Shown here: positions 1-64,000 of the stretch, piece after piece
Layout of the letters: the number at the start of each line of letters is the position of its first letter
How positions within the stretch are numbered: the stretch's first letter is position 1
DNA from: Devosia sp.
GTDB lineage: Bacteria; Pseudomonadota; Alphaproteobacteria; Rhizobiales; Devosiaceae
Reading direction: 5' to 3'
Length of the DNA stretch: 64,000 nucleotides
Assembly (NCBI RefSeq): GCF_028290435.1
Contig: NZ_JAQGJV010000009.1
Location: 1 to 64,000, forward strand
Notes under the pieces: model-generated
Seen by the model: the letters and a program-made list of their open reading frames with translations, nothing else
Told to the model about the DNA's origin: nothing
Database searches by the model: none
Program-made: the position numbers and the translations under genes

Positions 1-100
1 AAACTTATGCATTAGGAAACCCTCCGAGAAACAATCGAGGCTCAAACGTGTGGCCACGGACTTGGTTCCAATACAATTTTAACCAAACTGTGTCCGCCTT

Positions 101-514
101 CTATTTGCCCACAGGCCGGCTGAACACCCCACCAATAATTACCGCCAGCCAGCCACCGATCATGCCCACGCCACCGATTGGCGCAGCCATGGGAAAAGCC
201 GCATGCCCCAGATATTGCCGCGCCAGCAGGTCGCCCGCGAAAACCAGCGTACCCAGCCCGAGCAGGATCGCGGCCGCATCGAACAGCCGCCCACGCAGGG
301 ATGACAGCCCCAGCGCCAGCAGAGCCGGCCCATGCGCCAGGCACACCATGGCGATCGGCCCCAGATTGGTGCCATCGCCGCCGTGACTGGCCGCAGCCGC
401 CGCCATCACCCCGCCGCCACCCAGAATGCCCGCCACCACGATCGTCAGCCGCGCCAAAACCGGGTTGGTCTGTGCCATGAAATTTCCATCCTGCGCTGTC
501 GGGGGCGACACCAT
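101..514 (-). CDS. DUF423-family small membrane protein
   Basis: ORF with multiple hydrophobic segments and a Gly/Ala-rich N-terminus typical of DUF423; start probably the internal MAQTNPV. Confidence 0.7.
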   Translation of the reverse strand: MVSPPTAQDGNFMAQTNPVLARLTIVVAGILGGGGVMAAAAASHGGDGTNLGPIAMVCLAHGPALLALGLSSLRGRLFDAAAILLGLGTLVFAGDLLARQYLGHAAFPMAAPIGGVGMIGGWLAVIIGGVFSRPVGK

Positions 515-579
515 GCCGTCCGCCCTTTCCCCTGCCCTCGCCTTCGGCTAAACCGGAAGCGCGAATGGGACGACTTATC

Positions 580-1992
580 ATGACTGACGACACAACGGCA
601 GCGCGCCACGCTGCCGCAGAACGCGTTGCGCAATCCGCTGGCTGGAGGACTGAACTGCGCGCCATGTTCACTCTGGCCTGGCCGCTGGTCATCGCCCAAC
701 TGGCGCAGAACGCCCTCACCACCACCGACGTCATCATGATCGGCTGGCTCGGCCCCACCTATCTGGCCGCGGCGACGCTGGCGACCACCTTCCTCATGCC
801 CTTCCTCGTCGCAGGCATGGGCATCGTCGGTGCCGTGGCACCGCTGGTGGCGCAGGCGCGCGGCGCTCGCGATATCAAGGCCGTCCGTCGCATCGTGCGC
901 CAGGGCGCCTGGGCCGCCATCCTGCTCGCCGCGCTGCTGACCCCGCTGATCTGGCAGATCAAGCCGATTTTCCTCGCACTGGGCCAGAATGCCAGTGCCA
1001 CCGAAATGGCCGAGCAGTTCATTCATATCGGCGTCTGGATGCTGTTTCCGGCGCTGTTGCTCACCGTGCTGCGTTCGCTGGTGTCGGCGTTCGACGACAC
1101 GCGCGTCATCCTGTGGATCACCGTGGCCGGCGTGTTCTTCAATGCCGGGATGAACTACCTGCTGATTTTCGGCAATTTCGGCTTTCCCCGGCTGGAACTG
1201 CGCGGCGCGGCGATTTCAACGGTCACCACCAACCTGCTGATGTTCGCGCTGATGCTGGCCTATGTGCTGCGCCATCGCCGCTTCAAGCGTTTCCACATTC
1301 TGCTGCGCTTCCATAAGCCCGACTGGCTCCGCTTCCGCGAAATCTTCCGTATCGGCACGCCGATCGGGCTGACCGTGCTGGCCGAAGTGGGCCTGTTCAC
1401 CGCCGCCGCCCTGCTGATGGGCCGCCTGGGCACCGATGAAGTGGCCGCCCACGCCATTGCCCTGCAATGCGCCTCGATGGCCTTCATGGTGCCCCTGGGC
1501 ATCGGCGCCGCCACCACGGTGCGCGTCGGGCTGGCCTATGGCCGCAGCGACCCGCAGGGCGTGCATCGCGCCGGCTGGACTGCTATCGCCGTCGGCGTCG
1601 CCTTCATGGCGCTGTCCTGCCTGCTGTTCCTGACGCTCGCGCCCTTCGTGGTCGGCCTCTTCCTCAATGCCAACGAGCCGGGAAATGCCAATGCGCTCGC
1701 GCTCGCCGCCACCTTCCTCGTCGTCGCCGGCGTGTTCCAACTGGTCGATGGCGCGCAGGTCGTTTCCGCCCATGCCCTGCGCGGACTCAGCGACACGACG
1801 GTGCCGATGATCCTCGCCATTGCCGGCTATTGGCTCATCGGCCTGCCGATCGCCTATGTGCTGGGCTTTGTGGTGCAATGGCGCGGCGTCGGCATCTGGA
1901 TCGGCCTCGCCGCCGGTCTCGCCTTCGTCGCCGTAGTCCTCGTCACCCGCTTCGCCTTGCGCGAACGGCTGGGCCTGATGCGGCCGCGTTAA
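580..1992 (+). CDS. MATE family efflux transporter
   Basis: ~470 aa, 12 TM-like segments, MATE-like motifs (AWPLVIAQLAQNALTTTDVIMIGWLG). Confidence 0.93.
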   Translation: MTDDTTAARHAAAERVAQSAGWRTELRAMFTLAWPLVIAQLAQNALTTTDVIMIGWLGPTYLAAATLATTFLMPFLVAGMGIVGAVAPLVAQARGARDIKAVRRIVRQGAWAAILLAALLTPLIWQIKPIFLALGQNASATEMAEQFIHIGVWMLFPALLLTVLRSLVSAFDDTRVILWITVAGVFFNAGMNYLLIFGNFGFPRLELRGAAISTVTTNLLMFALMLAYVLRHRRFKRFHILLRFHKPDWLRFREIFRIGTPIGLTVLAEVGLFTAAALLMGRLGTDEVAAHAIALQCASMAFMVPLGIGAATTVRVGLAYGRSDPQGVHRAGWTAIAVGVAFMALSCLLFLTLAPFVVGLFLNANEPGNANALALAATFLVVAGVFQLVDGAQVVSAHALRGLSDTTVPMILAIAGYWLIGLPIAYVLGFVVQWRGVGIWIGLAAGLAFVAVVLVTRFALRERLGLMRPR

Positions 1993-2702
1993 TACCCGGT
2001 CGCGTTCTGGATAAAGTCGGCGCGAGCGCGCCGGGCAGCGTCCGATTTAACGTCCACCATGGCGTGCATGAACGCCGATAGCGCCGGGCACAGATCGGGA
2101 TCGCTAACCTTGCCGGCGGCGATCGAGACGACGTAGGACGGCGGATGGCCATCGGTGACAATCTGGGTCATCACCGCATCCCAGTCGCTCTGGCTGGCGA
2201 CGCCCACCACGTCGGGATCCTCCACCGCACTCACCACGGCGGAAAAATAGGCCGCGCTCTGCCGGTCCAGCTCCAGCGCATAGCCCGGCGCTGCGCCGAT
2301 CGTGTACAGCGCCCCCGCGCCATCGGTCGCAAAGCCGCCGCACACCGCCGCGCCATCACGCTGCAGCACGCTTTGGTAAAAATCGGCCAGGCTCAGCACC
2401 ACCAGCGCCGACATGTCAGCTCGCGCAAACTGCAATTGCGACGCATACTGCTTGCGCAGCGCCGTCAGCTCGAGAAACGCCCGCTGCATCTTCAACTGCG
2501 GCGAGATTTCCGTGCTGTCGATATCGCCAAAACTCTGTTCCAGCGCCTGCAGGTCTTGTGGAAAATCGGCAGCCAACACACTGCGGGTAACCGGGTACTG
2601 TTCGGCGAATAATGCCGCAGTCGTCTCGTTAGTGGTTTCGACAGCGAACGCGGGCGGAGCCAGCGCGGCGAGGGCAACAAGGGCAATTGCAAAAAGCTTC
2701 AT
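1989..2702 (-). CDS. Hypothetical exported protein
   Basis: ORF with signal peptide from internal Met (MKLFAIALVALAALAPPAFA). Confidence 0.65.
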   Translation of the reverse strand: MKLFAIALVALAALAPPAFAVETTNETTAALFAEQYPVTRSVLAADFPQDLQALEQSFGDIDSTEISPQLKMQRAFLELTALRKQYASQLQFARADMSALVVLSLADFYQSVLQRDGAAVCGGFATDGAGALYTIGAAPGYALELDRQSAAYFSAVVSAVEDPDVVGVASQSDWDAVMTQIVTDGHPPSYVVSIAAGKVSDPDLCPALSAFMHAMVDVKSDAARRARADFIQNATGY

Positions 2703-2739
2703 GCCCGAACTCTGCAAACTGCGATGCATCCCGTCAATC

Positions 2740-3621
2740 CTATTGTCGCGGCCAATCGCCCATCCGGTTGCGAAACCACGTCCGCTGCCGCTTGGCATAT
2801 TGATGGGTGGCGGTGATCGCTAGCCGCAGCGTCTCCTCGCGCGACAATCGTCCCGCCAGCCAATCGGCAATTTCGGGCACCCCGATCGCCTTCATCGCCG
2901 GCAGGCTGGGATCGATCTGCTGCGCCAGGATCGCCTCCACCTCCTCCACCGCGCCACTCTCGAACATTGCCTCGAACCGTCGTGCGATCCGATCGCGCAA
3001 CACATCGCGATCGGGGTCCAAAACCAGCCTTTCGATTTTCCAGCTTTCCAGCATGCTGGCTCGCGGCGCGTCCTGAAAGCACGAAATCGTCTGCCCCGTC
3101 GCCCGTTTGACCGCCAGCGCCCGGATCACCCTTTGCGGGTCCGCGACCCTGAGCCGAGCCGCTGTCTCAGGATCCTCCCGCTGCAGCAAGGCCAGCCGCC
3201 CCGCCGCATCCAGCGCTTGAATCTCCTGTTGAACTTCAAGTGCGATTTCCGCCGGCACCTGCGGAATTTCGGCGAATCCATTCAGCAACGCATCGAAGTA
3301 AAGCCCTGTCCCGCCTACAAAAATCAGCGGCCGCTCCCCCGTCTCGGCAATCGCCTCCGTTACCGCATCCACCCACCGCCCGGTCGAAAACCGCACCGCC
3401 GCCGGCACAAATCCATAAAGCCGGTGCTCCGCCCGAGCCAGGTCCTCCGCCCCCGGCCGCGCCGTCACCACCGCCAGCGTGTCATAAACCTGCATCGCAT
3501 CGGCATTGACGATCACCGCCCCCCGCTCCGCCGCCAGCTCAAGCGCCAGCGCCGACTTGCCGCTGGCAGTCGGACCCGCTATCAGCACTGCAACCCGCCC
3601 GCTCATCACCGACATCCCCAA
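2740..3621 (-). CDS. miaA: tRNA dimethylallyltransferase
   Basis: P-loop AGPTASGKSALALELA, FVGGTGLYFDALLNG, TRQYAKRQRTWFRN-like C-terminal motif. Confidence 0.95.
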   Translation of the reverse strand: MGMSVMSGRVAVLIAGPTASGKSALALELAAERGAVIVNADAMQVYDTLAVVTARPGAEDLARAEHRLYGFVPAAVRFSTGRWVDAVTEAIAETGERPLIFVGGTGLYFDALLNGFAEIPQVPAEIALEVQQEIQALDAAGRLALLQREDPETAARLRVADPQRVIRALAVKRATGQTISCFQDAPRASMLESWKIERLVLDPDRDVLRDRIARRFEAMFESGAVEEVEAILAQQIDPSLPAMKAIGVPEIADWLAGRLSREETLRLAITATHQYAKRQRTWFRNRMGDWPRQ

Positions 3622-3633
3622 GAGACCTCACCT

Positions 3634-4506
3634 ATGCCGGTTCTCTGCCTCATCGCCAATCCCACCGATAGCGAACTCGACGTGGCCCTCGCCGCCCGCG
3701 TGGTCAAACAGGTGGGGGGCGAGCTTAACTGGCTTAACCATTCTATTGCCTGCGAAATCCTCGAGCCGAAGTCAACCGACGCGCTCGCCGAGGCCCGTGA
3801 AATCATCGGCGCCGCCAAGGTCGATGCCGCCCTGGTGCCCACCGAAAACCGCCGCAAGCAGATCCTCGTCGCCGACATGGACTCCACCATGATCAACGAG
3901 GAATGCATCGATGAGCTTGCCGATGCCATCGGCATCAAGGACCAGGTCGCCGCCATCACTGACCGCGCCATGCGGGGCGAGCTGGATTTTGGCCAGGCCC
4001 TCGATACCCGCGTCGCCCTGCTCAAGGGCCTGCAGCGCAAGGTCATCGAGGCCGTCCGCCGCGAGAACATTACCTTGGCCCCCGGCGGCCGCGCCCTGAT
4101 TTCCACCATGAAAGCCTATGGCGCCTATACCTCGCTGGTCTCTGGTGGCTTCACGATCTTCGCCGATTATTTCGGCAAGCGCATCGGCTTCGACGAGGCC
4201 ATCGCCAATGTGCTGCTGTTCGAGGACGACGCCCTGACCGGCACGGTGCAAAAGCCCATCGTCGACAAGAACACCAAGCGCGAACGCCTAACGGCCCTAG
4301 CAGCCGACCGCAATCTTCCGCTGAGCCAAACCATCGCAGTCGGCGACGGCGCCAACGATCTCGATATGATCCGCATCGCCGGTTTCGGCGTCGCCCTGCA
4401 CGCCAAACCCGCCGTTGCCGCCGAAGCCGGCATCCGCATCGACCACGGCGACCTCACGGCGCTACTCTATTTGCAGGGCTATGACGACGAGGAAATCGTG
4501 CGGTGA
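3634..4506 (+). CDS. serB: Phosphoserine phosphatase
   Basis: HAD motif DMDSTMINEECIDELAD, GDGANDLDMI; ATG at 3634 chosen within a longer ORF. Confidence 0.95.
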   Translation: MPVLCLIANPTDSELDVALAARVVKQVGGELNWLNHSIACEILEPKSTDALAEAREIIGAAKVDAALVPTENRRKQILVADMDSTMINEECIDELADAIGIKDQVAAITDRAMRGELDFGQALDTRVALLKGLQRKVIEAVRRENITLAPGGRALISTMKAYGAYTSLVSGGFTIFADYFGKRIGFDEAIANVLLFEDDALTGTVQKPIVDKNTKRERLTALAADRNLPLSQTIAVGDGANDLDMIRIAGFGVALHAKPAVAAEAGIRIDHGDLTALLYLQGYDDEEIVR

Positions 4507-5045
4507 TTATCGAAACCGAACGGCTGATCATCCGCCAGTGGCAGGACGGCGACCGAGCCGCCTATGCGAGTTTCGTTGCCGACCCGGTGGTCCGCCGCTT
4601 CTATACCGGCACCATGACGGCCGAACAGAGTGACGCGGCCATCGACAGCTACATCGCGGGCTATGAACAAGACGGTTTCGGCTTTTGGCCTGCCATCCGC
4701 AAAATTGATGGCGCATTGATTGGCGATGTCGGCCTCGCGCCGGTACGGATGCCGCTCAATGGCGCGCCGCCCGCAGAAATCGGCTGGCTGCTCGGCCAAC
4801 AATTCTGGGGCCATGGCTACGCGCCTGAGGCGGCCCGTGGCGTACTGGCCTTCGCCTTTGAAGGCTTTAGCTTAACCGAAATCGTGGCCTTCACCGCCAC
4901 CTCCAACTTGCCCAGTCAACGTGTAATGCAGAAGATCGGCATGACACGCGACCAAGACGGTGACTTCGAGCATCCGTTGGTGCCGGAAGGCCACAAGCTA
5001 CGCCCCCACCTGCTCTATCGGATCGCCAACCCAAACCGCCTTTAG
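4503..5045 (+). CDS. GNAT family N-acetyltransferase (RimJ-like)
   Basis: TERLIIRQWQDGD start, GWLLGQQFWGHGYAPEAARGVLAFAF. Confidence 0.88.
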   Translation: MIIETERLIIRQWQDGDRAAYASFVADPVVRRFYTGTMTAEQSDAAIDSYIAGYEQDGFGFWPAIRKIDGALIGDVGLAPVRMPLNGAPPAEIGWLLGQQFWGHGYAPEAARGVLAFAFEGFSLTEIVAFTATSNLPSQRVMQKIGMTRDQDGDFEHPLVPEGHKLRPHLLYRIANPNRL

Positions 5046-6496
5046 CCCAACTTCACCGCAATAAACCGGCTCGATCCCGCCGGGTCGGTGACCTTGAACA
5101 GCACGACCGGGCGTTTGGCGGTGCTGGCTTCGGTTACCAGCGCTTCTATCTCCTCGACGCTGGACACCGGCTTCTGGTTGACCTCAGTGATCAGCAGGCC
5201 AGGGATCAGGCCCTTGTCATAGGCGTCGCTGCCGTCGGTCACCTGGGTGATGATGATGCCGTTGACGGCTGCGTCGATCCCGAATTCGGCCCGTGCCGCG
5301 TCGTTCAGCGGCGCCACGCCGAGGCCGAGCAACTCATCTAGCCCGACGGCAGGCGCGGTATCCGTCATTGCCGGCGCCGGCTTGTCGCTGCCCGCCACCA
5401 TCGCCGTATCGCTCGGCACTTCCAGCCTTCCCAACGTGATATCGACGTCCTCTTCGGAGCCGTTGCGCAACACCTTGACTGGCACGGCGCGACCAACCTC
5501 GGTCTCGGCCACAATGCGCGGGAGGTCGCGCATCCGCGCCACCGTCTTGCCGTCGAACTGCAAAATCACGTCGCCTTCCAGTAGCACTCCGATCGAGGGT
5601 CCCGCCGGATCGACATCCACCACCATGGCCCCGTTGGTGTTAGGCCGGTCGAGACTGAGCGCGATATCGTCGGTAACCTCCTGGATGCCGACGCCGAGCC
5701 AGCCGCGCCGCGTCTCGCCGAACTCGGTCAGCTGGCGCACCACGGGCGCCGCCAGATTGCCCGGCACCGCGAAGCCGATGCCCAGCGACGAGCCTCCCCT
5801 TGCGATGATTGCAGTGTTGATGCCTACGACCTTGCCGAACATATCGAACAGCGGTCCGCCAGAATTGCCTTGGTTGATCGAGGCATCGGTCTGGATGAAA
5901 TTATCGTAGGGCCCCGCCTCGATATCGCGGTTGCGCGCCGAGACGATGCCCAGCGTCACCGAGCCGCCCAGCCCGAATGGATTGCCGATCGCCATGACCC
6001 AATCGCCGACCTGCGCGCTGTCGCTATCGCCGAATTGCACGAAGGGCAGCGGCGTCGGTGACTCGATCTTGAGGACGGCCAGGTCCGTTTTGTCGTCATG
6101 CCCGGCCAGCTTCGCTGGCAGCCGACGCCCATCGGTCAGATAGATTTCGATCTCGTCGGCGCCCTCGATGACGTGATTGTTGGTGACGATATAACCGTCG
6201 GCGCTGATGATGAAACCGGAGCCCAGGCTGGTGGCCTCCTGCATCGGGCCTTTGCCCTTGCCCTCATTGGGGTTGAGGTGGTCGAACATGTCCCCCAGCG
6301 GCGAACCCTCAGGAAATTCCGGGAAGGGCGTGCCGCCCGGCACGTGCGTGGTACTGCCGATATTGACCACGGCTGGCGATAATTGCGCCGCCAGCGCGGC
6401 AACGGATTTCGGGCCCTGCGGCTCGGCCTGCGCATAGGCGGGGCTGGTAGCCAAAACCACGGCCAGCACCAAACCTGCGATTGCAAAACGCCCCAT
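5042..6496 (-). CDS. Do/DegP-like periplasmic serine endopeptidase with PDZ domains
   Basis: Signal peptide (MGRFAIAGLVLAVVLATSPAYAQA), catalytic NNHVI / KTDLAVLKI / GNSGGPLF, PDZ repeats. Confidence 0.94.
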   Translation of the reverse strand: MGRFAIAGLVLAVVLATSPAYAQAEPQGPKSVAALAAQLSPAVVNIGSTTHVPGGTPFPEFPEGSPLGDMFDHLNPNEGKGKGPMQEATSLGSGFIISADGYIVTNNHVIEGADEIEIYLTDGRRLPAKLAGHDDKTDLAVLKIESPTPLPFVQFGDSDSAQVGDWVMAIGNPFGLGGSVTLGIVSARNRDIEAGPYDNFIQTDASINQGNSGGPLFDMFGKVVGINTAIIARGGSSLGIGFAVPGNLAAPVVRQLTEFGETRRGWLGVGIQEVTDDIALSLDRPNTNGAMVVDVDPAGPSIGVLLEGDVILQFDGKTVARMRDLPRIVAETEVGRAVPVKVLRNGSEEDVDITLGRLEVPSDTAMVAGSDKPAPAMTDTAPAVGLDELLGLGVAPLNDAARAEFGIDAAVNGIIITQVTDGSDAYDKGLIPGLLITEVNQKPVSSVEEIEALVTEASTAKRPVVLFKVTDPAGSSRFIAVKLG

Positions 6497-6606
6497 GCTG
6501 CACTCCCCTACTCTTCGGCATTTGACGCAAAGCCAATTTAGCCGCGCTGGCGTGGGAAGCAACCGGCTCGATTGCGCGATAGGGTTAACCGGGCACAAGA
6601 AACAGT

Positions 6607-6640
6607 GAAGCCGGCGCTATCGGAAGATAGCGCCGGCTTC
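6607..6640. terminator. Perfect 15-bp stem, 4-nt loop hairpin between hflC and degP-like gene
   Basis: GAAGCCGGCGCTATC-GGAA-GATAGCGCCGGCTTC; no strong T-tract, so terminator/processing role uncertain. Confidence 0.5.
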
Positions 6641-6659
6641 GGATTAGGGGAACTGCGTC

Positions 6660-7796
6660 TTACTGGACCGCAGGAGCAGCCGGGGTTTGCGCAGGAGCGG
6701 CCGGCGTTTCTGCAGGCGCAGCGGGTACGATCGGATCAACTGGCGCCGGCACATCGGTGCCGACCGTGGGCGTCAGTTGAGAGCCATCCTGTAGCGTGAT
6801 GGTCGGAGGCGCGGGCGACTCTTCGATACCCAGGCCATCCAGCGCTGGCTCGTTGGACGGCGGCGCCGTCAGCGGAGCTGCGGTCGGCTGGATCGGCGGA
6901 GCCAGATTGGTGCTGGCCGCAGGGAGCGAGCCGTTGGAGCCGAAGTACTTGAAGAACTCCGAACCCGGCGACAGCACCATGGTCGTGCCAGTGCCGACCA
7001 GCGACTTCCGATAAGCCTGCATCGAACGGTAGAACTCAAAGAATTCCTCGTTCTGACCATAGGCCGCCGCAAACAGCCGGTTACGCTCAGCGTCACCAGT
7101 ACCGCGGATGATTTCCGCGTCACGGGTTGCCGCTGCCACGATTTCCACGGCCTGACGATCGGCGATAGCGCGCAGGCTCTGTGCCTGCTCCTGCCCACGG
7201 GCCCGCAGCAAGGCGGCTTCAGCCAGACGTTCGGCGCGCATGCGTTCGAACGTGGTCGCCGAAACTTCGGCATCGAGATCGGTGCGCAGGATACGCACGT
7301 CGACCACGTCGATACCCAATTCGGCCAGATCCGGCCGGATCAGGTCACGTACTTCCTGCATCATCTGCGCACGCTGTTCCGACAGCGCCGCATTGAATTC
7401 ACGCAGGCCGTAGACCTGACGCAGGGCCGAGTCGAGACTGGCCCCGATACGGTCCTCGGCAACCGAGAGCTGGCCAGTAGCACGCTCGCGGAACAGGCGG
7501 GGATCGGCGATCCGGTAGGTCAGGAACGCGTCGACCTGGTAGAAGGCATTGCCCGAAACCTGGACGCGCATATTGGCGATATCATAGCGCAACAGGCGAT
7601 CTTCGATGATCTGGACGCTGTCGACGATATCGGTCGGCACCTTGAAATAGATGCCTGGTTCGGTGCGAACGTCGGTGATCTGGCCGAAGCGCATGACGAT
7701 GGCCTGCTGGCGCTCGTCCACCACATAAAGCGACGAGAACAGCACGTAGATAGCAGCGACGATAAGCACGCCGATGACGATGAGACGGTTTTGCAT
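6660..7796 (-). CDS. hflC: Protease modulator HflC (SPFH/Band 7) with Pro/Ala-rich C-terminal tail
   Basis: QQAIVMRFGQITDVRTEPGIYFKVP..., adjacent to hflK. Confidence 0.94.
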   Translation of the reverse strand: MQNRLIVIGVLIVAAIYVLFSSLYVVDERQQAIVMRFGQITDVRTEPGIYFKVPTDIVDSVQIIEDRLLRYDIANMRVQVSGNAFYQVDAFLTYRIADPRLFRERATGQLSVAEDRIGASLDSALRQVYGLREFNAALSEQRAQMMQEVRDLIRPDLAELGIDVVDVRILRTDLDAEVSATTFERMRAERLAEAALLRARGQEQAQSLRAIADRQAVEIVAAATRDAEIIRGTGDAERNRLFAAAYGQNEEFFEFYRSMQAYRKSLVGTGTTMVLSPGSEFFKYFGSNGSLPAASTNLAPPIQPTAAPLTAPPSNEPALDGLGIEESPAPPTITLQDGSQLTPTVGTDVPAPVDPIVPAAPAETPAAPAQTPAAPAVQ

Positions 7797-7799
7797 GGC

Positions 7800-8927
7800 T
7801 TAGTTCCCCGTCGTCTGGTTGGTCGTCGCGGGGACGTTGGTTTTCGGGCCGGCCTTCAATTCAGGCAATGGGAGATAGGGAATAACGCCCTGCCCGCCTT
7901 CGCCCTTTTCGAGCAGGACCTTTTCGGATCCGCCCAGCACGTCTTCCATGGTCTCGAGGAACAGGCGCTTGCGCGTCACCTCGGGCGAGTTGACGTATTC
8001 GGCATAGACGGCGTTGAAGCGCTCGGCCTCACCGGTCGCTTCCTGCACCACGCGGTTGGTATAGGCGGCAGCATCTTCACGCAGCGCCGCAGCACGGCCA
8101 CGGGCATTACCCAGCAGCGTATTGGCATAAGCGCGCGCTTCTTCCTGCAGGCGGGTCTCGTCCTGGCGGGCACGCTGCACTTCGTTGAAGGCATCGATGA
8201 CTTCGGCTGGCGGACCAGCGTTTTCGATCAGCACCTGGCTGACATTGACGCCTAGGCCGTAGCTCTGGAGGATGCCCTGCGTGATCGAGAGAACTTCGGC
8301 CGAAACGCCGCTACGGTCATCGCTATAGATGTCCTGCGCGGGACGGCGGCCGACGACTTCGCGCATGGCGCTTTCGGCAGCGAAGCGCACCATGGATTCC
8401 TGGTCGCGCACGTTGAACAGATACTGCACCGGATCGTTGATCGCCCAGAACACCGAGAACTGGACGTTGACGATGTTCTGGTCGCCCGACAGCATCAGGC
8501 CTTCGTCAGAACTCGATGCATTCGTCCGAGAGCCGCTCGCATTGGCGACGCCGATCTGGGTTTGATTGACGGTGGTGACCACCCGCTCAACCGTTTCCAT
8601 GGGCCACAGATGGAAATGCAGCCCCGGCATGGAAAGTTCAGGCTTGGGCTGGCCGAAGCGCAGCTCGACGCCAACTTCCTGCGGATCGATCGTGTAGATC
8701 GAGTTCAGCAGCCAGAAACCGATGACGACAACGACGCCGCCGATGATGGCCCAGCGTCCGCCGGGCAGACCGCCCTGGAACTGGTCGCGGCCGCGGTTGA
8801 GAATATCTTCGAGGTTGGGCGTCTTGCCCGGCCGGCGTGGCCCGCCACCACCGCCACCAGGGGCTTGGCCCCAGGGTCCGCCATTATTATTGCGGCCACC
8901 GTCGCCTCCGTTATTCTCCCACGGCAT
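7800..8927 (-). CDS. hflK: FtsH protease activity modulator HflK
   Basis: Gly-rich N-terminus, SPFH domain, QEVGVELRFG, VSQVLIENAGPPAEVIDAFNEV. Confidence 0.95.
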   Translation of the reverse strand: MPWENNGGDGGRNNNGGPWGQAPGGGGGGPRRPGKTPNLEDILNRGRDQFQGGLPGGRWAIIGGVVVVIGFWLLNSIYTIDPQEVGVELRFGQPKPELSMPGLHFHLWPMETVERVVTTVNQTQIGVANASGSRTNASSSDEGLMLSGDQNIVNVQFSVFWAINDPVQYLFNVRDQESMVRFAAESAMREVVGRRPAQDIYSDDRSGVSAEVLSITQGILQSYGLGVNVSQVLIENAGPPAEVIDAFNEVQRARQDETRLQEEARAYANTLLGNARGRAAALREDAAAYTNRVVQEATGEAERFNAVYAEYVNSPEVTRKRLFLETMEDVLGGSEKVLLEKGEGGQGVIPYLPLPELKAGPKTNVPATTNQTTGN

Positions 8928-9006
8928 CGCGTCCCTTTCGGATGTTTTTTAAAGTCATTGCAGCCCTATATAGGGAAGGCTTCTCCGCCGATCAATGCGC
9001 ACAGTC

Positions 9007-9516
9007 CTAACGCCGCTCGTACACTTTGACGCGGTAGGTGGCGCTGTCCTTGTCGGAGGGGGTAATCTCGGGCAGATCGACCACTGCCCACTCTTCAGGA
9101 TGGATTGCGGGAAACCGCACATCCCCCTTCGGATGCAGGTCGATATGGCTGATATAGAGCCGGTCGGCCCGGTTCATCATCTGGGCATAAAGCTCGCCCC
9201 CGCCAATGATCATGATCTCGTCAACGCCATCAGCCGCCGCGATGTTTCGCGCCTCTGCCAGCGCCGCATCGATACTGGAAAACACCAGCGTGCCCTCAGG
9301 CTGGTAGTCCTCTTGCCGCGTCACGATGATATTGGTGCGCCCCGGTAACGGCTTGCCGACCGTGTCGAACTGCTTGCGTCCCATGACGATAGGCTTGCCC
9401 ATGGTCATGCGCTTGAAATAGGCGAAATCGGACGGAATGCGCCAGGGTATCGTCTGGCTGGACCCGATCACCCCGTTCTCGGCGACACCGGCGATCATGG
9501 CGATCCGCACGCTCAT
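9007..9516 (-). CDS. folA: Dihydrofolate reductase
   Basis: AGVAENGVIGSSQTIPWRIPSDFAYFKRMTMGKPIVMGRKQFDTVGKPLPGRTNIIVTR. Confidence 0.95.
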   Translation of the reverse strand: MSVRIAMIAGVAENGVIGSSQTIPWRIPSDFAYFKRMTMGKPIVMGRKQFDTVGKPLPGRTNIIVTRQEDYQPEGTLVFSSIDAALAEARNIAAADGVDEIMIIGGGELYAQMMNRADRLYISHIDLHPKGDVRFPAIHPEEWAVVDLPEITPSDKDSATYRVKVYERR

Positions 9517-9992
9517 GCGGCACCCAGCCGCAGCAGCGCATCACCCTCGACCCGCACCTTGGTCCATTCGTCCTGCATGACGCCGCCCTGCGATTTGTAG
9601 AACTCGATCGAGGGCTCGTTCCAGTCGAGCACCCACCACTCGAAGCGCCCCAACTTCTCGGTGACGCAGCGCCGCGCCAGATCGATCAGCAGCGCCTTGC
9701 CGATGCCCTTGCCGCGCAGTTCGGGATCGACATAGAGGTCTTCCAGCCAGATGCCGTGCCGCCCCTGGAACGTCGAATACGTATAGAACCAGAGGGCAAA
9801 CCCGACCGGCCTGCCCTCCCATTCGGCGATTTCGCAGAACACTTTAGGCTCAGCGCCGAACAGGTCGCGGACGATATCCGCTTCGCTGGCCTTGGCCTCG
9901 TGCTCAAGCTTTTCATACGTGGCCAGCGCCAGAACGAACGCGACGATGGTCGCCGCGTCCCCCGCTACCGCAGGCCGGATCACCAGACTCAT
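9513..9992 (-). CDS. GNAT family N-acetyltransferase
   Basis: LEDLYVDPELRGKGIGKALLIDLARR acetyl-CoA-binding motif. Confidence 0.92.
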   Translation of the reverse strand: MSLVIRPAVAGDAATIVAFVLALATYEKLEHEAKASEADIVRDLFGAEPKVFCEIAEWEGRPVGFALWFYTYSTFQGRHGIWLEDLYVDPELRGKGIGKALLIDLARRCVTEKLGRFEWWVLDWNEPSIEFYKSQGGVMQDEWTKVRVEGDALLRLGAA

Positions 9993-11014
9993 TGCTGCCA
10001 ATCGTTCTTGACCAGCAACAGCACTTCCAGCTCGTTCTCATAGGGCGGCGACCAGTCGGTCGCGGTCATCTGGAACGTCGTCGGCCCGATCTTCTTGACG
10101 CCCTCGCCGCAGAACGACACCAGGTTGGCCTCGTCGCCCTTGTCCACCGTCAGCGAGAACTTGCCGATCGGGCCGAACCAGTTATTGCCGGTCGACCAGA
10201 TGTAGGAAATCCAGCTTTCGGTGAATGGGTACTGCGTATAGCCGTCCGTGGTGGTGCCCTGCTTCTTGATGGCGGCGATCAGATCGTCATCGACGCAATA
10301 TTTCTTCTGATAGGCGGCAAGCTGCTCGTTGGAATAGGTATCGTCGTCCGAGCTCTTCATGAAGGTGGCGATCACCGTGCCGCCGACGCTGGGCTTGTAG
10401 GTGTGAACCACGTCGGCGTCCTTGCCAGCCTCGAAGGTGGCTTCCCAGCTATAGGTTGAGCGCAGCGTCCACATCGGGGTCGTATCCACCTGTGGCCCGT
10501 TTCCGGCATCATATTCCATGGGAATGACCAGGCCCTCGCCGGTCAGCGTCGCCTTGTCGGCGTCCGACAGCGCGTTCAGCGCCGCGAGCGTTTCCTGGCC
10601 ATAGGGCGCCAGTGGAATGCCCATTTTCTTCAGTTCTTCGGAATAGTCGATGTTGTTGGCGAACGCATATTGATGCAGCACCGCATCCACCGGCTTGCCG
10701 TTGAACGTGGTCTGGAAGCCAAAGATATTCTCGGGATCTTCGGTGGGAATACCCACCATGAAGTCGCCATCGCCGGTGATGTCGGGCATCGGGAACGCCA
10801 CCAGGATATGCTGGTCCTGATCCGATTTGTTGTGGAACTTGTAGACCACCTTGACCTGCTCGGCGGAGATCGAGAGGTCTTCCGACGCCATCTCGATATC
10901 TTCATTGGTCACGAAGACCAGCCCGCCGGTGCCCAATTGGGCCGTGGTGTCGTTGGCCATAGCCGGCAGCGGCGCCAGTACCAGCGCACAGGCCAGCGCG
11001 TGAATCAGCTTCAT
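9989..11014 (-). CDS. DUF4424-like exported protein
   Basis: Signal peptide and overall composition; DUF4424-like family assignment from recall. Confidence 0.7.
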   Translation of the reverse strand: MKLIHALACALVLAPLPAMANDTTAQLGTGGLVFVTNEDIEMASEDLSISAEQVKVVYKFHNKSDQDQHILVAFPMPDITGDGDFMVGIPTEDPENIFGFQTTFNGKPVDAVLHQYAFANNIDYSEELKKMGIPLAPYGQETLAALNALSDADKATLTGEGLVIPMEYDAGNGPQVDTTPMWTLRSTYSWEATFEAGKDADVVHTYKPSVGGTVIATFMKSSDDDTYSNEQLAAYQKKYCVDDDLIAAIKKQGTTTDGYTQYPFTESWISYIWSTGNNWFGPIGKFSLTVDKGDEANLVSFCGEGVKKIGPTTFQMTATDWSPPYENELEVLLLVKNDWQQ

Positions 11015-11151
11015 CTCTTGTCTCTCCAAAGACGCAATAGGTTCAAGCGCTTCCCCCGGTCACCCGAATCTCATCCTCAGGAAGAAGCCCGGCATCGGCG
11101 CACCATCTAGCGCTTAATCGTCGGCACCTGAAAGATAGCTGAACCGAATAG

Positions 11152-11946
11152 CTAAACGGAGACCGCCGCCTTGATATGCGGCAGCGGATCATAGCCCTCG
11201 AACACGATATCCTCGAAGGTAAAGCCCTCGAGTTCGCTTACCGCCGGGTTCAGCACCAGCTTGGGCAGAGCCCGCGGCGTCCGCGTCAACTGTTCGCGCG
11301 CCTGATCGAAGTGGTTGGAATAGAGATGCACGTCGCCGAACGTGTGCACGAAATCGCCCACCTGCAGCCCGGTCACCTGTGCCACCATATGCGTCAGCAG
11401 CGCGTAGGAAGCGATGTTGAACGGCACGCCCAGGAAGGTGTCGGCCGAGCGCTGATAGAGCTGGCAGCTCAATTTGCCGTTGGCCACATAAAACTGGAAC
11501 AGGCAGTGGCACGGCGGCAGCGCCATCTCGTCCACTTCCGCCGGGTTCCACGCCGAAACGATATGCCGGCGCGAATCCGGTTTGGTGCGGATCGAGTGCA
11601 CGACGTTGGCGATCTGGTCGATATGCCCGCCATTCGGCCTTGGCCAGCTGCGCCATTGGGAGCCATAGACCGGCCCTAGGTCGCCATTCTCGTCGGCCCA
11701 AGAATCCCAGATCTTGACGCCGCGCTCTTGCAGCCAGCGCACATTGGTCTCGCCGCGCAGGAACCACAGCAGCTCATAGACGATCGATTTGATATGCAGC
11801 TTCTTGGTGGTCAGCAGCGGAAACCCCTGCGAGAGGTCGAACCGCATCTGGTACCCGAACAGCGAGCGCGTGCCCGTACCGGTCCGGTCACCCTTGTCGG
11901 TGCCATGTTCGAGAATGTCGGTGAGAAGCTTGAGATAGGGCTGCAT
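11152..11946 (-). CDS. thyA: Thymidylate synthase
   Basis: [49 protein letters not shown]. Confidence 0.97.
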
Positions 11947-11977
11947 GAGACCATCCTAATGTGATTCGGCCGCAGCC

Positions 11978-12541
11978 TCAGGCCGTTCCCACGGACTTTT
12001 CCATGAGCCGCGTCAGCAGGTCGATCTGCTCCTGCTGCTTGCCGATCAGCCGTTTGAGATCATCATTGCGCAACTGGTCGATCTTGTCGTGTAGCGCCAT
12101 GATTTCGATCTCCGCCTTGAGATTGCACTCATAGTCATGGCCGGTCACCAGGCGATCCTTAGCTGCCTGCCGGTTCTGGCTCATCATGATCACCGGCGCC
12201 TGCACCGCCGCCAGCATCGACAGCAGCAGGTTGAGGAAGATGAACGGGTAAGGATCTGGCGCGCCGCCGCGCATGATCAGATTGTAGCCGACCCAGGCCA
12301 GCAACACGACGCCGAAGCTGATCAGGAAGGTCCATGAGCCGCCAAAAGAGGCGACGCCGTCTGCAAGGCGCTGCCCGAATGTCGATTTGTCGTCGAACAC
12401 TTCGCTCGTATCGCGCGACAGCGCCTGTCTGCCGATCGCCTGCTTCAGCACCTGACGTTCGCGCTTGGTCAGCGCCTGCTCGCCCTTGCCCAGAAAGCGC
12501 TCGGCAGCGGTGATGAGTTTGTCGCTCGAAGTATCGGTCAT
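11978..12541 (-). CDS. DUF1003 domain-containing membrane protein
   Basis: DGVASFGGSWTFLISFGVVLLAWVGYN...DPYPFIFLNLLLSMLAAVQAPVIMMSQNRQAAKDR motif. Confidence 0.92.
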   Translation of the reverse strand: MTDTSSDKLITAAERFLGKGEQALTKRERQVLKQAIGRQALSRDTSEVFDDKSTFGQRLADGVASFGGSWTFLISFGVVLLAWVGYNLIMRGGAPDPYPFIFLNLLLSMLAAVQAPVIMMSQNRQAAKDRLVTGHDYECNLKAEIEIMALHDKIDQLRNDDLKRLIGKQQEQIDLLTRLMEKSVGTA

Positions 12542-12714
12542 GGCTGGCTCTCTTGGCTTGTCGCCACCAATCTACACCGATTTCATGGCTTTCGCCGCTA
12601 TGACACCTTCGGCATATGACCGTGCGATGTCACAATTATCGCCCGGCACTATTTTCATCGCGCCCCGGCCCGCCTATATAGAAGCTGCTCGCAAGAGCTA
12701 TGGCGATAAACTGT

Positions 12715-13010
12715 CATCGTAATAAACCTTTCGGACCCGGGGGCAGTACCCGGCGCCTCCACCATCTTCCCGCTCACGCGGGCAGCCAATGGGGGCGAAA
12801 CAGGATCGACGAGGGCGTAAAGGGTGTGCTTTTGCTCGGTGAGGTACCACCGTTATCGGTCCAAAACTTATAGTTGCAAATGACAACCATAAGGCTCCAG
12901 TCGCTCTCGCCGCGTAAGCGGTGCTAGCATTGGGAAATTAAGTCCTCCACCCCTAGCCGGGTGACAGGCGGGGTCCGCAGGCACCTGGCAACAGAAGCCT
13001 GCACCTTCCC
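12715..13010 (+). ncRNA. ssrA: Transfer-messenger RNA, alphaproteobacterial circularly permuted two-piece form
   Basis: Acceptor piece ends GGACCCGGGGGCAGTACCCGGCGCCTCCACCA (12764), short intervening segment, then coding piece beginning GGGGGCGAAACAGGATCGACGAGGGCG (12791); tag ORF GCA AAT GAC AAC CAT AAG GCT CCA GTC GCT CTC GCC GCG TAA at 12876-12917; outer ends approximate. Confidence 0.95.
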
Positions 13011-13209
13011 TTTTATTGCTCCGTGCGCCTTTGTTCTTGAAATCTCATGGAACGTAGGGCTGATATGGGTTCTTGCTGCGACGCGGACGCCTGCTCGCCG
13101 CGGCTTGGCTGCTAAACTGCAGCAAATTTGAACTTGGGACTTCCGTTTCGCCCCAATCGGGACGAAAAAGGGGGCCACGGGATTCTCCCCAAACGCCGGA
13201 AGGGCGCCT

Positions 13210-13698
13210 ATGGCCGAAGATCTGATCCGCTACGACATTCTGGCACAGGAAGCGCTGCGCGGCGTCGTTCGCAAAGTGCTGTCAGAAGTCGCCAAGACAG
13301 GCCTACCGGGCGACCACCACTTTTTCATCTCCTTCATGACCCGCGCGCCGGGCGTTCGTATTTCCGAGAAACTGCTCGGTCAGTACGACAAGGAAATGAC
13401 CATCGTCATTCAGAACCAGTATTGGGACCTCAAGGTCACTGAAACCGGGTTCGAGATCGGCCTCTCCTTCGACGGCCAGCCCGAATTGCTGGTCGTGCCC
13501 TTCTCCTCGATCAAGGGATTCTTCGATCCCTCCGTGCAGTTCGGCCTGCAATTCGACCCCGTTGGCGCCAAGGCCGACGATGAGGACGAAGACGACGGTG
13601 ACGACCGCGAAGGCGCCGCCAACGGCGATAGCGCCGCCGCCGATGAAAAGCCTGGCGAAAAGGTCGTCAGCCTCGACGCGTTCCGCAAGAAGCCCTGA
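13210..13698 (+). CDS. sspB: SspB family protein (alpha-type ClpXP adaptor)
   Basis: LIRYDILAQEALRGVVRKVLSEVAKTGLPGDHHFFISFMTRAPGV...; acidic tail ending EKVVSLDAFRKKP. Confidence 0.93.
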   Translation: MAEDLIRYDILAQEALRGVVRKVLSEVAKTGLPGDHHFFISFMTRAPGVRISEKLLGQYDKEMTIVIQNQYWDLKVTETGFEIGLSFDGQPELLVVPFSSIKGFFDPSVQFGLQFDPVGAKADDEDEDDGDDREGAANGDSAAADEKPGEKVVSLDAFRKKP

Positions 13699-13744
13699 TC
13701 AGGGTGCAGGCCGGCATAGCATGAATATGGAAAGACCCTGAGCG

Positions 13745-13960
13745 TTGGAAAAGCGCTCGCTTTCTATCGCGGGGCATCGCACCAGCATAGCGCTGGAGCC
13801 CGAATTCTGGGCTGCGCTTGATGCCATGGCCAAAGAAGCCGGCCAACCACTGGCCGCATTGATCCGCTCGATCGACGGCAGTCGTGCCACCACCAACTTG
13901 TCATCGGCGGTTAGATTGGCTGTGTTGGCTTGGTATCAGGGCAAGGTCCGGCAGAACTAA
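13745..13960 (+). CDS. Ribbon-helix-helix domain-containing protein
   Basis: MEKRSLSIAGHRTSIALEPEFWAALDAMAKEAGQPLAALI... RHH-like pattern. Confidence 0.8.
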   Translation: MEKRSLSIAGHRTSIALEPEFWAALDAMAKEAGQPLAALIRSIDGSRATTNLSSAVRLAVLAWYQGKVRQN

Positions 13961-14007
13961 GCGCAGTAAATTTGCCGCAAGGCTGGGGAATAGCCCTCAG
14001 TCCACCC

Positions 14008-14110
14008 ACCCCCACCGCCCTTCCCGCGGACTTGATCCGCGGGCCTCTCGCCGCTTGTGCCGTGGTGAGCGTGGCCCACGGGTCAAGCCCGTGGGAAGAT
14101 GGTGCGTGGG
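14008..14110. repeat. BIME-like pair of inverted hairpins in convergent intergenic region
   Basis: CCCGCGGA-CTTGA-TCCGCGGG (14023-14043) and CCCACGGG-TCAAG-CCCGTGGG (14076-14095), mutually inverted copies with compensating stem changes. Confidence 0.8.
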
Positions 14111-14146
14111 ATCGTTATGCAACGCCCCCTAGTTCAGCAGCATCCG

Positions 14147-17100
14147 TTAATTCAACGGCATCACGAACTGCCCCGGCGTCGATGCCGGCGGCAGACCCAA
14201 ATCCAGTGGCCCCTGCAAAATCGGGTCACTCTGCGGATTGGGCGGCGTCTGCTGTTGCTGGAACCGCAAAGCCTCCGCCTCCGCCGCTTCCCGCGCGGCC
14301 ACTTCTGCCGCCGCCTTGGCCGCTGCTTCCGCCGCAGCCTTGCGCTGGGCCGCGATCAGTTTGTTGCGCTCCTCGGCCGCGGCGCGCTGCCGTTCGGCGT
14401 CCGCCGCCTGCAATGCCTGTAGCCGATCCACCTCGATTTCGTTGGCCCGCATCTGCACCGCAGCCACAAAATTATCGAGGTTGAGACTGGTCACCGGTGC
14501 CGCCAGCGTACCGCTCACACGATTGCCGATAAGCGCCGTATCGGCGGTGACCAGATCGTTCGGATCGGTGAACCCGGAAGGGCTCATTACGAAATTGCCA
14601 TCCAGCCCCAGCGTATCCAGGCGCACATTGAGATCGCCGCCCAGCTTGGCGCCATTGCCCTCAACCAAAAGATTGGTCATTCGCGCCACGCCCCCCGCGA
14701 TGGTGAAGGCCCCATTGGCGGTCGGCGCGGTAAACTGCCCCTGCCCCAGCGATAGTCCGATCAGCGCAGCCAGCGCATCGCCATCGGTCTCCAGCACATC
14801 ATTGAGCCCCGCGACCGTCGGGAACACCTTGGGATCAAGCTGCCGCACCGTCAGGTCATGCAGGGTGAAATTGCCCTCGCCCGACAGCACGCCCAGGATG
14901 CTGGCGATGCTGGCGCCGGTTCCCTCGATGCTGACGCCGCCGTCGAGCGTGCCACCCACCGCTTCGGCAACGGCAGGTGACACCACGTCGTCGAGATTGA
15001 CTCCCGCCAGCGTCAGCCGCCCGGTCACCGATTTGTCGGGCAACGGCCCCGCGCAACACACAACGAGATCACCGCTGACCGTCCCCGCCCCGATGGCTGC
15101 CGACAGCCGTCCCAGCCGCAACTTCGTTTCGTCCCAGCTCAGATCGAACTTGGTGCCGGTTACTGTCGTCGTGCCCACCATCACCTTGGGCACCGTCACT
15201 GCCACCGATCCGCGGGTTTGCCGCGGCGCGTGTCCGGTATTGATCGGCCCATCCGGCCACACCCCACCGCCCGGCACCAGCGCCGAAGCGCCCATCACGC
15301 TGCCCGCCAGGCCGGCGATATCGACGCTGTCGACCGACATCGTACCGGCGATCACACTGGCGTCTCCCGTGCGCGATTGCGACAGGTCCCCCGAAAACCC
15401 GCTCGCGCCGGACTTGCCCACAATTTCGGTCAGCCGCGTCGCGCGGATGCCGTCAAAATCGAGCGCAGCATTAACCTCGGTGATCGGCAGGCTCAATCCA
15501 TCAATGCCCACCAACTGCGCCACCCCGCCGCCATTGAGCGCCGTGCCATGCAGCGTGCCGGTCCCTTGCAGTTCGCCATTGCTCACCAGCAGCGTGCCCG
15601 AATAGCTCAGGCTCTGCGCGCCGACGCTGGCGGTAATCTGGCTGGTCAAGCTGTTGGACGGGGAACCCGAAAAGTTCAGGGCCACCAGCATCGAACCATC
15701 ATCGCCGAACAGTTCAGCATCGCCAAAGCCCAATTGCCGGGTCAACGCCGCCGGATCGTTTGACTCCAGCGATCCATTCAAGCGCAACTGCCCGCTCAGT
15801 GCCTGCCCGACCCCGCCCGCCATCTGCGCCGTCGCATTGATCGCAGCGGTTCCCAGCGTGCCGCCCAAGGTCAGCGTTTGCCCGCCATTTTCCTCGACGG
15901 CGTCGAGATCGAAAATCACCTCGCCCGGCAGCGACAGCCCGACGAAATCGCGCCATGCCGCAGGCACCGCCCCGAGGTCGTACAGCGCCGCCAGCGCGGG
16001 CGCGTCACCCTTGTCCGCCTTGACGCGCCCCGAGCCCGAAAACTTCGGCTCGGCAAACGTGCCGGCCAGTTGCAGGGCAGCGTCCAGCCCGACGCCGCCA
16101 AAATCGACCGCCGATAGCCGGGTGAAACTCAGGCCGCTATTGCCCCACTGACCTTCGGCCGCCAGCCCTGCGCCAGCCTGTCCCAAGAGCGTTGCGCTCT
16201 TGGCCGATAGCGAAAAGCTGCCGCTGGGAAAGCTCACCGGGAACGACGGCTCGACCGCGATATTGGGCAGCAGTGCGCCCAAAACGGCGCTGTCGCCGGG
16301 ATTGAGATCGTCGAAATGTCCCACCACATCGAGTCGCTTTTCAGCGCCAAAACCCACGCGCAATTCAACCGCATGGCTCTTGCCATTCAGCGTCAGCGTC
16401 CCTTGGCTCAGCCCCAAAGCGTCGCCCATCAACAACACCTTGGCATCCAGCGAACCGGGCACATTGAGCAGGCGATTTGCCTCATCGGGCTTGCGCCACA
16501 GCCGCGCCAGCGCATCCAGCCGCTGCGTCGTCACCGAGGCCTGGCCGTTAAACGCCGGCTTGCCGTTCTGCGCCTGCAGCACGCCACTGGCGCGCATGGC
16601 GGCCTCACCCGGCAATTGCGCGGTAAACTGCTCGACCTGCCAAACCTTGCCATCGGTGCTGGCATCCATGCGCACGTCGCGCAGCGCGAAGCCGCGTAGG
16701 CCCACCTCGGCCAGGTCCACCCCAATCCGTCCGGGCAGCGGCGGAATCATTGGCGCGGGAAATTCCGACAGCATCCGCACGAACTCGTACGGCAAAAGTG
16801 TCGGGTCTTCCTTGGCGTCGCGCGGCGGCAGGGTGAAGACGCCGCCCGAGATCACCGCATCGAAACTGCGGCGGGTGCCCAGTTGCACGCTGGCCGCACC
16901 CGTTAACCGCATACCGGCTCGGTTCTCATCGGGCTGCAGCGTATAGGATGAAAACACAATCCGGTCGGTCGAGGCGGCCACTTGCGCCTCCAGCACCAGG
17001 TCGCCGCGAATATCATCGGCGGTCTCGCCCACCGGCGGCTTCTGCCGCAGGCTCAGCCTGCCGTCGAATTTCGGCGCCATACCGGCCTCGAGCTGCCCCT

Positions 17101-17761
17101 CCGCCGAGATTGAGGCGCCGCCATCAACCGCCGTTATGCTGGCCGTCAGCCGGCTATAGCCATCGGCATCGACCGCCGCCGAATTGACGCGGATGCCATA
17201 GCGGCCGCTATTGATCGTGGCACTGCCCTGGAATTGATACGGCCCCGAAAAGCTGTCCAGCCCCAATTCGCCGTCGACGTCGCTGGCGACCAGGTTCTGC
17301 GCGGCCCGCGTATCGGCCAGCCGGATCGTGCCGTCGACAACCGTCGCCTGCTTCAACGCAACGCTGCCCTTGCCGCCCTCGCCGAACGTTATGCCGCTGC
17401 CGAACAGCCCGCTTTCGTCGATCGCCACATCGAACACCGGCTGGCGCAGCACCAGATGGGTGACGTTGTAATCGTCGCGCAAAAACTCCAGCAGCGAAAA
17501 ATCGGCCTCCACCGTGCCGATCGTCGCCGCCGGATCAGTCGGCGGTCCCACCAGCACATCGGAAAAGCTCAAGCGCGGCTGCGGCAGCAGGCTGAATTCG
17601 ATATCGCCGCGAATGACCACCTCGGCACCAAGCAACCCGGACGCCAGCGCCTCCATGCGCTCGCGATAATCGCTCCATTGCACGAACCGCGGCACAATGA
17701 ATGCCGCCGCGAGCACAAGAATCGCCAGCATGCCGATGATGATGTAAATGCGATTGAGCAC
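14147..17761 (-). CDS. AsmA-like family protein
   Basis: ~1200 aa; N-terminal TM LNRIYIIIGMLAILVLAAAFIVPRFVQWSDYRERMEALASGLLG...VVIRGDIEFSLLPQPRLSFSDV; C-terminal AsmA-like region. Probable GTG start ~17761; ORF extends to 17845. Confidence 0.88.
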   Translation of the reverse strand: MLNRIYIIIGMLAILVLAAAFIVPRFVQWSDYRERMEALASGLLGAEVVIRGDIEFSLLPQPRLSFSDVLVGPPTDPAATIGTVEADFSLLEFLRDDYNVTHLVLRQPVFDVAIDESGLFGSGITFGEGGKGSVALKQATVVDGTIRLADTRAAQNLVASDVDGELGLDSFSGPYQFQGSATINSGRYGIRVNSAAVDADGYSRLTASITAVDGGASISAEGQLEAGMAPKFDGRLSLRQKPPVGETADDIRGDLVLEAQVAASTDRIVFSSYTLQPDENRAGMRLTGAASVQLGTRRSFDAVISGGVFTLPPRDAKEDPTLLPYEFVRMLSEFPAPMIPPLPGRIGVDLAEVGLRGFALRDVRMDASTDGKVWQVEQFTAQLPGEAAMRASGVLQAQNGKPAFNGQASVTTQRLDALARLWRKPDEANRLLNVPGSLDAKVLLMGDALGLSQGTLTLNGKSHAVELRVGFGAEKRLDVVGHFDDLNPGDSAVLGALLPNIAVEPSFPVSFPSGSFSLSAKSATLLGQAGAGLAAEGQWGNSGLSFTRLSAVDFGGVGLDAALQLAGTFAEPKFSGSGRVKADKGDAPALAALYDLGAVPAAWRDFVGLSLPGEVIFDLDAVEENGGQTLTLGGTLGTAAINATAQMAGGVGQALSGQLRLNGSLESNDPAALTRQLGFGDAELFGDDGSMLVALNFSGSPSNSLTSQITASVGAQSLSYSGTLLVSNGELQGTGTLHGTALNGGGVAQLVGIDGLSLPITEVNAALDFDGIRATRLTEIVGKSGASGFSGDLSQSRTGDASVIAGTMSVDSVDIAGLAGSVMGASALVPGGGVWPDGPINTGHAPRQTRGSVAVTVPKVMVGTTTVTGTKFDLSWDETKLRLGRLSAAIGAGTVSGDLVVCCAGPLPDKSVTGRLTLAGVNLDDVVSPAVAEAVGGTLDGGVSIEGTGASIASILGVLSGEGNFTLHDLTVRQLDPKVFPTVAGLNDVLETDGDALAALIGLSLGQGQFTAPTANGAFTIAGGVARMTNLLVEGNGAKLGGDLNVRLDTLGLDGNFVMSPSGFTDPNDLVTADTALIGNRVSGTLAAPVTSLNLDNFVAAVQMRANEIEVDRLQALQAADAERQRAAAEERNKLIAAQRKAAAEAAAKAAAEVAAREAAEAEALRFQQQQTPPNPQSDPILQGPLDLGLPPASTPGQFVMPLN

Positions 17762-17995
17762 TTGGGTTTCGCCCGGGTTCGTCGCGGTGAGTTTAGGCAA
17801 GTCAGGCTGCCACGCAAGTGCGTGATTGCTTTGTATTATCGGCAAGAATCTGGCCTTCGGCGGCCTCTTCTATCACGCTTGCGTCAAGCGCCACGCTTTA
17901 AGCTCAAAAGCGCCCATATATCGGCCTCGCCATATACATGGGGCGCCCCGCTGCCTATATTGCAAACGAGAACAAAAAGAGATTCGTCAAGCCGC

Positions 17996-20353
17996 ATGAC
18001 CGCCGATGCCAACAGAATGGAACGCCCCGCCGCTGGCTCGATCACGAGCCAGTTCAAACGTGCGCCGGCGCCCGACTACCTGAGCGGCCTCAACGATGAG
18101 CAGCGCGACGCAGTTGTGTCCATCGACGGGCCGCTGCTCGTTCTGGCTGGCGCAGGCACCGGCAAGACGCGCGTCTTGACCACGCGGATCGCTCATATCA
18201 TCAATACCAATCGCGCCTGGCCGTCCCAAATTCTTTCGGTGACCTTCACCAACAAGGCCGCCCGGGAAATGAAAGAGCGCATCGAAAAACTCGTGCCGCG
18301 CCTTGAGAGCATGCCCTGGATGGGCACCTTCCATTCCATCGGCGCGCGTATTCTGAGGGCTCACGCCGAACTTGTCGGCCTGAAGTCGACCTTCACCATT
18401 CTCGATACCGACGACCAGATTCGCCTCATCAAGCAATTGCTGGAAGCCGACAATATCGATGAGAAGCGGTGGCCTGCCAAGCTCTTCGCCTCCATGATGG
18501 ACGGCTGGAAGAACAAGGGCCTGCTGCCAAAGGATGTGTCGCCGGCCGATAGTGGCAGCTACGCAAATGGCCGCGGCTCCAAGCTCTATGCCGATTATCA
18601 GGCCCGCCTGAAATCGCTCAACGCCGCCGATTTCGGCGACCTGCTGCTCGAATGCATCCGCCTGTTCAAGGAAAATCCGGATGTGTTGGCCGAATACCAC
18701 CGCAAGTTCAAATACATGCTGGTGGACGAATACCAGGACAGCAATGTTGCCCAATATCTCTGGCTGCGCCTGCTGGCCTCCGGCAAGCCCGCGTCCGAAG
18801 CCAATATCTGCGTCGTCGGCGACGACGATCAGTCGATCTACGGCTGGCGCGGCGCCGAAGTCGACAATATCCTGCGCTTCGAAAAGGATTTTCCCGGCGC
18901 CAAGGTGATCAAGCTGGAGCGCAACTACCGCTCCACGGCCAATATCCTCAAGGCCGCAGCACACCTGATAGCGCACAACGAGTCCCGCCTCGGTAAGACC
19001 CTGCAGACCGATGTCGGGGAAAATGGGGAACTCGTGCAGGTCACTCAGGTGTCGGACAGTGACGGCGAAGCGCGCAACGTCGGAGAGGACATTGAGCAAC
19101 GCCAGCGAGAGGGTGACGCGCTCAACTCTATTGCGATTCTTGTCAGAGCCTCGCACCAGATGCGCGCCTTTGAGGAGCGTTTCATTACACTGGGCCTGAA
19201 TTACAGAGTCATTGGAGGCCCGCGCTTTTACGAGCGCAAGGAAATCCGCGATGCCCTGGCATATCTTCGCCTTGTCGCCCAGCCTGCCGACGACTTGGCC
19301 TTTGAGCGCATCATCAACACGCCCAAGCGCGGTATCGGCGATACTACGGTCAAGATGCTCATGCAGGCAGCGCGGCATCGGGACATACCCATGCTTTCCG
19401 CCACCCGCATGCTGCTCGAAACAGATGAACTCAAAGCTAAGCAGCGTACCACTTTGCGCAGCGTTATCGGCCAGTTCGACGATTGGGCTTTCCGCTCCCA
19501 AACACTAAAGCCTTTCGAATTGGTCGAGCATATCCTGGAAGAGAGCGGCTACATTGATATGCTCACCGCCGAAAAGTCGCTTGAGGCTGACGGCCGCAAA
19601 GAAAACCTTAAGGAACTCAGCCGCGCGATGGAGGAGTTTGACACCCTCGGAAGCTTCCTCGAACATATTTCGCTGGTGATGGACCGGGGCAGTGCAGACG
19701 AGGCCGATGCAGTCTCAATCATGACGTTGCATTCGGCCAAGGGGTTGGAGTTCGACACGGTCTTCCTGCCAGGGTGGGAAGAAGGTCTGTTCCCCAGCCA
19801 GCGCACCATGGACGAGTCCGGCACAGCAGGTGTCGAAGAAGAGCGTCGACTTGCCTATGTCGGACTAACCAGGGCGCGGAAGCGCATTAGGGTATCTTTC
19901 GCGCAGAATCGATGGACACCAGGCCGTCAGGCCACCCAGTTCAACCTTCCTTCTCGCTTCGTTGATGAACTTCCTAAGGACGCAGTGGAGACCAAGGATC
20001 TTGGCTCTGCCTATGGTGGTTACGGCTATGGCGGCGGTGGCAGCGGGGGTGCTTACTCGCGCTTCAACAAGGCCGACCCGTTCGAAAGCGTCTACGAAAC
20101 CCCCGGCTGGCAACGCGCCCGCGCCCAGCAAGGCGCCCGCAAGGGCGGCGGTCCGCTGACCATCGACGGCGACCTCGTCGCCCGCTCCGTCGATCTCGGC
20201 GGCGACCGTTCCGCCTTCGCCTTCGGCGACCGCGTCTTCCACCTCAAGTTCGGCTACGGCGCCATCTCGGGCATCGAGGGCAACAAACTGACCATCGATT
20301 TCGAAAAAGCCGGTCGCAAAAAGGTATTGGATAGTTTTATCAAGAAGGGGTGA
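17996..20353 (+). CDS. UvrD/PcrA-type ATP-dependent DNA helicase
   Basis: LNDEQRDAVVSIDGPLLVLAGAGTGKTRVLTTRIAHII, DEYQDSN, GDDDQSIYGWRGA, LERNYRST, LHSAKGLEFDTVFLPGWEEGLFPSQ; ATG 17996. Confidence 0.96.
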   Translation: MTADANRMERPAAGSITSQFKRAPAPDYLSGLNDEQRDAVVSIDGPLLVLAGAGTGKTRVLTTRIAHIINTNRAWPSQILSVTFTNKAAREMKERIEKLVPRLESMPWMGTFHSIGARILRAHAELVGLKSTFTILDTDDQIRLIKQLLEADNIDEKRWPAKLFASMMDGWKNKGLLPKDVSPADSGSYANGRGSKLYADYQARLKSLNAADFGDLLLECIRLFKENPDVLAEYHRKFKYMLVDEYQDSNVAQYLWLRLLASGKPASEANICVVGDDDQSIYGWRGAEVDNILRFEKDFPGAKVIKLERNYRSTANILKAAAHLIAHNESRLGKTLQTDVGENGELVQVTQVSDSDGEARNVGEDIEQRQREGDALNSIAILVRASHQMRAFEERFITLGLNYRVIGGPRFYERKEIRDALAYLRLVAQPADDLAFERIINTPKRGIGDTTVKMLMQAARHRDIPMLSATRMLLETDELKAKQRTTLRSVIGQFDDWAFRSQTLKPFELVEHILEESGYIDMLTAEKSLEADGRKENLKELSRAMEEFDTLGSFLEHISLVMDRGSADEADAVSIMTLHSAKGLEFDTVFLPGWEEGLFPSQRTMDESGTAGVEEERRLAYVGLTRARKRIRVSFAQNRWTPGRQATQFNLPSRFVDELPKDAVETKDLGSAYGGYGYGGGGSGGAYSRFNKADPFESVYETPGWQRARAQQGARKGGGPLTIDGDLVARSVDLGGDRSAFAFGDRVFHLKFGYGAISGIEGNKLTIDFEKAGRKKVLDSFIKKG

Positions 20354-20380
20354 GGTCGTACGCTCGGCGACCTGAAGAGC

Positions 20381-20824
20381 TTGATGAACAAACCCGTCAA
20401 AATCATCATCATTATCGCCGTCCTTGCCTTGGTCGCCGTAGGCGCCTGGCGCGCGACCAGCTTTTTCAGCGGCGTGTTCGATGATCTGTTCGCGCAATCG
20501 CGCGCAGTGGCCGCGCTGTCCGACAAGGCCGCGACTGCCATCGTTGCCGATTGGGACCCGCAATCGCTAAAGGCTTTGGCCACGCCGGACTATTTCGCTG
20601 CCCAGGAGCAAGCCGGTTTCGCCGCCTGGAAGACCTACCAACTTCTCGGTAAGCCGGTCACGCTCAAGCCCTGCACCGTGCCGTCGCTCAACATCACCAA
20701 TGGCCGCGGCACGGCATCCGCCAGTTGCGCAGCAACATTCCCCAGCGGCGACGGGGCTATCAGCTTCGATTACAACAACGACGGCGGCGAGTGGAAAATC
20801 GCCGGGTTCAAAGTCGCATTCTGA
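20381..20824 (+). CDS. Hypothetical membrane-anchored protein
   Basis: ORF with N-terminal TM ([17 protein letters not shown]). Confidence 0.7.
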
Positions 20825-20843
20825 CTGCTTCGAAAGGCCGACT

Positions 20844-21161
20844 ATGATCATCACCACCACGCCGACAGTCGAAGGCCGCCCGATCCGCGATTATCTCGGC
20901 ATCGTCACCGGCGAAGTCATCGTCGGCGCCAATATCTTCAAGGATCTGTTCGCCGGCATTCGCGACATCGTCGGCGGCCGCGCCGGCGCCTATGAATCCA
21001 CCCTGCGCGATGCCCGCCTCCAAGCCTTCCGCGAACTCGAAGAGGAAGCCCGAAGCCGTGGCGCCGATGCCGTGGTCGCCATCGACATCGACTACGAAGT
21101 CGTCGGCCAGGGCGGCTCGATGCTGATGGTCTCGGTATCGGGGACGGCAGTGAAGCTCTAG
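20844..21161 (+). CDS. YbjQ family (heavy-metal-binding-like, DUF74) protein
   Basis: [48 protein letters not shown]. Confidence 0.92.
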
Positions 21162-21168
21162 CCCCGCT

Positions 21169-21459
21169 CTATAATCCGATCCCGCCCAATGGCTCGGTCT
21201 CGAACCGCTCGCCGAAACCCACAATGATGGGACGCGCCTTGGCGATCGTGGCCTGCACATGCGGCAATTGCAGCGATGCCTGGTGCTTCTCGGTGTCCGT
21301 CCAGACCTCGGTGATCCAGATGCCATCCTCCGAGGCAGGATCGCGCGCGACGATATAGCTGAGGCAACCCGGCATGGTGTCGTGGTCGTCGAGCAGGATC
21401 GCCAAAAGGTCCTCGCGCCTGCCCGGCGCCGCCAGCATTTTCCCGATCAGGCCATACAT
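21169..21459 (-). CDS. Antibiotic biosynthesis monooxygenase-like (putative quinol monooxygenase)
   Basis: MYGLIGKMLAAPGRREDLLAIL...MPGCLSYIVARDPASEDGIWITEVWTDTEKHQASL. Confidence 0.9.
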   Translation of the reverse strand: MYGLIGKMLAAPGRREDLLAILLDDHDTMPGCLSYIVARDPASEDGIWITEVWTDTEKHQASLQLPHVQATIAKARPIIVGFGERFETEPLGGIGL

Positions 21460-21516
21460 GGTATTTTCCCCTTCAACCCTTTATGAGCACAGACGACCTC
21501 AATACCGGAACCGCCC

Positions 21517-22386
21517 ATGCCCGTCGATCAGCTCTCCGCCCCGCTCACCAAGGACCAGGCCTATGCGCTGGTCGATGCCGTCATGGAGCGTGACGACCTG
21601 GCGCTGACCGCCTCGGCGCATGAGAATGAAGCGACCGGCGAATGGTTCTTCGAGGCCGCCTGCGACAGCCCGCCGGACATCGAGGCCTTTGTCGAACTTG
21701 CACGCCAAACCCTTGGCGGCGTCGTTGAATTTTCCGTGGCGCCCCTCGACCCGGAAATCAACTGGGTCGCAAAATCACTCGAAGGCCTGCCCCCGGTGAT
21801 CGCCGGCGGCTTTTACGTCTATGGCAGCCACGAAACCGGCCCCATCCCCTCCGGCCTCACCGCCATGCGGATCGACGCCGCCCAGGCCTTCGGCACCGGC
21901 CATCACGAAACGACCACCGGGTGCCTCGAAGCCATCGACCGCCTGCTCAAGCGCAAGAAGCCGCGCGTCATGATCGATGTCGGCACCGGCACCGGCGTGC
22001 TCGCCATCGCGCTAGCCAAACGCCTGCACACGCCCGTCATCGCCAGCGACATCGATCCGATTTCGGTCAAGACCACGGTAGACAATGCCGCCCAGAACGG
22101 CGTCGGCAAATTCATCATCCCTGTGGAAGCCACCGGCCTAAACCACCGCACCATCGCCCAGAATGCGCCCTATGACTTGGTGGTCGCCAACATCCTGGCC
22201 GGCCCGCTGACCGCCCTCGCCCCGGCCATGGGCCGCATCGTCGAGCGCGGCGCCACCATCATTCTCTCGGGCATTCTCGAGCGCCAAGCGCCGGGCGTCA
22301 TCTCCGCCTATGCTTTGCAAGGCATGGTGCTAACGCAAAAGCTGCAGCGCAAGGACTGGACCACCTTGATGCTGGAAAAGCGCTGA
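21517..22386 (+). CDS. prmA: Ribosomal protein L11 methyltransferase
   Basis: AFGTGHHETTTGCLEAIDRL, MIDVGTGTGVLAIALAK, DLVVANILAGPL. Confidence 0.94.
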   Translation: MPVDQLSAPLTKDQAYALVDAVMERDDLALTASAHENEATGEWFFEAACDSPPDIEAFVELARQTLGGVVEFSVAPLDPEINWVAKSLEGLPPVIAGGFYVYGSHETGPIPSGLTAMRIDAAQAFGTGHHETTTGCLEAIDRLLKRKKPRVMIDVGTGTGVLAIALAKRLHTPVIASDIDPISVKTTVDNAAQNGVGKFIIPVEATGLNHRTIAQNAPYDLVVANILAGPLTALAPAMGRIVERGATIILSGILERQAPGVISAYALQGMVLTQKLQRKDWTTLMLEKR

Positions 22387-22412
22387 ACCTCTTCCGTCAG
22401 GTGGGCACCATT

Positions 22413-22552
22413 TGTGTGCCGATATTCAGGTCAGGCCGAGTCGAAAGAGGTAGCCGCCGAGAACCGGAGCGGAGCGTACGTTCTGTACGTGAGCACCGGA
22501 AGCGCAGGCGGGTGCCTCTTGCAGACCGGCCTCACCTGAATTGCGGCGCACA
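22413..22552. repeat. Structured intergenic element, copy 1 (conserved core 22459-22507)
   Basis: Long imperfect hairpin: 25-nt outer arms (22413-22437/22528-22552), 13-nt inner arms (22446-22458/22507-22519), apical core shared with copy 2. Confidence 0.85.
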
Positions 22553-22554
22553 AA

Positions 22555-22584
22555 AGCAAAATCCCCGAAGCAAGCTCCGGGGAT
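22555..22584 (-). terminator. Rho-independent terminator for the 43-aa small ORF
   Basis: ATCCCCG-AAGCAAGCTC-CGGGGAT hairpin followed on the minus strand by TTTTGCTTTT. Confidence 0.7.
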
Positions 22585-22616
22585 CATCAGATCGTCAGCA
22601 GTAAACTGCAGCGGCC

Positions 22617-22748
22617 TTACGGGCGCTTGGTAAATGCGCCGATCAGCTGGTGCTGCATGCGATAGCTGACCTGGCGGCTCGACTCACGGCCACGGGCGTC
22701 GATAACGGAACCCAGGGCCTTGCGGAAATCGTTCTTGCTCTCAGTCAT
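22617..22748 (-). CDS. Unannotated small protein, 43 aa (MTESKNDFRKALGSVIDARGRESSRQVSYRMQHQLIGAFTKRP)
   Basis: ATG with upstream GGAG-like RBS (ATGGAGACTGAAATG), ends TAA, followed by a terminator; below the supplied ORF-track length cutoff. Confidence 0.65.
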   Translation of the reverse strand: MTESKNDFRKALGSVIDARGRESSRQVSYRMQHQLIGAFTKRP

Positions 22749-22964
22749 TTCAGTCTCCATGCGCGGTGTCGGTTGTCTGTTGCCCCCGACACGAACTATT
22801 TAGGGTAAGTCGAAACCTTTGGTTAGGCCTCCGCTGACACAGCAGCCATGCCGGCGACGCAAACCCCGTTACCGCTTCATTAATTTGCCGTTCAGACTGG
22901 CGTTCGCCAGCGCCATGATTAAGATTGCACCAAAAGCCGCCTACCCGGCATCAGGACGCAAATA

Positions 22965-24788
22965 ATGACCGCCCAGACCTTCGCTCCCACCGTCTTTCAG
23001 AGCTTTGAAGAAAAAGCCGATCCGAAAAACGTCGCTCCCCGGCTTTCCGCGCTGCGGGGCGAATTGACCAAAGCCGGGCTGGACGCATTCCTCATTCCGC
23101 GCGCCGATGCCCATCGCGGCGAATCGGTGCCGCCCGGCGAAGCGCGCCTCGCCTACGTCACCGGCTTCACCGGCTCGGCCGGCATTGCCATCGTGGGATC
23201 GAAAAAGGCTGGCCTGTTCGTCGATAGCCGCTACACGCTGCAGGCACCGGCCCAGACCGATACCAAGAAGATCACCGTCCACGAATTTCTCCAGACCGGT
23301 ATTTCCGACGAGGTCGCCGCCTATGTCCCCAAGGGCGGCCGCATTGGCTTTGATCCCTGGCTGCATACGCCGGGCGAAATCCGCGACCTTTCCAATCGAC
23401 TCGGCAGCCGTGCCACTTTGGTGCCTAGCGAAAACTTCGTCGACCGTATCTGGCCCGATCGTCCGGCCCCGCCCGCTTCCACCATTGAACTGCTCGGGCA
23501 TAATCGCGCCGGCAAGACCCCGGCCGACAAGCTGGCCGAACTGCAGGCCAGCCTCGCTGCCGATCAGGCCGATGCCGCCGTGCTCACCCTGCCCGAATCG
23601 ATCAACTGGCTGCTCAACATCCGCGGCCGCGACGTGCCCAATACACCCTTCGTGCTGGGCTATGCCGTTGTGCCCAAATCCGGCCTGCCCACCCTGTTCC
23701 TCGATGGTGGCCGCATCACACCCGAGCTGACCCGCGCGCTCGACGGTATCGCCAAACTCGCCAAGACCAGCACGCTCGAAGCTGCCCTCGCCCGCCTCGG
23801 CAAGGGCGCCAAGGCTGTGCTGATCGATCCCGCCAGCGCGCCCGAGGCGGTTGCCGCGACCTTGCGCATGGCCGGCGCCAAGCTGATCGAAAAGCGCGAT
23901 CCGGTGCTCTTGCCCAAATCGCGCAAGAACGGCGCCGAACTCGCCGGCATGCGCGAGGCCCACAAGCTGGACGGCGTCGCCCTCGCCAAATTCCTCGCCT
24001 GGTTTGATGACAATGCCCCCTCGGGCACTCTCACCGAAATCGGCATCGTCACCGCGCTCGAAGCCTTCCGCCGCGAGGAAGAAACCTGCGTCGATGCCAG
24101 TTTCGATACCATTTCGGGCGCCGGCGCTAATGGCGCCATCGTGCATTACCGCGTCACCACCAAGACCGATCGGACCCTGGCCGCCGGCGAAATCATGCTG
24201 CTCGATTCGGGCGCGCAATACCTCGCCGGCACCACCGACATCACCCGCACCATGTCGACCGGCTCATCGACGCCGGAACAGCGCGACCGCTTCACCCGCG
24301 TGCTCAAGGGCATGATCGCCATTTCGACCGCCCGCTTCCCCAAGGGCACATCAGGCGCGCAGATCGACGTGCTCGCCCGTCAGTTCCTCTGGCAGGCCGG
24401 CGTCACCTACAATCACGGCACCGGCCACGGCGTCGGCGCATTCCTGTCGGTACACGAAGGCCCCACCGGCATCGCCCCGCGCTACACCTTGCCGCTCGAA
24501 GCCGGCAGCGTGCTCTCCAACGAGCCCGGCTATTACAAGACCGGCGAATACGGCATCCGCATCGAAAACCTGATCGTCATCCACGACAGCGCCATGGCGC
24601 CCGGTTTTTTCGATTTCGAAACCCTGACCCTGGCGCCTATCGACACCCGCCTGATTGACAAGACCCTGCTGACCGACGCTGAACGCGACTGGCTCAATGC
24701 CTACCACCAGCGCGTGCTCAAGGAGATCGGCCCGCTGGTGAAGGGCAAGGTCAAGGACTGGCTGAAGCAGGCAACCGCCGCGATCTAG
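22965..24788 (+). CDS. pepP: Aminopeptidase P family protein (Xaa-Pro aminopeptidase)
   Basis: M24 peptidase motifs LLDSGAQYLAGTTDITRT, GTGHGVGAFLSVHEGP, SNEPGYYKTGEYGIRIENL. Confidence 0.94.
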   Translation: MTAQTFAPTVFQSFEEKADPKNVAPRLSALRGELTKAGLDAFLIPRADAHRGESVPPGEARLAYVTGFTGSAGIAIVGSKKAGLFVDSRYTLQAPAQTDTKKITVHEFLQTGISDEVAAYVPKGGRIGFDPWLHTPGEIRDLSNRLGSRATLVPSENFVDRIWPDRPAPPASTIELLGHNRAGKTPADKLAELQASLAADQADAAVLTLPESINWLLNIRGRDVPNTPFVLGYAVVPKSGLPTLFLDGGRITPELTRALDGIAKLAKTSTLEAALARLGKGAKAVLIDPASAPEAVAATLRMAGAKLIEKRDPVLLPKSRKNGAELAGMREAHKLDGVALAKFLAWFDDNAPSGTLTEIGIVTALEAFRREEETCVDASFDTISGAGANGAIVHYRVTTKTDRTLAAGEIMLLDSGAQYLAGTTDITRTMSTGSSTPEQRDRFTRVLKGMIAISTARFPKGTSGAQIDVLARQFLWQAGVTYNHGTGHGVGAFLSVHEGPTGIAPRYTLPLEAGSVLSNEPGYYKTGEYGIRIENLIVIHDSAMAPGFFDFETLTLAPIDTRLIDKTLLTDAERDWLNAYHQRVLKEIGPLVKGKVKDWLKQATAAI

Positions 24789-24794
24789 CGGTAC

Positions 24795-24820
24795 AAGGGG
24801 GCTTTTGAGCCCCCCTTCGT
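24795..24820 (+). terminator. Hairpin downstream of pepP
   Basis: AAGGGGGC-TTTTGA-GCCCCCCTT followed by cgtta. Confidence 0.6.
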
Positions 24821-24825
24821 TATCC

Positions 24826-25290
24826 TCAATCAGTATGTGCCAGCGTAAAAATCTCGCTCAGCCGGTATTCGTTGCCGGGCGTCTTGGATTCGACATCGTC
24901 GATTTTCCAGCCACCGTCTTCCTTCACCAAGTCGTAGCTCAGCGTCCGCTCTTCGCCAAAATTCTTGAAGCTCACGTCCGCCGACGCATAATCGCCAGCA
25001 ATTCCGGCGGCGCCAATCTGCAAATCTGTAATTTGCCAGTCCTGCCCGTCAATGAACGGATCGAAGTCCAGTGCGCCGCTATCCCCCTCCGGGGTCGTTT
25101 GGGCATCAGCGTCGTACAGCGCTTGCAGCCCGGCGGACCTGAACTCGCCCTCATCGCTGAAATCCGTGTCGGCGGCGAGATAGCGCGCATAAAATGCCTG
25201 CAGTAGCGCGTCGGGCGTATCATAGGGCTGTGCAGCCACAATCCCGGTGAACGCCAGAACGAAGCCGGCGGCAAGAACAGCAAGACGCAT
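24826..25290 (-). CDS. DUF3828-like exported protein
   Basis: Signal peptide MRLAVLAAGFVLAFTGIVAAQ; DALLQAFYARYLAAD...LSYDLVKEDGGWKIDDVE. Confidence 0.75.
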   Translation of the reverse strand: MRLAVLAAGFVLAFTGIVAAQPYDTPDALLQAFYARYLAADTDFSDEGEFRSAGLQALYDADAQTTPEGDSGALDFDPFIDGQDWQITDLQIGAAGIAGDYASADVSFKNFGEERTLSYDLVKEDGGWKIDDVESKTPGNEYRLSEIFTLAHTD

Positions 25291-25354
25291 GGAAGTCCTC
25301 CATAGTGAAGCGTGAGCGCCGGCGCGGCTCGAAGGCAGCACCGGCGCAAAAGTT

Positions 25355-26644
25355 CTAGTTGAACCAGAAGGCGTAGCCCAGCCACTGATCGCCGAATACC
25401 TTGTTGGCCTCGGCAAAACTTTCGGCGCTCGCCACCGGACCGTCCTTAAGGAAGGGAACGGCACCAAGGCCAGTCAGGATCATCACGAAATCGGTCTCGG
25501 TTGCGGTTTCGAAATAGGCCTTGAGATCAAAGCCCTGCTTGAAGCGCCAATGCGGCACCAGCAATTCGCCATTGAGAATCTGGTCGGCCGTATCCAGCGT
25601 CGCCATCCAGGCTTTGACCGTTGCTTCGTCCACCTTGGCGTCCTTGCTCAGCGGCGTCTGGCTCGGTGAGGGCACCAGTTCGTGGTCGTCATCGGTCTCG
25701 GCCAGGATCGCGTCCCAGTTCTTGCGCGACAGGGCCGTGATCGACAGCAACCGGTCACGCACGCCGGCCAACCGCGCCTTATCGATTACCGGGAAATCGA
25801 GCGTATGGATTGCCGCGACGACGTCGGCGATCGACGCGTCGGTCTGTGGGTCCATCGCCAGCGTACCATTGCTCGCGTCCTGCATCGGCAGTCCGGATTT
25901 GGGGAAGAGACGATGGAAATAAGCATCCACCAGACCGTGGAAGTCATGCGCCAAGAGGAAATCGGCATGGGCCGCAATCACTTGGGTATAGCCCGCGAAC
26001 CAGATCGCATCGGCACGATCGAAGCCGATCTCGAATTTCTGCTCAGCCGGCGTCTCTCCGCCCTTCTTCTTGCCGCTTGGCGGCAGCCCATCTGGGTAGG
26101 GAATATCGGCCCAACCGAACGCCGGTCCTAGCAGATCGCCCAGCGTCTCGCCAGGCTCGGCGGTGCCATCCCCATTCGCGTCGAAGCGGAATTTCAGCGG
26201 CTCCAGCGCCACCACATAGCCAGTCTCGCCGGCCGTTTCGAACAGGGCCTCGCCCGCGTCCATGCTGGTCACCAGGTCCTGCAGCAGCGTGCGGAACTTC
26301 TCATAGGTAATCGGTTCGGGATTTGGATTGGCCGGCACGCCCTGCCCGCTGGGGCCAATCATGCCAAGGACGCCCAACACTCCGGTGTCCGGGAGCGTCG
26401 CGCCATAACGGTACAAATCCCGCGACACCCCCTGCAGCCCATCGACAAAGGTCAGCATGCCAGCGGCGAACTTGGCCTCCGGGTCACCCGCCTCGGCCAG
26501 CGGCGTTACCGCCGCCAGTCCCTCGGCAATCGTGCCCTCGTAAAGGTGGGCGCGCAGCAGGTCGCCTGCCTCCCCCGCTTGCGCCAATCCAGGCAACATC
26601 AGTGATGCGGCGGCCAGTCCGGCCGCCCAAAGCTTCAAGCCCAT
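25355..26644 (-). CDS. Hypothetical exported protein with EF-hand-like Asp-rich motif
   Basis: Signal peptide MGLKLWAAGLAAASLMLPGLAQA; RFDANGDGTAEPGE. Confidence 0.75.
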   Translation of the reverse strand: MGLKLWAAGLAAASLMLPGLAQAGEAGDLLRAHLYEGTIAEGLAAVTPLAEAGDPEAKFAAGMLTFVDGLQGVSRDLYRYGATLPDTGVLGVLGMIGPSGQGVPANPNPEPITYEKFRTLLQDLVTSMDAGEALFETAGETGYVVALEPLKFRFDANGDGTAEPGETLGDLLGPAFGWADIPYPDGLPPSGKKKGGETPAEQKFEIGFDRADAIWFAGYTQVIAAHADFLLAHDFHGLVDAYFHRLFPKSGLPMQDASNGTLAMDPQTDASIADVVAAIHTLDFPVIDKARLAGVRDRLLSITALSRKNWDAILAETDDDHELVPSPSQTPLSKDAKVDEATVKAWMATLDTADQILNGELLVPHWRFKQGFDLKAYFETATETDFVMILTGLGAVPFLKDGPVASAESFAEANKVFGDQWLGYAFWFN

Positions 26645-26671
26645 CGTCTCTCCCTGCGGCCCCTCGGCCGG

Positions 26672-28918
<2,247 letters not shown>

Positions 28919-28944
28919 CTAAACCATGTAGCCGCCTGCCAGAA

Positions 28945-29070
28945 GCCCCCTCACCCCGCCTCCGCTTCGCTCGGCCACCCTCTCCCCGACGGGGAGAGGA
29001 ATTCTGCCAGCTCAGTGTCCCCTTTTCTTCTCCCCATCGGGGAGGAGGTGGCGCGCAGCGCCGGATGAGC
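28945..29070. repeat. Intergenic inverted repeat (CTCCCCGAYGGGGAGA-type)
   Basis: CCCCCTCACCCC..CTCTCCCCGACGGGGAGAGG facing CTTCTCCCCATCGGGGAGGAGGTGGCGCGCAGCGCCGGATGAGCGGG. Confidence 0.75.
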
Positions 29071-29140
29071 GGGATTCGACACCGAACCTAAGCTTGATTG
29101 GAGGAGACACCCCTTCTGAGGGCCACCAGCAACAAGAAGA

Positions 29141-30811
29141 TTAGTGCACTTCGCTTAACAGCTTACTGGCCGCGGCCCGCGCCTCAGCCGTGACCTCCGC
29201 CCCCGATAGCATGCGTGCCACTTCTTCGCGCCGCGCCGGCTTGTCGAGCGGCTTGACGTGAGTGCGCATGAAAGCGCCCTCGTCCACCATCTGCTTTTCA
29301 ATAAGCAGATGCCGTTGCGCCCGCGCGGCCACTTGCGGCGCGTGGGTCACCGCCAGCACCTGCACCTTGCCGGCCAGTCTCGCCAAGCGCCGCCCGATGG
29401 CATCGGCCACGGCGCCACCGACGCCAGTGTCGATTTCGTCGAAGATCAGCACCGGCGCCGAACCACGATCGGCCAGCACCACCTTCAGTGCCAACAGGAA
29501 CCGGCTCAGTTCGCCACCCGACGCGACCTTGAGCAGTGGTCCAGCCATGGTCCCTGGATTGGTCTGGACGTGGAAGGCGATCTGGTCGAACCCGCTGGCC
29601 GCGATCCGGCTGTCATCGATCTGGTGGTCCACAATGAATTTGGCCGCACCCAGCTTCAAATCCGGCAGTTCCGCGCCCACGGCTTCGCCCAAAGCCGCCG
29701 CCGCCTTGGCGCGCCCGGCACTCAACGTGCCCGCGAGCGCCGAATAGTCAGCCAGCGCCTTAGCCGCCGCATGCTTGAGAGCCGCCAGCCTCGTCTCCCC
29801 GCTTTGCAGCGTTTCCAGGTCACCAGCATACTTCTTCAAAATTGCCGGTAGTTCGTCGCACACCGTCTGGTGCTTGCGCGCAGCCGCCCGCAATGCGAAC
29901 AGCCGCTCCTCGACATTCTCAAGCTCGGACGGATCATAAGCCATCTCGCGCTTGAGCGCTTCCAGCGTATCCGAAGTGTGATCCAGCGCGATCAATGACG
30001 CGTCCAGCGCATCGACGATCGGCTGGAACAGCGTTGCCCCACTATCGATCTTGCGCAGCAACCGCCGCATCAGGCTCGACAAAGCCGGGGCGGGCGCCGA
30101 CGGTCCGTTAAGGATATCGTCGGTTTCCTTGACGTCGGAGACGGAGCGCTCGATCTGCTGCAGGTGCTGGCGCCGCTCGGCCAGTTCCTCCTCCTCGCCG
30201 ACTGTCGCACCGAGCTTGGACAGTTCCTCCACCGCGTGGCGTGCATAGTCCTCTTGCGCCAACGCCTCGGCCACCAGGGCCTTCTGCGCAGTCACCGCGT
30301 CCTGCGCATCGGTCAACGCCGCCCAGGCTTCGCGCACCGCGGAGGCCTGCCCTTCGAGCACGCCAAACGTATCCAGCGAGGAGCGATGCGTGGCGGCGTC
30401 CACCAGCGCCCGGTCGTCATGCTGGCCGTGAATTTCCACTATCTGGCTGCCAACCCGCTGCAGCAGCGCCGCCGATACCGGCTGGTCGTTGATGAACGCC
30501 CGCGTCCGCCCATCGGGATATTGCACGCGCCGCAGGATCACATCCTCGTCGTCGGGAATGGCGTTATCGCGCAATGCCGCGCGGGCCGGATGATCCTTGG
30601 CCAGTTGCAGCACTGCCACAACCTGCCCGCTATCGCAGCCGGCCCGCACCAGAGAGGCGTCGCCGCGTCCGCCCAGCGCCAGCGTCAGCGCATCAAGCAG
30701 GATCGACTTGCCCGCGCCGGTCTCGCCGGTCAGCACGGTCATGCCGCCGTCCAGCGCCAAGTCGAGCTGATCGATCAGGACAATATTGCGAACCGAAAGC
30801 GTATTGAGCAT
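29141..30811 (-). CDS. recN: DNA repair protein RecN
   Basis: MLNTLSVRNIVLIDQLDLALDGGMTVLTGETGAGKSILLDAL; VLIFDEIDTGVGG; VLAVTHAPQVAARA. Confidence 0.96.
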   Translation of the reverse strand: MLNTLSVRNIVLIDQLDLALDGGMTVLTGETGAGKSILLDALTLALGGRGDASLVRAGCDSGQVVAVLQLAKDHPARAALRDNAIPDDEDVILRRVQYPDGRTRAFINDQPVSAALLQRVGSQIVEIHGQHDDRALVDAATHRSSLDTFGVLEGQASAVREAWAALTDAQDAVTAQKALVAEALAQEDYARHAVEELSKLGATVGEEEELAERRQHLQQIERSVSDVKETDDILNGPSAPAPALSSLMRRLLRKIDSGATLFQPIVDALDASLIALDHTSDTLEALKREMAYDPSELENVEERLFALRAAARKHQTVCDELPAILKKYAGDLETLQSGETRLAALKHAAAKALADYSALAGTLSAGRAKAAAALGEAVGAELPDLKLGAAKFIVDHQIDDSRIAASGFDQIAFHVQTNPGTMAGPLLKVASGGELSRFLLALKVVLADRGSAPVLIFDEIDTGVGGAVADAIGRRLARLAGKVQVLAVTHAPQVAARAQRHLLIEKQMVDEGAFMRTHVKPLDKPARREEVARMLSGAEVTAEARAAASKLLSEVH

Positions 30812-30962
30812 GGCGTGACTGTTCCCGAACTCTCACCTGGCGCCTTGGTCCAAAGCGCCCTGCCCACCCCGCATTGCCTAGCCGGACTCAGCCGGCAACA
30901 AACGAACGGGGCGCGCCAGCAAGCTAGCGCACCCCGGAACAAACAAGCAACAGAATTCTAGA

Positions 30963-31826
30963 TTACTTCTTGAAGCCAGCCATCCAGCTACCGTCATTCA
31001 TCGCCGGCGCTAGCCCCTGCTTGCCCAACAGGTCGAATGCTTCCTTATACCAGTCGCTCGACGGATAGTTGTGGCCCAGCACTGCCGCGGCGGTCTTGGC
31101 CTCGTTGGTCAGACCCAGTAGCAAGTAGCCCTCGGTCAGGCGATACAGCGCTTCCTCGATATGGGTCGAAGTCTGCCACTGCTCCACCACGACGCGGAAA
31201 CGATTGATGGCGGCGGTATACTGGCCATTGCCAAGATAATACCGGCCCACCGACATTTCCTTGCCAGCCAACTGATCATAGGCAACCAGCAGCTTTTCCT
31301 TGGCGTCGTCGGCATATTCCGACTTCGGATAGTTCGAAATCAGCAGGTTATAGGTGTCGATCGAATCGCGCGACAATTGCTGGTCGCGTGTGATGTCCTT
31401 GATCTGGCCAAAGTACGAGGTGGCCTTGAGATAGAGCACATAGGGCACGTCCTTGCCGGACGGATAAACCGCCAGGTACCGGTCGGCCGCCAGAATCGCT
31501 TCTGGATATCCGCCGATGCGATAGTTCGCATAGACTTCCATCAGCTTGGCTTTTTCGGTGATCGGATCGCGCGGATGCTGGCGTTCCAGCGTCTTGAGCG
31601 TATCGATCGCCGTCATGTAGCGCTGCTTGTCCATATTATCGAGCGCGCTCTGATACAGAGCCGCGGCCGGAATAATCGGCTCTTCCTTGATCTTGGGCGG
31701 ACCGAAAAGGTTGAACCCCGAGCAGCCTGCCAGCGCCAGGACCAGCAGGCCCATCGTCAGAAACCGGGCGGCCCGGCTGGTGTAACCACCAATTGCATCA
31801 ACTGTCACGAACTGCCCCGTCCTCAT
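30963..31826 (-). CDS. bamD: Outer membrane assembly lipoprotein BamD
   Basis: Lipobox LALAGC; TPR-like ALYQSALDNMDKQRYMTAIDTLKTLERQHP. Confidence 0.92.
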   Translation of the reverse strand: MRTGQFVTVDAIGGYTSRAARFLTMGLLVLALAGCSGFNLFGPPKIKEEPIIPAAALYQSALDNMDKQRYMTAIDTLKTLERQHPRDPITEKAKLMEVYANYRIGGYPEAILAADRYLAVYPSGKDVPYVLYLKATSYFGQIKDITRDQQLSRDSIDTYNLLISNYPKSEYADDAKEKLLVAYDQLAGKEMSVGRYYLGNGQYTAAINRFRVVVEQWQTSTHIEEALYRLTEGYLLLGLTNEAKTAAAVLGHNYPSSDWYKEAFDLLGKQGLAPAMNDGSWMAGFKK

Positions 31827-31895
31827 AAGAACCGCATATGGGCTGCGGCCTAAAGTTCAATTGGATCAAAACTGTGGCCGCGCCATGACGCTCGA

Positions 31896-32852
31896 TCAGC
31901 CAACCGAGCGCAGATAGTGACGGATCTCCAAGCCTTCTGGCTGGTCATCGAAACTATCGAACTCCAGCGGCAGATCCTCGGCATTCACTATTTCATAGTT
32001 GGCATCGCTGGAAAAGAGACCACTCAGGACATGGGCATTCAGGGCATGGCCGCCCTTGTACGAGCGGAACCGGCCCCAGATCGGCAGCCCGCCGAGCGAC
32101 AGATCGCCGATCGCATCGAGCAGTTTGTGGCGCACGAATTCATCCTCGTAGCGCAATCCGCCCGGATTGAGGATGCGGTCCTCATGCACGGTGATCGAAT
32201 TGTCGAGGCTGGAACCCAGCGCATAGCCGGCCTGGCGCAGCGCCTTGGCGTCGCGAACGAAGCCGAAAGTGCGGGCGCTCGAAACATCGTCGTAATAGCG
32301 GCGCGGCGTCCAGTCGAAGATCATGCGCTGGCGGCCGATGACTTTGGAGTCGAAATCGATCTCGAGGTCCAGCGCGCGCCCATTATAGGGTTCAAGCGCC
32401 GCAAAGGCATCATTGTTGCGCACGGTGACGGCGCGCATGATCTTGAGGAACTTGCGCTGTGCCGGCTGGATTTCCAGACCCACCTGCAGGATGGCTTCGG
32501 CAAACGGGCGCGAGCTGCCATCCAGAATTGGGCATTCGCCGCCATCGACGGTGATCAGGGCATTGTCGACGCCCATACCGGAAAGCGCCGAGGTGACATG
32601 TTCGATAGTGGCGACCGATACGCTATCGCCAAGGTCCAGCGTGGTGCACAGCGTGGTGCGGGTAATCCGGGAAAAATGGACCGCGACCGGCGCGGTTCTG
32701 CGGCCTTCGCCCAGATCACGGCTGATGAGGTAGCCACTGTCAGTGGGAGCGGGGCTCAGCGTCAGGGTCACCGGCTGGCCGCTGTGAACGCCGTATCCGG
32801 CAAAGCTAATCGCGGCAGCAAGGGTACGCTGGCGCGTGGTCATATTCTGCAT
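31896..32852 (-). CDS. lpxC: UDP-3-O-acyl-N-acetylglucosamine deacetylase
   Basis: QRTLAAAISFAGYGVHSGQPVTLTL, TIEHVTSALSGMGVDNALI, HKLLDAIGDLSL. Confidence 0.96.
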   Translation of the reverse strand: MQNMTTRQRTLAAAISFAGYGVHSGQPVTLTLSPAPTDSGYLISRDLGEGRRTAPVAVHFSRITRTTLCTTLDLGDSVSVATIEHVTSALSGMGVDNALITVDGGECPILDGSSRPFAEAILQVGLEIQPAQRKFLKIMRAVTVRNNDAFAALEPYNGRALDLEIDFDSKVIGRQRMIFDWTPRRYYDDVSSARTFGFVRDAKALRQAGYALGSSLDNSITVHEDRILNPGGLRYEDEFVRHKLLDAIGDLSLGGLPIWGRFRSYKGGHALNAHVLSGLFSSDANYEIVNAEDLPLEFDSFDDQPEGLEIRHYLRSVG

Positions 32853-32903
32853 ACTCGAAAGAACTCCGGACCCGGCCGTGGTTTTGCGACGAAAGTGTTA
32901 TCC

Positions 32904-32934
32904 AAAAAAAACTCGGTGCGGAAGCCGCACCGAG
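32904..32934 (-). terminator. Rho-independent terminator of ftsZ
   Basis: Perfect 9-bp stem CTCGGTGCG-GAAGC-CGCACCGAG followed on the minus strand by AGTTTTTTT. Confidence 0.9.
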
Positions 32935-32963
32935 CAATGTTTCAGCGTTTGGATTACCGAACC

Positions 32964-34622
32964 TTAACCGTGCTTGCGCAGGAAAGCTGGGATTTCGAGG
33001 TGGTCTTTTTGCGGTGCCGGCGCGGGCTGGCGACCCTGCGCATCGAGCCCACCAATGGCCCCATCGACAGGTGGACGAACCTGCGAACCCCTTGCGCTGC
33101 TTGCTTCAATTGCGCTGCGAGCCGCGTGGTCGTCGGCGCTCGAATAGCTGGTTTCGTCCTTCGCGGCAGCCTGCTGGCCCAGATTTAGGCCGACATTGGA
33201 CGCCAGCCGCTTGAACAAAGCACGGGCATTGCGCGGCTCGACTTCCTGACGTTCCTGCGCTTCCTGTGACCGGCGCGCAACAATCGGCAGCTCCTCGGTG
33301 CGCGGCATGCGGCGCTGACCTTCGGGACGGGCGGCGTTGGAAGGCACATAAACGCTCGGAACGGGCTGGTCTTCGACCTGAGCGATCTCTTCGTGCTCGT
33401 AATTCGAATCAACAGCCGGGATATAGGGCTCGACGAACACGCCGTCGTCCTCATGCCCATAGCTCGATGTATGCGTCGGCTGCTCGAGCGCGAAGGCCTC
33501 GGCAACTGCGGCTTCCACCTGATGCTCGATTTCCAGCGGTGTCGTCATTGCGGCGCGTTCCATGGCGACGCGGGTCGGCTCCACCGGAACGTGGCGCTTG
33601 ACCGAGAGCGGGGTGCGCGAAGCATGCGGCTTGGCCGGCTCAAGCGCCTGCACCATGGCGGCGTCGGTACCCGTGGCCACCACGGACACGCGGATCGTGC
33701 CGGTCAGGCTTGGATCGTAAGTGGCGCCCAGGATGATATTGGCGTCGGCGTCGACTTCCTCGCGGATGCGGCTGGCCGCTTCATCGACTTCATAAAGGGT
33801 CAGGTCGGGACCGCCGGTGATGGAGATCAACAGGCCGCGTGCGCCCTGCATCGACACGTCATCGAGCAGCGGATTGGCAATGGCAGCCTCGGCGGCGTGG
33901 CGGGCACGGTCTTCGCCCGAAGCCTCGCCGGTACCCATCATCGCCTTGCCCATGCCACGCATCACGGCGCGCACGTCGGCGAAATCGAGATTGATCAGGC
34001 CTTCCTTGACCATCAGGTCGGTGATGCAGGCGACACCCGAGAACAGCACCTGGTCGGCCATCGCGAACGCGTCGGCGAAGGTGGTCTTCTCGTTGGCAAC
34101 GCGGAACAGATTCTGGTTCGGAATGACGATCAGCGTGTCGACATGGCGATGCAGCTCGTCAATGCCATCCTCAGCCAGACGGGCGCGACGATTGCCTTCG
34201 AAATTGAACGGCTTGGTGACCACGCCAACCGTCAGGATGCCCTGCTCGCGCGCTGCGCGAGCCACGACAGGCGCTGCGCCGGTACCGGTGCCGCCGCCCA
34301 TGCCCGCGGTGATGAACACCATGTGCGAGCCGGAAAGGTGATCGTTGATTTCGTCCCAGCTCTCTTCGGCAGCTGCGCGGCCCACTTCAGGATGCGAGCC
34401 GGCGCCCAAGCCTTCGGTAACTCCGACGCCGAGCTGGATGATGCGCGGCGCCTTGCTGAGGGCCAGCGCTTGCGCGTCGGTATTGGCGACGACGAAGTCG
34501 ACGCCTTCGAGGCCCGACTCGATCATGTTGTTGACGGCGTTGCCGCCAGCACCACCGCACCCGAATACGGTAATGCGGGGCTTCAGTTCCTGGATATCCG
34601 GAATCGTGAGGTTGATGGTCAT
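32964..34622 (-). CDS. ftsZ: Cell division protein FtsZ (long C-terminal linker)
   Basis: [23 protein letters not shown] tubulin signature; C-terminal peptide [13 protein letters not shown]. Confidence 0.97.
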
Positions 34623-34813
34623 GGTGGGCCTCATAGTGGCGTGGTTGGTAAAGATTTACCCCGCTATTCGTTAACTCCAGCCTAACAATTGTCCCTCAGG
34701 CGTTAACGTGACCGCAATTTGCGACACACGGGACCATTTCGCTTACCCCGCGTTAACCATGACACACCCCAAACGGCCGAAAATAAGGATTGACGGCCGT
34801 TGTCGCCCAGTAG

Positions 34814-34845
34814 ATAACCATATGGTCATATAACCAATTGGTTCT
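34814..34845. promoter_or_regulatory. Tandem palindromic operator upstream of VOC gene
   Basis: ATAACCATATGGTCAT-ATAACCAATTGGTTCT: two perfect palindromes (ACCATATGGT, AACCAATTGGTT), centres 16 bp apart. Confidence 0.6.
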
Positions 34846-34879
34846 AAACGAAGTACAACGCCCATTCGAGGAGACGACT

Positions 34880-35341
34880 ATGACCTCAATCAAGCCCTGT
34901 CTGTGGTTCGACAACCGCATCGATGAAGCTGTGGAATTTTACACCAAGACGTTTAAGAACGCCAAAGTCACCAACATCACTCGCGCTGCCCCTGGCCAGC
35001 CGGCTTTTACCGCCGAGTTTGAGCTTGAGGACCAGAAGTTCATGGCGCTCGGCGGCAATCCGCGGTTCCAGTTCACCGAGTCCGTATCGTTCTTCGTCAC
35101 CTGCGCCGATCAGGCCGAAGTGGATCACTTCTGGAACACCATGACCGCCGACGGCGGTGAGGAAAGCCAATGCGGCTGGCTCAAGGACAGGTTCGGCCTG
35201 TCCTGGCAGATCGTGCCCAAGCAGATCTTCGAAACCGTCATGGGCCCCGACCGAGCCGGCGCCCAGCGCGCCATGCAGGCCATGATGGGAATGCGCAAAC
35301 TCGTCGTCGCCGATCTGCAGAAGGCCTATGCGGGCGGGTAG
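34880..35341 (+). CDS. VOC family (PhnB-like glyoxalase fold) protein
   Basis: KPCLWFDNRIDEAVEFYTKTFKNAKV...GEESQCGWLKDRFGLSWQIVP. Confidence 0.93.
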   Translation: MTSIKPCLWFDNRIDEAVEFYTKTFKNAKVTNITRAAPGQPAFTAEFELEDQKFMALGGNPRFQFTESVSFFVTCADQAEVDHFWNTMTADGGEESQCGWLKDRFGLSWQIVPKQIFETVMGPDRAGAQRAMQAMMGMRKLVVADLQKAYAGG

Positions 35342-35379
35342 AACCGGAATATCGGTCTGGTCGTCACCCTCGGGCCCGA

Positions 35380-35760
35380 AGGTGACGACCACCATATATA
35401 CGCGCTCTACGCCCCCCCACGCCTTGAACAGCTTGGCCATATCAGGTGCCTGGTTCGGCTTGGCGGCCCGAGCTGCATTCAGGGCTTCCACCCACCACGC
35501 CAGATTATCCAGCATCAGCTCGGCGGCAGTATAGAGATAGGGATAGTAAGCAAAGCTCTTGCCCTGCATGAACCCGATGAACTCGTGGGCATTGATCTGC
35601 ACGGTCTGGCGCAGCGACACCATCTGCGACTCCGCCGCAACCTGTCGCAAGTGTTCGATAGCCCGCGATCCGCCAGAATTGCCGTAGCCCCCACGGGCTC
35701 GCGGACAAATTCGGTATAGACGCTGTCACATAGGTCAAAATCCAGCACTGCCAAGCTGTT
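35380..35760 (-). pseudogene. Frameshifted remnant of NAD(P)H-dependent FMN reductase-like gene
   Basis: YTEFVREPVG in one frame, continuing as GYGNSGGSRAIEHLRQVAAESQMVSLRQTVQI... in another after ~35695; reading frame then runs on without a stop into the antisense of the VOC gene. Confidence 0.55.
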
Positions 35761-35813
35761 GCCAATCGGCCCGGACTATGGCCTGCTACCGCGTGCCATC
35801 GAGGAGGATCGGC

Positions 35814-36617
35814 ATGAACCAGCAAGACCTGATCGACGCTGTCACAGCAGCCTTGGCCAATGAGCCCGCGATCCACGCTCTGTTTCTCGCCGGCAGCTAT
35901 GGCCGGGACACCGCCGACGAATACAGCGATGTCGACTTTCTTGCCGTGGTGGAGCCGGACGAGCAGCCCGCTTTTGCCCTTCGTTGGCGCGAGGTGCTGA
36001 ACGCGATCACCCCCATCGTGTTCTGGAACGAGTTGAACCGTGGCGGCCTCATCATCATGGCGGTGTCGGCAGAGTGGCTACGATGTGACCTCAACGTTGC
36101 CCCGCCCGGCAAGTTGGGACACCGCGCGAAGAATACCCTGAAGCCGCTGATCGACCGCGACGGCATCTACGCCTCATTGCCCGATAGCCTCCCGCCCAAG
36201 GCGCCCGACCCACGCGTGGTCCATTATTTGATCCACGAGTTCATCCGCATGCTAGGCCTGCTCCCCGTGGCCCTTGGCCGACGGGAATATGTCACCATGG
36301 TGTTGGGCATCGGCATGATGCGCGGGCATCTGGAAACCCTGTTGATGCAGGACGTGACCAATCCCGATCCCGGCGGCATCCTGCATCAGTCGAAGCTCCT
36401 GCCGTCCGACCAGATGCAGTTGCTCGCCTCCCTGCCCTATCCGGGACCGCAGCGCGAAGCGCTGATCGAAGCCAATTTCGAGATTGCCCGACAGTTCATG
36501 CCGCGGGCGCGGGCAATGGCCAAGCGACTGGATATCGCTTGGCCCGAAGAGTTTGAGGCCGCTACGCGCCGACGATTGAGCCTGACGCTGGGCGAGGCCG
36601 CCGGCCGCGCCTGGTAG
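35814..36617 (+). CDS. Nucleotidyltransferase domain protein
   Basis: LFLAGSYGRDTADEYSDVDFLAVV nucleotidyltransferase motif; RBS GAGGAGG; ATG 35814. Confidence 0.88.
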   Translation: MNQQDLIDAVTAALANEPAIHALFLAGSYGRDTADEYSDVDFLAVVEPDEQPAFALRWREVLNAITPIVFWNELNRGGLIIMAVSAEWLRCDLNVAPPGKLGHRAKNTLKPLIDRDGIYASLPDSLPPKAPDPRVVHYLIHEFIRMLGLLPVALGRREYVTMVLGIGMMRGHLETLLMQDVTNPDPGGILHQSKLLPSDQMQLLASLPYPGPQREALIEANFEIARQFMPRARAMAKRLDIAWPEEFEAATRRRLSLTLGEAAGRAW

Positions 36618-36621
36618 GCTA

Positions 36622-36761
36622 GGTCGTGCGGACAGTTGAGTGAGGACGTGGCGAAAATGGTGGTTTTCGAGAACCGGAGCGCAGCGTACGTTTGTACGTG
36701 AGCACCGGAAGCGCAGAAAATTGCCGTTTGCAGCCCGTCATCACCAACTGGCCGTCCGACC
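36622..36761. repeat. Structured intergenic element, copy 2 (conserved core 36669-36716)
   Basis: Same 140-nt architecture as copy 1, arms with unrelated sequence but preserved pairing; fills the gap between convergent genes. Confidence 0.85.
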
Positions 36762-37762
36762 TACAGCCAGCCGCGGCGCTTGAAATAGAGATACGGCAGG
36801 ATGGCCGACAGGACCATCAGCCCCAGGGCGAACGGATAGCCGAAGGTCCACTGCAGTTCGGGCATGATGGCGTAGTTCATGCCATAGATCGAGGCCACCA
36901 GCGTCGGCGGCAAGAACACCACGGCCGCCACCGAGAAGATCTTGATGATCTGGTTCTGCTCCAAATTGATCAGGCCAAGCGTGGCATCGAGCAGGAAATT
37001 GATCTTGCTCGACAGTGTCCGCGCATGTTCGCCCAGCGAGAGCGCATCACGCTGGATCAGCTTGATCAACTGCCGCGTTTCGCGTCCTGCCTTGGTGGTG
37101 GGAGCGTCGGGCGCCGAGTGAAACGCCGCCAGCCGCGAAATGCTGACCAGGCTCTCCTGCACCATCGTCAACAGTTCCGCCTTGGCGCCGATCTGTTCGA
37201 TGATCGAGCGCAAATCTTGCTGCAATTGCTTGGCGCTGGACTTCTTCTTACGGAACACGTCGCGCGAAATATGGTCGATCTCGTAGCCGACCCGCTCCAG
37301 CGCATCGGCCGTCCGATCGATCATGGCTTCCAGCAGCCCCAGGAAGACTTGCTCGCCCGAGCCGCAGATGATGCCCTTGGCCTTTTGCGCCCGCATCAAA
37401 AACGCCAGGAACGGCTTGGGTTCGGCATAGCGCACCGTCACCAGGGTCATGCCCTTGAGGATAAAGGTGACCGGGGTCTTGGAAGGCTCCTCGGTGTCCA
37501 GCTTGAACAGTGCCGTCATGGTCATGAACTCGGCGCCGTCTTCATTATAAAGCCGGGCCGATAGCTCGATCTCCTCCATTTCGGCCTGCGTCGGGATGAC
37601 GATCCCCAGCAGCGACTCGACGAGATTGTCTTCCTCGGACGTCGGATCGAGCAGGTCGAGCCAGACCAATCCGTCGGTCGAGCTTCCCTCGGATACCGGA
37701 ACTTGGATGAGTTTATTGGTTTGATGTTGATATGCGCGCAGCATGGCGAGGCTCCTGGGCAA
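36761..37762 (-). CDS. corA: CorA-family magnesium/metal transporter
   Basis: YGMNYAIMPELQWTFGYPFALGLM (GMN motif) and C-terminal two TMs. Confidence 0.95.
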   Translation of the reverse strand: MPRSLAMLRAYQHQTNKLIQVPVSEGSSTDGLVWLDLLDPTSEEDNLVESLLGIVIPTQAEMEEIELSARLYNEDGAEFMTMTALFKLDTEEPSKTPVTFILKGMTLVTVRYAEPKPFLAFLMRAQKAKGIICGSGEQVFLGLLEAMIDRTADALERVGYEIDHISRDVFRKKKSSAKQLQQDLRSIIEQIGAKAELLTMVQESLVSISRLAAFHSAPDAPTTKAGRETRQLIKLIQRDALSLGEHARTLSSKINFLLDATLGLINLEQNQIIKIFSVAAVVFLPPTLVASIYGMNYAIMPELQWTFGYPFALGLMVLSAILPYLYFKRRGWL

Positions 37763-37982
37763 GACCGGTTGCGGTCCGCCGAGCCGACATCGCTGTCAGG
37801 CGCGCAGGACCGCGAACGGGATCGAAGAACAACTTCGACTGTCGGGGTTCATGGGGTTTCTCTGGGTTGAAGTGGCTGTACCACTGCCCGCGTCATGCGC
37901 CCGCGCATCGAGCCTGTCAACGCGCTTGAACACGCTGCACGGCAGCCTTGCCAAAATGTAATGAGTGCGGATTTGACCACCC

Positions 37983-39296
37983 TCAGAAGCTCGTGCGCAG
38001 CCAGTGCCCAACGCGCGAAAAATACCCGTCCGTGCCGGTCAATTTGCGCACGCTGCGTGGCTCGGCATATTCGCGCGCACACACCTGCGGATAGATCAGC
38101 ATGCCCGCCACGCTGGCAAAAGCCGCGCCCTTGGCCATTTCCGGCAGGCCGGCAATACCCATCGGCCGTCCGTTGCGCACATTTCGCGCCAGAATCCGCC
38201 GCGCCACCTCGGGCAGGCCGGTCATCTCGCTGGCCCCGCCAGTCAGCACGAACCGTCGCCCGCACACATCCATCATTCCGGTCGCCTGCATCCGGTCACG
38301 AACGGCGGTCAGGATTTCCTCGATCCGCGGCCGCATGATGCGCGTCAGCACCGAACGGGCCACCTGCCCCGGCGCCTCGTCATGCGTCGCGCCGACCGGC
38401 TGGATCGAGATCATGTCGCGCTCATCGGCCTGCCCCGGCAGCACCGAGCCGTAGAACGTCTTCAGCCGCTCGGCATCGGCCACACTGACCGAGAGCTGTC
38501 GCGCGATATCCAGCGTCAGGTGATGCCCGCCAATGGCGATCGCATCGGCGTAGCAGAGGTGCCCATTGTTAAAGACAGACACCGTCGTCGTCGCGCCGCC
38601 AAAATCGATGCAGGCCACGCCGAGCTGGGACTCATCATCCACCAACACTGCCAACCCTGACGCATAGGGCGTCGCGATCAGCGCCTCGATCTGCAGGTGG
38701 CACCGATGTAGCACCAGTTCCAGATTGCGCATCGCCAGCGTCTCGGAACTCACCACCGCCACGTCGACGCCGAGCTGCTCGCCCACCATCCCCTTGGGAT
38801 CGCGAATGCCCTTCTGTCCGTCCAGCGAATAGCCGATCGGCAGCGCGTGGATAATCGAGCGTTCTGGCCGCACACTGCGCTCGTTGACGGCCTTCAGCAC
38901 CCGGTGAATGTCCGACTTCTCGACTTCCTGCCCGTCCAGCGACACCGCCGCCGAGAACATCTCCGAGCCCAGCCGGCCAGCCGTCACATTGACGATCACC
39001 GATTCCAGTGTCAGCCCGGCTGCGCGCTCGGCCATACCGACGACAGAACGGATCGCCTGCTCGGCCTTTTCGATATCGCTGACCACGCCACTTTTCACGC
39101 CCGATGACGGGCCATACCCAAATCCGATCACCTCGGCCTGGTGCGAACGCCCCCGCAGCGCCTTGCCTTCGGCGCGCGGCGTCAGGCGGGCGATGACGCA
39201 ACAGATTTTGGTCGAGCCGATATCGAGCACCGCCACCAGCGTGGTCTTGCCGGGTTGCACGGGCCGCAGCCGCGATGTCATCGAATCGGTCATCAT
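37983..39296 (-). CDS. ftsA: Cell division protein FtsA
   Basis: VAVLDIGSTKICCVIARL, actin-like ATPase motifs; follows ftsQ. Confidence 0.95.
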   Translation of the reverse strand: MMTDSMTSRLRPVQPGKTTLVAVLDIGSTKICCVIARLTPRAEGKALRGRSHQAEVIGFGYGPSSGVKSGVVSDIEKAEQAIRSVVGMAERAAGLTLESVIVNVTAGRLGSEMFSAAVSLDGQEVEKSDIHRVLKAVNERSVRPERSIIHALPIGYSLDGQKGIRDPKGMVGEQLGVDVAVVSSETLAMRNLELVLHRCHLQIEALIATPYASGLAVLVDDESQLGVACIDFGGATTTVSVFNNGHLCYADAIAIGGHHLTLDIARQLSVSVADAERLKTFYGSVLPGQADERDMISIQPVGATHDEAPGQVARSVLTRIMRPRIEEILTAVRDRMQATGMMDVCGRRFVLTGGASEMTGLPEVARRILARNVRNGRPMGIAGLPEMAKGAAFASVAGMLIYPQVCAREYAEPRSVRKLTGTDGYFSRVGHWLRTSF

Positions 39297-40171
39297 TTCT
39301 TGGGTGGTTCTTCTGTCTTGGTCGGGCGCACCGCCACGATGCTGGCAACCCGCAGGTCGATCTGGGTCACGTCGCGGTCGAGCAGTTGAAAATCGGTCTG
39401 GTAGTAGTCGAGACGCTTCAGCGCCTGAGCCACCCCTAGCTCAGGCAATTGCACCCGCAGGCCCGTGTCGTAGATCAGGTCCCAACGCCGGTCGGCGATG
39501 CGCGATAGCGCCACCAGCCCGTCCTGCAGATGCGGATATTGCTTGAGCGCCATGATCATGCCCAGCGCGTCGTCGGCAGCACCATCGCCCACCACCAGCG
39601 GCAGTTCGCCATAGGTGCCGTGATCTTCGCCGATCTGCTCGCCCTCGCCGTCCACGACGAAGGTCACGCCATCGACGCGCCAGCGCGCCACTGGCACTTT
39701 TTCGGTGATGGTGACCACCAGGTCACCTGGATAAATCTTGCGGATATTTACGGTCTCGACCGACGGCAGTTCCGCGATCCGCTGCCGCGCCGCTTCTACG
39801 TCGAAGCTCACGCTGGACGTATGGGGCTCCACACCCAGCGCGTCGAAAATCGACTGTTCGCTGGTCAGCGACTGCCCGCTGATGGAAATTTCACCAATCG
39901 CGAAGGCGGTATGGCCCAATTGGCCCTGCGCCACCACAGCCAGGTTCGCGCCAGCCTGAATGACGGCATCGCGCGTTTCATAGAGCACACCCACCGCCAC
40001 AACGGCGATTACCGCCATGACGATCCGCACCACGGCGACGCGATGCAAAATCCAGGTTCGGCCGAAATTATTGCGCAGCCGTCGACGCGGCGCAGAGACA
40101 TGCACAGGCAGCGCGCGCGGGTCGATGACCCTTGCGCCGGCGAGAATCGCCTTGGTGCCTACCTGTTGCAA
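39293..40171 (-). CDS. ftsQ: Cell division protein FtsQ
   Basis: POTRA-like [23 protein letters not shown]; position between ddl and ftsA. Confidence 0.93.
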
Positions 40172-41079
40172 CTCGCGTCCTCCACCATCCAGGCGACCAG
40201 TTCCTCGAACGAATGCCCCGCATGCAAAGCCTGCTCAGGCACCAGCGAGGTCTGGGTCATCCCCGGCTGGGTATTGATTTCCAGGCACACCAGCTCGCCG
40301 TCCTCGCCCGCCGCTTCGTTGTAGCGGAAGTCGGTTCGCGTCACGCCCCGGCACCCGAACGCCGCATGCGCGGCCAAAGCCATCTTCTGCACTTTGTCGT
40401 AAATTTTCGGTTTCAGTTGCGCAGGAATGATGTGGACGGAGCCACCTTGGGAATACTTGGCGTCATAGTTATAGAAGTCGAGATTGGTGATGATTTCCGT
40501 CACGCCAAGCGCCACGTCGCCCATCACTGCGCAGGTCAGCTCGCGCCCGGGGATATAGCGCTCGACCATAAGTTCTTCGCCAGATTTCCAGTCTTCCCGC
40601 AGGATTTCCTGCGGCGGGTGGCTGGTTTCGGCCTTGACGATAAACACACCAAAACTCGAGCCATCGGCGATCGGCTTGATCACATAGGGCGGCGGCATGA
40701 CGTGCGCGCGGCCAGCTTCGGCCCGTGACACGATCACGTGATCGGTCACCGGCACGCCCGCCGCTTTCAGCATGATCTTGGCCTGATGCTTGTCCATCGC
40801 CATGGCCGAGGCCAGCACGCCCGAATGCGTATAGGGCAGCTCCATCAGCTCCAACACGCCCTGGATCATCCCGCTTTCGCCAAACGGCCCATGCAGCGCA
40901 TTGAACACCACGTCCGGCTTGAGCGCGGTCAGCACCTGGACGACATCGCGCCCGACATCGACTTCGGTCACCTGATACCCGGCCCGCCGCAACGCCGCCG
41001 CGCATTCCGTGCCCGACGCCAACGACACCGGCCGCTCCTGCGACCACCCGCCCATCAGGACGGCGACATGTTTGCTCAT
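40159..41079 (-). CDS. ddl: D-alanine--D-alanine ligase
   Basis: [58 protein letters not shown]. Confidence 0.96.
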
Positions 41080-42494
41080 TGCACGTCCTTCCCGATCAGC
41101 GCGCCAAGTTCACCCGGCAAGGCCCCGGCCCATTGCGTGATATTTCCGGCTCCGAGCAGCACCACATAATCCCCCTCCGCCGCGCGCTCAGCGATCAGCG
41201 CCGGCAGGTCCTCAGGCTTGTCGAGCACCCGCGCATCGCGATGCCCGCGCGCCCGGATACGGTTGACCAGTTCCTCATGCGTCACGCCGGGGATCGGCTG
41301 CTCGCCCGCCGCGTAAACGGGCGCCACGATCACCGTATCGGCGTCGTTGAAGCAGGCGGCAAAATCGTCGAACAGGTCATTGAGCCGCGAATAGCGATGC
41401 GGCTGCACCACTGCGATCACATCGCGCCTGGTGGACGAACGCGCCGCCTTCAGCACAGCCGCAATCTCAACTGGATGATGCCCGTAGTCGTCGATCACCG
41501 TGATGCCGCCCACAACACCGGTCTTGGTGAAGCGCCGCTTCACCCCAGTAAATCCCTTGAGCCCCTTGCGGATCGCCTCGGCGGGCACATGCAACTGGTC
41601 CGCCACGGCGATCGCCGCCGTTGCATTCAGCGCATTGTGCACGCCCGGCATCGGTAGTTCCAACCCGTCGATGCGCAACTGCGTCATGCGGATACGGTCG
41701 CGAATTTCCACCGCGAAATGGCTGACGCCGTCGATGGTTTCGAGGTCCACCAGCCGCACATCGGCCTGCGGATTGCGCCCATAGGTAATCACCCGGCGGT
41801 CGCGGATTTCACCCACCAGCGCCTGCACTTCGGGATGGTCGAGGCACATCACCGCAAAGCCGTAGAACGGCACGTTCTCGACGAAATTGTGGAAGGCTTT
41901 CTTGACGCCCTCGAAGTCGTGGTAATGGTCCAGATGCTCGGGATCGATATTGGTGACAACCACCACATCGGCCGGCAGCTTGACGAAAGTGCCGTCGCTC
42001 TCGTCAGCCTCCACCACCATCCATTCGCCTTCGCCCAGCCGCGCATTGGTGCCATAGGCGTTGATGATGCCGCCATTGATCACTGTCGGATCGAGGTTGC
42101 CCGCATCCAGCAGCGTCGCCACCAGCGTCGTCGTCGTGGTCTTGCCATGCGTGCCACCAATGGCGATGGCGTTCTTGAAGCGCATGATTTCGGCCAGCAT
42201 CTCGGCTCGCCGTACCACCGGCAACCCCCGCGCCCGCGCTGCATCCAGCTCGGGATTACCCTTCTTGATCGCCGACGAAACGACGACCACGGCCGCTTCA
42301 CCGAGGTTCTCGGCCCGCTGGCCGATCTCAATCTTGATGCCCATACCTTGCAGGCGCTGCACATTGGGATTGGCGGCGGCGTCGGAACCCTGCACCACAT
42401 AGCCCTGGTTGTGCAGAATCTCGGCGATCCCGCTCATGCCGATCCCGCCGATACCGACGAAGTGGACCGGCCCGATATTGCGCGGCATTTTCAT
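41076..42494 (-). CDS. murC: UDP-N-acetylmuramate--L-alanine ligase
   Basis: [35 protein letters not shown]. Confidence 0.97.
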
Positions 42495-43606
42495 TGAGTG
42501 CGTTCCATTTCGGTCGTGCCCTTGCCGGCCAGCATTTCGGCCAGGTCCGCCAGTTTTTCAACGGCCAGCGGCTGGCCCAGTGCGCGGGCCGCATCAGCGG
42601 CCGACCGCAGGGCATCAGGATCGGTTAACAAAGTCGTGAGCCGAGTGCCCAGCGAAAGCGGCGAAAGCGTGGCCTGCTCGGCGATCCAGCCGGCGCCGGC
42701 AGTCTCCATCACCATGGCATTGTTCTTCTGGTCGGCATCGATCGCGCCCGGCAGCGGCACTAGAATCGCCGGCCGCCCCAGCACGCACAGCTCTGCCACA
42801 GTCGAGGCACCGGAGCGCCCAATCACCAGATGGGCACGCGCGATGCGCTCCGGCAGATCGTCAAAAAACGCGGCCAGTTCCACGTTGACCTTGGCTAGTC
42901 GATAGGCCTCCGTCACCCGGTCCAAATCCTCGGCGCGACACTGCTGCACCACCTGTAGCCTATGCCTGATCTCTTCGGGCAACAGCGCAATGGCGGGTGG
43001 CACCAAGTCGGCAAAGGCCCGCGCCCCCTGGCTACCGCCAAAAATCACCACCCGGATCGGGCCCTGCCCGTCCAGCGCCGGATAGGGCGTGCGCGCAATC
43101 GCCCGCACCCGGTCGCGCACCGGATTGCCCGTCACCCGCTTTTCCAGCGTCAGCGCATCGGCGAATTTGGTCTGCGGAAAGCTCAGTGCGAGGATATCTG
43201 CAAACCGCGACAGCGCCCGGTTGGCGCGTCCCAGCACCGCATTTTGCTCGTGCAAAATCCCCGGAATGCCGCGCAGGCTTGCCGCCACGAATGGTGGAAA
43301 CGTCGGATAACCGCCGAACCCGATCACCGCATCCGGCCTGATCTTGCCCAGCTTGCCGAACGCCACGGCAATCCCGCCGACAATCTTGAATCCACCGGTC
43401 ACGAACTTGATCGGATTGCTCAGCGACGGCGTTGCCGCCGGGACCACATGGATTTCCTTCGCCGGAAAATCGGCGCCATAATTGGCCACCCGATGGTCGG
43501 TCATCAGCACGATCTCGTGCCCGCGCCGCTTGAGTTCCTGCGCCAGCGCCGTGGCCGGGAAGAGATGTCCTCCCGTGCCGCCCGCCATCAAAACAAATGT
43601 CTTCAT
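42491..43606 (-). CDS. murG: UDP-N-acetylglucosamine transferase MurG
   Basis: [42 protein letters not shown]. Confidence 0.97.
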
Positions 43607-44766
43607 TCCGCTGGCGCCAGGGCGCTGCGGTAAACCGGGATACCCGTCGTCAGCCGTTCCTCGGGCTTGGAGCGCGTCAGCGCCAGCATCAGCCCCATGC
43701 CGAAGGCGATGGCGATCATCGAGGTGCCGCCATAGCTGACAAAGGGCAGCGTCATGCCCTTGGGCGGGATCAGGTTGAGGTTCACCGCCAGGTTGATGCC
43801 CGACTGCATGGCGAACTGGATCGCCAGCGTCGAGGCCGCCAGCCGCGCGAACAGGCTGGTTTGCCGCTGCGCGCCCAGCATGGCCCGGATCACGATGAAG
43901 CAGATGAGCCCTACTAGAACCATGCAGAACAGAATGCCGAACTCGCCCGCCGCCGCCGAGAACACATAGTCGGCATGGGCGTCGGGGATCAGCTTCTTGG
44001 CCTCGGATTCACCCGGCCCTCGGCCGAACCAGCCGCCCTCGAGCAAGGACTGCAGCGCCCGGTCGATCTGGTACGTATTGCCGCCCCCCTCGGGGTTGAG
44101 GAACGTGTCCACCCGCTTGGAAAAGTGCGGGAAGAAAATGTAGGCGCCGAACAGCAGCCCGCCGCCGGCTCCCGCCATGCCGAAAATGATCCACCAGGAA
44201 ATCCCCGAGACGAACATCAGTACCGCCCAGGTGGCCAGGATCAGCGCCGTCTGCCCAATATCAGGCTGCAGTAATAGCCCGGCGACGATGGTGAACGCGA
44301 TCACCGTCGCGATGATCTTGCCCGGCACGTTCCTCAGCACCATGCTTTCGGAAAACAGCCATGCGCCCAACACGGCGAACGCCGGTTTGACGAATTCCGA
44401 CGGCTGGATCGACTGGCCGGCAAACGACACCCAGCGCCGCGCACCCTTGACTTCAGTGCCGAATTTCAGCGTCGCCCACAGCAGCGCCACGCTGATGATT
44501 AGCGTGCCCAGCGCCCAGAACCGCGCCTGCCGATGGTTGAGAAACGAGGTCGCGATCATCACCGGCAGCGCCGCGAGGCAAAACAGCGCGTGGCGGATCA
44601 CGAAGAACCATGGCGACAGCCCGATACGCTCGGCCACCGGGGGGCTGGCGGCAAAACTCAGCACCATGCCGCAGGTCATTAACAGGATCAGCGCCCCGAG
44701 CAATTCGCGGTCGATCGACCACCACCACTCCGCCAAGGGCGTCTTCTCTGCGCGGGAAAACATCAT
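43603..44766 (-). CDS. ftsW: Lipid II polymerase/flippase FtsW
   Basis: SEDS family: GGARRWVSFAG-like motif, LPFVSYGGTSMIAIAFGMGLML. Confidence 0.95.
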   Translation of the reverse strand: MMFSRAEKTPLAEWWWSIDRELLGALILLMTCGMVLSFAASPPVAERIGLSPWFFVIRHALFCLAALPVMIATSFLNHRQARFWALGTLIISVALLWATLKFGTEVKGARRWVSFAGQSIQPSEFVKPAFAVLGAWLFSESMVLRNVPGKIIATVIAFTIVAGLLLQPDIGQTALILATWAVLMFVSGISWWIIFGMAGAGGGLLFGAYIFFPHFSKRVDTFLNPEGGGNTYQIDRALQSLLEGGWFGRGPGESEAKKLIPDAHADYVFSAAAGEFGILFCMVLVGLICFIVIRAMLGAQRQTSLFARLAASTLAIQFAMQSGINLAVNLNLIPPKGMTLPFVSYGGTSMIAIAFGMGLMLALTRSKPEERLTTGIPVYRSALAPAE

Positions 44767-44872
44767 GCGCGCGCCGGTCGGCCCGGCCTCCTGGAAGGGA
44801 AAAACAATTCCCCGCCATTCTAGCCCGCCGATGGTTACTGATTCCCTGTCGGCTTCGCGTTTTGCGACTCGG

Positions 44873-45958
44873 CTACCGAAGTTTCAGGGAACTGAGCCCG
44901 ATCAGTGCCAGCACAAAGGATATGATCCAGAACCGGATCACCACCTGGCTCTCGGTCCAGCCCAGCGCCTCGAAATGATGATGAATCGGCGCCATACGGA
45001 ACACGCGCTTGCCCGTCAGCCGGAACGACGCCACCTGCACGATCACCGATACGGTCTCCAGCACGAAGAGGCCGCCGATGATTGCCAGCACGATTTCATG
45101 CTTGGTCGCCACCGCGATCGTGCCCAACGCGCCACCCAGGGCAAGCGAGCCGGTATCGCCCATGAAAATCTGCGCCGGTGGCGCATTGAACCACAGGAAC
45201 CCCAGCCCTGCCCCGATCAGCGCTCCGCAGACGACCGAGAGCTCCGCCGTGCCCGGCGTATAATTGAGCAACAGGTAGTCCGAAAATGTCACGCTGCCGA
45301 CCAAATAGGCGATCAGCGCAAAGCACGCCGCCGCCACCATCACCGGCACGATCGCAAGGCCATCGAGGCCATCGGTCAGGTTGACCGAATTACCCGCCGC
45401 CATGATGACGAAGCCGCCCAGCACTATAAAGAAATAGCCCATGTTCCAGGCCAGTCCCTTCACGAACGGGAAGAGAAGCGAGGTCGCATAGGCCGGCTCG
45501 CTCAGCCGGGAAATCGCGTAGCAGGCGATGAGCCCGATAATGGCCTCGATCAGCAGGCGCTGCCTGCCGCCAAAACCCTTATGGCTCATACGCTTGACCT
45601 TGAGATAGTCGTCGTAAAAGCCGATGGCACCGAAGCCGATGGTGACGAACAGCACGACCCACACATAGCCATTTGCCAGGTTCGACCACAGCAGCGTCGA
45701 CAGCACGGCACCCGACAAAATCATCAGCCCGCCCATGGTTGGCGTGCCTTTTTTGGTCAAAAGGTGCCCGGCCGGCCCGTCTTCGCGGATCGGCTGGCCG
45801 CGACCCTGCTTGAGGCGGAGGAGGGCAATCATGCCGGGGCCGAACATGAAGACGAAGAACAGCGCTGTGACCACCGCGCCGGCGGTGCGGAAGGTGACAT
45901 AGCGGAAAACGTTGAACGCCGTGAGGCTTTCGCCGAGCTGACCGAGAAAATACAACAT
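44873..45958 (-). CDS. mraY: Phospho-N-acetylmuramoyl-pentapeptide-transferase
   Basis: [50 protein letters not shown]. Confidence 0.97.
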
Positions 45959-45984
45959 GCTTGGACGTGTCCTCGTCTCGGGGT

Positions 45985-47373
45985 TCAGGCGAACCGTTTG
46001 CGGATTTTATCAACGATATCCGCCAGCCCGATGCCGTTGGATGCTTTGACCATAACTGTGTCGCCATAGGCAAGATCGCGCAGCACAATCTCCGCCATCT
46101 CGGTTGCCGCCTGTATATGTGCGGTGACAGCGTCGGAGCCTAGCACAGCCGCAAGCGCCGCCATCTGGGGGCCGACGAGATAAATTCTCTGGGCGCCAGA
46201 GGCATTTACGGCATCGGCGAGGCTGGCGTGAAGCTGCGGGCTTTGTTCGCCGAGTTCGAGCATGTCGCCCAGCACCAGAACTTTGCGGCCGACGGCAGTC
46301 TGGCTGGAAAACACATCCAGCGCGGCAATCATCGAGGCGGTATTGGCGTTGTAGCTCTCATCCAGCAAGATAAGCGGCTTATCCTCGTCGCCGAAACTGA
46401 GCTTCTGGCCCCGGCCGACCTGCGCTCCGAAGGTAGCAAGTGCTGCCAGCGCCACGGAGGGCTCGACGCCGGCGATGAAGCTGACGGCCAGGGCGCCGGC
46501 CGCATTGGCGACCATGTGGCGGCCCGGAACATTGAGCACCAGGTCGTATTTTGAACCAGCATGCTGGATTTCTGCAAAGCTTTTGTCGGCCACTGTTTCG
46601 TAGCGGACGATGTGCCAGTCGCTACCCGGCGCGAAGCCGTAGGTGACGACGGTTTCGACCCCGGCGGTTGCCGCATGTTCGCGCAGCAGATCGATCTGTT
46701 CATGGTCGGCATTGAGCACCGCCGTCCCGCCCGGCTCGAGCCCGGTGAAAATTTCCGCCTTGGCGGCAGCGATAGCCTCAAGCGATCCCAAAGCTTCCAG
46801 ATGGGCCGGAGCGACAGTGGTGATTACCGCGATATGCGGCCGCACCATCTTGGCCAGCGGCTCGATTTCGCCGGCATGGTTCATGCCCATTTCGAAGACG
46901 CCGAACTGCGCTTCCTCAGGCATGCGTGCCAGCATCAGCGGCACGCCCCAATGATTGTTGAAGCTTTTGATCGACGCATGGGTCTGGCCGGCCGCAGCGA
47001 AGACGGTGCGGATCATTTCCTTGGTGGTGGTCTTGCCCACACTGCCGGTGACGCCCACGATATTGGCGCGGCTGCGAGCGCGAGCCGCACGAGCTAGGTC
47101 GGCTAGGCTCGCGAGTGCGTTGGGCACCACGATAGTGCCGGGACCCCCGGATTTGCCCTCGCTGACCAGTGCTGCGACGGCCCCACCGGCCAGCGCGGTC
47201 GCCACGAAGGAATGGCCGTCGAAGCGGTCACCCTTGATGGCGACGAACAGGGCGTCGGGACCGATCTCGCGCGAGTCGATGGTGATGGAATTGATGGCGG
47301 GCGCGGTGATGCCGTCGGCATGGCCGCCGGTTGCCGCGAGGACGGCGTCGAGAGTGTAGAGGGGCTTGGTCAT
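45985..47373 (-). CDS. murF: UDP-N-acetylmuramoyl-tripeptide--D-alanyl-D-alanine ligase
   Basis: [46 protein letters not shown]; start at MTKPLYT. Confidence 0.96.
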
Positions 47374-47400
47374 GGCCGGGCAGTGCCGCTTGCTCGATTT

Positions 47401-47508
47401 GGCACCCTCCCCCTTGCGGAGAGGGTTGGGGAGGGGGGTGGGCTTGCCCGATGCATGGTGTCCGACCGCCACCCCCTCCCAACCTCCCCCGTCGAGGGGG
47501 AGGTGCCG
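47401..47508. repeat. Inverted repeat between murF and murE
   Basis: GGCACCCTCCCCCTTGCGGAGAGGGTTGGGGAGGGGGGTGG ... CCACCCCCTCCCAACCTCCCCCGTCGAGGGGGAGGTGCC. Confidence 0.85.
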
Positions 47509-47535
47509 CACCGTGCTCGTGACAGATTCAAATGC

Positions 47536-48978
47536 CTATCCCTTGATCGCTTCCGCCACCACTTCATGGTCGGAAAAATGGTGCTTTGTCGTGCCGACGA
47601 TCTGATATTCCTCATGGCCCTTGCCGGCAATCAGCAGGACATCGCCCGCCTTCAAGGCCTTGATCGCCGTGACGATGGCGTCCTTGCGGTCGCCGATCTC
47701 CTTGGCACCCTTCGCGGCGGCCATGATTTCCTTGCGGATGGTCGCGGCGTCTTCGGTGCGCGGATTATCGTCGGTCACGATTACGCTATCGGCAAGTTCG
47801 CTGGCGATTGCGCCCATTTGTGGACGCTTGCCCTTGTCGCGATCCCCGCCGCAGCCGAACACCACCCGCAGCGAGCCCTTCGCATAGGGCCGCAGCGCGT
47901 TCAGCGCGGTCTTCAGCGCATCGGGCGTGTGCGAATAATCGATGAAAATGGCCGCGCCCTTGTGCTCGGCCACCAGTTCCAGGCGACCCTTGGCACCCTT
48001 GAGCTCGCTCAGTGCGGGGAAAGCGTGTTCCTTGTCGGCGCCGCTCGACATCGCCAAAGCCGCGGCGATCAGCGCGTTGCTGACCTGGAATTCGCCAGTC
48101 AGCGGCAGATGGAAGCTCAGCTTTTCGCCCACATGGCGAACTTCGACCCGCTGGCCGTAGCCTTCGGTTTCGATCGACAGGATTTCGATATAGGCGCCCT
48201 CGCGCCCCACGGTCAGCAGCGTCGAGCCATTGCCCAGGGCGGCGAACATGAAGGGCTCGTATTCGGGGTCGTCGACATTGACGACCGCCGGCCCGCCATT
48301 GACCAGAAGGTCGGTGAACAGGCGCAGCTTGGCGTTGCGATAGGCGTCCATGTCTTCGTGGTAGTCGAGATGATCGCGGCTGAGATTAGTGAAGGCCACC
48401 GCCTCGAAATGGATGCCGTCCAGCCGCCGCTGTTCCAGCCCGTGGCTGGAGGCTTCGAGGGCGACGTGATCGATCCCCTGCGCCTTGAGCGCCCGCATCG
48501 ACTGGTGCAGATTGCGCGCGTCAGGCGTGGTGAGGCTGCCGTCGATATGGCGTGTCTCGGTATCGACGCCGAGCGTGCCGATGCTGGCGCCGGCGATACC
48601 CGAATAGGTCCAGATCTGGCGCACGAACGAGGCCACCGAGGTCTTGCCGTTGGTCCCTGTCACCGCCACGTTGATTTCCGGCTGCGGCTCGAAAATGCGC
48701 GAGGCCGCGCGCGCATAGGCCGCGCGCACATCAGTGACGACGATGACCGGCACACCCGGGTCGCCCACCGGATGCATGTCGGTGATGACGGCAAGCGCGC
48801 CGCGCCGCACCGCCTCGTCGATGAAGTCGTTGCCGTGGATCTTGCCGCCCGGCAGGGCGAAGAAGATGTCGCCCGGCTCGATATTGCGGCTGTCTGACCG
48901 CAGGCCGAATACGGCGCCCAGCCCCCGTTTGGGGCGAGCACCCGAGCCTTCGAGCAGTTGAGATACACTGAGTGACAC
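47536..48978 (-). CDS. murE: UDP-N-acetylmuramoyl-L-alanyl-D-glutamate--2,6-diaminopimelate ligase
   Basis: VTGTNGKTSVASFVRQIW, DNPRTED motif typical for DAP-specific MurE. Confidence 0.96.
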   Translation of the reverse strand: MSLSVSQLLEGSGARPKRGLGAVFGLRSDSRNIEPGDIFFALPGGKIHGNDFIDEAVRRGALAVITDMHPVGDPGVPVIVVTDVRAAYARAASRIFEPQPEINVAVTGTNGKTSVASFVRQIWTYSGIAGASIGTLGVDTETRHIDGSLTTPDARNLHQSMRALKAQGIDHVALEASSHGLEQRRLDGIHFEAVAFTNLSRDHLDYHEDMDAYRNAKLRLFTDLLVNGGPAVVNVDDPEYEPFMFAALGNGSTLLTVGREGAYIEILSIETEGYGQRVEVRHVGEKLSFHLPLTGEFQVSNALIAAALAMSSGADKEHAFPALSELKGAKGRLELVAEHKGAAIFIDYSHTPDALKTALNALRPYAKGSLRVVFGCGGDRDKGKRPQMGAIASELADSVIVTDDNPRTEDAATIRKEIMAAAKGAKEIGDRKDAIVTAIKALKAGDVLLIAGKGHEEYQIVGTTKHHFSDHEVVAEAIKG

Positions 48979-49006
48979 TAGAGATTATCCTTCTGGATCA
49001 ATCCAT

Positions 49007-50719
49007 CTACCGGATGAGATTGGGAGGAACCATGGCGTCGTCGAGAGCCTGGCTGAAATTGGGGGCAATCCCCAGCATGGGAGCGATGCGCTGCACGATG
49101 CGGCCGCTCATCATGCCGGCATTGAAGCCCGCGGTGTCGCCCGATTGGGCATTTTCCGGCTTTGGCTCGTCAACCACCACCACCAGGGCATATTGCGGGT
49201 TGTCCATCGGGAACACCGAGGCAAAGACGTTGAAATCCTTGGTATGCGAATAGACGCCGTTCTCGACCTTTTCGGCGGTGCCGGTCTTGCCACCGATGCG
49301 ATAGCCCTTGGCGACTTTTTCGGTCTGGCTGCCCGAGCCTTCCAACGCATTGAGCCGCATCAGATAGCGCATGTCGCGGCTGGTCTCGGGCTTGAGGACG
49401 CGCACATATTCCGACTGCGCCTCTTCAAGGCTGCGCCGATAGAGCGTGGGCGCAATGTAATTGCCGCCATTGGCGATTGCCGCCATCGCCACAGCCATAT
49501 GCAGCGGCGACACGCTCAGACCATGGCCGAAGCTCATCGTGGCGGCGCTGATATCGGACGGATTCTTCGGCACATTGGGCAACCGCATTTCCGGCAGCTC
49601 GAACGGCACGCGGGTATCCAGCCCCATACGGGTCAGGAAGGCGCGGTAGTTCTCCTTGCCCATCGCCTGCATGACGCGAATGGTGCCGATATTGGAGGAG
49701 TATTTGTAGATCTCGGGCACCGACAGGATGCGGTGTTTGCCGTGGAAATCGTCGATCGTGTAGCGGCCATAGCGAATGCCATAGCGGGCATCGAACTGAT
49801 CGTTGAGGGTCACGGCGCCGCTATCGATGGCGCCCGCAATGGTGATGGTCTTGAAAGTCGAGCCCAGCTCGTAAATGCCTGCGGTGATGCGGTTGAAGCT
49901 GTCCTTGACCAGGGCGCTCGAGGGATCATTGGGATCGAAATCGGGGACCGAGGCCAGGGCGATGATCTCGCCGGTATGGATGTCCATCATGACGCCGGCC
50001 GCGGCGATTGCCTTGTAGCGGGTCAGCGCGTCGACCATTTCCTCGTGCACGACATGCTGCACGCGCATATCGATCGACAGCTCCACCGGCGTCAGCGCAT
50101 TGCCGCGCGCCAGACCAAGGTCCTGCAGCAGCGCCACGTCCTCGACGTCCATGTGCTTTTCGATGCCGGCAATGCCCTGGTTGTCGATATTGGTCGAGCC
50201 AAGGATATGCGAGGCCTCGTTCATGCCCGGATAGAAGCGCTTGGATTCGGTCAGAAATTCGATGCCGGGAATGCCCAGCCGCATGACGCGCTCCTCGATC
50301 GCCGGGCTGAGCTCACGCTGCAGCCAGACAAAGCCCTTGTCGCCGGTCAGCCGGCTGCGCAGCCAGCTTTCGCTCAGATTGGGCAGCACGGTGCGCAGCT
50401 TGGAAACGGCTTCTTCCACGTCGATGATGCGGCGCGGCTCGGCATAGAGCGAGGGCACGCGGATATCGACAGCCATTTCCAGGCCATTACGATCCAGAAT
50501 CGGCGGGCGCGTCGCGGTGATCTCGGCGCGCGCCACCCCCTCGATGGAATTGTCGGGCACGATCATGCCCAGTTGCACCAGCCGCCCGCCGACCGTGGCG
50601 AAACCCAGCACGATGGCCAGGATGACCCAGCGCAATCGCGCCTGGGTCATGTTGCCGCGCACCTTGCGGGTGCCATCGAGCGCAATTGTGGGAGCGAAAT
50701 CTTCGGCGGTGATCGCCAT
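49007..50719 (-). CDS. ftsI: Penicillin-binding protein / division transpeptidase FtsI
   Basis: SxxK STFK, SSN, KTGTAEK motifs. Confidence 0.96.
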   Translation of the reverse strand: MAITAEDFAPTIALDGTRKVRGNMTQARLRWVILAIVLGFATVGGRLVQLGMIVPDNSIEGVARAEITATRPPILDRNGLEMAVDIRVPSLYAEPRRIIDVEEAVSKLRTVLPNLSESWLRSRLTGDKGFVWLQRELSPAIEERVMRLGIPGIEFLTESKRFYPGMNEASHILGSTNIDNQGIAGIEKHMDVEDVALLQDLGLARGNALTPVELSIDMRVQHVVHEEMVDALTRYKAIAAAGVMMDIHTGEIIALASVPDFDPNDPSSALVKDSFNRITAGIYELGSTFKTITIAGAIDSGAVTLNDQFDARYGIRYGRYTIDDFHGKHRILSVPEIYKYSSNIGTIRVMQAMGKENYRAFLTRMGLDTRVPFELPEMRLPNVPKNPSDISAATMSFGHGLSVSPLHMAVAMAAIANGGNYIAPTLYRRSLEEAQSEYVRVLKPETSRDMRYLMRLNALEGSGSQTEKVAKGYRIGGKTGTAEKVENGVYSHTKDFNVFASVFPMDNPQYALVVVVDEPKPENAQSGDTAGFNAGMMSGRIVQRIAPMLGIAPNFSQALDDAMVPPNLIR

Positions 50720-51102
50720 TATTCGATACCTTCAGATGTCAGGATCGCATCAATCGGATCGACACCCGCATCGAGCGAGGCCAGCAAGGCGTCGAGCGCC
50801 GCATTGTCGGGCTGGGCCGGGCGCATCGGCAGATCGGCGAAGGCGCCAAACTGCTTCTGGGCCACCGGCACAATGGCCAGCGCCTCCTGGTGGCGCTTGA
50901 CGATGGGCTCGATATGGCCGGGCTGGTTCAGAACCGCCTCATCGGCCTTGAGCACCGACAGGTCACCCTCCTGGCTGTCGATCAGGGCGATCAACGCCGT
51001 GCGCTCGCTGGCCGTGTGTTCGATGGCGAATTTAAGCGCATAGACGCCCGAAAGCATGACCACGCTGGTGAAGATCAGGATGATGTTGAGATTGCGGATC
51101 AT
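50719..51102 (-). CDS. ftsL: FtsL-like cell division protein
   Basis: Small single-TM protein between rsmH and ftsI; assigned mainly by synteny. Confidence 0.8.
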   Translation of the reverse strand: MIRNLNIILIFTSVVMLSGVYALKFAIEHTASERTALIALIDSQEGDLSVLKADEAVLNQPGHIEPIVKRHQEALAIVPVAQKQFGAFADLPMRPAQPDNAALDALLASLDAGVDPIDAILTSEGIE

Positions 51103-52100
51103 GCGACGCCCCTGACCTGGGGCACGCCCAACCCATCGAGCCGCACCGGCCGCGCCGCAGCATCCGAGCGCTGGCCCGAACGCAGGGTCGACGAGCGCGC
51201 GCGTGGATTGCGGCCCAGTTCGGCCTCGCCGGCCTTGACGGGTTTGCGAACCTCGATCCAGCGGCGCGCCTCGCTCTCGACCTGTGGCAGGTGACGCGAT
51301 TGGGTCGGACCGCCCTTGTCGGGATCGAAGAAGCGCTTGGCGATGCGGTCTTCCAGCGAATGGAAGGTGATGACCGCCAGCCGGCCACCCTCGGGCAACA
51401 GGCGCTCGGCGGCGAACAGGCCCTCGACCAGTTGGTCGAACTCGCCATTGACCGCGATGCGGAGCGCCTGGAAACTGCGCGTTGCCGGATGGGCATCGCC
51501 CGGCTTGCGGCCGATGGCCTTCTCGATGATTTTTGCCAGTTCCAGCGTCGTGGTGATGGGTGCCGTCTCGCGGGCCGCGACAATGAACTGTGCAATGCGG
51601 CGCGATTTGCGTTCTTCGCCAAAGGCATAGAGCAGGTTGGCCAGCGGCTCGGCATCGAGCGTATTGACCAAGTCGGCCGCGCTCTCGCCCTGCCCGCTCA
51701 TGCGCATGTCGAGCGGCCCGTCGCGCATGAAGGAGAAGCCGCGATCGGCCTCATCAAGCTGCATTGAGCTGACGCCGATATCCAGCACTACGCCATCGAT
51801 GGGGCCATGCTCGGCCGCCAGCGTGTCCAATTGGGAAAACGTGCCGGCCACGAAGGTGAAGCTGTCGGGAAATTGCGCCAGGAGCGCATCGGCGAACAGC
51901 TTGACGCTAGGGTCGCGATCAATCGCCACCACATGGGCGCCCGCCTGCAGCAGCGCGCGCGAATATCCACCCGCTCCAAACGTGCCGTCGACGATTCGCG
52001 CGCCGGCCAGGGGGGCAAGCGCGGCAATCACTTCATCGAGCAGCACCGGAATATGGGGTCCGGTATTCTCACTGGTATCGGGCAGGGAACGCTTGCCCAT
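51099..52100 (-). CDS. rsmH: 16S rRNA (cytosine(1402)-N(4))-methyltransferase
   Basis: HIPVLLDEVIAAL, DGTFGAGGYSRALL, DIGVSSMQLDEADRGFSF; ORF extends to 52160. Confidence 0.96.
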   Translation of the reverse strand: MGKRSLPDTSENTGPHIPVLLDEVIAALAPLAGARIVDGTFGAGGYSRALLQAGAHVVAIDRDPSVKLFADALLAQFPDSFTFVAGTFSQLDTLAAEHGPIDGVVLDIGVSSMQLDEADRGFSFMRDGPLDMRMSGQGESAADLVNTLDAEPLANLLYAFGEERKSRRIAQFIVAARETAPITTTLELAKIIEKAIGRKPGDAHPATRSFQALRIAVNGEFDQLVEGLFAAERLLPEGGRLAVITFHSLEDRIAKRFFDPDKGGPTQSRHLPQVESEARRWIEVRKPVKAGEAELGRNPRARSSTLRSGQRSDAAARPVRLDGLGVPQVRGVA

Positions 52101-52327
52101 CTGGCGAACTCCAAGACCGGCCGACAGGACCGGTATGCATAGTGTTCGCACTTTGACCAAGACGTTTTAAGATTCTGTTTCCCATTCGGGGTTTGGCGCG
52201 ATGTTTCGCTCATCGCCCCATCGTCATCCGTTGAAAACCGGACAAAACCCGCGCAATTAAACTTTGCATATTGCCCCACTTTGCCCTTTGCGCCATGAAC
52301 GTGCACCACTGTGAAGGAACGCCTTGA

Positions 52328-53818
52328 ATGCCCATTTCCGGCAATGCCTTGGTCCGCTCGACCGCAGCCCTGCTGCTGGTCGGCTTGCTGGCATTGGCCG
52401 CAATCGTTGGCACCACGATATGGCTGGTCGAACGCAACCAGGTTTATTTCGACCAAGGCCTGCAAGCGCGCATTGCCCGTTCGGCCACCGTCAATTTGCG
52501 CAATGCCTTGCAGAACGCCGAAACCGGCCAACGCGGTTTCCTGCTGACCGGCGAAGAACGCTATCTGGAGCCGTACAACGACGCACTGCCGCAGATCCCT
52601 GATCTGCTGGAGCGTTTCAACACGGTGCAGAAGTCCTATCCCGAGGCCGCAGCGTCGGTCGCCGCGCTGAACGCCGGGGTGGCCGACAAGCTCTCAGAAC
52701 TGGCCGAGACCATTGCGCTGACGCGGGCCGGCAAACGCGACGAGGCCATGGCCATCGTCGAGACCGATCGTGGCAAGGACGCCATGGACGAGGCCCGCAC
52801 CCTGTTCGATGGCATCATCACCGCCGCCGACGATCGCATAGTGACCGGCATCGAGGATCAGCGCGGCTCGACCAATGCGCTGCGCTGGGTCACCATCATC
52901 GGCGCCTTCGTCATCTTCGTGGTGGTGGGCGGCTCGGCCGTGACCGTCATGGCCTATACGCGCGACATCGCCAAGGCGCGCGCCGACCTCGAAGCCGCCA
53001 ATGCCGGCCTCGAAGACCGGGTGCGCGAGCGAACGGACGACCTCGGCAAGGCCAACGAGGAAATCCAGCGTTTCGCCTATATCGTGACCCACGACCTGCG
53101 CGCGCCGCTGGTCAATATCATGGGCTTCACCGCCGAGCTGGAGGGCACCGTCGGCACGCTGCAGGCCTATATGAACGGCCATGATGACGGCGACGATCCG
53201 CGCTGGAACGACGCACGGCTTGCCGCCACCGAGGACCTGCCCGAAGCCATCGGCTTTATCCGCTCCTCCACCCGCAAGATGGACGGCCTGATCAACGCCA
53301 TCCTCAAGATTTCGCGCGAAGGACGCCGCCAACTGCGCCCCGAACAGCTCGACCTCAACGACGTCATTGAAACCTCGACCGCGGCCGTGCATCACCAGAT
53401 CAGCGAAAACGGCGGCTCGGTGACGAGCGACGTGAAGGTGCCACGCATCATCTCGGACAAGCTGTCGCTGGAGCAGATTCTGGGTAACCTGCTGGATAAT
53501 GCCGTCAAATACCAGGATACCGCCCGTCCGCTGACCATCATGGTTCGGGCGGCCCTTGCCGCCGGCAATCGTATCCTCATCGACGTGCAGGACAATGGCC
53601 GCGGCATTGCCAGCACCGACCATGAACGCGTGTTCGAGCTGTTCCGCCGCTCCGGCGCCCAGAGCCAGCCCGGCGAGGGCATCGGCCTGGCGCATGTGCG
53701 CACCATGGTGCGCAGCCTGGGCGGCGAGATCACGCTGGTTTCCGAACTCGGGACCGGCACTACTTTTACCATCAGTCTGCCGCGCGATCTGCGCAACTAC
53801 GTCGGGAGCGTCCAATGA
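52328..53818 (+). CDS. CHASE3-domain sensor histidine kinase
   Basis: NAETGQRGFLLTGEERYLEPYNDA (CHASE3), FAYIVTHDLRAPLVNIMGFTAELE (HisKA), HATPase motifs. Confidence 0.93.
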   Translation: MPISGNALVRSTAALLLVGLLALAAIVGTTIWLVERNQVYFDQGLQARIARSATVNLRNALQNAETGQRGFLLTGEERYLEPYNDALPQIPDLLERFNTVQKSYPEAAASVAALNAGVADKLSELAETIALTRAGKRDEAMAIVETDRGKDAMDEARTLFDGIITAADDRIVTGIEDQRGSTNALRWVTIIGAFVIFVVVGGSAVTVMAYTRDIAKARADLEAANAGLEDRVRERTDDLGKANEEIQRFAYIVTHDLRAPLVNIMGFTAELEGTVGTLQAYMNGHDDGDDPRWNDARLAATEDLPEAIGFIRSSTRKMDGLINAILKISREGRRQLRPEQLDLNDVIETSTAAVHHQISENGGSVTSDVKVPRIISDKLSLEQILGNLLDNAVKYQDTARPLTIMVRAALAAGNRILIDVQDNGRGIASTDHERVFELFRRSGAQSQPGEGIGLAHVRTMVRSLGGEITLVSELGTGTTFTISLPRDLRNYVGSVQ

Positions 53819-54261
53819 GCAACGAAGCCAAGCCGGTCACTATCGTCATGATCGAGGACGACGAAGGCCATGCCCGCCTGATCGAGAAGAATATCCGCCG
53901 CGCCGGTGTCTCCAACGAGATCATCCCCTTCACCAATGGCACCGAAGCGCTGGCCTTCCTGCTGGGTCCCGATGGCTCGGGGCTGGTCAACAAGGGCCGG
54001 CAATTGCTGATCCTGCTCGACCTTAACCTGCCCGACATGACGGGCGTCGATATCCTCGAGAAGGTCAAGGGCAACGACCACACCCGCTGCGCGCCGGTCG
54101 TGGTGCTGACCACCACCGATGACCAGCGCGAAATCCAGCGCTGCTACGACCTGGGCGCCAATGTCTACATCACCAAGCCGGTGAACTATGATGGCTTCGC
54201 CAATGCCATCAAGCAGCTCGGCCTCTTCTTCTCGGTCATGCAGATACCGAAGGCCGACTGA
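53815..54261 (+). CDS. Single-domain response regulator (Rcp1-like)
   Basis: VMIEDDEGHARLIEKNIRRAG, LLDLNLPDMTGVDIL. Confidence 0.94.
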   Translation: MSNEAKPVTIVMIEDDEGHARLIEKNIRRAGVSNEIIPFTNGTEALAFLLGPDGSGLVNKGRQLLILLDLNLPDMTGVDILEKVKGNDHTRCAPVVVLTTTDDQREIQRCYDLGANVYITKPVNYDGFANAIKQLGLFFSVMQIPKAD

Positions 54262-54264
54262 TCC

Positions 54265-55296
54265 ATGCCCAACCGCACCCCGCGCGTGCTCTATATCGAT
54301 GACGATCCCGGCCTTGCGCGCCTCGTGCAAAAGGCCATGGAGCGGCGCGGCTACTTGTTCGAGCATGCCGCCACGGGCGAAGCCGGCCTCGCCCGGATCG
54401 CACTGGGCGGCATCGATGTCGTCGTCCTCGACCACTATCTGCCCACCGGCACCGGCCTCGACGTACTGGCCGCGATGGCGACGCTCAGCGACCACCCGGC
54501 TGTGGTTTATGTCACCGGCTCCGCCGAAACCGCCGTCGCCGTCGCCGCGCTGAAATCGGGCGCCAGCGACTATGTGGCCAAGAGCCTCGACGACGACCTC
54601 ATGGAATTGCTGGCCTCGGCCATTGACCACGCCGTCGAACGCGTCCGCCTCAACCGGGCCAAATTGCTGGCTGAGCGGGAAATACGCGAGGCCCGCGAGC
54701 GCGCCGAAATGCTCTTGGGCGAGGTCAATCACCGCGTCGCCAATAGCTTGGCCATGGTGGCAGCGCTCGTTGGCCTGCAGGCCAATGCCGTGCAGAACGC
54801 CGAGGCCAAGAATGCGCTGGCCGAAACCCAGGCCCGCATTTCCGCCATCGCGGGCGTGCACCGCCACCTCTACACCTCCGACGACGTCCGCACCGTCGAG
54901 ATCGGCGATTATCTGCGCAGCCTCGCCGGTGAACTCGATGCCTCCATGAAGGCCGCCGGCCATCACGCGCTGATCAATGTCGAAGCCGTCAGCTTCCCCC
55001 TTGCCACCGAAAAAGCCGCCTCGGTCGGCGTCATCGTCACCGAACTCGTCACCAACGCGATGAAGTACGCCTATCGCGACACCCAGCAGGGCGAAGTGCG
55101 CATCCGGCTGGTTCGCGTCGGCGAGGGTGTCGAACTGCGCGTCGAAGACGACGGGATCGGTTGGGACGGCACCGGCACTCCCCAGGGCACGGGCCTGGGC
55201 AGCCGCATCGTCAAAGCCATGGCCCATAGCCTGGGCGCGACTGTGAGCTATGGCGGCGGCGGCGGCACGAGTGTGTCACTGCGATTTGCCGGATAG
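54265..55296 (+). CDS. REC domain fused to HWE/HisKA_2-type histidine kinase
   Basis: LYIDDDPGLARLVQKAM receiver; LLGEVNHRVANSLAMVAALVGLQ kinase; C-terminal HATPase. Confidence 0.92.
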   Translation: MPNRTPRVLYIDDDPGLARLVQKAMERRGYLFEHAATGEAGLARIALGGIDVVVLDHYLPTGTGLDVLAAMATLSDHPAVVYVTGSAETAVAVAALKSGASDYVAKSLDDDLMELLASAIDHAVERVRLNRAKLLAEREIREARERAEMLLGEVNHRVANSLAMVAALVGLQANAVQNAEAKNALAETQARISAIAGVHRHLYTSDDVRTVEIGDYLRSLAGELDASMKAAGHHALINVEAVSFPLATEKAASVGVIVTELVTNAMKYAYRDTQQGEVRIRLVRVGEGVELRVEDDGIGWDGTGTPQGTGLGSRIVKAMAHSLGATVSYGGGGGTSVSLRFAG

Positions 55297-55408
55297 TCCG
55301 TGGTCGGCGTTGTTTCCACGCTGCGCTCGCAAAAGCGCGTCTGTGCGATTCAAAGTTTTTTGATGGAAATCGGCAGCGCCACCGTGTAGCGGAGGGCCCG
55401 AGGACGCA

Positions 55409-55765
55409 ATGGCACAACGCAATACCTATTTGGCGGAGTTGACGCGGGCACTGATGGTGCTGGCGCTGATCCTGCTGAATTTGGGCCACCAGACCGTTCC
55501 CGCCCAAGCCGGACCGGTTGGCTACCAAAGCGTCAGCGCCTACACCGCCTTTTGCGGTTCCCCCGACGCTCCCGAGCGGATGGGCCACACCGCGTGCCAC
55601 GCCTGCCGCATCGGCGCAGGCGCCGACCTGCCACAGCCTCCCGCTTATGGCGAGCGGCTGGCGCTGCGCACCGAAGCCCTCGTTTACGTGGCGCCCACTG
55701 CGTCTGCGCGACAGCAATGGCCGACAACCCTGCAGCCTATACGCGGACCGCCCTCGCTCGCTTGA
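55409..55765 (+). CDS. DUF2946-like small Cys-rich protein
   Basis: TM segment plus HTACHACRIGAGADLP (CxxC) and C-terminal RGPP motif; upstream of PepSY gene. Confidence 0.65.
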   Translation: MAQRNTYLAELTRALMVLALILLNLGHQTVPAQAGPVGYQSVSAYTAFCGSPDAPERMGHTACHACRIGAGADLPQPPAYGERLALRTEALVYVAPTASARQQWPTTLQPIRGPPSLA

Positions 55766-55841
55766 GCCGCCGATCCGCCCCTTTGCATCTGCAGCTTCGC
55801 CGCCGCCCCGAGCGCGCGCGTCCCTATTTGGATAATACTCG

Positions 55842-57275
55842 ATGACCACAGTTTCAACCGAGGCCGCGCCGGCCGATAGCCGCGTCAGCTCTCGCCTCTA
55901 TCGTGCCGTCTGGCGTTGGCACTTCTATGCCGGCCTCTTCGTCGTACCGTTCTTCATCATCCTGGCCTGCACCGGCATGATCATGCTCTACGGCAATTCC
56001 GTGCAGACCATGCTGGGGCCGCGACACTTCGTGGCGCCAACCGCGACACCGGCGTCCCTGGTGGCTCAAGCCGATGCCGCGGCGGCGGCGATCCCCGGCG
56101 GCACCGTCTCCATGTACGTGCAGCCATCCACGCTCGATCAGGCCAGCCTCTTCATCGTCACCGCCGCCGACGGTGCGCACATCGTTGCCGTCAACCCGGC
56201 CGATACGGCCGTGATCGCTGACTACCGTCAGGATGGCGTGCTGTTCAACTGGGCTTCCAAAATCCATGGCACCCTGCTGCTGGGCGACTTTGGCGACCAC
56301 GTATTGGAGATCGCCGCAGGCCTGGGGATCATCCTGCTCCTGACCGGCCTCTATATGTGGTGGCCAAAACAGGGGCGAACGCTCAAGCGGGCCCTGACGC
56401 CGCGCCTGCTCACTGGCCGTGGCTTCTGGCGCGAACTGCATATGAGCGCAGGTGCCTATTTCGCGGTGGTGATGCTGTTCTTCCTGATATCGGGCCTGTC
56501 ATGGACAGGTGTCTGGGGCACGCAACTCGTCCAGGCCTGGAATACCTTCCCGGCCGGCAAGCTTTCTGGCCTGCCACTCTCGGATGCCAAGCATGCCAGC
56601 ATGAACCACGGCGACGAGAAGGATGTGCCCTGGACGCTGGAACAGACACCCATGCCGACGTCCCATGATCACTCGAACATGGCGGGTATGGCTGGCATGG
56701 ACGACATGGCCGGTATGGAGGGCATGGATATGTCCCCGCCAGGTGCGGTGACCCTGGATAGTGTCGCTTCGCTGGCCCGCCAGATCGGTTTTCAGGGCCA
56801 GGTGCGGATCAACATGCCGGCCGATGCGACCGGCGTCTTCACCATCTCCTCGGACTCCACCAGCGGCGATAGCAGCAACCCATTCGGCGACCGCACCGTC
56901 CATGTCGACCAGTATTCCGGAAAGGTTTTGATGGAAATCGCCTTCGCGGATTACGGCATCGGCGGCAAGGCCATGGCTGCGGGCATAGCGCTCCACCAGG
57001 GCAATCTGGGATGGTGGAACATCGTCCTCAACCTGTTCTTCTGCGCCGCCATTCTTTTCGTGTCGGTGTCGGGGATCATCATGTGGTGGATGCGCCGGCC
57101 CAAAGGTCGATTCGCCGCCCCGCTCTATCCCCGCCAATATCGTGCGCCCTGGGCTGTGTTGGTTATTGCGCTGGCGGTCTGCCTGGCATTCCCGCTGACC
57201 GGCGCCGCCGTCCTGGTCTTCGCACTGGTCGATTTCCTGCTGCCGCTGCGCATGAAGGAAGCTGGGGCTGCGTAA
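55842..57275 (+). CDS. PepSY-associated TM helix domain protein with His/Met-rich periplasmic loop
   Basis: WHFYAGLFVVPFFIILACTGMIMLY; IHGTLLLGDFGDHVLEIAAGLGIILLLTGLYMWWP; insertion HDHSNMAGMAGMDDMAGMEGMDM. Confidence 0.92.
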   Translation: MTTVSTEAAPADSRVSSRLYRAVWRWHFYAGLFVVPFFIILACTGMIMLYGNSVQTMLGPRHFVAPTATPASLVAQADAAAAAIPGGTVSMYVQPSTLDQASLFIVTAADGAHIVAVNPADTAVIADYRQDGVLFNWASKIHGTLLLGDFGDHVLEIAAGLGIILLLTGLYMWWPKQGRTLKRALTPRLLTGRGFWRELHMSAGAYFAVVMLFFLISGLSWTGVWGTQLVQAWNTFPAGKLSGLPLSDAKHASMNHGDEKDVPWTLEQTPMPTSHDHSNMAGMAGMDDMAGMEGMDMSPPGAVTLDSVASLARQIGFQGQVRINMPADATGVFTISSDSTSGDSSNPFGDRTVHVDQYSGKVLMEIAFADYGIGGKAMAAGIALHQGNLGWWNIVLNLFFCAAILFVSVSGIIMWWMRRPKGRFAAPLYPRQYRAPWAVLVIALAVCLAFPLTGAAVLVFALVDFLLPLRMKEAGAA

Positions 57276-57284
57276 AGCTCATGA

Positions 57285-57311
57285 CCGATGCCGGCCTTAT
57301 GCCGGCATCGG
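57285..57311. terminator. Hairpin downstream of PepSY gene
   Basis: CCGATGCCGGC-CTTAT-GCCGGCATCGG, 11-bp stem; lacks T-tract. Confidence 0.5.
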
Positions 57312-57351
57312 CCGCCGCCGCAGGACGGCAACCGCGCCACCGGAAAAATCA

Positions 57352-57765
<414 letters not shown>

Positions 57766-57775
57766 ACGCTGCGCG

Positions 57776-58543
57776 TCAAGCGGGCAGCAGCGGCTGTACA
57801 CGCGGCTTGGTGATCGCCTGATAGGCCAGGTTAATGGCCGCCATCTTGGCGGTCGCTACGTCGATCAGCTCTTCGGGAACCCCCTTGGCGATCAGGCGGT
57901 CGGGATGATGCTCAGCCACCAGCAGGCGATAGACCCGCCGCACTTCGGCTGGCGGCGCATTGGGGGCAAGGCCCAGCACCAGATAGGGATCAACGCCCTC
58001 TTCCAGCATGACGTGCTGGCTGGCCATCTGCTCGAACCGCGCCGGATCGAAGCCGAAAATGTCGCTGACCGACTGCAGGTAATCCAGCTCCGCCTCATGC
58101 ACCATGCCATCGGCGGTGGCGATGAAGAACAGGCTATCGAGCACATGCTCCAGCGTTTCGGGGCTATCGTGGAAGAACCGGCCGATCTTGCGGGCATAGT
58201 GCTCGTAGCCGGCGACATCCTGCTTGGCGAGGTTGAACAGGCGCTCGACCTGCGGTTCCTGCCCGGCGGTGATCTCGACGGTCATGTTGAAGGCGCGCAC
58301 TTCGGACGCGGTCACGGCCCCATCGGCGACGGCCATCTTGGCGGCGAGCGCGATCAGCGCCAGCGTGAACGCGGCTTCGCGCCCTCCCGGCAGCCAGGTA
58401 TCGGGGTCGAGGATATTGACCACCGAGCCGACCACACCCGTGCGCTTGCTGAACGAACCGATGAACTCGGTCAGCCGATGCCAGCCATCGTGGTTTTCTT
58501 CGGGCTTGCGCACGCAGCACAACATTCTGGCAGCCTTTCCCAA
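57776..58543 (-). CDS. DjlA-like protein (TerB-type domain + DnaJ domain)
   Basis: TerB-like ALAAKMAVADGAVTASEV plus C-terminal J-domain with HPD: VYRLLVAEHHPDRLIAKG. Confidence 0.9.
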   Translation of the reverse strand: MGKAARMLCCVRKPEENHDGWHRLTEFIGSFSKRTGVVGSVVNILDPDTWLPGGREAAFTLALIALAAKMAVADGAVTASEVRAFNMTVEITAGQEPQVERLFNLAKQDVAGYEHYARKIGRFFHDSPETLEHVLDSLFFIATADGMVHEAELDYLQSVSDIFGFDPARFEQMASQHVMLEEGVDPYLVLGLAPNAPPAEVRRVYRLLVAEHHPDRLIAKGVPEELIDVATAKMAAINLAYQAITKPRVQPLLPA

Positions 58544-58648
58544 ACCAAAGCGGCCCGCGTCCGGCGACGCAGCACCGCATATGTTCGTCCAGCATATATC
58601 GTGAGAGTGCGGCGGTCCACACTCAGGAGTGCATAGCCGCTCTACGGT

Positions 58649-59518
58649 TTAGTTCACGAAGGGAAAAAACACCGCATCGTCCTGCACCGGCCCGAGATAA
58701 ACATCGCGACGCGGACGGCGGACGGCATTGCTGTCGTCATAATAGCCATCCGGGAAAGCGCGGTCGCTGGTCACTGTGGCCGACGACTTTTGCTGTCCTT
58801 GACGCCGGGCAAGGAACTCCGACAGCGGACCTGATTCCCAATCGCGCAGGTCGTCAACGACCGCCGCAGGCCGGGCATTATTGTTGGCCACCACTTCGGG
58901 GGGCAGCACGATATCGTCATTGCGCGCCGCGGTGGCCAGCGGACGGGTCACCGGCGTGGGGCGCATTGAAAGCGGCATCGGCATTGGCGCGACATTGACG
59001 GGCGTCAGCGCGGCCACTTCGACAGGATCGATGGCGACCGGCGCTTCAGGGGCCACAATCGGCTTGGCCGGGGCCACGACCGCGGTTTCAACCGGGGCAA
59101 CGACCGGCTTGGTTACGGCAGGTATAACGGGCTTGGCGGGCGCGGGTGCGACCACGGCCTGTGCCGGCTCGTCATCGCCGCCGGTGATATAGGAGGGCAA
59201 TGCCTTGCCGGAGGACAGGAAGCTGTCGACGACCGGATTGGCGGCGGCGACGGGTTTGGCAACGGCCGGCACCACGGGCCTGACCACGGCAGGTTGCGCC
59301 GGCGCAATCGCCGCCGTCTCGATCACGGGGGCATGCGGGCGCTGGCTCAGCGGCGCCGGAACCGGCGCTTCTACGCCCGGCACTTCAGCCACGGCGACGG
59401 CGAACTGGGGCTTATCGCCCATCAACTGCCGGGAAACAGCATCGGCCACCGGTATGGCGACAACGACAAACAGGCCGGCCCAAGCCAGGCCATTGGTAAT
59501 GCGGCGGTCGATCTGCAT
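58649..59518 (-). CDS. Hypothetical single-TM protein with Ala/Pro/Val-rich low-complexity region
   Basis: MQIDRRITNGLAWAGLFVVVAIPVADAVSR then PA/PV repeats. Confidence 0.7.
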   Translation of the reverse strand: MQIDRRITNGLAWAGLFVVVAIPVADAVSRQLMGDKPQFAVAVAEVPGVEAPVPAPLSQRPHAPVIETAAIAPAQPAVVRPVVPAVAKPVAAANPVVDSFLSSGKALPSYITGGDDEPAQAVVAPAPAKPVIPAVTKPVVAPVETAVVAPAKPIVAPEAPVAIDPVEVAALTPVNVAPMPMPLSMRPTPVTRPLATAARNDDIVLPPEVVANNNARPAAVVDDLRDWESGPLSEFLARRQGQQKSSATVTSDRAFPDGYYDDSNAVRRPRRDVYLGPVQDDAVFFPFVN

Positions 59519-59702
59519 GTTTCCAGTCCCGAATTGCTCCGCCCTCTCGGGCGACAAAGCCGGTTTTCATGGCCAATTTGTGAAATTGGCACCGTCTTCC
59601 ACGACACTCCCCGCGACCTGAATGGGACCTGAACGACGCTTCTTCAAGCTCGATGGCCGCCGAGCGCGGCCCTCATGGCACCAGATTATGGTGAACGCAA
59701 GG

Positions 59703-60599
59703 TTAATCGGGCCGCTTGCCTAACAGTCTCGCAAGAGCCAAAGCGAGATTTGATCGGTTGAGCGTATAGATGTGGAACTCAGTCACGCCCTCGTCGAGAA
59801 GCTCGATGACCTGCTCGGCGGCGACTGCCGAAGCCACCAGCGCATGTGTCTCCGGATCATCCTCCAGCCCCTCGAAGCGCTCGGCCATCCAGGCCGGAAT
59901 GGTCGCGCCGGTGCGGGCCGCGAAGCCTGAAATCTGCTTGAAGCTGTGGATGGGCTGGATGCCCGGCACGATCGGCGCCGTTATCCCCGCCGCGCGGGCG
60001 CGCTCGACATAGCGCAGATAATCGGCGTTCTTGAAGAACATCTGCGTAATGGCGCGGGTTGCGCCGGCATCGATCTTGCGCTTGAGATTGGCGATATCGC
60101 TGTCCCAATCCGGGCTCTGCGGATGGCGCTCCGGATAGGCGGCGACCGAGATATCGAAATCGCCGATCTTGCGAATGCCTTCCACGAGTTCGGCCGCATT
60201 GCGATAGCCATCGGGATGGGCTGTGAACGGCTGCCCGACGCCCTCCGGCGGATCGCCGCGCAGCGCCACGATGCGGGTGATGCCGGCCGCTCGGTAGCCG
60301 CGCACCACCGCATCGACCTCGTCGCGCGAGGCGCCAACGCAGGTCAGGTGCGCCGCGGCATCGACCCCGGTATCGGCCTTGATCGAAGACACCATGCGCA
60401 ACGTGCGCTCGCGCGTGCCGCCGCCGGCCCCATAGGTGACCGATACGAAACGCGGCTTGAGCGGGGCCAGCTTGTGGATCGACTCCCAGAATTTCTGCTC
60501 CATGACGTCGGTCTTGGGCGGGAAAAACTCGAAGCTGAGCTGCAGGTCGGGCCGCTTTTCCGCGGTCAAACGGCTGGCGCGGGCGTTGTCGTCGATCAT
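59703..60599 (-). CDS. metF: 5,10-methylenetetrahydrofolate reductase
   Basis: LSFEFFPPKTDVMEQKFW, FVSVTYGAGGGTRERT, HLTCVGASRDE, ITQMFFKNADYLRYVERARAAGI. Confidence 0.96.
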   Translation of the reverse strand: MIDDNARASRLTAEKRPDLQLSFEFFPPKTDVMEQKFWESIHKLAPLKPRFVSVTYGAGGGTRERTLRMVSSIKADTGVDAAAHLTCVGASRDEVDAVVRGYRAAGITRIVALRGDPPEGVGQPFTAHPDGYRNAAELVEGIRKIGDFDISVAAYPERHPQSPDWDSDIANLKRKIDAGATRAITQMFFKNADYLRYVERARAAGITAPIVPGIQPIHSFKQISGFAARTGATIPAWMAERFEGLEDDPETHALVASAVAAEQVIELLDEGVTEFHIYTLNRSNLALALARLLGKRPD

Positions 60600-60612
60600 G
60601 GTCTTAAAACTT

Positions 60613-61563
60613 TCAGTTCTTGTCGTTCAGCCGCCAGAGGCAGACCGTCAGTCCGTTTTCGCCGCTGTCGCTGGGAAATTCCCGCACCAGATTGACGTCC
60701 ATTCCGATAGCACCCGCCCAGGTCTCCATCTGCCCCTGCGACAGACCCAGCCGGCGATGCGCATGCTCGCTGCGCAGGAATTCCAGAGTATGGGGCGCGA
60801 AATCCACAATCACGATCTGCCCGCCCGGCTTGAGCAGGCGCCGCGCCTGCGCCAGCATGCGGCCCGGATCATCGAAATAATGCAGCACCTGGTGGATCAC
60901 CACGACATCGGCGGGACCAACGCTGGCATCGAGATCCCCGATATCGCCGAGCCGCACCTGCGCGTGACCAATGGCGGCATTGGCCAGCCGCGAGCGCGCC
61001 ACCGCCAACATTTCTCGGCTCGCATCGACGCCGACGCCGCGCTTGTAGGAGCCCGCCAACACTTCCAGCATGCGCCCGGTGCCGGTGCCCAGATCGACCA
61101 ACAAGTCGACCACCCTGCCCTCCAGCGCTTCGACCACCGCAGCCTCGACGGCGGATTCGGGCACGTGCAGCGTCTTGAGCAGATCCCAGCTGCCAGCCAC
61201 CTTGGCGAAATACTGCGCCGCCTGTTCCTGCTGGGCCGCGCGCACGGCATGCTGGCGTTCGCAATCGCGCTTGCGCTCGGGATCGCTGTGATCGACGCGG
61301 GTAATCAGCCATTGCGCCAACTCGGCGCCCTCGCCGCCTGATGCCAGCCCGTAATAGGCCCAGGCCCCTTCGGCGTTGCGCTGCACGAGGCCCGCATCGG
61401 CTAGCAGCTTGAGATGGCGCGAGACACGCGGCTGGCTTTGCCGCAGAATTTCCGTGAGGTCCTTGACCGAATGGTCGCCATCGGACAGCAATGCCAACAG
61501 GCGCAGCCGGGTCCCCTCACCCGCCGCCTTCAGCAATCCCACCAATGTTCCCAGTTCGGCCAT
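60613..61563 (-). CDS. ArsR/SmtB family regulator fused to SAM-dependent methyltransferase
   Basis: N-terminal wHTH TRLRLLALLSDGDHSVKDLTEILRQSQPRVSRHLKLLADAGLV; C-terminal Rossmann VDLGTGTGRMLEVLA. Confidence 0.93.
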   Translation of the reverse strand: MAELGTLVGLLKAAGEGTRLRLLALLSDGDHSVKDLTEILRQSQPRVSRHLKLLADAGLVQRNAEGAWAYYGLASGGEGAELAQWLITRVDHSDPERKRDCERQHAVRAAQQEQAAQYFAKVAGSWDLLKTLHVPESAVEAAVVEALEGRVVDLLVDLGTGTGRMLEVLAGSYKRGVGVDASREMLAVARSRLANAAIGHAQVRLGDIGDLDASVGPADVVVIHQVLHYFDDPGRMLAQARRLLKPGGQIVIVDFAPHTLEFLRSEHAHRRLGLSQGQMETWAGAIGMDVNLVREFPSDSGENGLTVCLWRLNDKN

Positions 61564-61575
61564 CGCCCCTCACGA

Positions 61576-61597
61576 GATATAAAGATGTCTTTATATC
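61576..61597. promoter_or_regulatory. 22-bp perfect palindrome, probable operator of the ArsR-methyltransferase/metF operon
   Basis: GATATAAAGA-TG-TCTTTATATC 12 bp upstream of the start codon. Confidence 0.8.
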
Positions 61598-61649
61598 CGA
61601 TTTGGCGGAGGGGTCTAGTGGGATTTGTGATTGGGAAGCCGGGGCCTTC

Positions 61650-61777
61650 TTCCCCCTCCCCCTTGAGGGGAGGGCCGGGGTGGGGGGAAGTCGCAGCAAG
61701 AGTGGCGGTCTCACTGACCAAGCTACACTCCCGGAGAGGTTCCCCCCACCCTAACCCTCCCCTCAAGGGGGAGGGGA
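61650..61777. repeat. Intergenic inverted repeat
   Basis: TTCCCCCTCCCCCTTGAGGGGAGGGCCGGGGTGGGGGGAA ... TTCCCCCCACCCTAACCCTCCCCTCAAGGGGGAGGGGA. Confidence 0.85.
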
Positions 61778-61820
61778 TCAGAGCGGGGCTCTCGACCGGA
61801 AGCGTCGAACTGAATGTTCC

Positions 61821-62618
61821 CTAAACCTCCACACCCAACTCCGCACACACCACCGCCAGCGCGCTGTCCGCCACCGGCACCGGCATTTCGGCCCGGCCGC
61901 GATTGGTGATTTGGCTGCGCCAGATGTGCACGGCAAGGGTTTGGGGCGTGATAAAGGTTTCGAGGCGGCTGCCGGGTTGCATCAGAAGCGGGATTTGCTC
62001 GTAGCGCACGGGATAGAACACTTCCCGCGCCTGTACTTGCCCGGTCAGCCCCAACGCCCGCGTATAATGCGTCAGCGCAAACGGCCCGGTCGCGCCATAT
62101 TGCATATATTCGGGCGGCACCGCCTGCCCCAGTAGCCGCCGCGCTGCCACCTCCAGCCGCCGTCCGATCGGCAGATGTGGCTCCAGCAGCGGCCGCTTGA
62201 TCTCGGTGAACACGGCCAGCAGCCTGTCGAGCAATTCGGACTGCGCCGGCAGCAGCAACACGGCACCATTGACCGAGCCCTCGCGCTCCCAGCCCATCAC
62301 ATAGTCCGGCGGCTCGGCGATAGGCCGCACGCAAAACACATCCAGGTCCGCCCAGATGCCGCGTTCGGCCTTGAGCAGGCTCATGCGGAAATAGTCGGAA
62401 AACACACCCGGCGTGCCGCGTCCCTTGTAGAAAACCAGCTTGTCGCGCGGCAAAATCTCCGCCGCATCGCGCCAGACGACGCCCTCGGGCAGATCGTCCA
62501 TCGGCTCATAGGCATAGACCTCGACCCGATGCCCCTGCCGCACGAACGAGACGGCACACAGCCGCTCGAGCCAGCTCATTGGCCCGTGCCAGAACGTCAC
62601 GATGGTTGGAAGTGTCAT
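61821..62618 (-). CDS. Glycosyltransferase-like protein with DXD motif
   Basis: IVTFWHGPMSWLERLCAVSFVRQGHRVEVYAYEP; GIWADLDVFCVRP (DXD). Confidence 0.75.
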   Translation of the reverse strand: MTLPTIVTFWHGPMSWLERLCAVSFVRQGHRVEVYAYEPMDDLPEGVVWRDAAEILPRDKLVFYKGRGTPGVFSDYFRMSLLKAERGIWADLDVFCVRPIAEPPDYVMGWEREGSVNGAVLLLPAQSELLDRLLAVFTEIKRPLLEPHLPIGRRLEVAARRLLGQAVPPEYMQYGATGPFALTHYTRALGLTGQVQAREVFYPVRYEQIPLLMQPGSRLETFITPQTLAVHIWRSQITNRGRAEMPVPVADSALAVVCAELGVEV

Positions 62619-62716
62619 GTCTGTTCCCCGCAGCCGGCCCGGCAGCTCGCATCCAGATGGACGCGAATTGCCTAATAGCGGGTTGGCTGGCGAGGTCCAG
62701 CGCGATTTGCGATGTG

Positions 62717-63853
62717 CTAGAGTGCGGCCGCGGTCGCCGCGCGGTCTTCGGCGCCACGCTTGCGGAACGAATGCGCCCGCCACAATTCGAAGATGCCACT
62801 GGCTTCGTCGCGGCTGATCGCCTCGAAGCGGGCCAGCACATTGCGCTTGTCCATCTCTGTGGGCAGGTCGCGCCAGGGCAACATGCCGACGATAGACTCG
62901 AACAGCTCGGGGGTCAGCCCGGCGGCGCGCAAAGCCACGGTGATGGCCACATAATCCTGTCCCGCCAGCCATTTGACGAACACTTCGGGCTCCACCCGCA
63001 GCATCACCGTCAGCGCCGCCGCCGCATGGTGGCCATAGCCAAACCGCGCGAACCGAGCCAGCGCCCGATCGTCGAGCTGCCGGCGGTCGCTGAGCGCCTT
63101 GACCTGATTATAGGCCAGCTTCCATTCGGTGGCCGAAAAGCCCGCCCGGTTGCGCATGCGGTTATAAACCACCGCATTGATTTTGCCGGCCGCGATCGGA
63201 TCGACATGGCTATCCACGTCGCCCAGCGCTTCGAGCACTTTGCCGGCCGCTTCATCGATCTGCCCGCGCAGCGAGGACCAGTCGATCTCGGTGCGTGCCC
63301 GCAGATCGTGGGCGATTTCGGCATCCACCCGGGCGCGCGCCACCAGCCTGCGCAGCGTCTCGGCATCGAATTCGGCGGTGGGATTGCGCACCAGCCGGAC
63401 CACCGAGGAGGTCCCGCCATGCTCGACGATCGCTTCGCCGACCCGCTCGGGCACATTGACCCGGCTGGCAATGGCCATCCGGTGGGCCTCGCCATGCGTG
63501 CTGATGATGTCGATCAGGTCGTCATCGCTGAGCACGTTGGAAAATTCCAGCAGTGGCCGCGCCACTTCGATGACGTCATTGGCCAGCTTGACCACCACGG
63601 TGCCCGGCGCCCGCTCGAGCGGCGCCAACAGCTTGGCGACATGCACCCGCGCTTCCACCTCGACCAGCTCGGCCAACTGGCAGAGCACTTCGTCATATTG
63701 GGCCACCTGCTCGTCATCGCACTGGGCGGAGACGAAGCTGAAGAGCTGCGCCATGTTGCGGAACAACTGGTCGCGTTCGGAGTGGTTCTCTTCGCCGTTC
63801 AGAACCCTGAAGCTCGAAAACGCCCGCTGCCCCTGGTCAAGCTCGCTCATCAT
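62717..63853 (-). CDS. DUF2336 domain-containing protein
   Basis: Helical-repeat protein, DDLIDIISTHGEAHRMAIASRVNVPERVGEAIVEHG motif. Confidence 0.9.
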   Translation of the reverse strand: MMSELDQGQRAFSSFRVLNGEENHSERDQLFRNMAQLFSFVSAQCDDEQVAQYDEVLCQLAELVEVEARVHVAKLLAPLERAPGTVVVKLANDVIEVARPLLEFSNVLSDDDLIDIISTHGEAHRMAIASRVNVPERVGEAIVEHGGTSSVVRLVRNPTAEFDAETLRRLVARARVDAEIAHDLRARTEIDWSSLRGQIDEAAGKVLEALGDVDSHVDPIAAGKINAVVYNRMRNRAGFSATEWKLAYNQVKALSDRRQLDDRALARFARFGYGHHAAAALTVMLRVEPEVFVKWLAGQDYVAITVALRAAGLTPELFESIVGMLPWRDLPTEMDKRNVLARFEAISRDEASGIFELWRAHSFRKRGAEDRAATAAAL

Positions 63854-63891
63854 CTGTCTCCCGGCTCCTGCCGCAAATTTAGAGCATCAGG

Positions 63892-64000
63892 ATGGACCGG
63901 GAGGTTCTCGTGCCCGCTGAAATTGCCAGTTCGGATTTGATTCAAATTGTCGGGATTTTTGCCGATGGCGTCAGGAAATCGGAAACCGTTACCGATCCCG
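63892..64000 (+). CDS. Partial ORF running off the window end (MDREVLVPAEIASSDLIQIVGIFADGVRKSETVTDP...)
   Basis: Open frame from ATG 63892 to window end, divergent from DUF2336 gene. Confidence 0.35.
   Translation, partial: MDREVLVPAEIASSDLIQIVGIFADGVRKSETVTDP

Follow-up and report, generated by a model that had tools for sequence, protein, structure and literature searches.

What is the long hairpin that lies downstream of a prmA-like gene in this Devosia genome, and what has shaped its arms? The window, by which we mean the whole stretch of 64,000 nucleotides that was analysed, holds two such elements. The initial annotation described them as selected secondary structures with a conserved apical core and conserved internal loops, a description that our results support, and offered four possible functions: an ncRNA of the locus, a 3'-UTR stabilizer, a bidirectional terminator or a hairpin recognized by a protein. 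The last of these probably holds; the other three are not supported. Taking the evidence together, we think it probable that the feature is a non-autonomous, MITE-like mobile hairpin of the type represented by the enterobacterial ERIC repeats.

Structure and setting of the two hairpins

Copy 1 occupies positions 22413–22552 and copy 2 positions 36622–36761 (ends GGTCGTGCGGAC and GTCCGACC), both on the forward strand; the sequence and coordinates reported at first reading were confirmed, as was the length of 140 nt for both. Copy 1 folds as a single rod of -90.7 kcal/mol, compared with -50.9 ± 3.7 kcal/mol in 200 dinucleotide shuffles (z -10.9), and copy 2, together with its flanks, adopts the same rod fold (z -7.2). 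An alphaproteobacterial covariance model of the element (R1) matched these two copies and nothing else in the window (97.9 bits, E 5.4e-27, and 95.9 bits, E 2e-26, respectively). In the fold of copy 1, the outer left arm (22413–22437) pairs with the outer right arm (22528–22552), and the inner left arm (22446–22458), which is immediately preceded on its 5' side by GAGTC, a GANTC site, pairs with the inner right arm. Of 238 copies, 100 have a GANTC in this region, low in the left arm and internal to it; a control stretch gave 11.

The invariant core of copy 1 (22458–22507), which reads CGAGAACCGGAGCGSAGCGTAC-loop-GTACGTGAGCACCGGAAGCGCAG, and that of copy 2 (36668–36716, read from the sequence) are one substitution and one deletion apart, as initially reported. 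Its general form is CGAGAACCGG A GC GSA GCGTAC-loop-GTACGT GA GC A CCGG AAGCGCAG or, in shorthand by its two halves, CGAGAACCGG..CCGGAAGCGCAG. From the tip downwards, the fold consists of a 6-bp stem closed by a G.U pair, a GSA/GA internal loop, a short stem with an A/A mismatch and an asymmetric loop (GAGAA/AAGCGCA), beneath which the arms begin. The apical stem-loop of copy 1 lies at 22474–22490 (GCGTAC-GTTCT-GTACGT) and, with the internal loop beneath it, forms a module common to ERIC.

Genes were called with a home-made hexamer finder. The putative prmA-like gene, so named in the initial annotation (21517–22386, forward strand, recognized by its ORF and coding score), lies upstream of copy 1 and reads into it. 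A convergent small ORF has an intrinsic terminator of its own (22560–22585, reverse strand), separate from the element; this was the sole call of the intrinsic terminator search (22585–22560), which found none at copy 1. With no U-tract after copy 1, and with a gene's own terminator surviving beside the insertion at another locus (L281 compared with L287), the terminator reading was rejected. The window also holds an ordinary class A RNase P RNA (57351–57742) and an ordinary alphaproteobacterial permuted tmRNA (12648–13005).

An exact Rfam match, which the initial annotation had allowed for and which would have made the element a known one, was not found, and at neither gathering nor permissive thresholds did Rfam give any match to the hairpin. 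The phage collection likewise gave none, and a sequence-string search of the open-access literature was negative, an earlier description in a subscription journal being possible.

A dispersed family and its insertion sites

Searching the source genome with the covariance model, as had been proposed at the outset, gave 49 matches, two of which are copies 1 and 2; eleven carry the exact core, and these are identical save at one C/G position. Devosia congeners carry between 0 and 49 copies each. The hairpin is a dispersed repeat family, not a single-locus ncRNA or terminator, and neither this range of copy number within the genus nor the occurrence of empty sites supports the suggestion of a locus-specific ncRNA or 3'-UTR stabilizer. 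A scan of GTDB genomes for the exact core found at least 119 stretches; the matches listed were predominantly from Mesorhizobium, the others including Phyllobacterium, Devosia, Agrobacterium, Brucella (including Brucella tritici), Stappia, Bosea, Sphingosinicella and Sphingopyxis (Sphingomonadales), Asticcacaulis and Acidocella, and they included one MAG labelled Nitrospirae and one labelled Deltaproteobacteria. When genomes of one class were drawn evenly, the element was present in 17 of 289.

Two variations on the unit were observed. A Bosea MAG (L106, 7223–7690) contains a head-to-tail array of 3.3 copies with a period of 142 (140 + 2), as if produced by end-to-end insertion or by copying as a multimer. 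Some copies in Devosia (L196, L159, L204, L205, L224) and Mesorhizobium (L071, L072, L074) carry a module of about 20–30 nt (ACCGAAGGTCCGCGCNAGCGAA or similar) inserted after GAGTCGA in the left arm, always in the same place; length variants also exist among E. coli ERICs, some of which exceed the rest by about 78 nt.

Locus comparisons between Devosia species reveal the unit of about 140 bp in filled and empty states. The window contains one empty TA (17899–17900), at which it reads plain CGCTTTAAGC and which is filled in the sister genome G003 (locus L293). Another site, filled in G006, reads CCG-TA-GGACC...GGTCC-TA-GGCG, the empty counterpart in G010 being TTC-TA-AGCG; one filled/empty pair used TGA in place of TA. 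Copy 2 is flanked by TA on the left (36620–36621, read from the sequence) and on the right (36762–36763), where the TA lies within the antisense stop CTA (36761–36763) of a convergent gene, while copy 1 is without an intact TA pair and has the ends TTTGTG and CACAAAA. TA as a direct repeat at complementary ends was found in 31 of 112 Devosia copies, compared with 5.1 expected from shuffled partners. CG, GC and AT flanks were also above the null, because the ends of a palindrome cannot be placed uniquely, and for the same reason the argument for TA leans on the filled and empty pairs as well.

Of 102 Devosia copies, 68 have their right end exactly at the stop of an antisense gene, and the distance from stop to core end shows sharp peaks at 32–37 or 41–48 nt; the commonest distances, 44 or 45 nt, account for 41 of the 68. 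The left end lies at a sense stop in 17 copies, and stop-codon YTAR sites are found among the insertion sites. Since the element starts with G after the TA, insertion into TAG or TAA preserves the stop, which explains why such insertions are tolerated but not why right and left should differ. At the outer termini the only inverted repeat that is conserved is roughly TAGGNCC, and the sequences there differ from one subfamily to another. A GGCAC box is over-represented immediately beyond the left end of Devosia copies (22 of 116, compared with 3 in control stretches), about 50–56 nt before the core; it was not counted as part of the element, the enrichment being absent in other genera.

Covarying arms, the folded strand and the fate of resident copies

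The apical core is nearly invariant across orders, and the arms drift with compensatory changes. Across 92 distinct copies, 96.7% of cells were paired and double-sided changes occurred at 16 of the 25 modelled pairs, in an alignment whose fitting to the structure biases the level of pairing upwards; sliding the partner by 1–3 columns reduced pairing to 32–43%. Cells changed on both sides numbered 235 in these copies and 54 in shuffles, so that the covariation originally proposed from two copies is borne out. Nor are the arms identical between loci, as the initial annotation would have expected of a simple repeat expansion: they are common within subfamilies and differ from locus to locus.

Mismatches in the arms were 747 G.T against 176 A.C with an aligner that scores both alike (337 against 138 in the outer arms alone), and this excess indicates that one strand, the core strand, has been selected to fold. 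In 214 of 226 copies the core strand is indeed the more stable of the two. To judge from the sequences, the bias would need a folded single core strand, either RNA or ssDNA. The arms of E. coli ERICs showed no G.T/A.C asymmetry (33:35), which counts against placing the two together.

Covarying arms and a G.T preference on one strand are also what would be seen in a locally selected RNA element, that is, a 3'-UTR or convergent-gene stabilizer, processing site or terminator whose stem is kept at each locus. Such a role would be in keeping with the orientation-dependent effect of Yersinia ERICs on mRNA stability (PMC2229807), and with retention of copies at orthologous sites: five species retain a copy beside the same flanking gene (L201/L302, L223/L323, L237/L330, L171, L172), and in four Devosia species (L156, L177, L179, L234) the element directly adjoins the 3' end of tRNA-Val(cac), these last copies apparently having been inherited vertically. 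However, of 57 tandem gene pairs, 43 have the stable core strand antisense to both genes and 14 have it sense; the copies are patchy with sites that stand empty, no U-tract was seen, and separate terminators are present. Furthermore, many single arm changes break pairs at orthologues of low divergence. In 23 orthologous filled pairs, which are not independent of one another, 68 single-sided arm changes kept pairing and 74 broke it; several close pairs mainly lose pairing (L002/L183, 5 broken and 1 kept; L292/L295, 9 broken and 5 kept) and a few retain it (L155/L281, L003/L188). The arm changes at orthologous sites accord better with selection at the time of propagation than with strict maintenance of every locus, and we regard an RNA element selected locally as unlikely. 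The persistence of some copies at orthologous loci in several species is nevertheless a counterpoint to mobility, and could reflect function.

In the source genome and in G003, the flanks of the prmA site itself are 93–95% identical, but 42 of 98 arm positions differ; 14 pairs are compensated, and the core has one difference. The copies downstream of prmA in these sister species (22413–22552 in the window, and L293) belong to different subfamilies, and the copy of the other subfamily would appear to sit there by re-insertion or replacement.

Neighbouring copies on one contig were co-oriented in 19 of 20 cases in G000 and in 19 of 20 in G003; co-orientation over long range was observed on C46, C75 and C20 of G000 and on C27, C40 and C18 of G003. 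In these two genomes, the orientation of the element opposes the polarity of KOPS (GGGNAGGG) by about 45 to 6. No such opposition was seen in G006 (4:6) or G010 (6:5), where one chromosome strand nevertheless carries most of the copies (3:17 and 11:2, respectively), and E. coli ERICs showed no KOPS-type orientation bias. A rule based on the replication strand holds strongly in G000 and G003, but was rejected as the mechanism on account of its failure in G006, G010 and E. coli ERICs.

Mobilization and relation to known repeats

The search for a mobilizing enzyme covered Y1, IS630, IS5/IS427-type DDE and RVT_1 domains. The Y1/RAYT domain (PF01797) was absent from all 25 Devosia genomes, control genomes being positive, and the DDE_3 domain of IS630 (PF13358), the IS5/IS427-type domain DDE_Tnp_1_2 (PF13586) and the reverse transcriptase domain RVT_1 (PF00078) were absent from the copy-rich genomes G000, G003, G006 and G010, which removes all four types as resident candidates in those genomes; G016 has 29 matches to PF13586, yet one element. 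A classical IS-derived MITE, or a REP with its RAYT, that a resident IS630, IS5/IS427 or Y1 transposase mobilizes in trans would account for the palindromic form and, in the IS630 or IS427 type, for the TA duplication and the stop-codon YTAR sites, but these absences make it highly improbable, as does the conservation of the apex and not of the termini, the reverse of what is seen in a MITE recognized at its ends. REP/REPIN sequences, like the Devosia element, are dispersed extragenic hairpins for which single-strand movement has been proposed; however, they are 20-nt palindromes, and neither their size nor their core fits a 140-nt rod with its core at the apex in genomes without Y1.

It seems similarly improbable that the family is one of the repeats already described in Alphaproteobacteria (CIR, Bru-RS1/2, RIME, ABC or Sm) under another name, although several likenesses invite the comparison. 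The CcrM-associated intergenic repeats (CIR) of Caulobacter and Brucella are more than 100 bp long (about 110 bp), with a conserved GANTC and TA ends (PMC2229807); the left arm of the Devosia element often has a GANTC, Bru-RS1 and Bru-RS2 are palindromic repeats of 103–106 bp (PMC10800456), and Brucella tritici carries the element. CIR, however, is described as two stem-loop arms that a linker connects, a terminal loop carrying the GANTC, whereas the Devosia element is one 140-nt rod in which GANTC lies inside the stem, in under half of the copies; the two are thus set apart by description, not by sequence. The Bru-RS, RIME and ABC repeats of Rhizobiales, again compared by description, resemble it in being palindromic and intergenic in related hosts, but at about 100–110 bp they differ from it in size.

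We therefore return to the mobile hairpin, for which the drifting, subfamily-specific termini are themselves a counterpoint, being unusual for a MITE recognized by a transposase, as is the negative outcome of the four domain searches. A conserved apex with drifting termini suggests recognition at the hairpin tip and not at terminal repeats. The comparisons show that an almost fully palindromic unit of about 140 bp inserts as a block at TA, with TA on both sides, and that this very often happens at the TA of a stop codon, the stop being preserved. We hypothesize that propagation needs the core strand in single-stranded form, RNA or ssDNA, folded as a rod, and that the apical GA-loop hairpin is bound by a protein not encoded in the element. 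On this view, arm covariation would be the trace of selection to re-fold every time the element is copied, not of function at the resident locus; after insertion most copies would drift, and some would be kept for long periods at orthologous sites.

ERIC repeats (also IRU or RU-1), the closest known system, have been known since 1990–91 and are used in strain typing; we know of no mobilizing enzyme that has been identified for them. ERIC primer sequences matched the ERIC loci. The ERIC apex, CCCCAG-GA-GCTTAC-ATAA-GTAAGT-GA-CTGGGG, has the architecture of the Devosia apex. A covariance model built from six enterobacterial ERIC copies (R2) gave three matches in 116 kb and seven in 352 kb, all of them on elements and in register (Devosia, Asticcacaulis, Agrobacterium, Acidocella, Mesorhizobium and Roseiarcaceae); the best was in Asticcacaulis (E 2.2e-6), and within about 470 kb none lay off an element. 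Conversely, when R1 was run with filters off against six ERIC loci, its top hit at every locus fell on the ERIC core and on the correct strand (E 1.5e-5 to 0.18, the E-values of both models being rough owing to rough calibration); default filters gave no ERIC match. R1 also gave weaker matches (36–44 bits) in non-alphaproteobacterial Pseudomonadota, and those that were read out proved to be mostly long palindromes with the same apex (e.g. TTA-GGGCC...GGCCC-TAG); the matches share the core by construction, but their long, often near-perfect arms are not demanded by the model.

It is tempting to speculate, and we do so tentatively, that a single Pseudomonadota-wide superfamily of mobile hairpins, ERIC included, combines a short apical GA-loop hairpin with freely drifting, covarying arms, relies on a host factor other than the known transposases to copy it as one folded strand, and takes its orientation under the influence of replication direction during bursts. 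A second, independently diverged family narrows the target of the ERIC factor to a G.U-closed stem over a GA internal loop, and the Devosia family shows which strand folds. For annotators, the message is that strongly covarying hairpins of this sort are dispersed mobile elements and not sRNAs.

The Devosia family is an alphaproteobacterial variant of the ERIC kind of hairpin. ERICs are single stem-loops of 127 bp with TA termini (PMC2229807, PMC2267715), and the two families share a long stem-loop with a conserved central core (127 compared with 140 bp), the TA termini, an intergenic location, patchy copy number and the apical 6-bp G.U-closed stem over a GA internal loop. In ERIC too the core strand is the more stable in most copies and some right ends lie at antisense stop codons, and the covariance models match reciprocally. 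Unlike ERIC, the Devosia family has longer, better paired arms, a strong bias of G.T over A.C, an invariant CCGG..CCGG segment and a much stronger bias towards stop codons and in orientation relative to genes. The 127-bp ERIC consensus has no sequence similarity to it outside the apical module, so that structure-aware models alone connect the two, and the host ranges differ, the Devosia family being mainly alphaproteobacterial and ERIC belonging to Enterobacteriaceae and Vibrionaceae (Gammaproteobacteria). Homology leans on a short structural module and modest E-values, and convergence is possible; common descent is somewhat more likely, and it is likely that the two form a common class. Their common tip structure suggests that ERIC belongs to a class of hairpins found across the proteobacteria.
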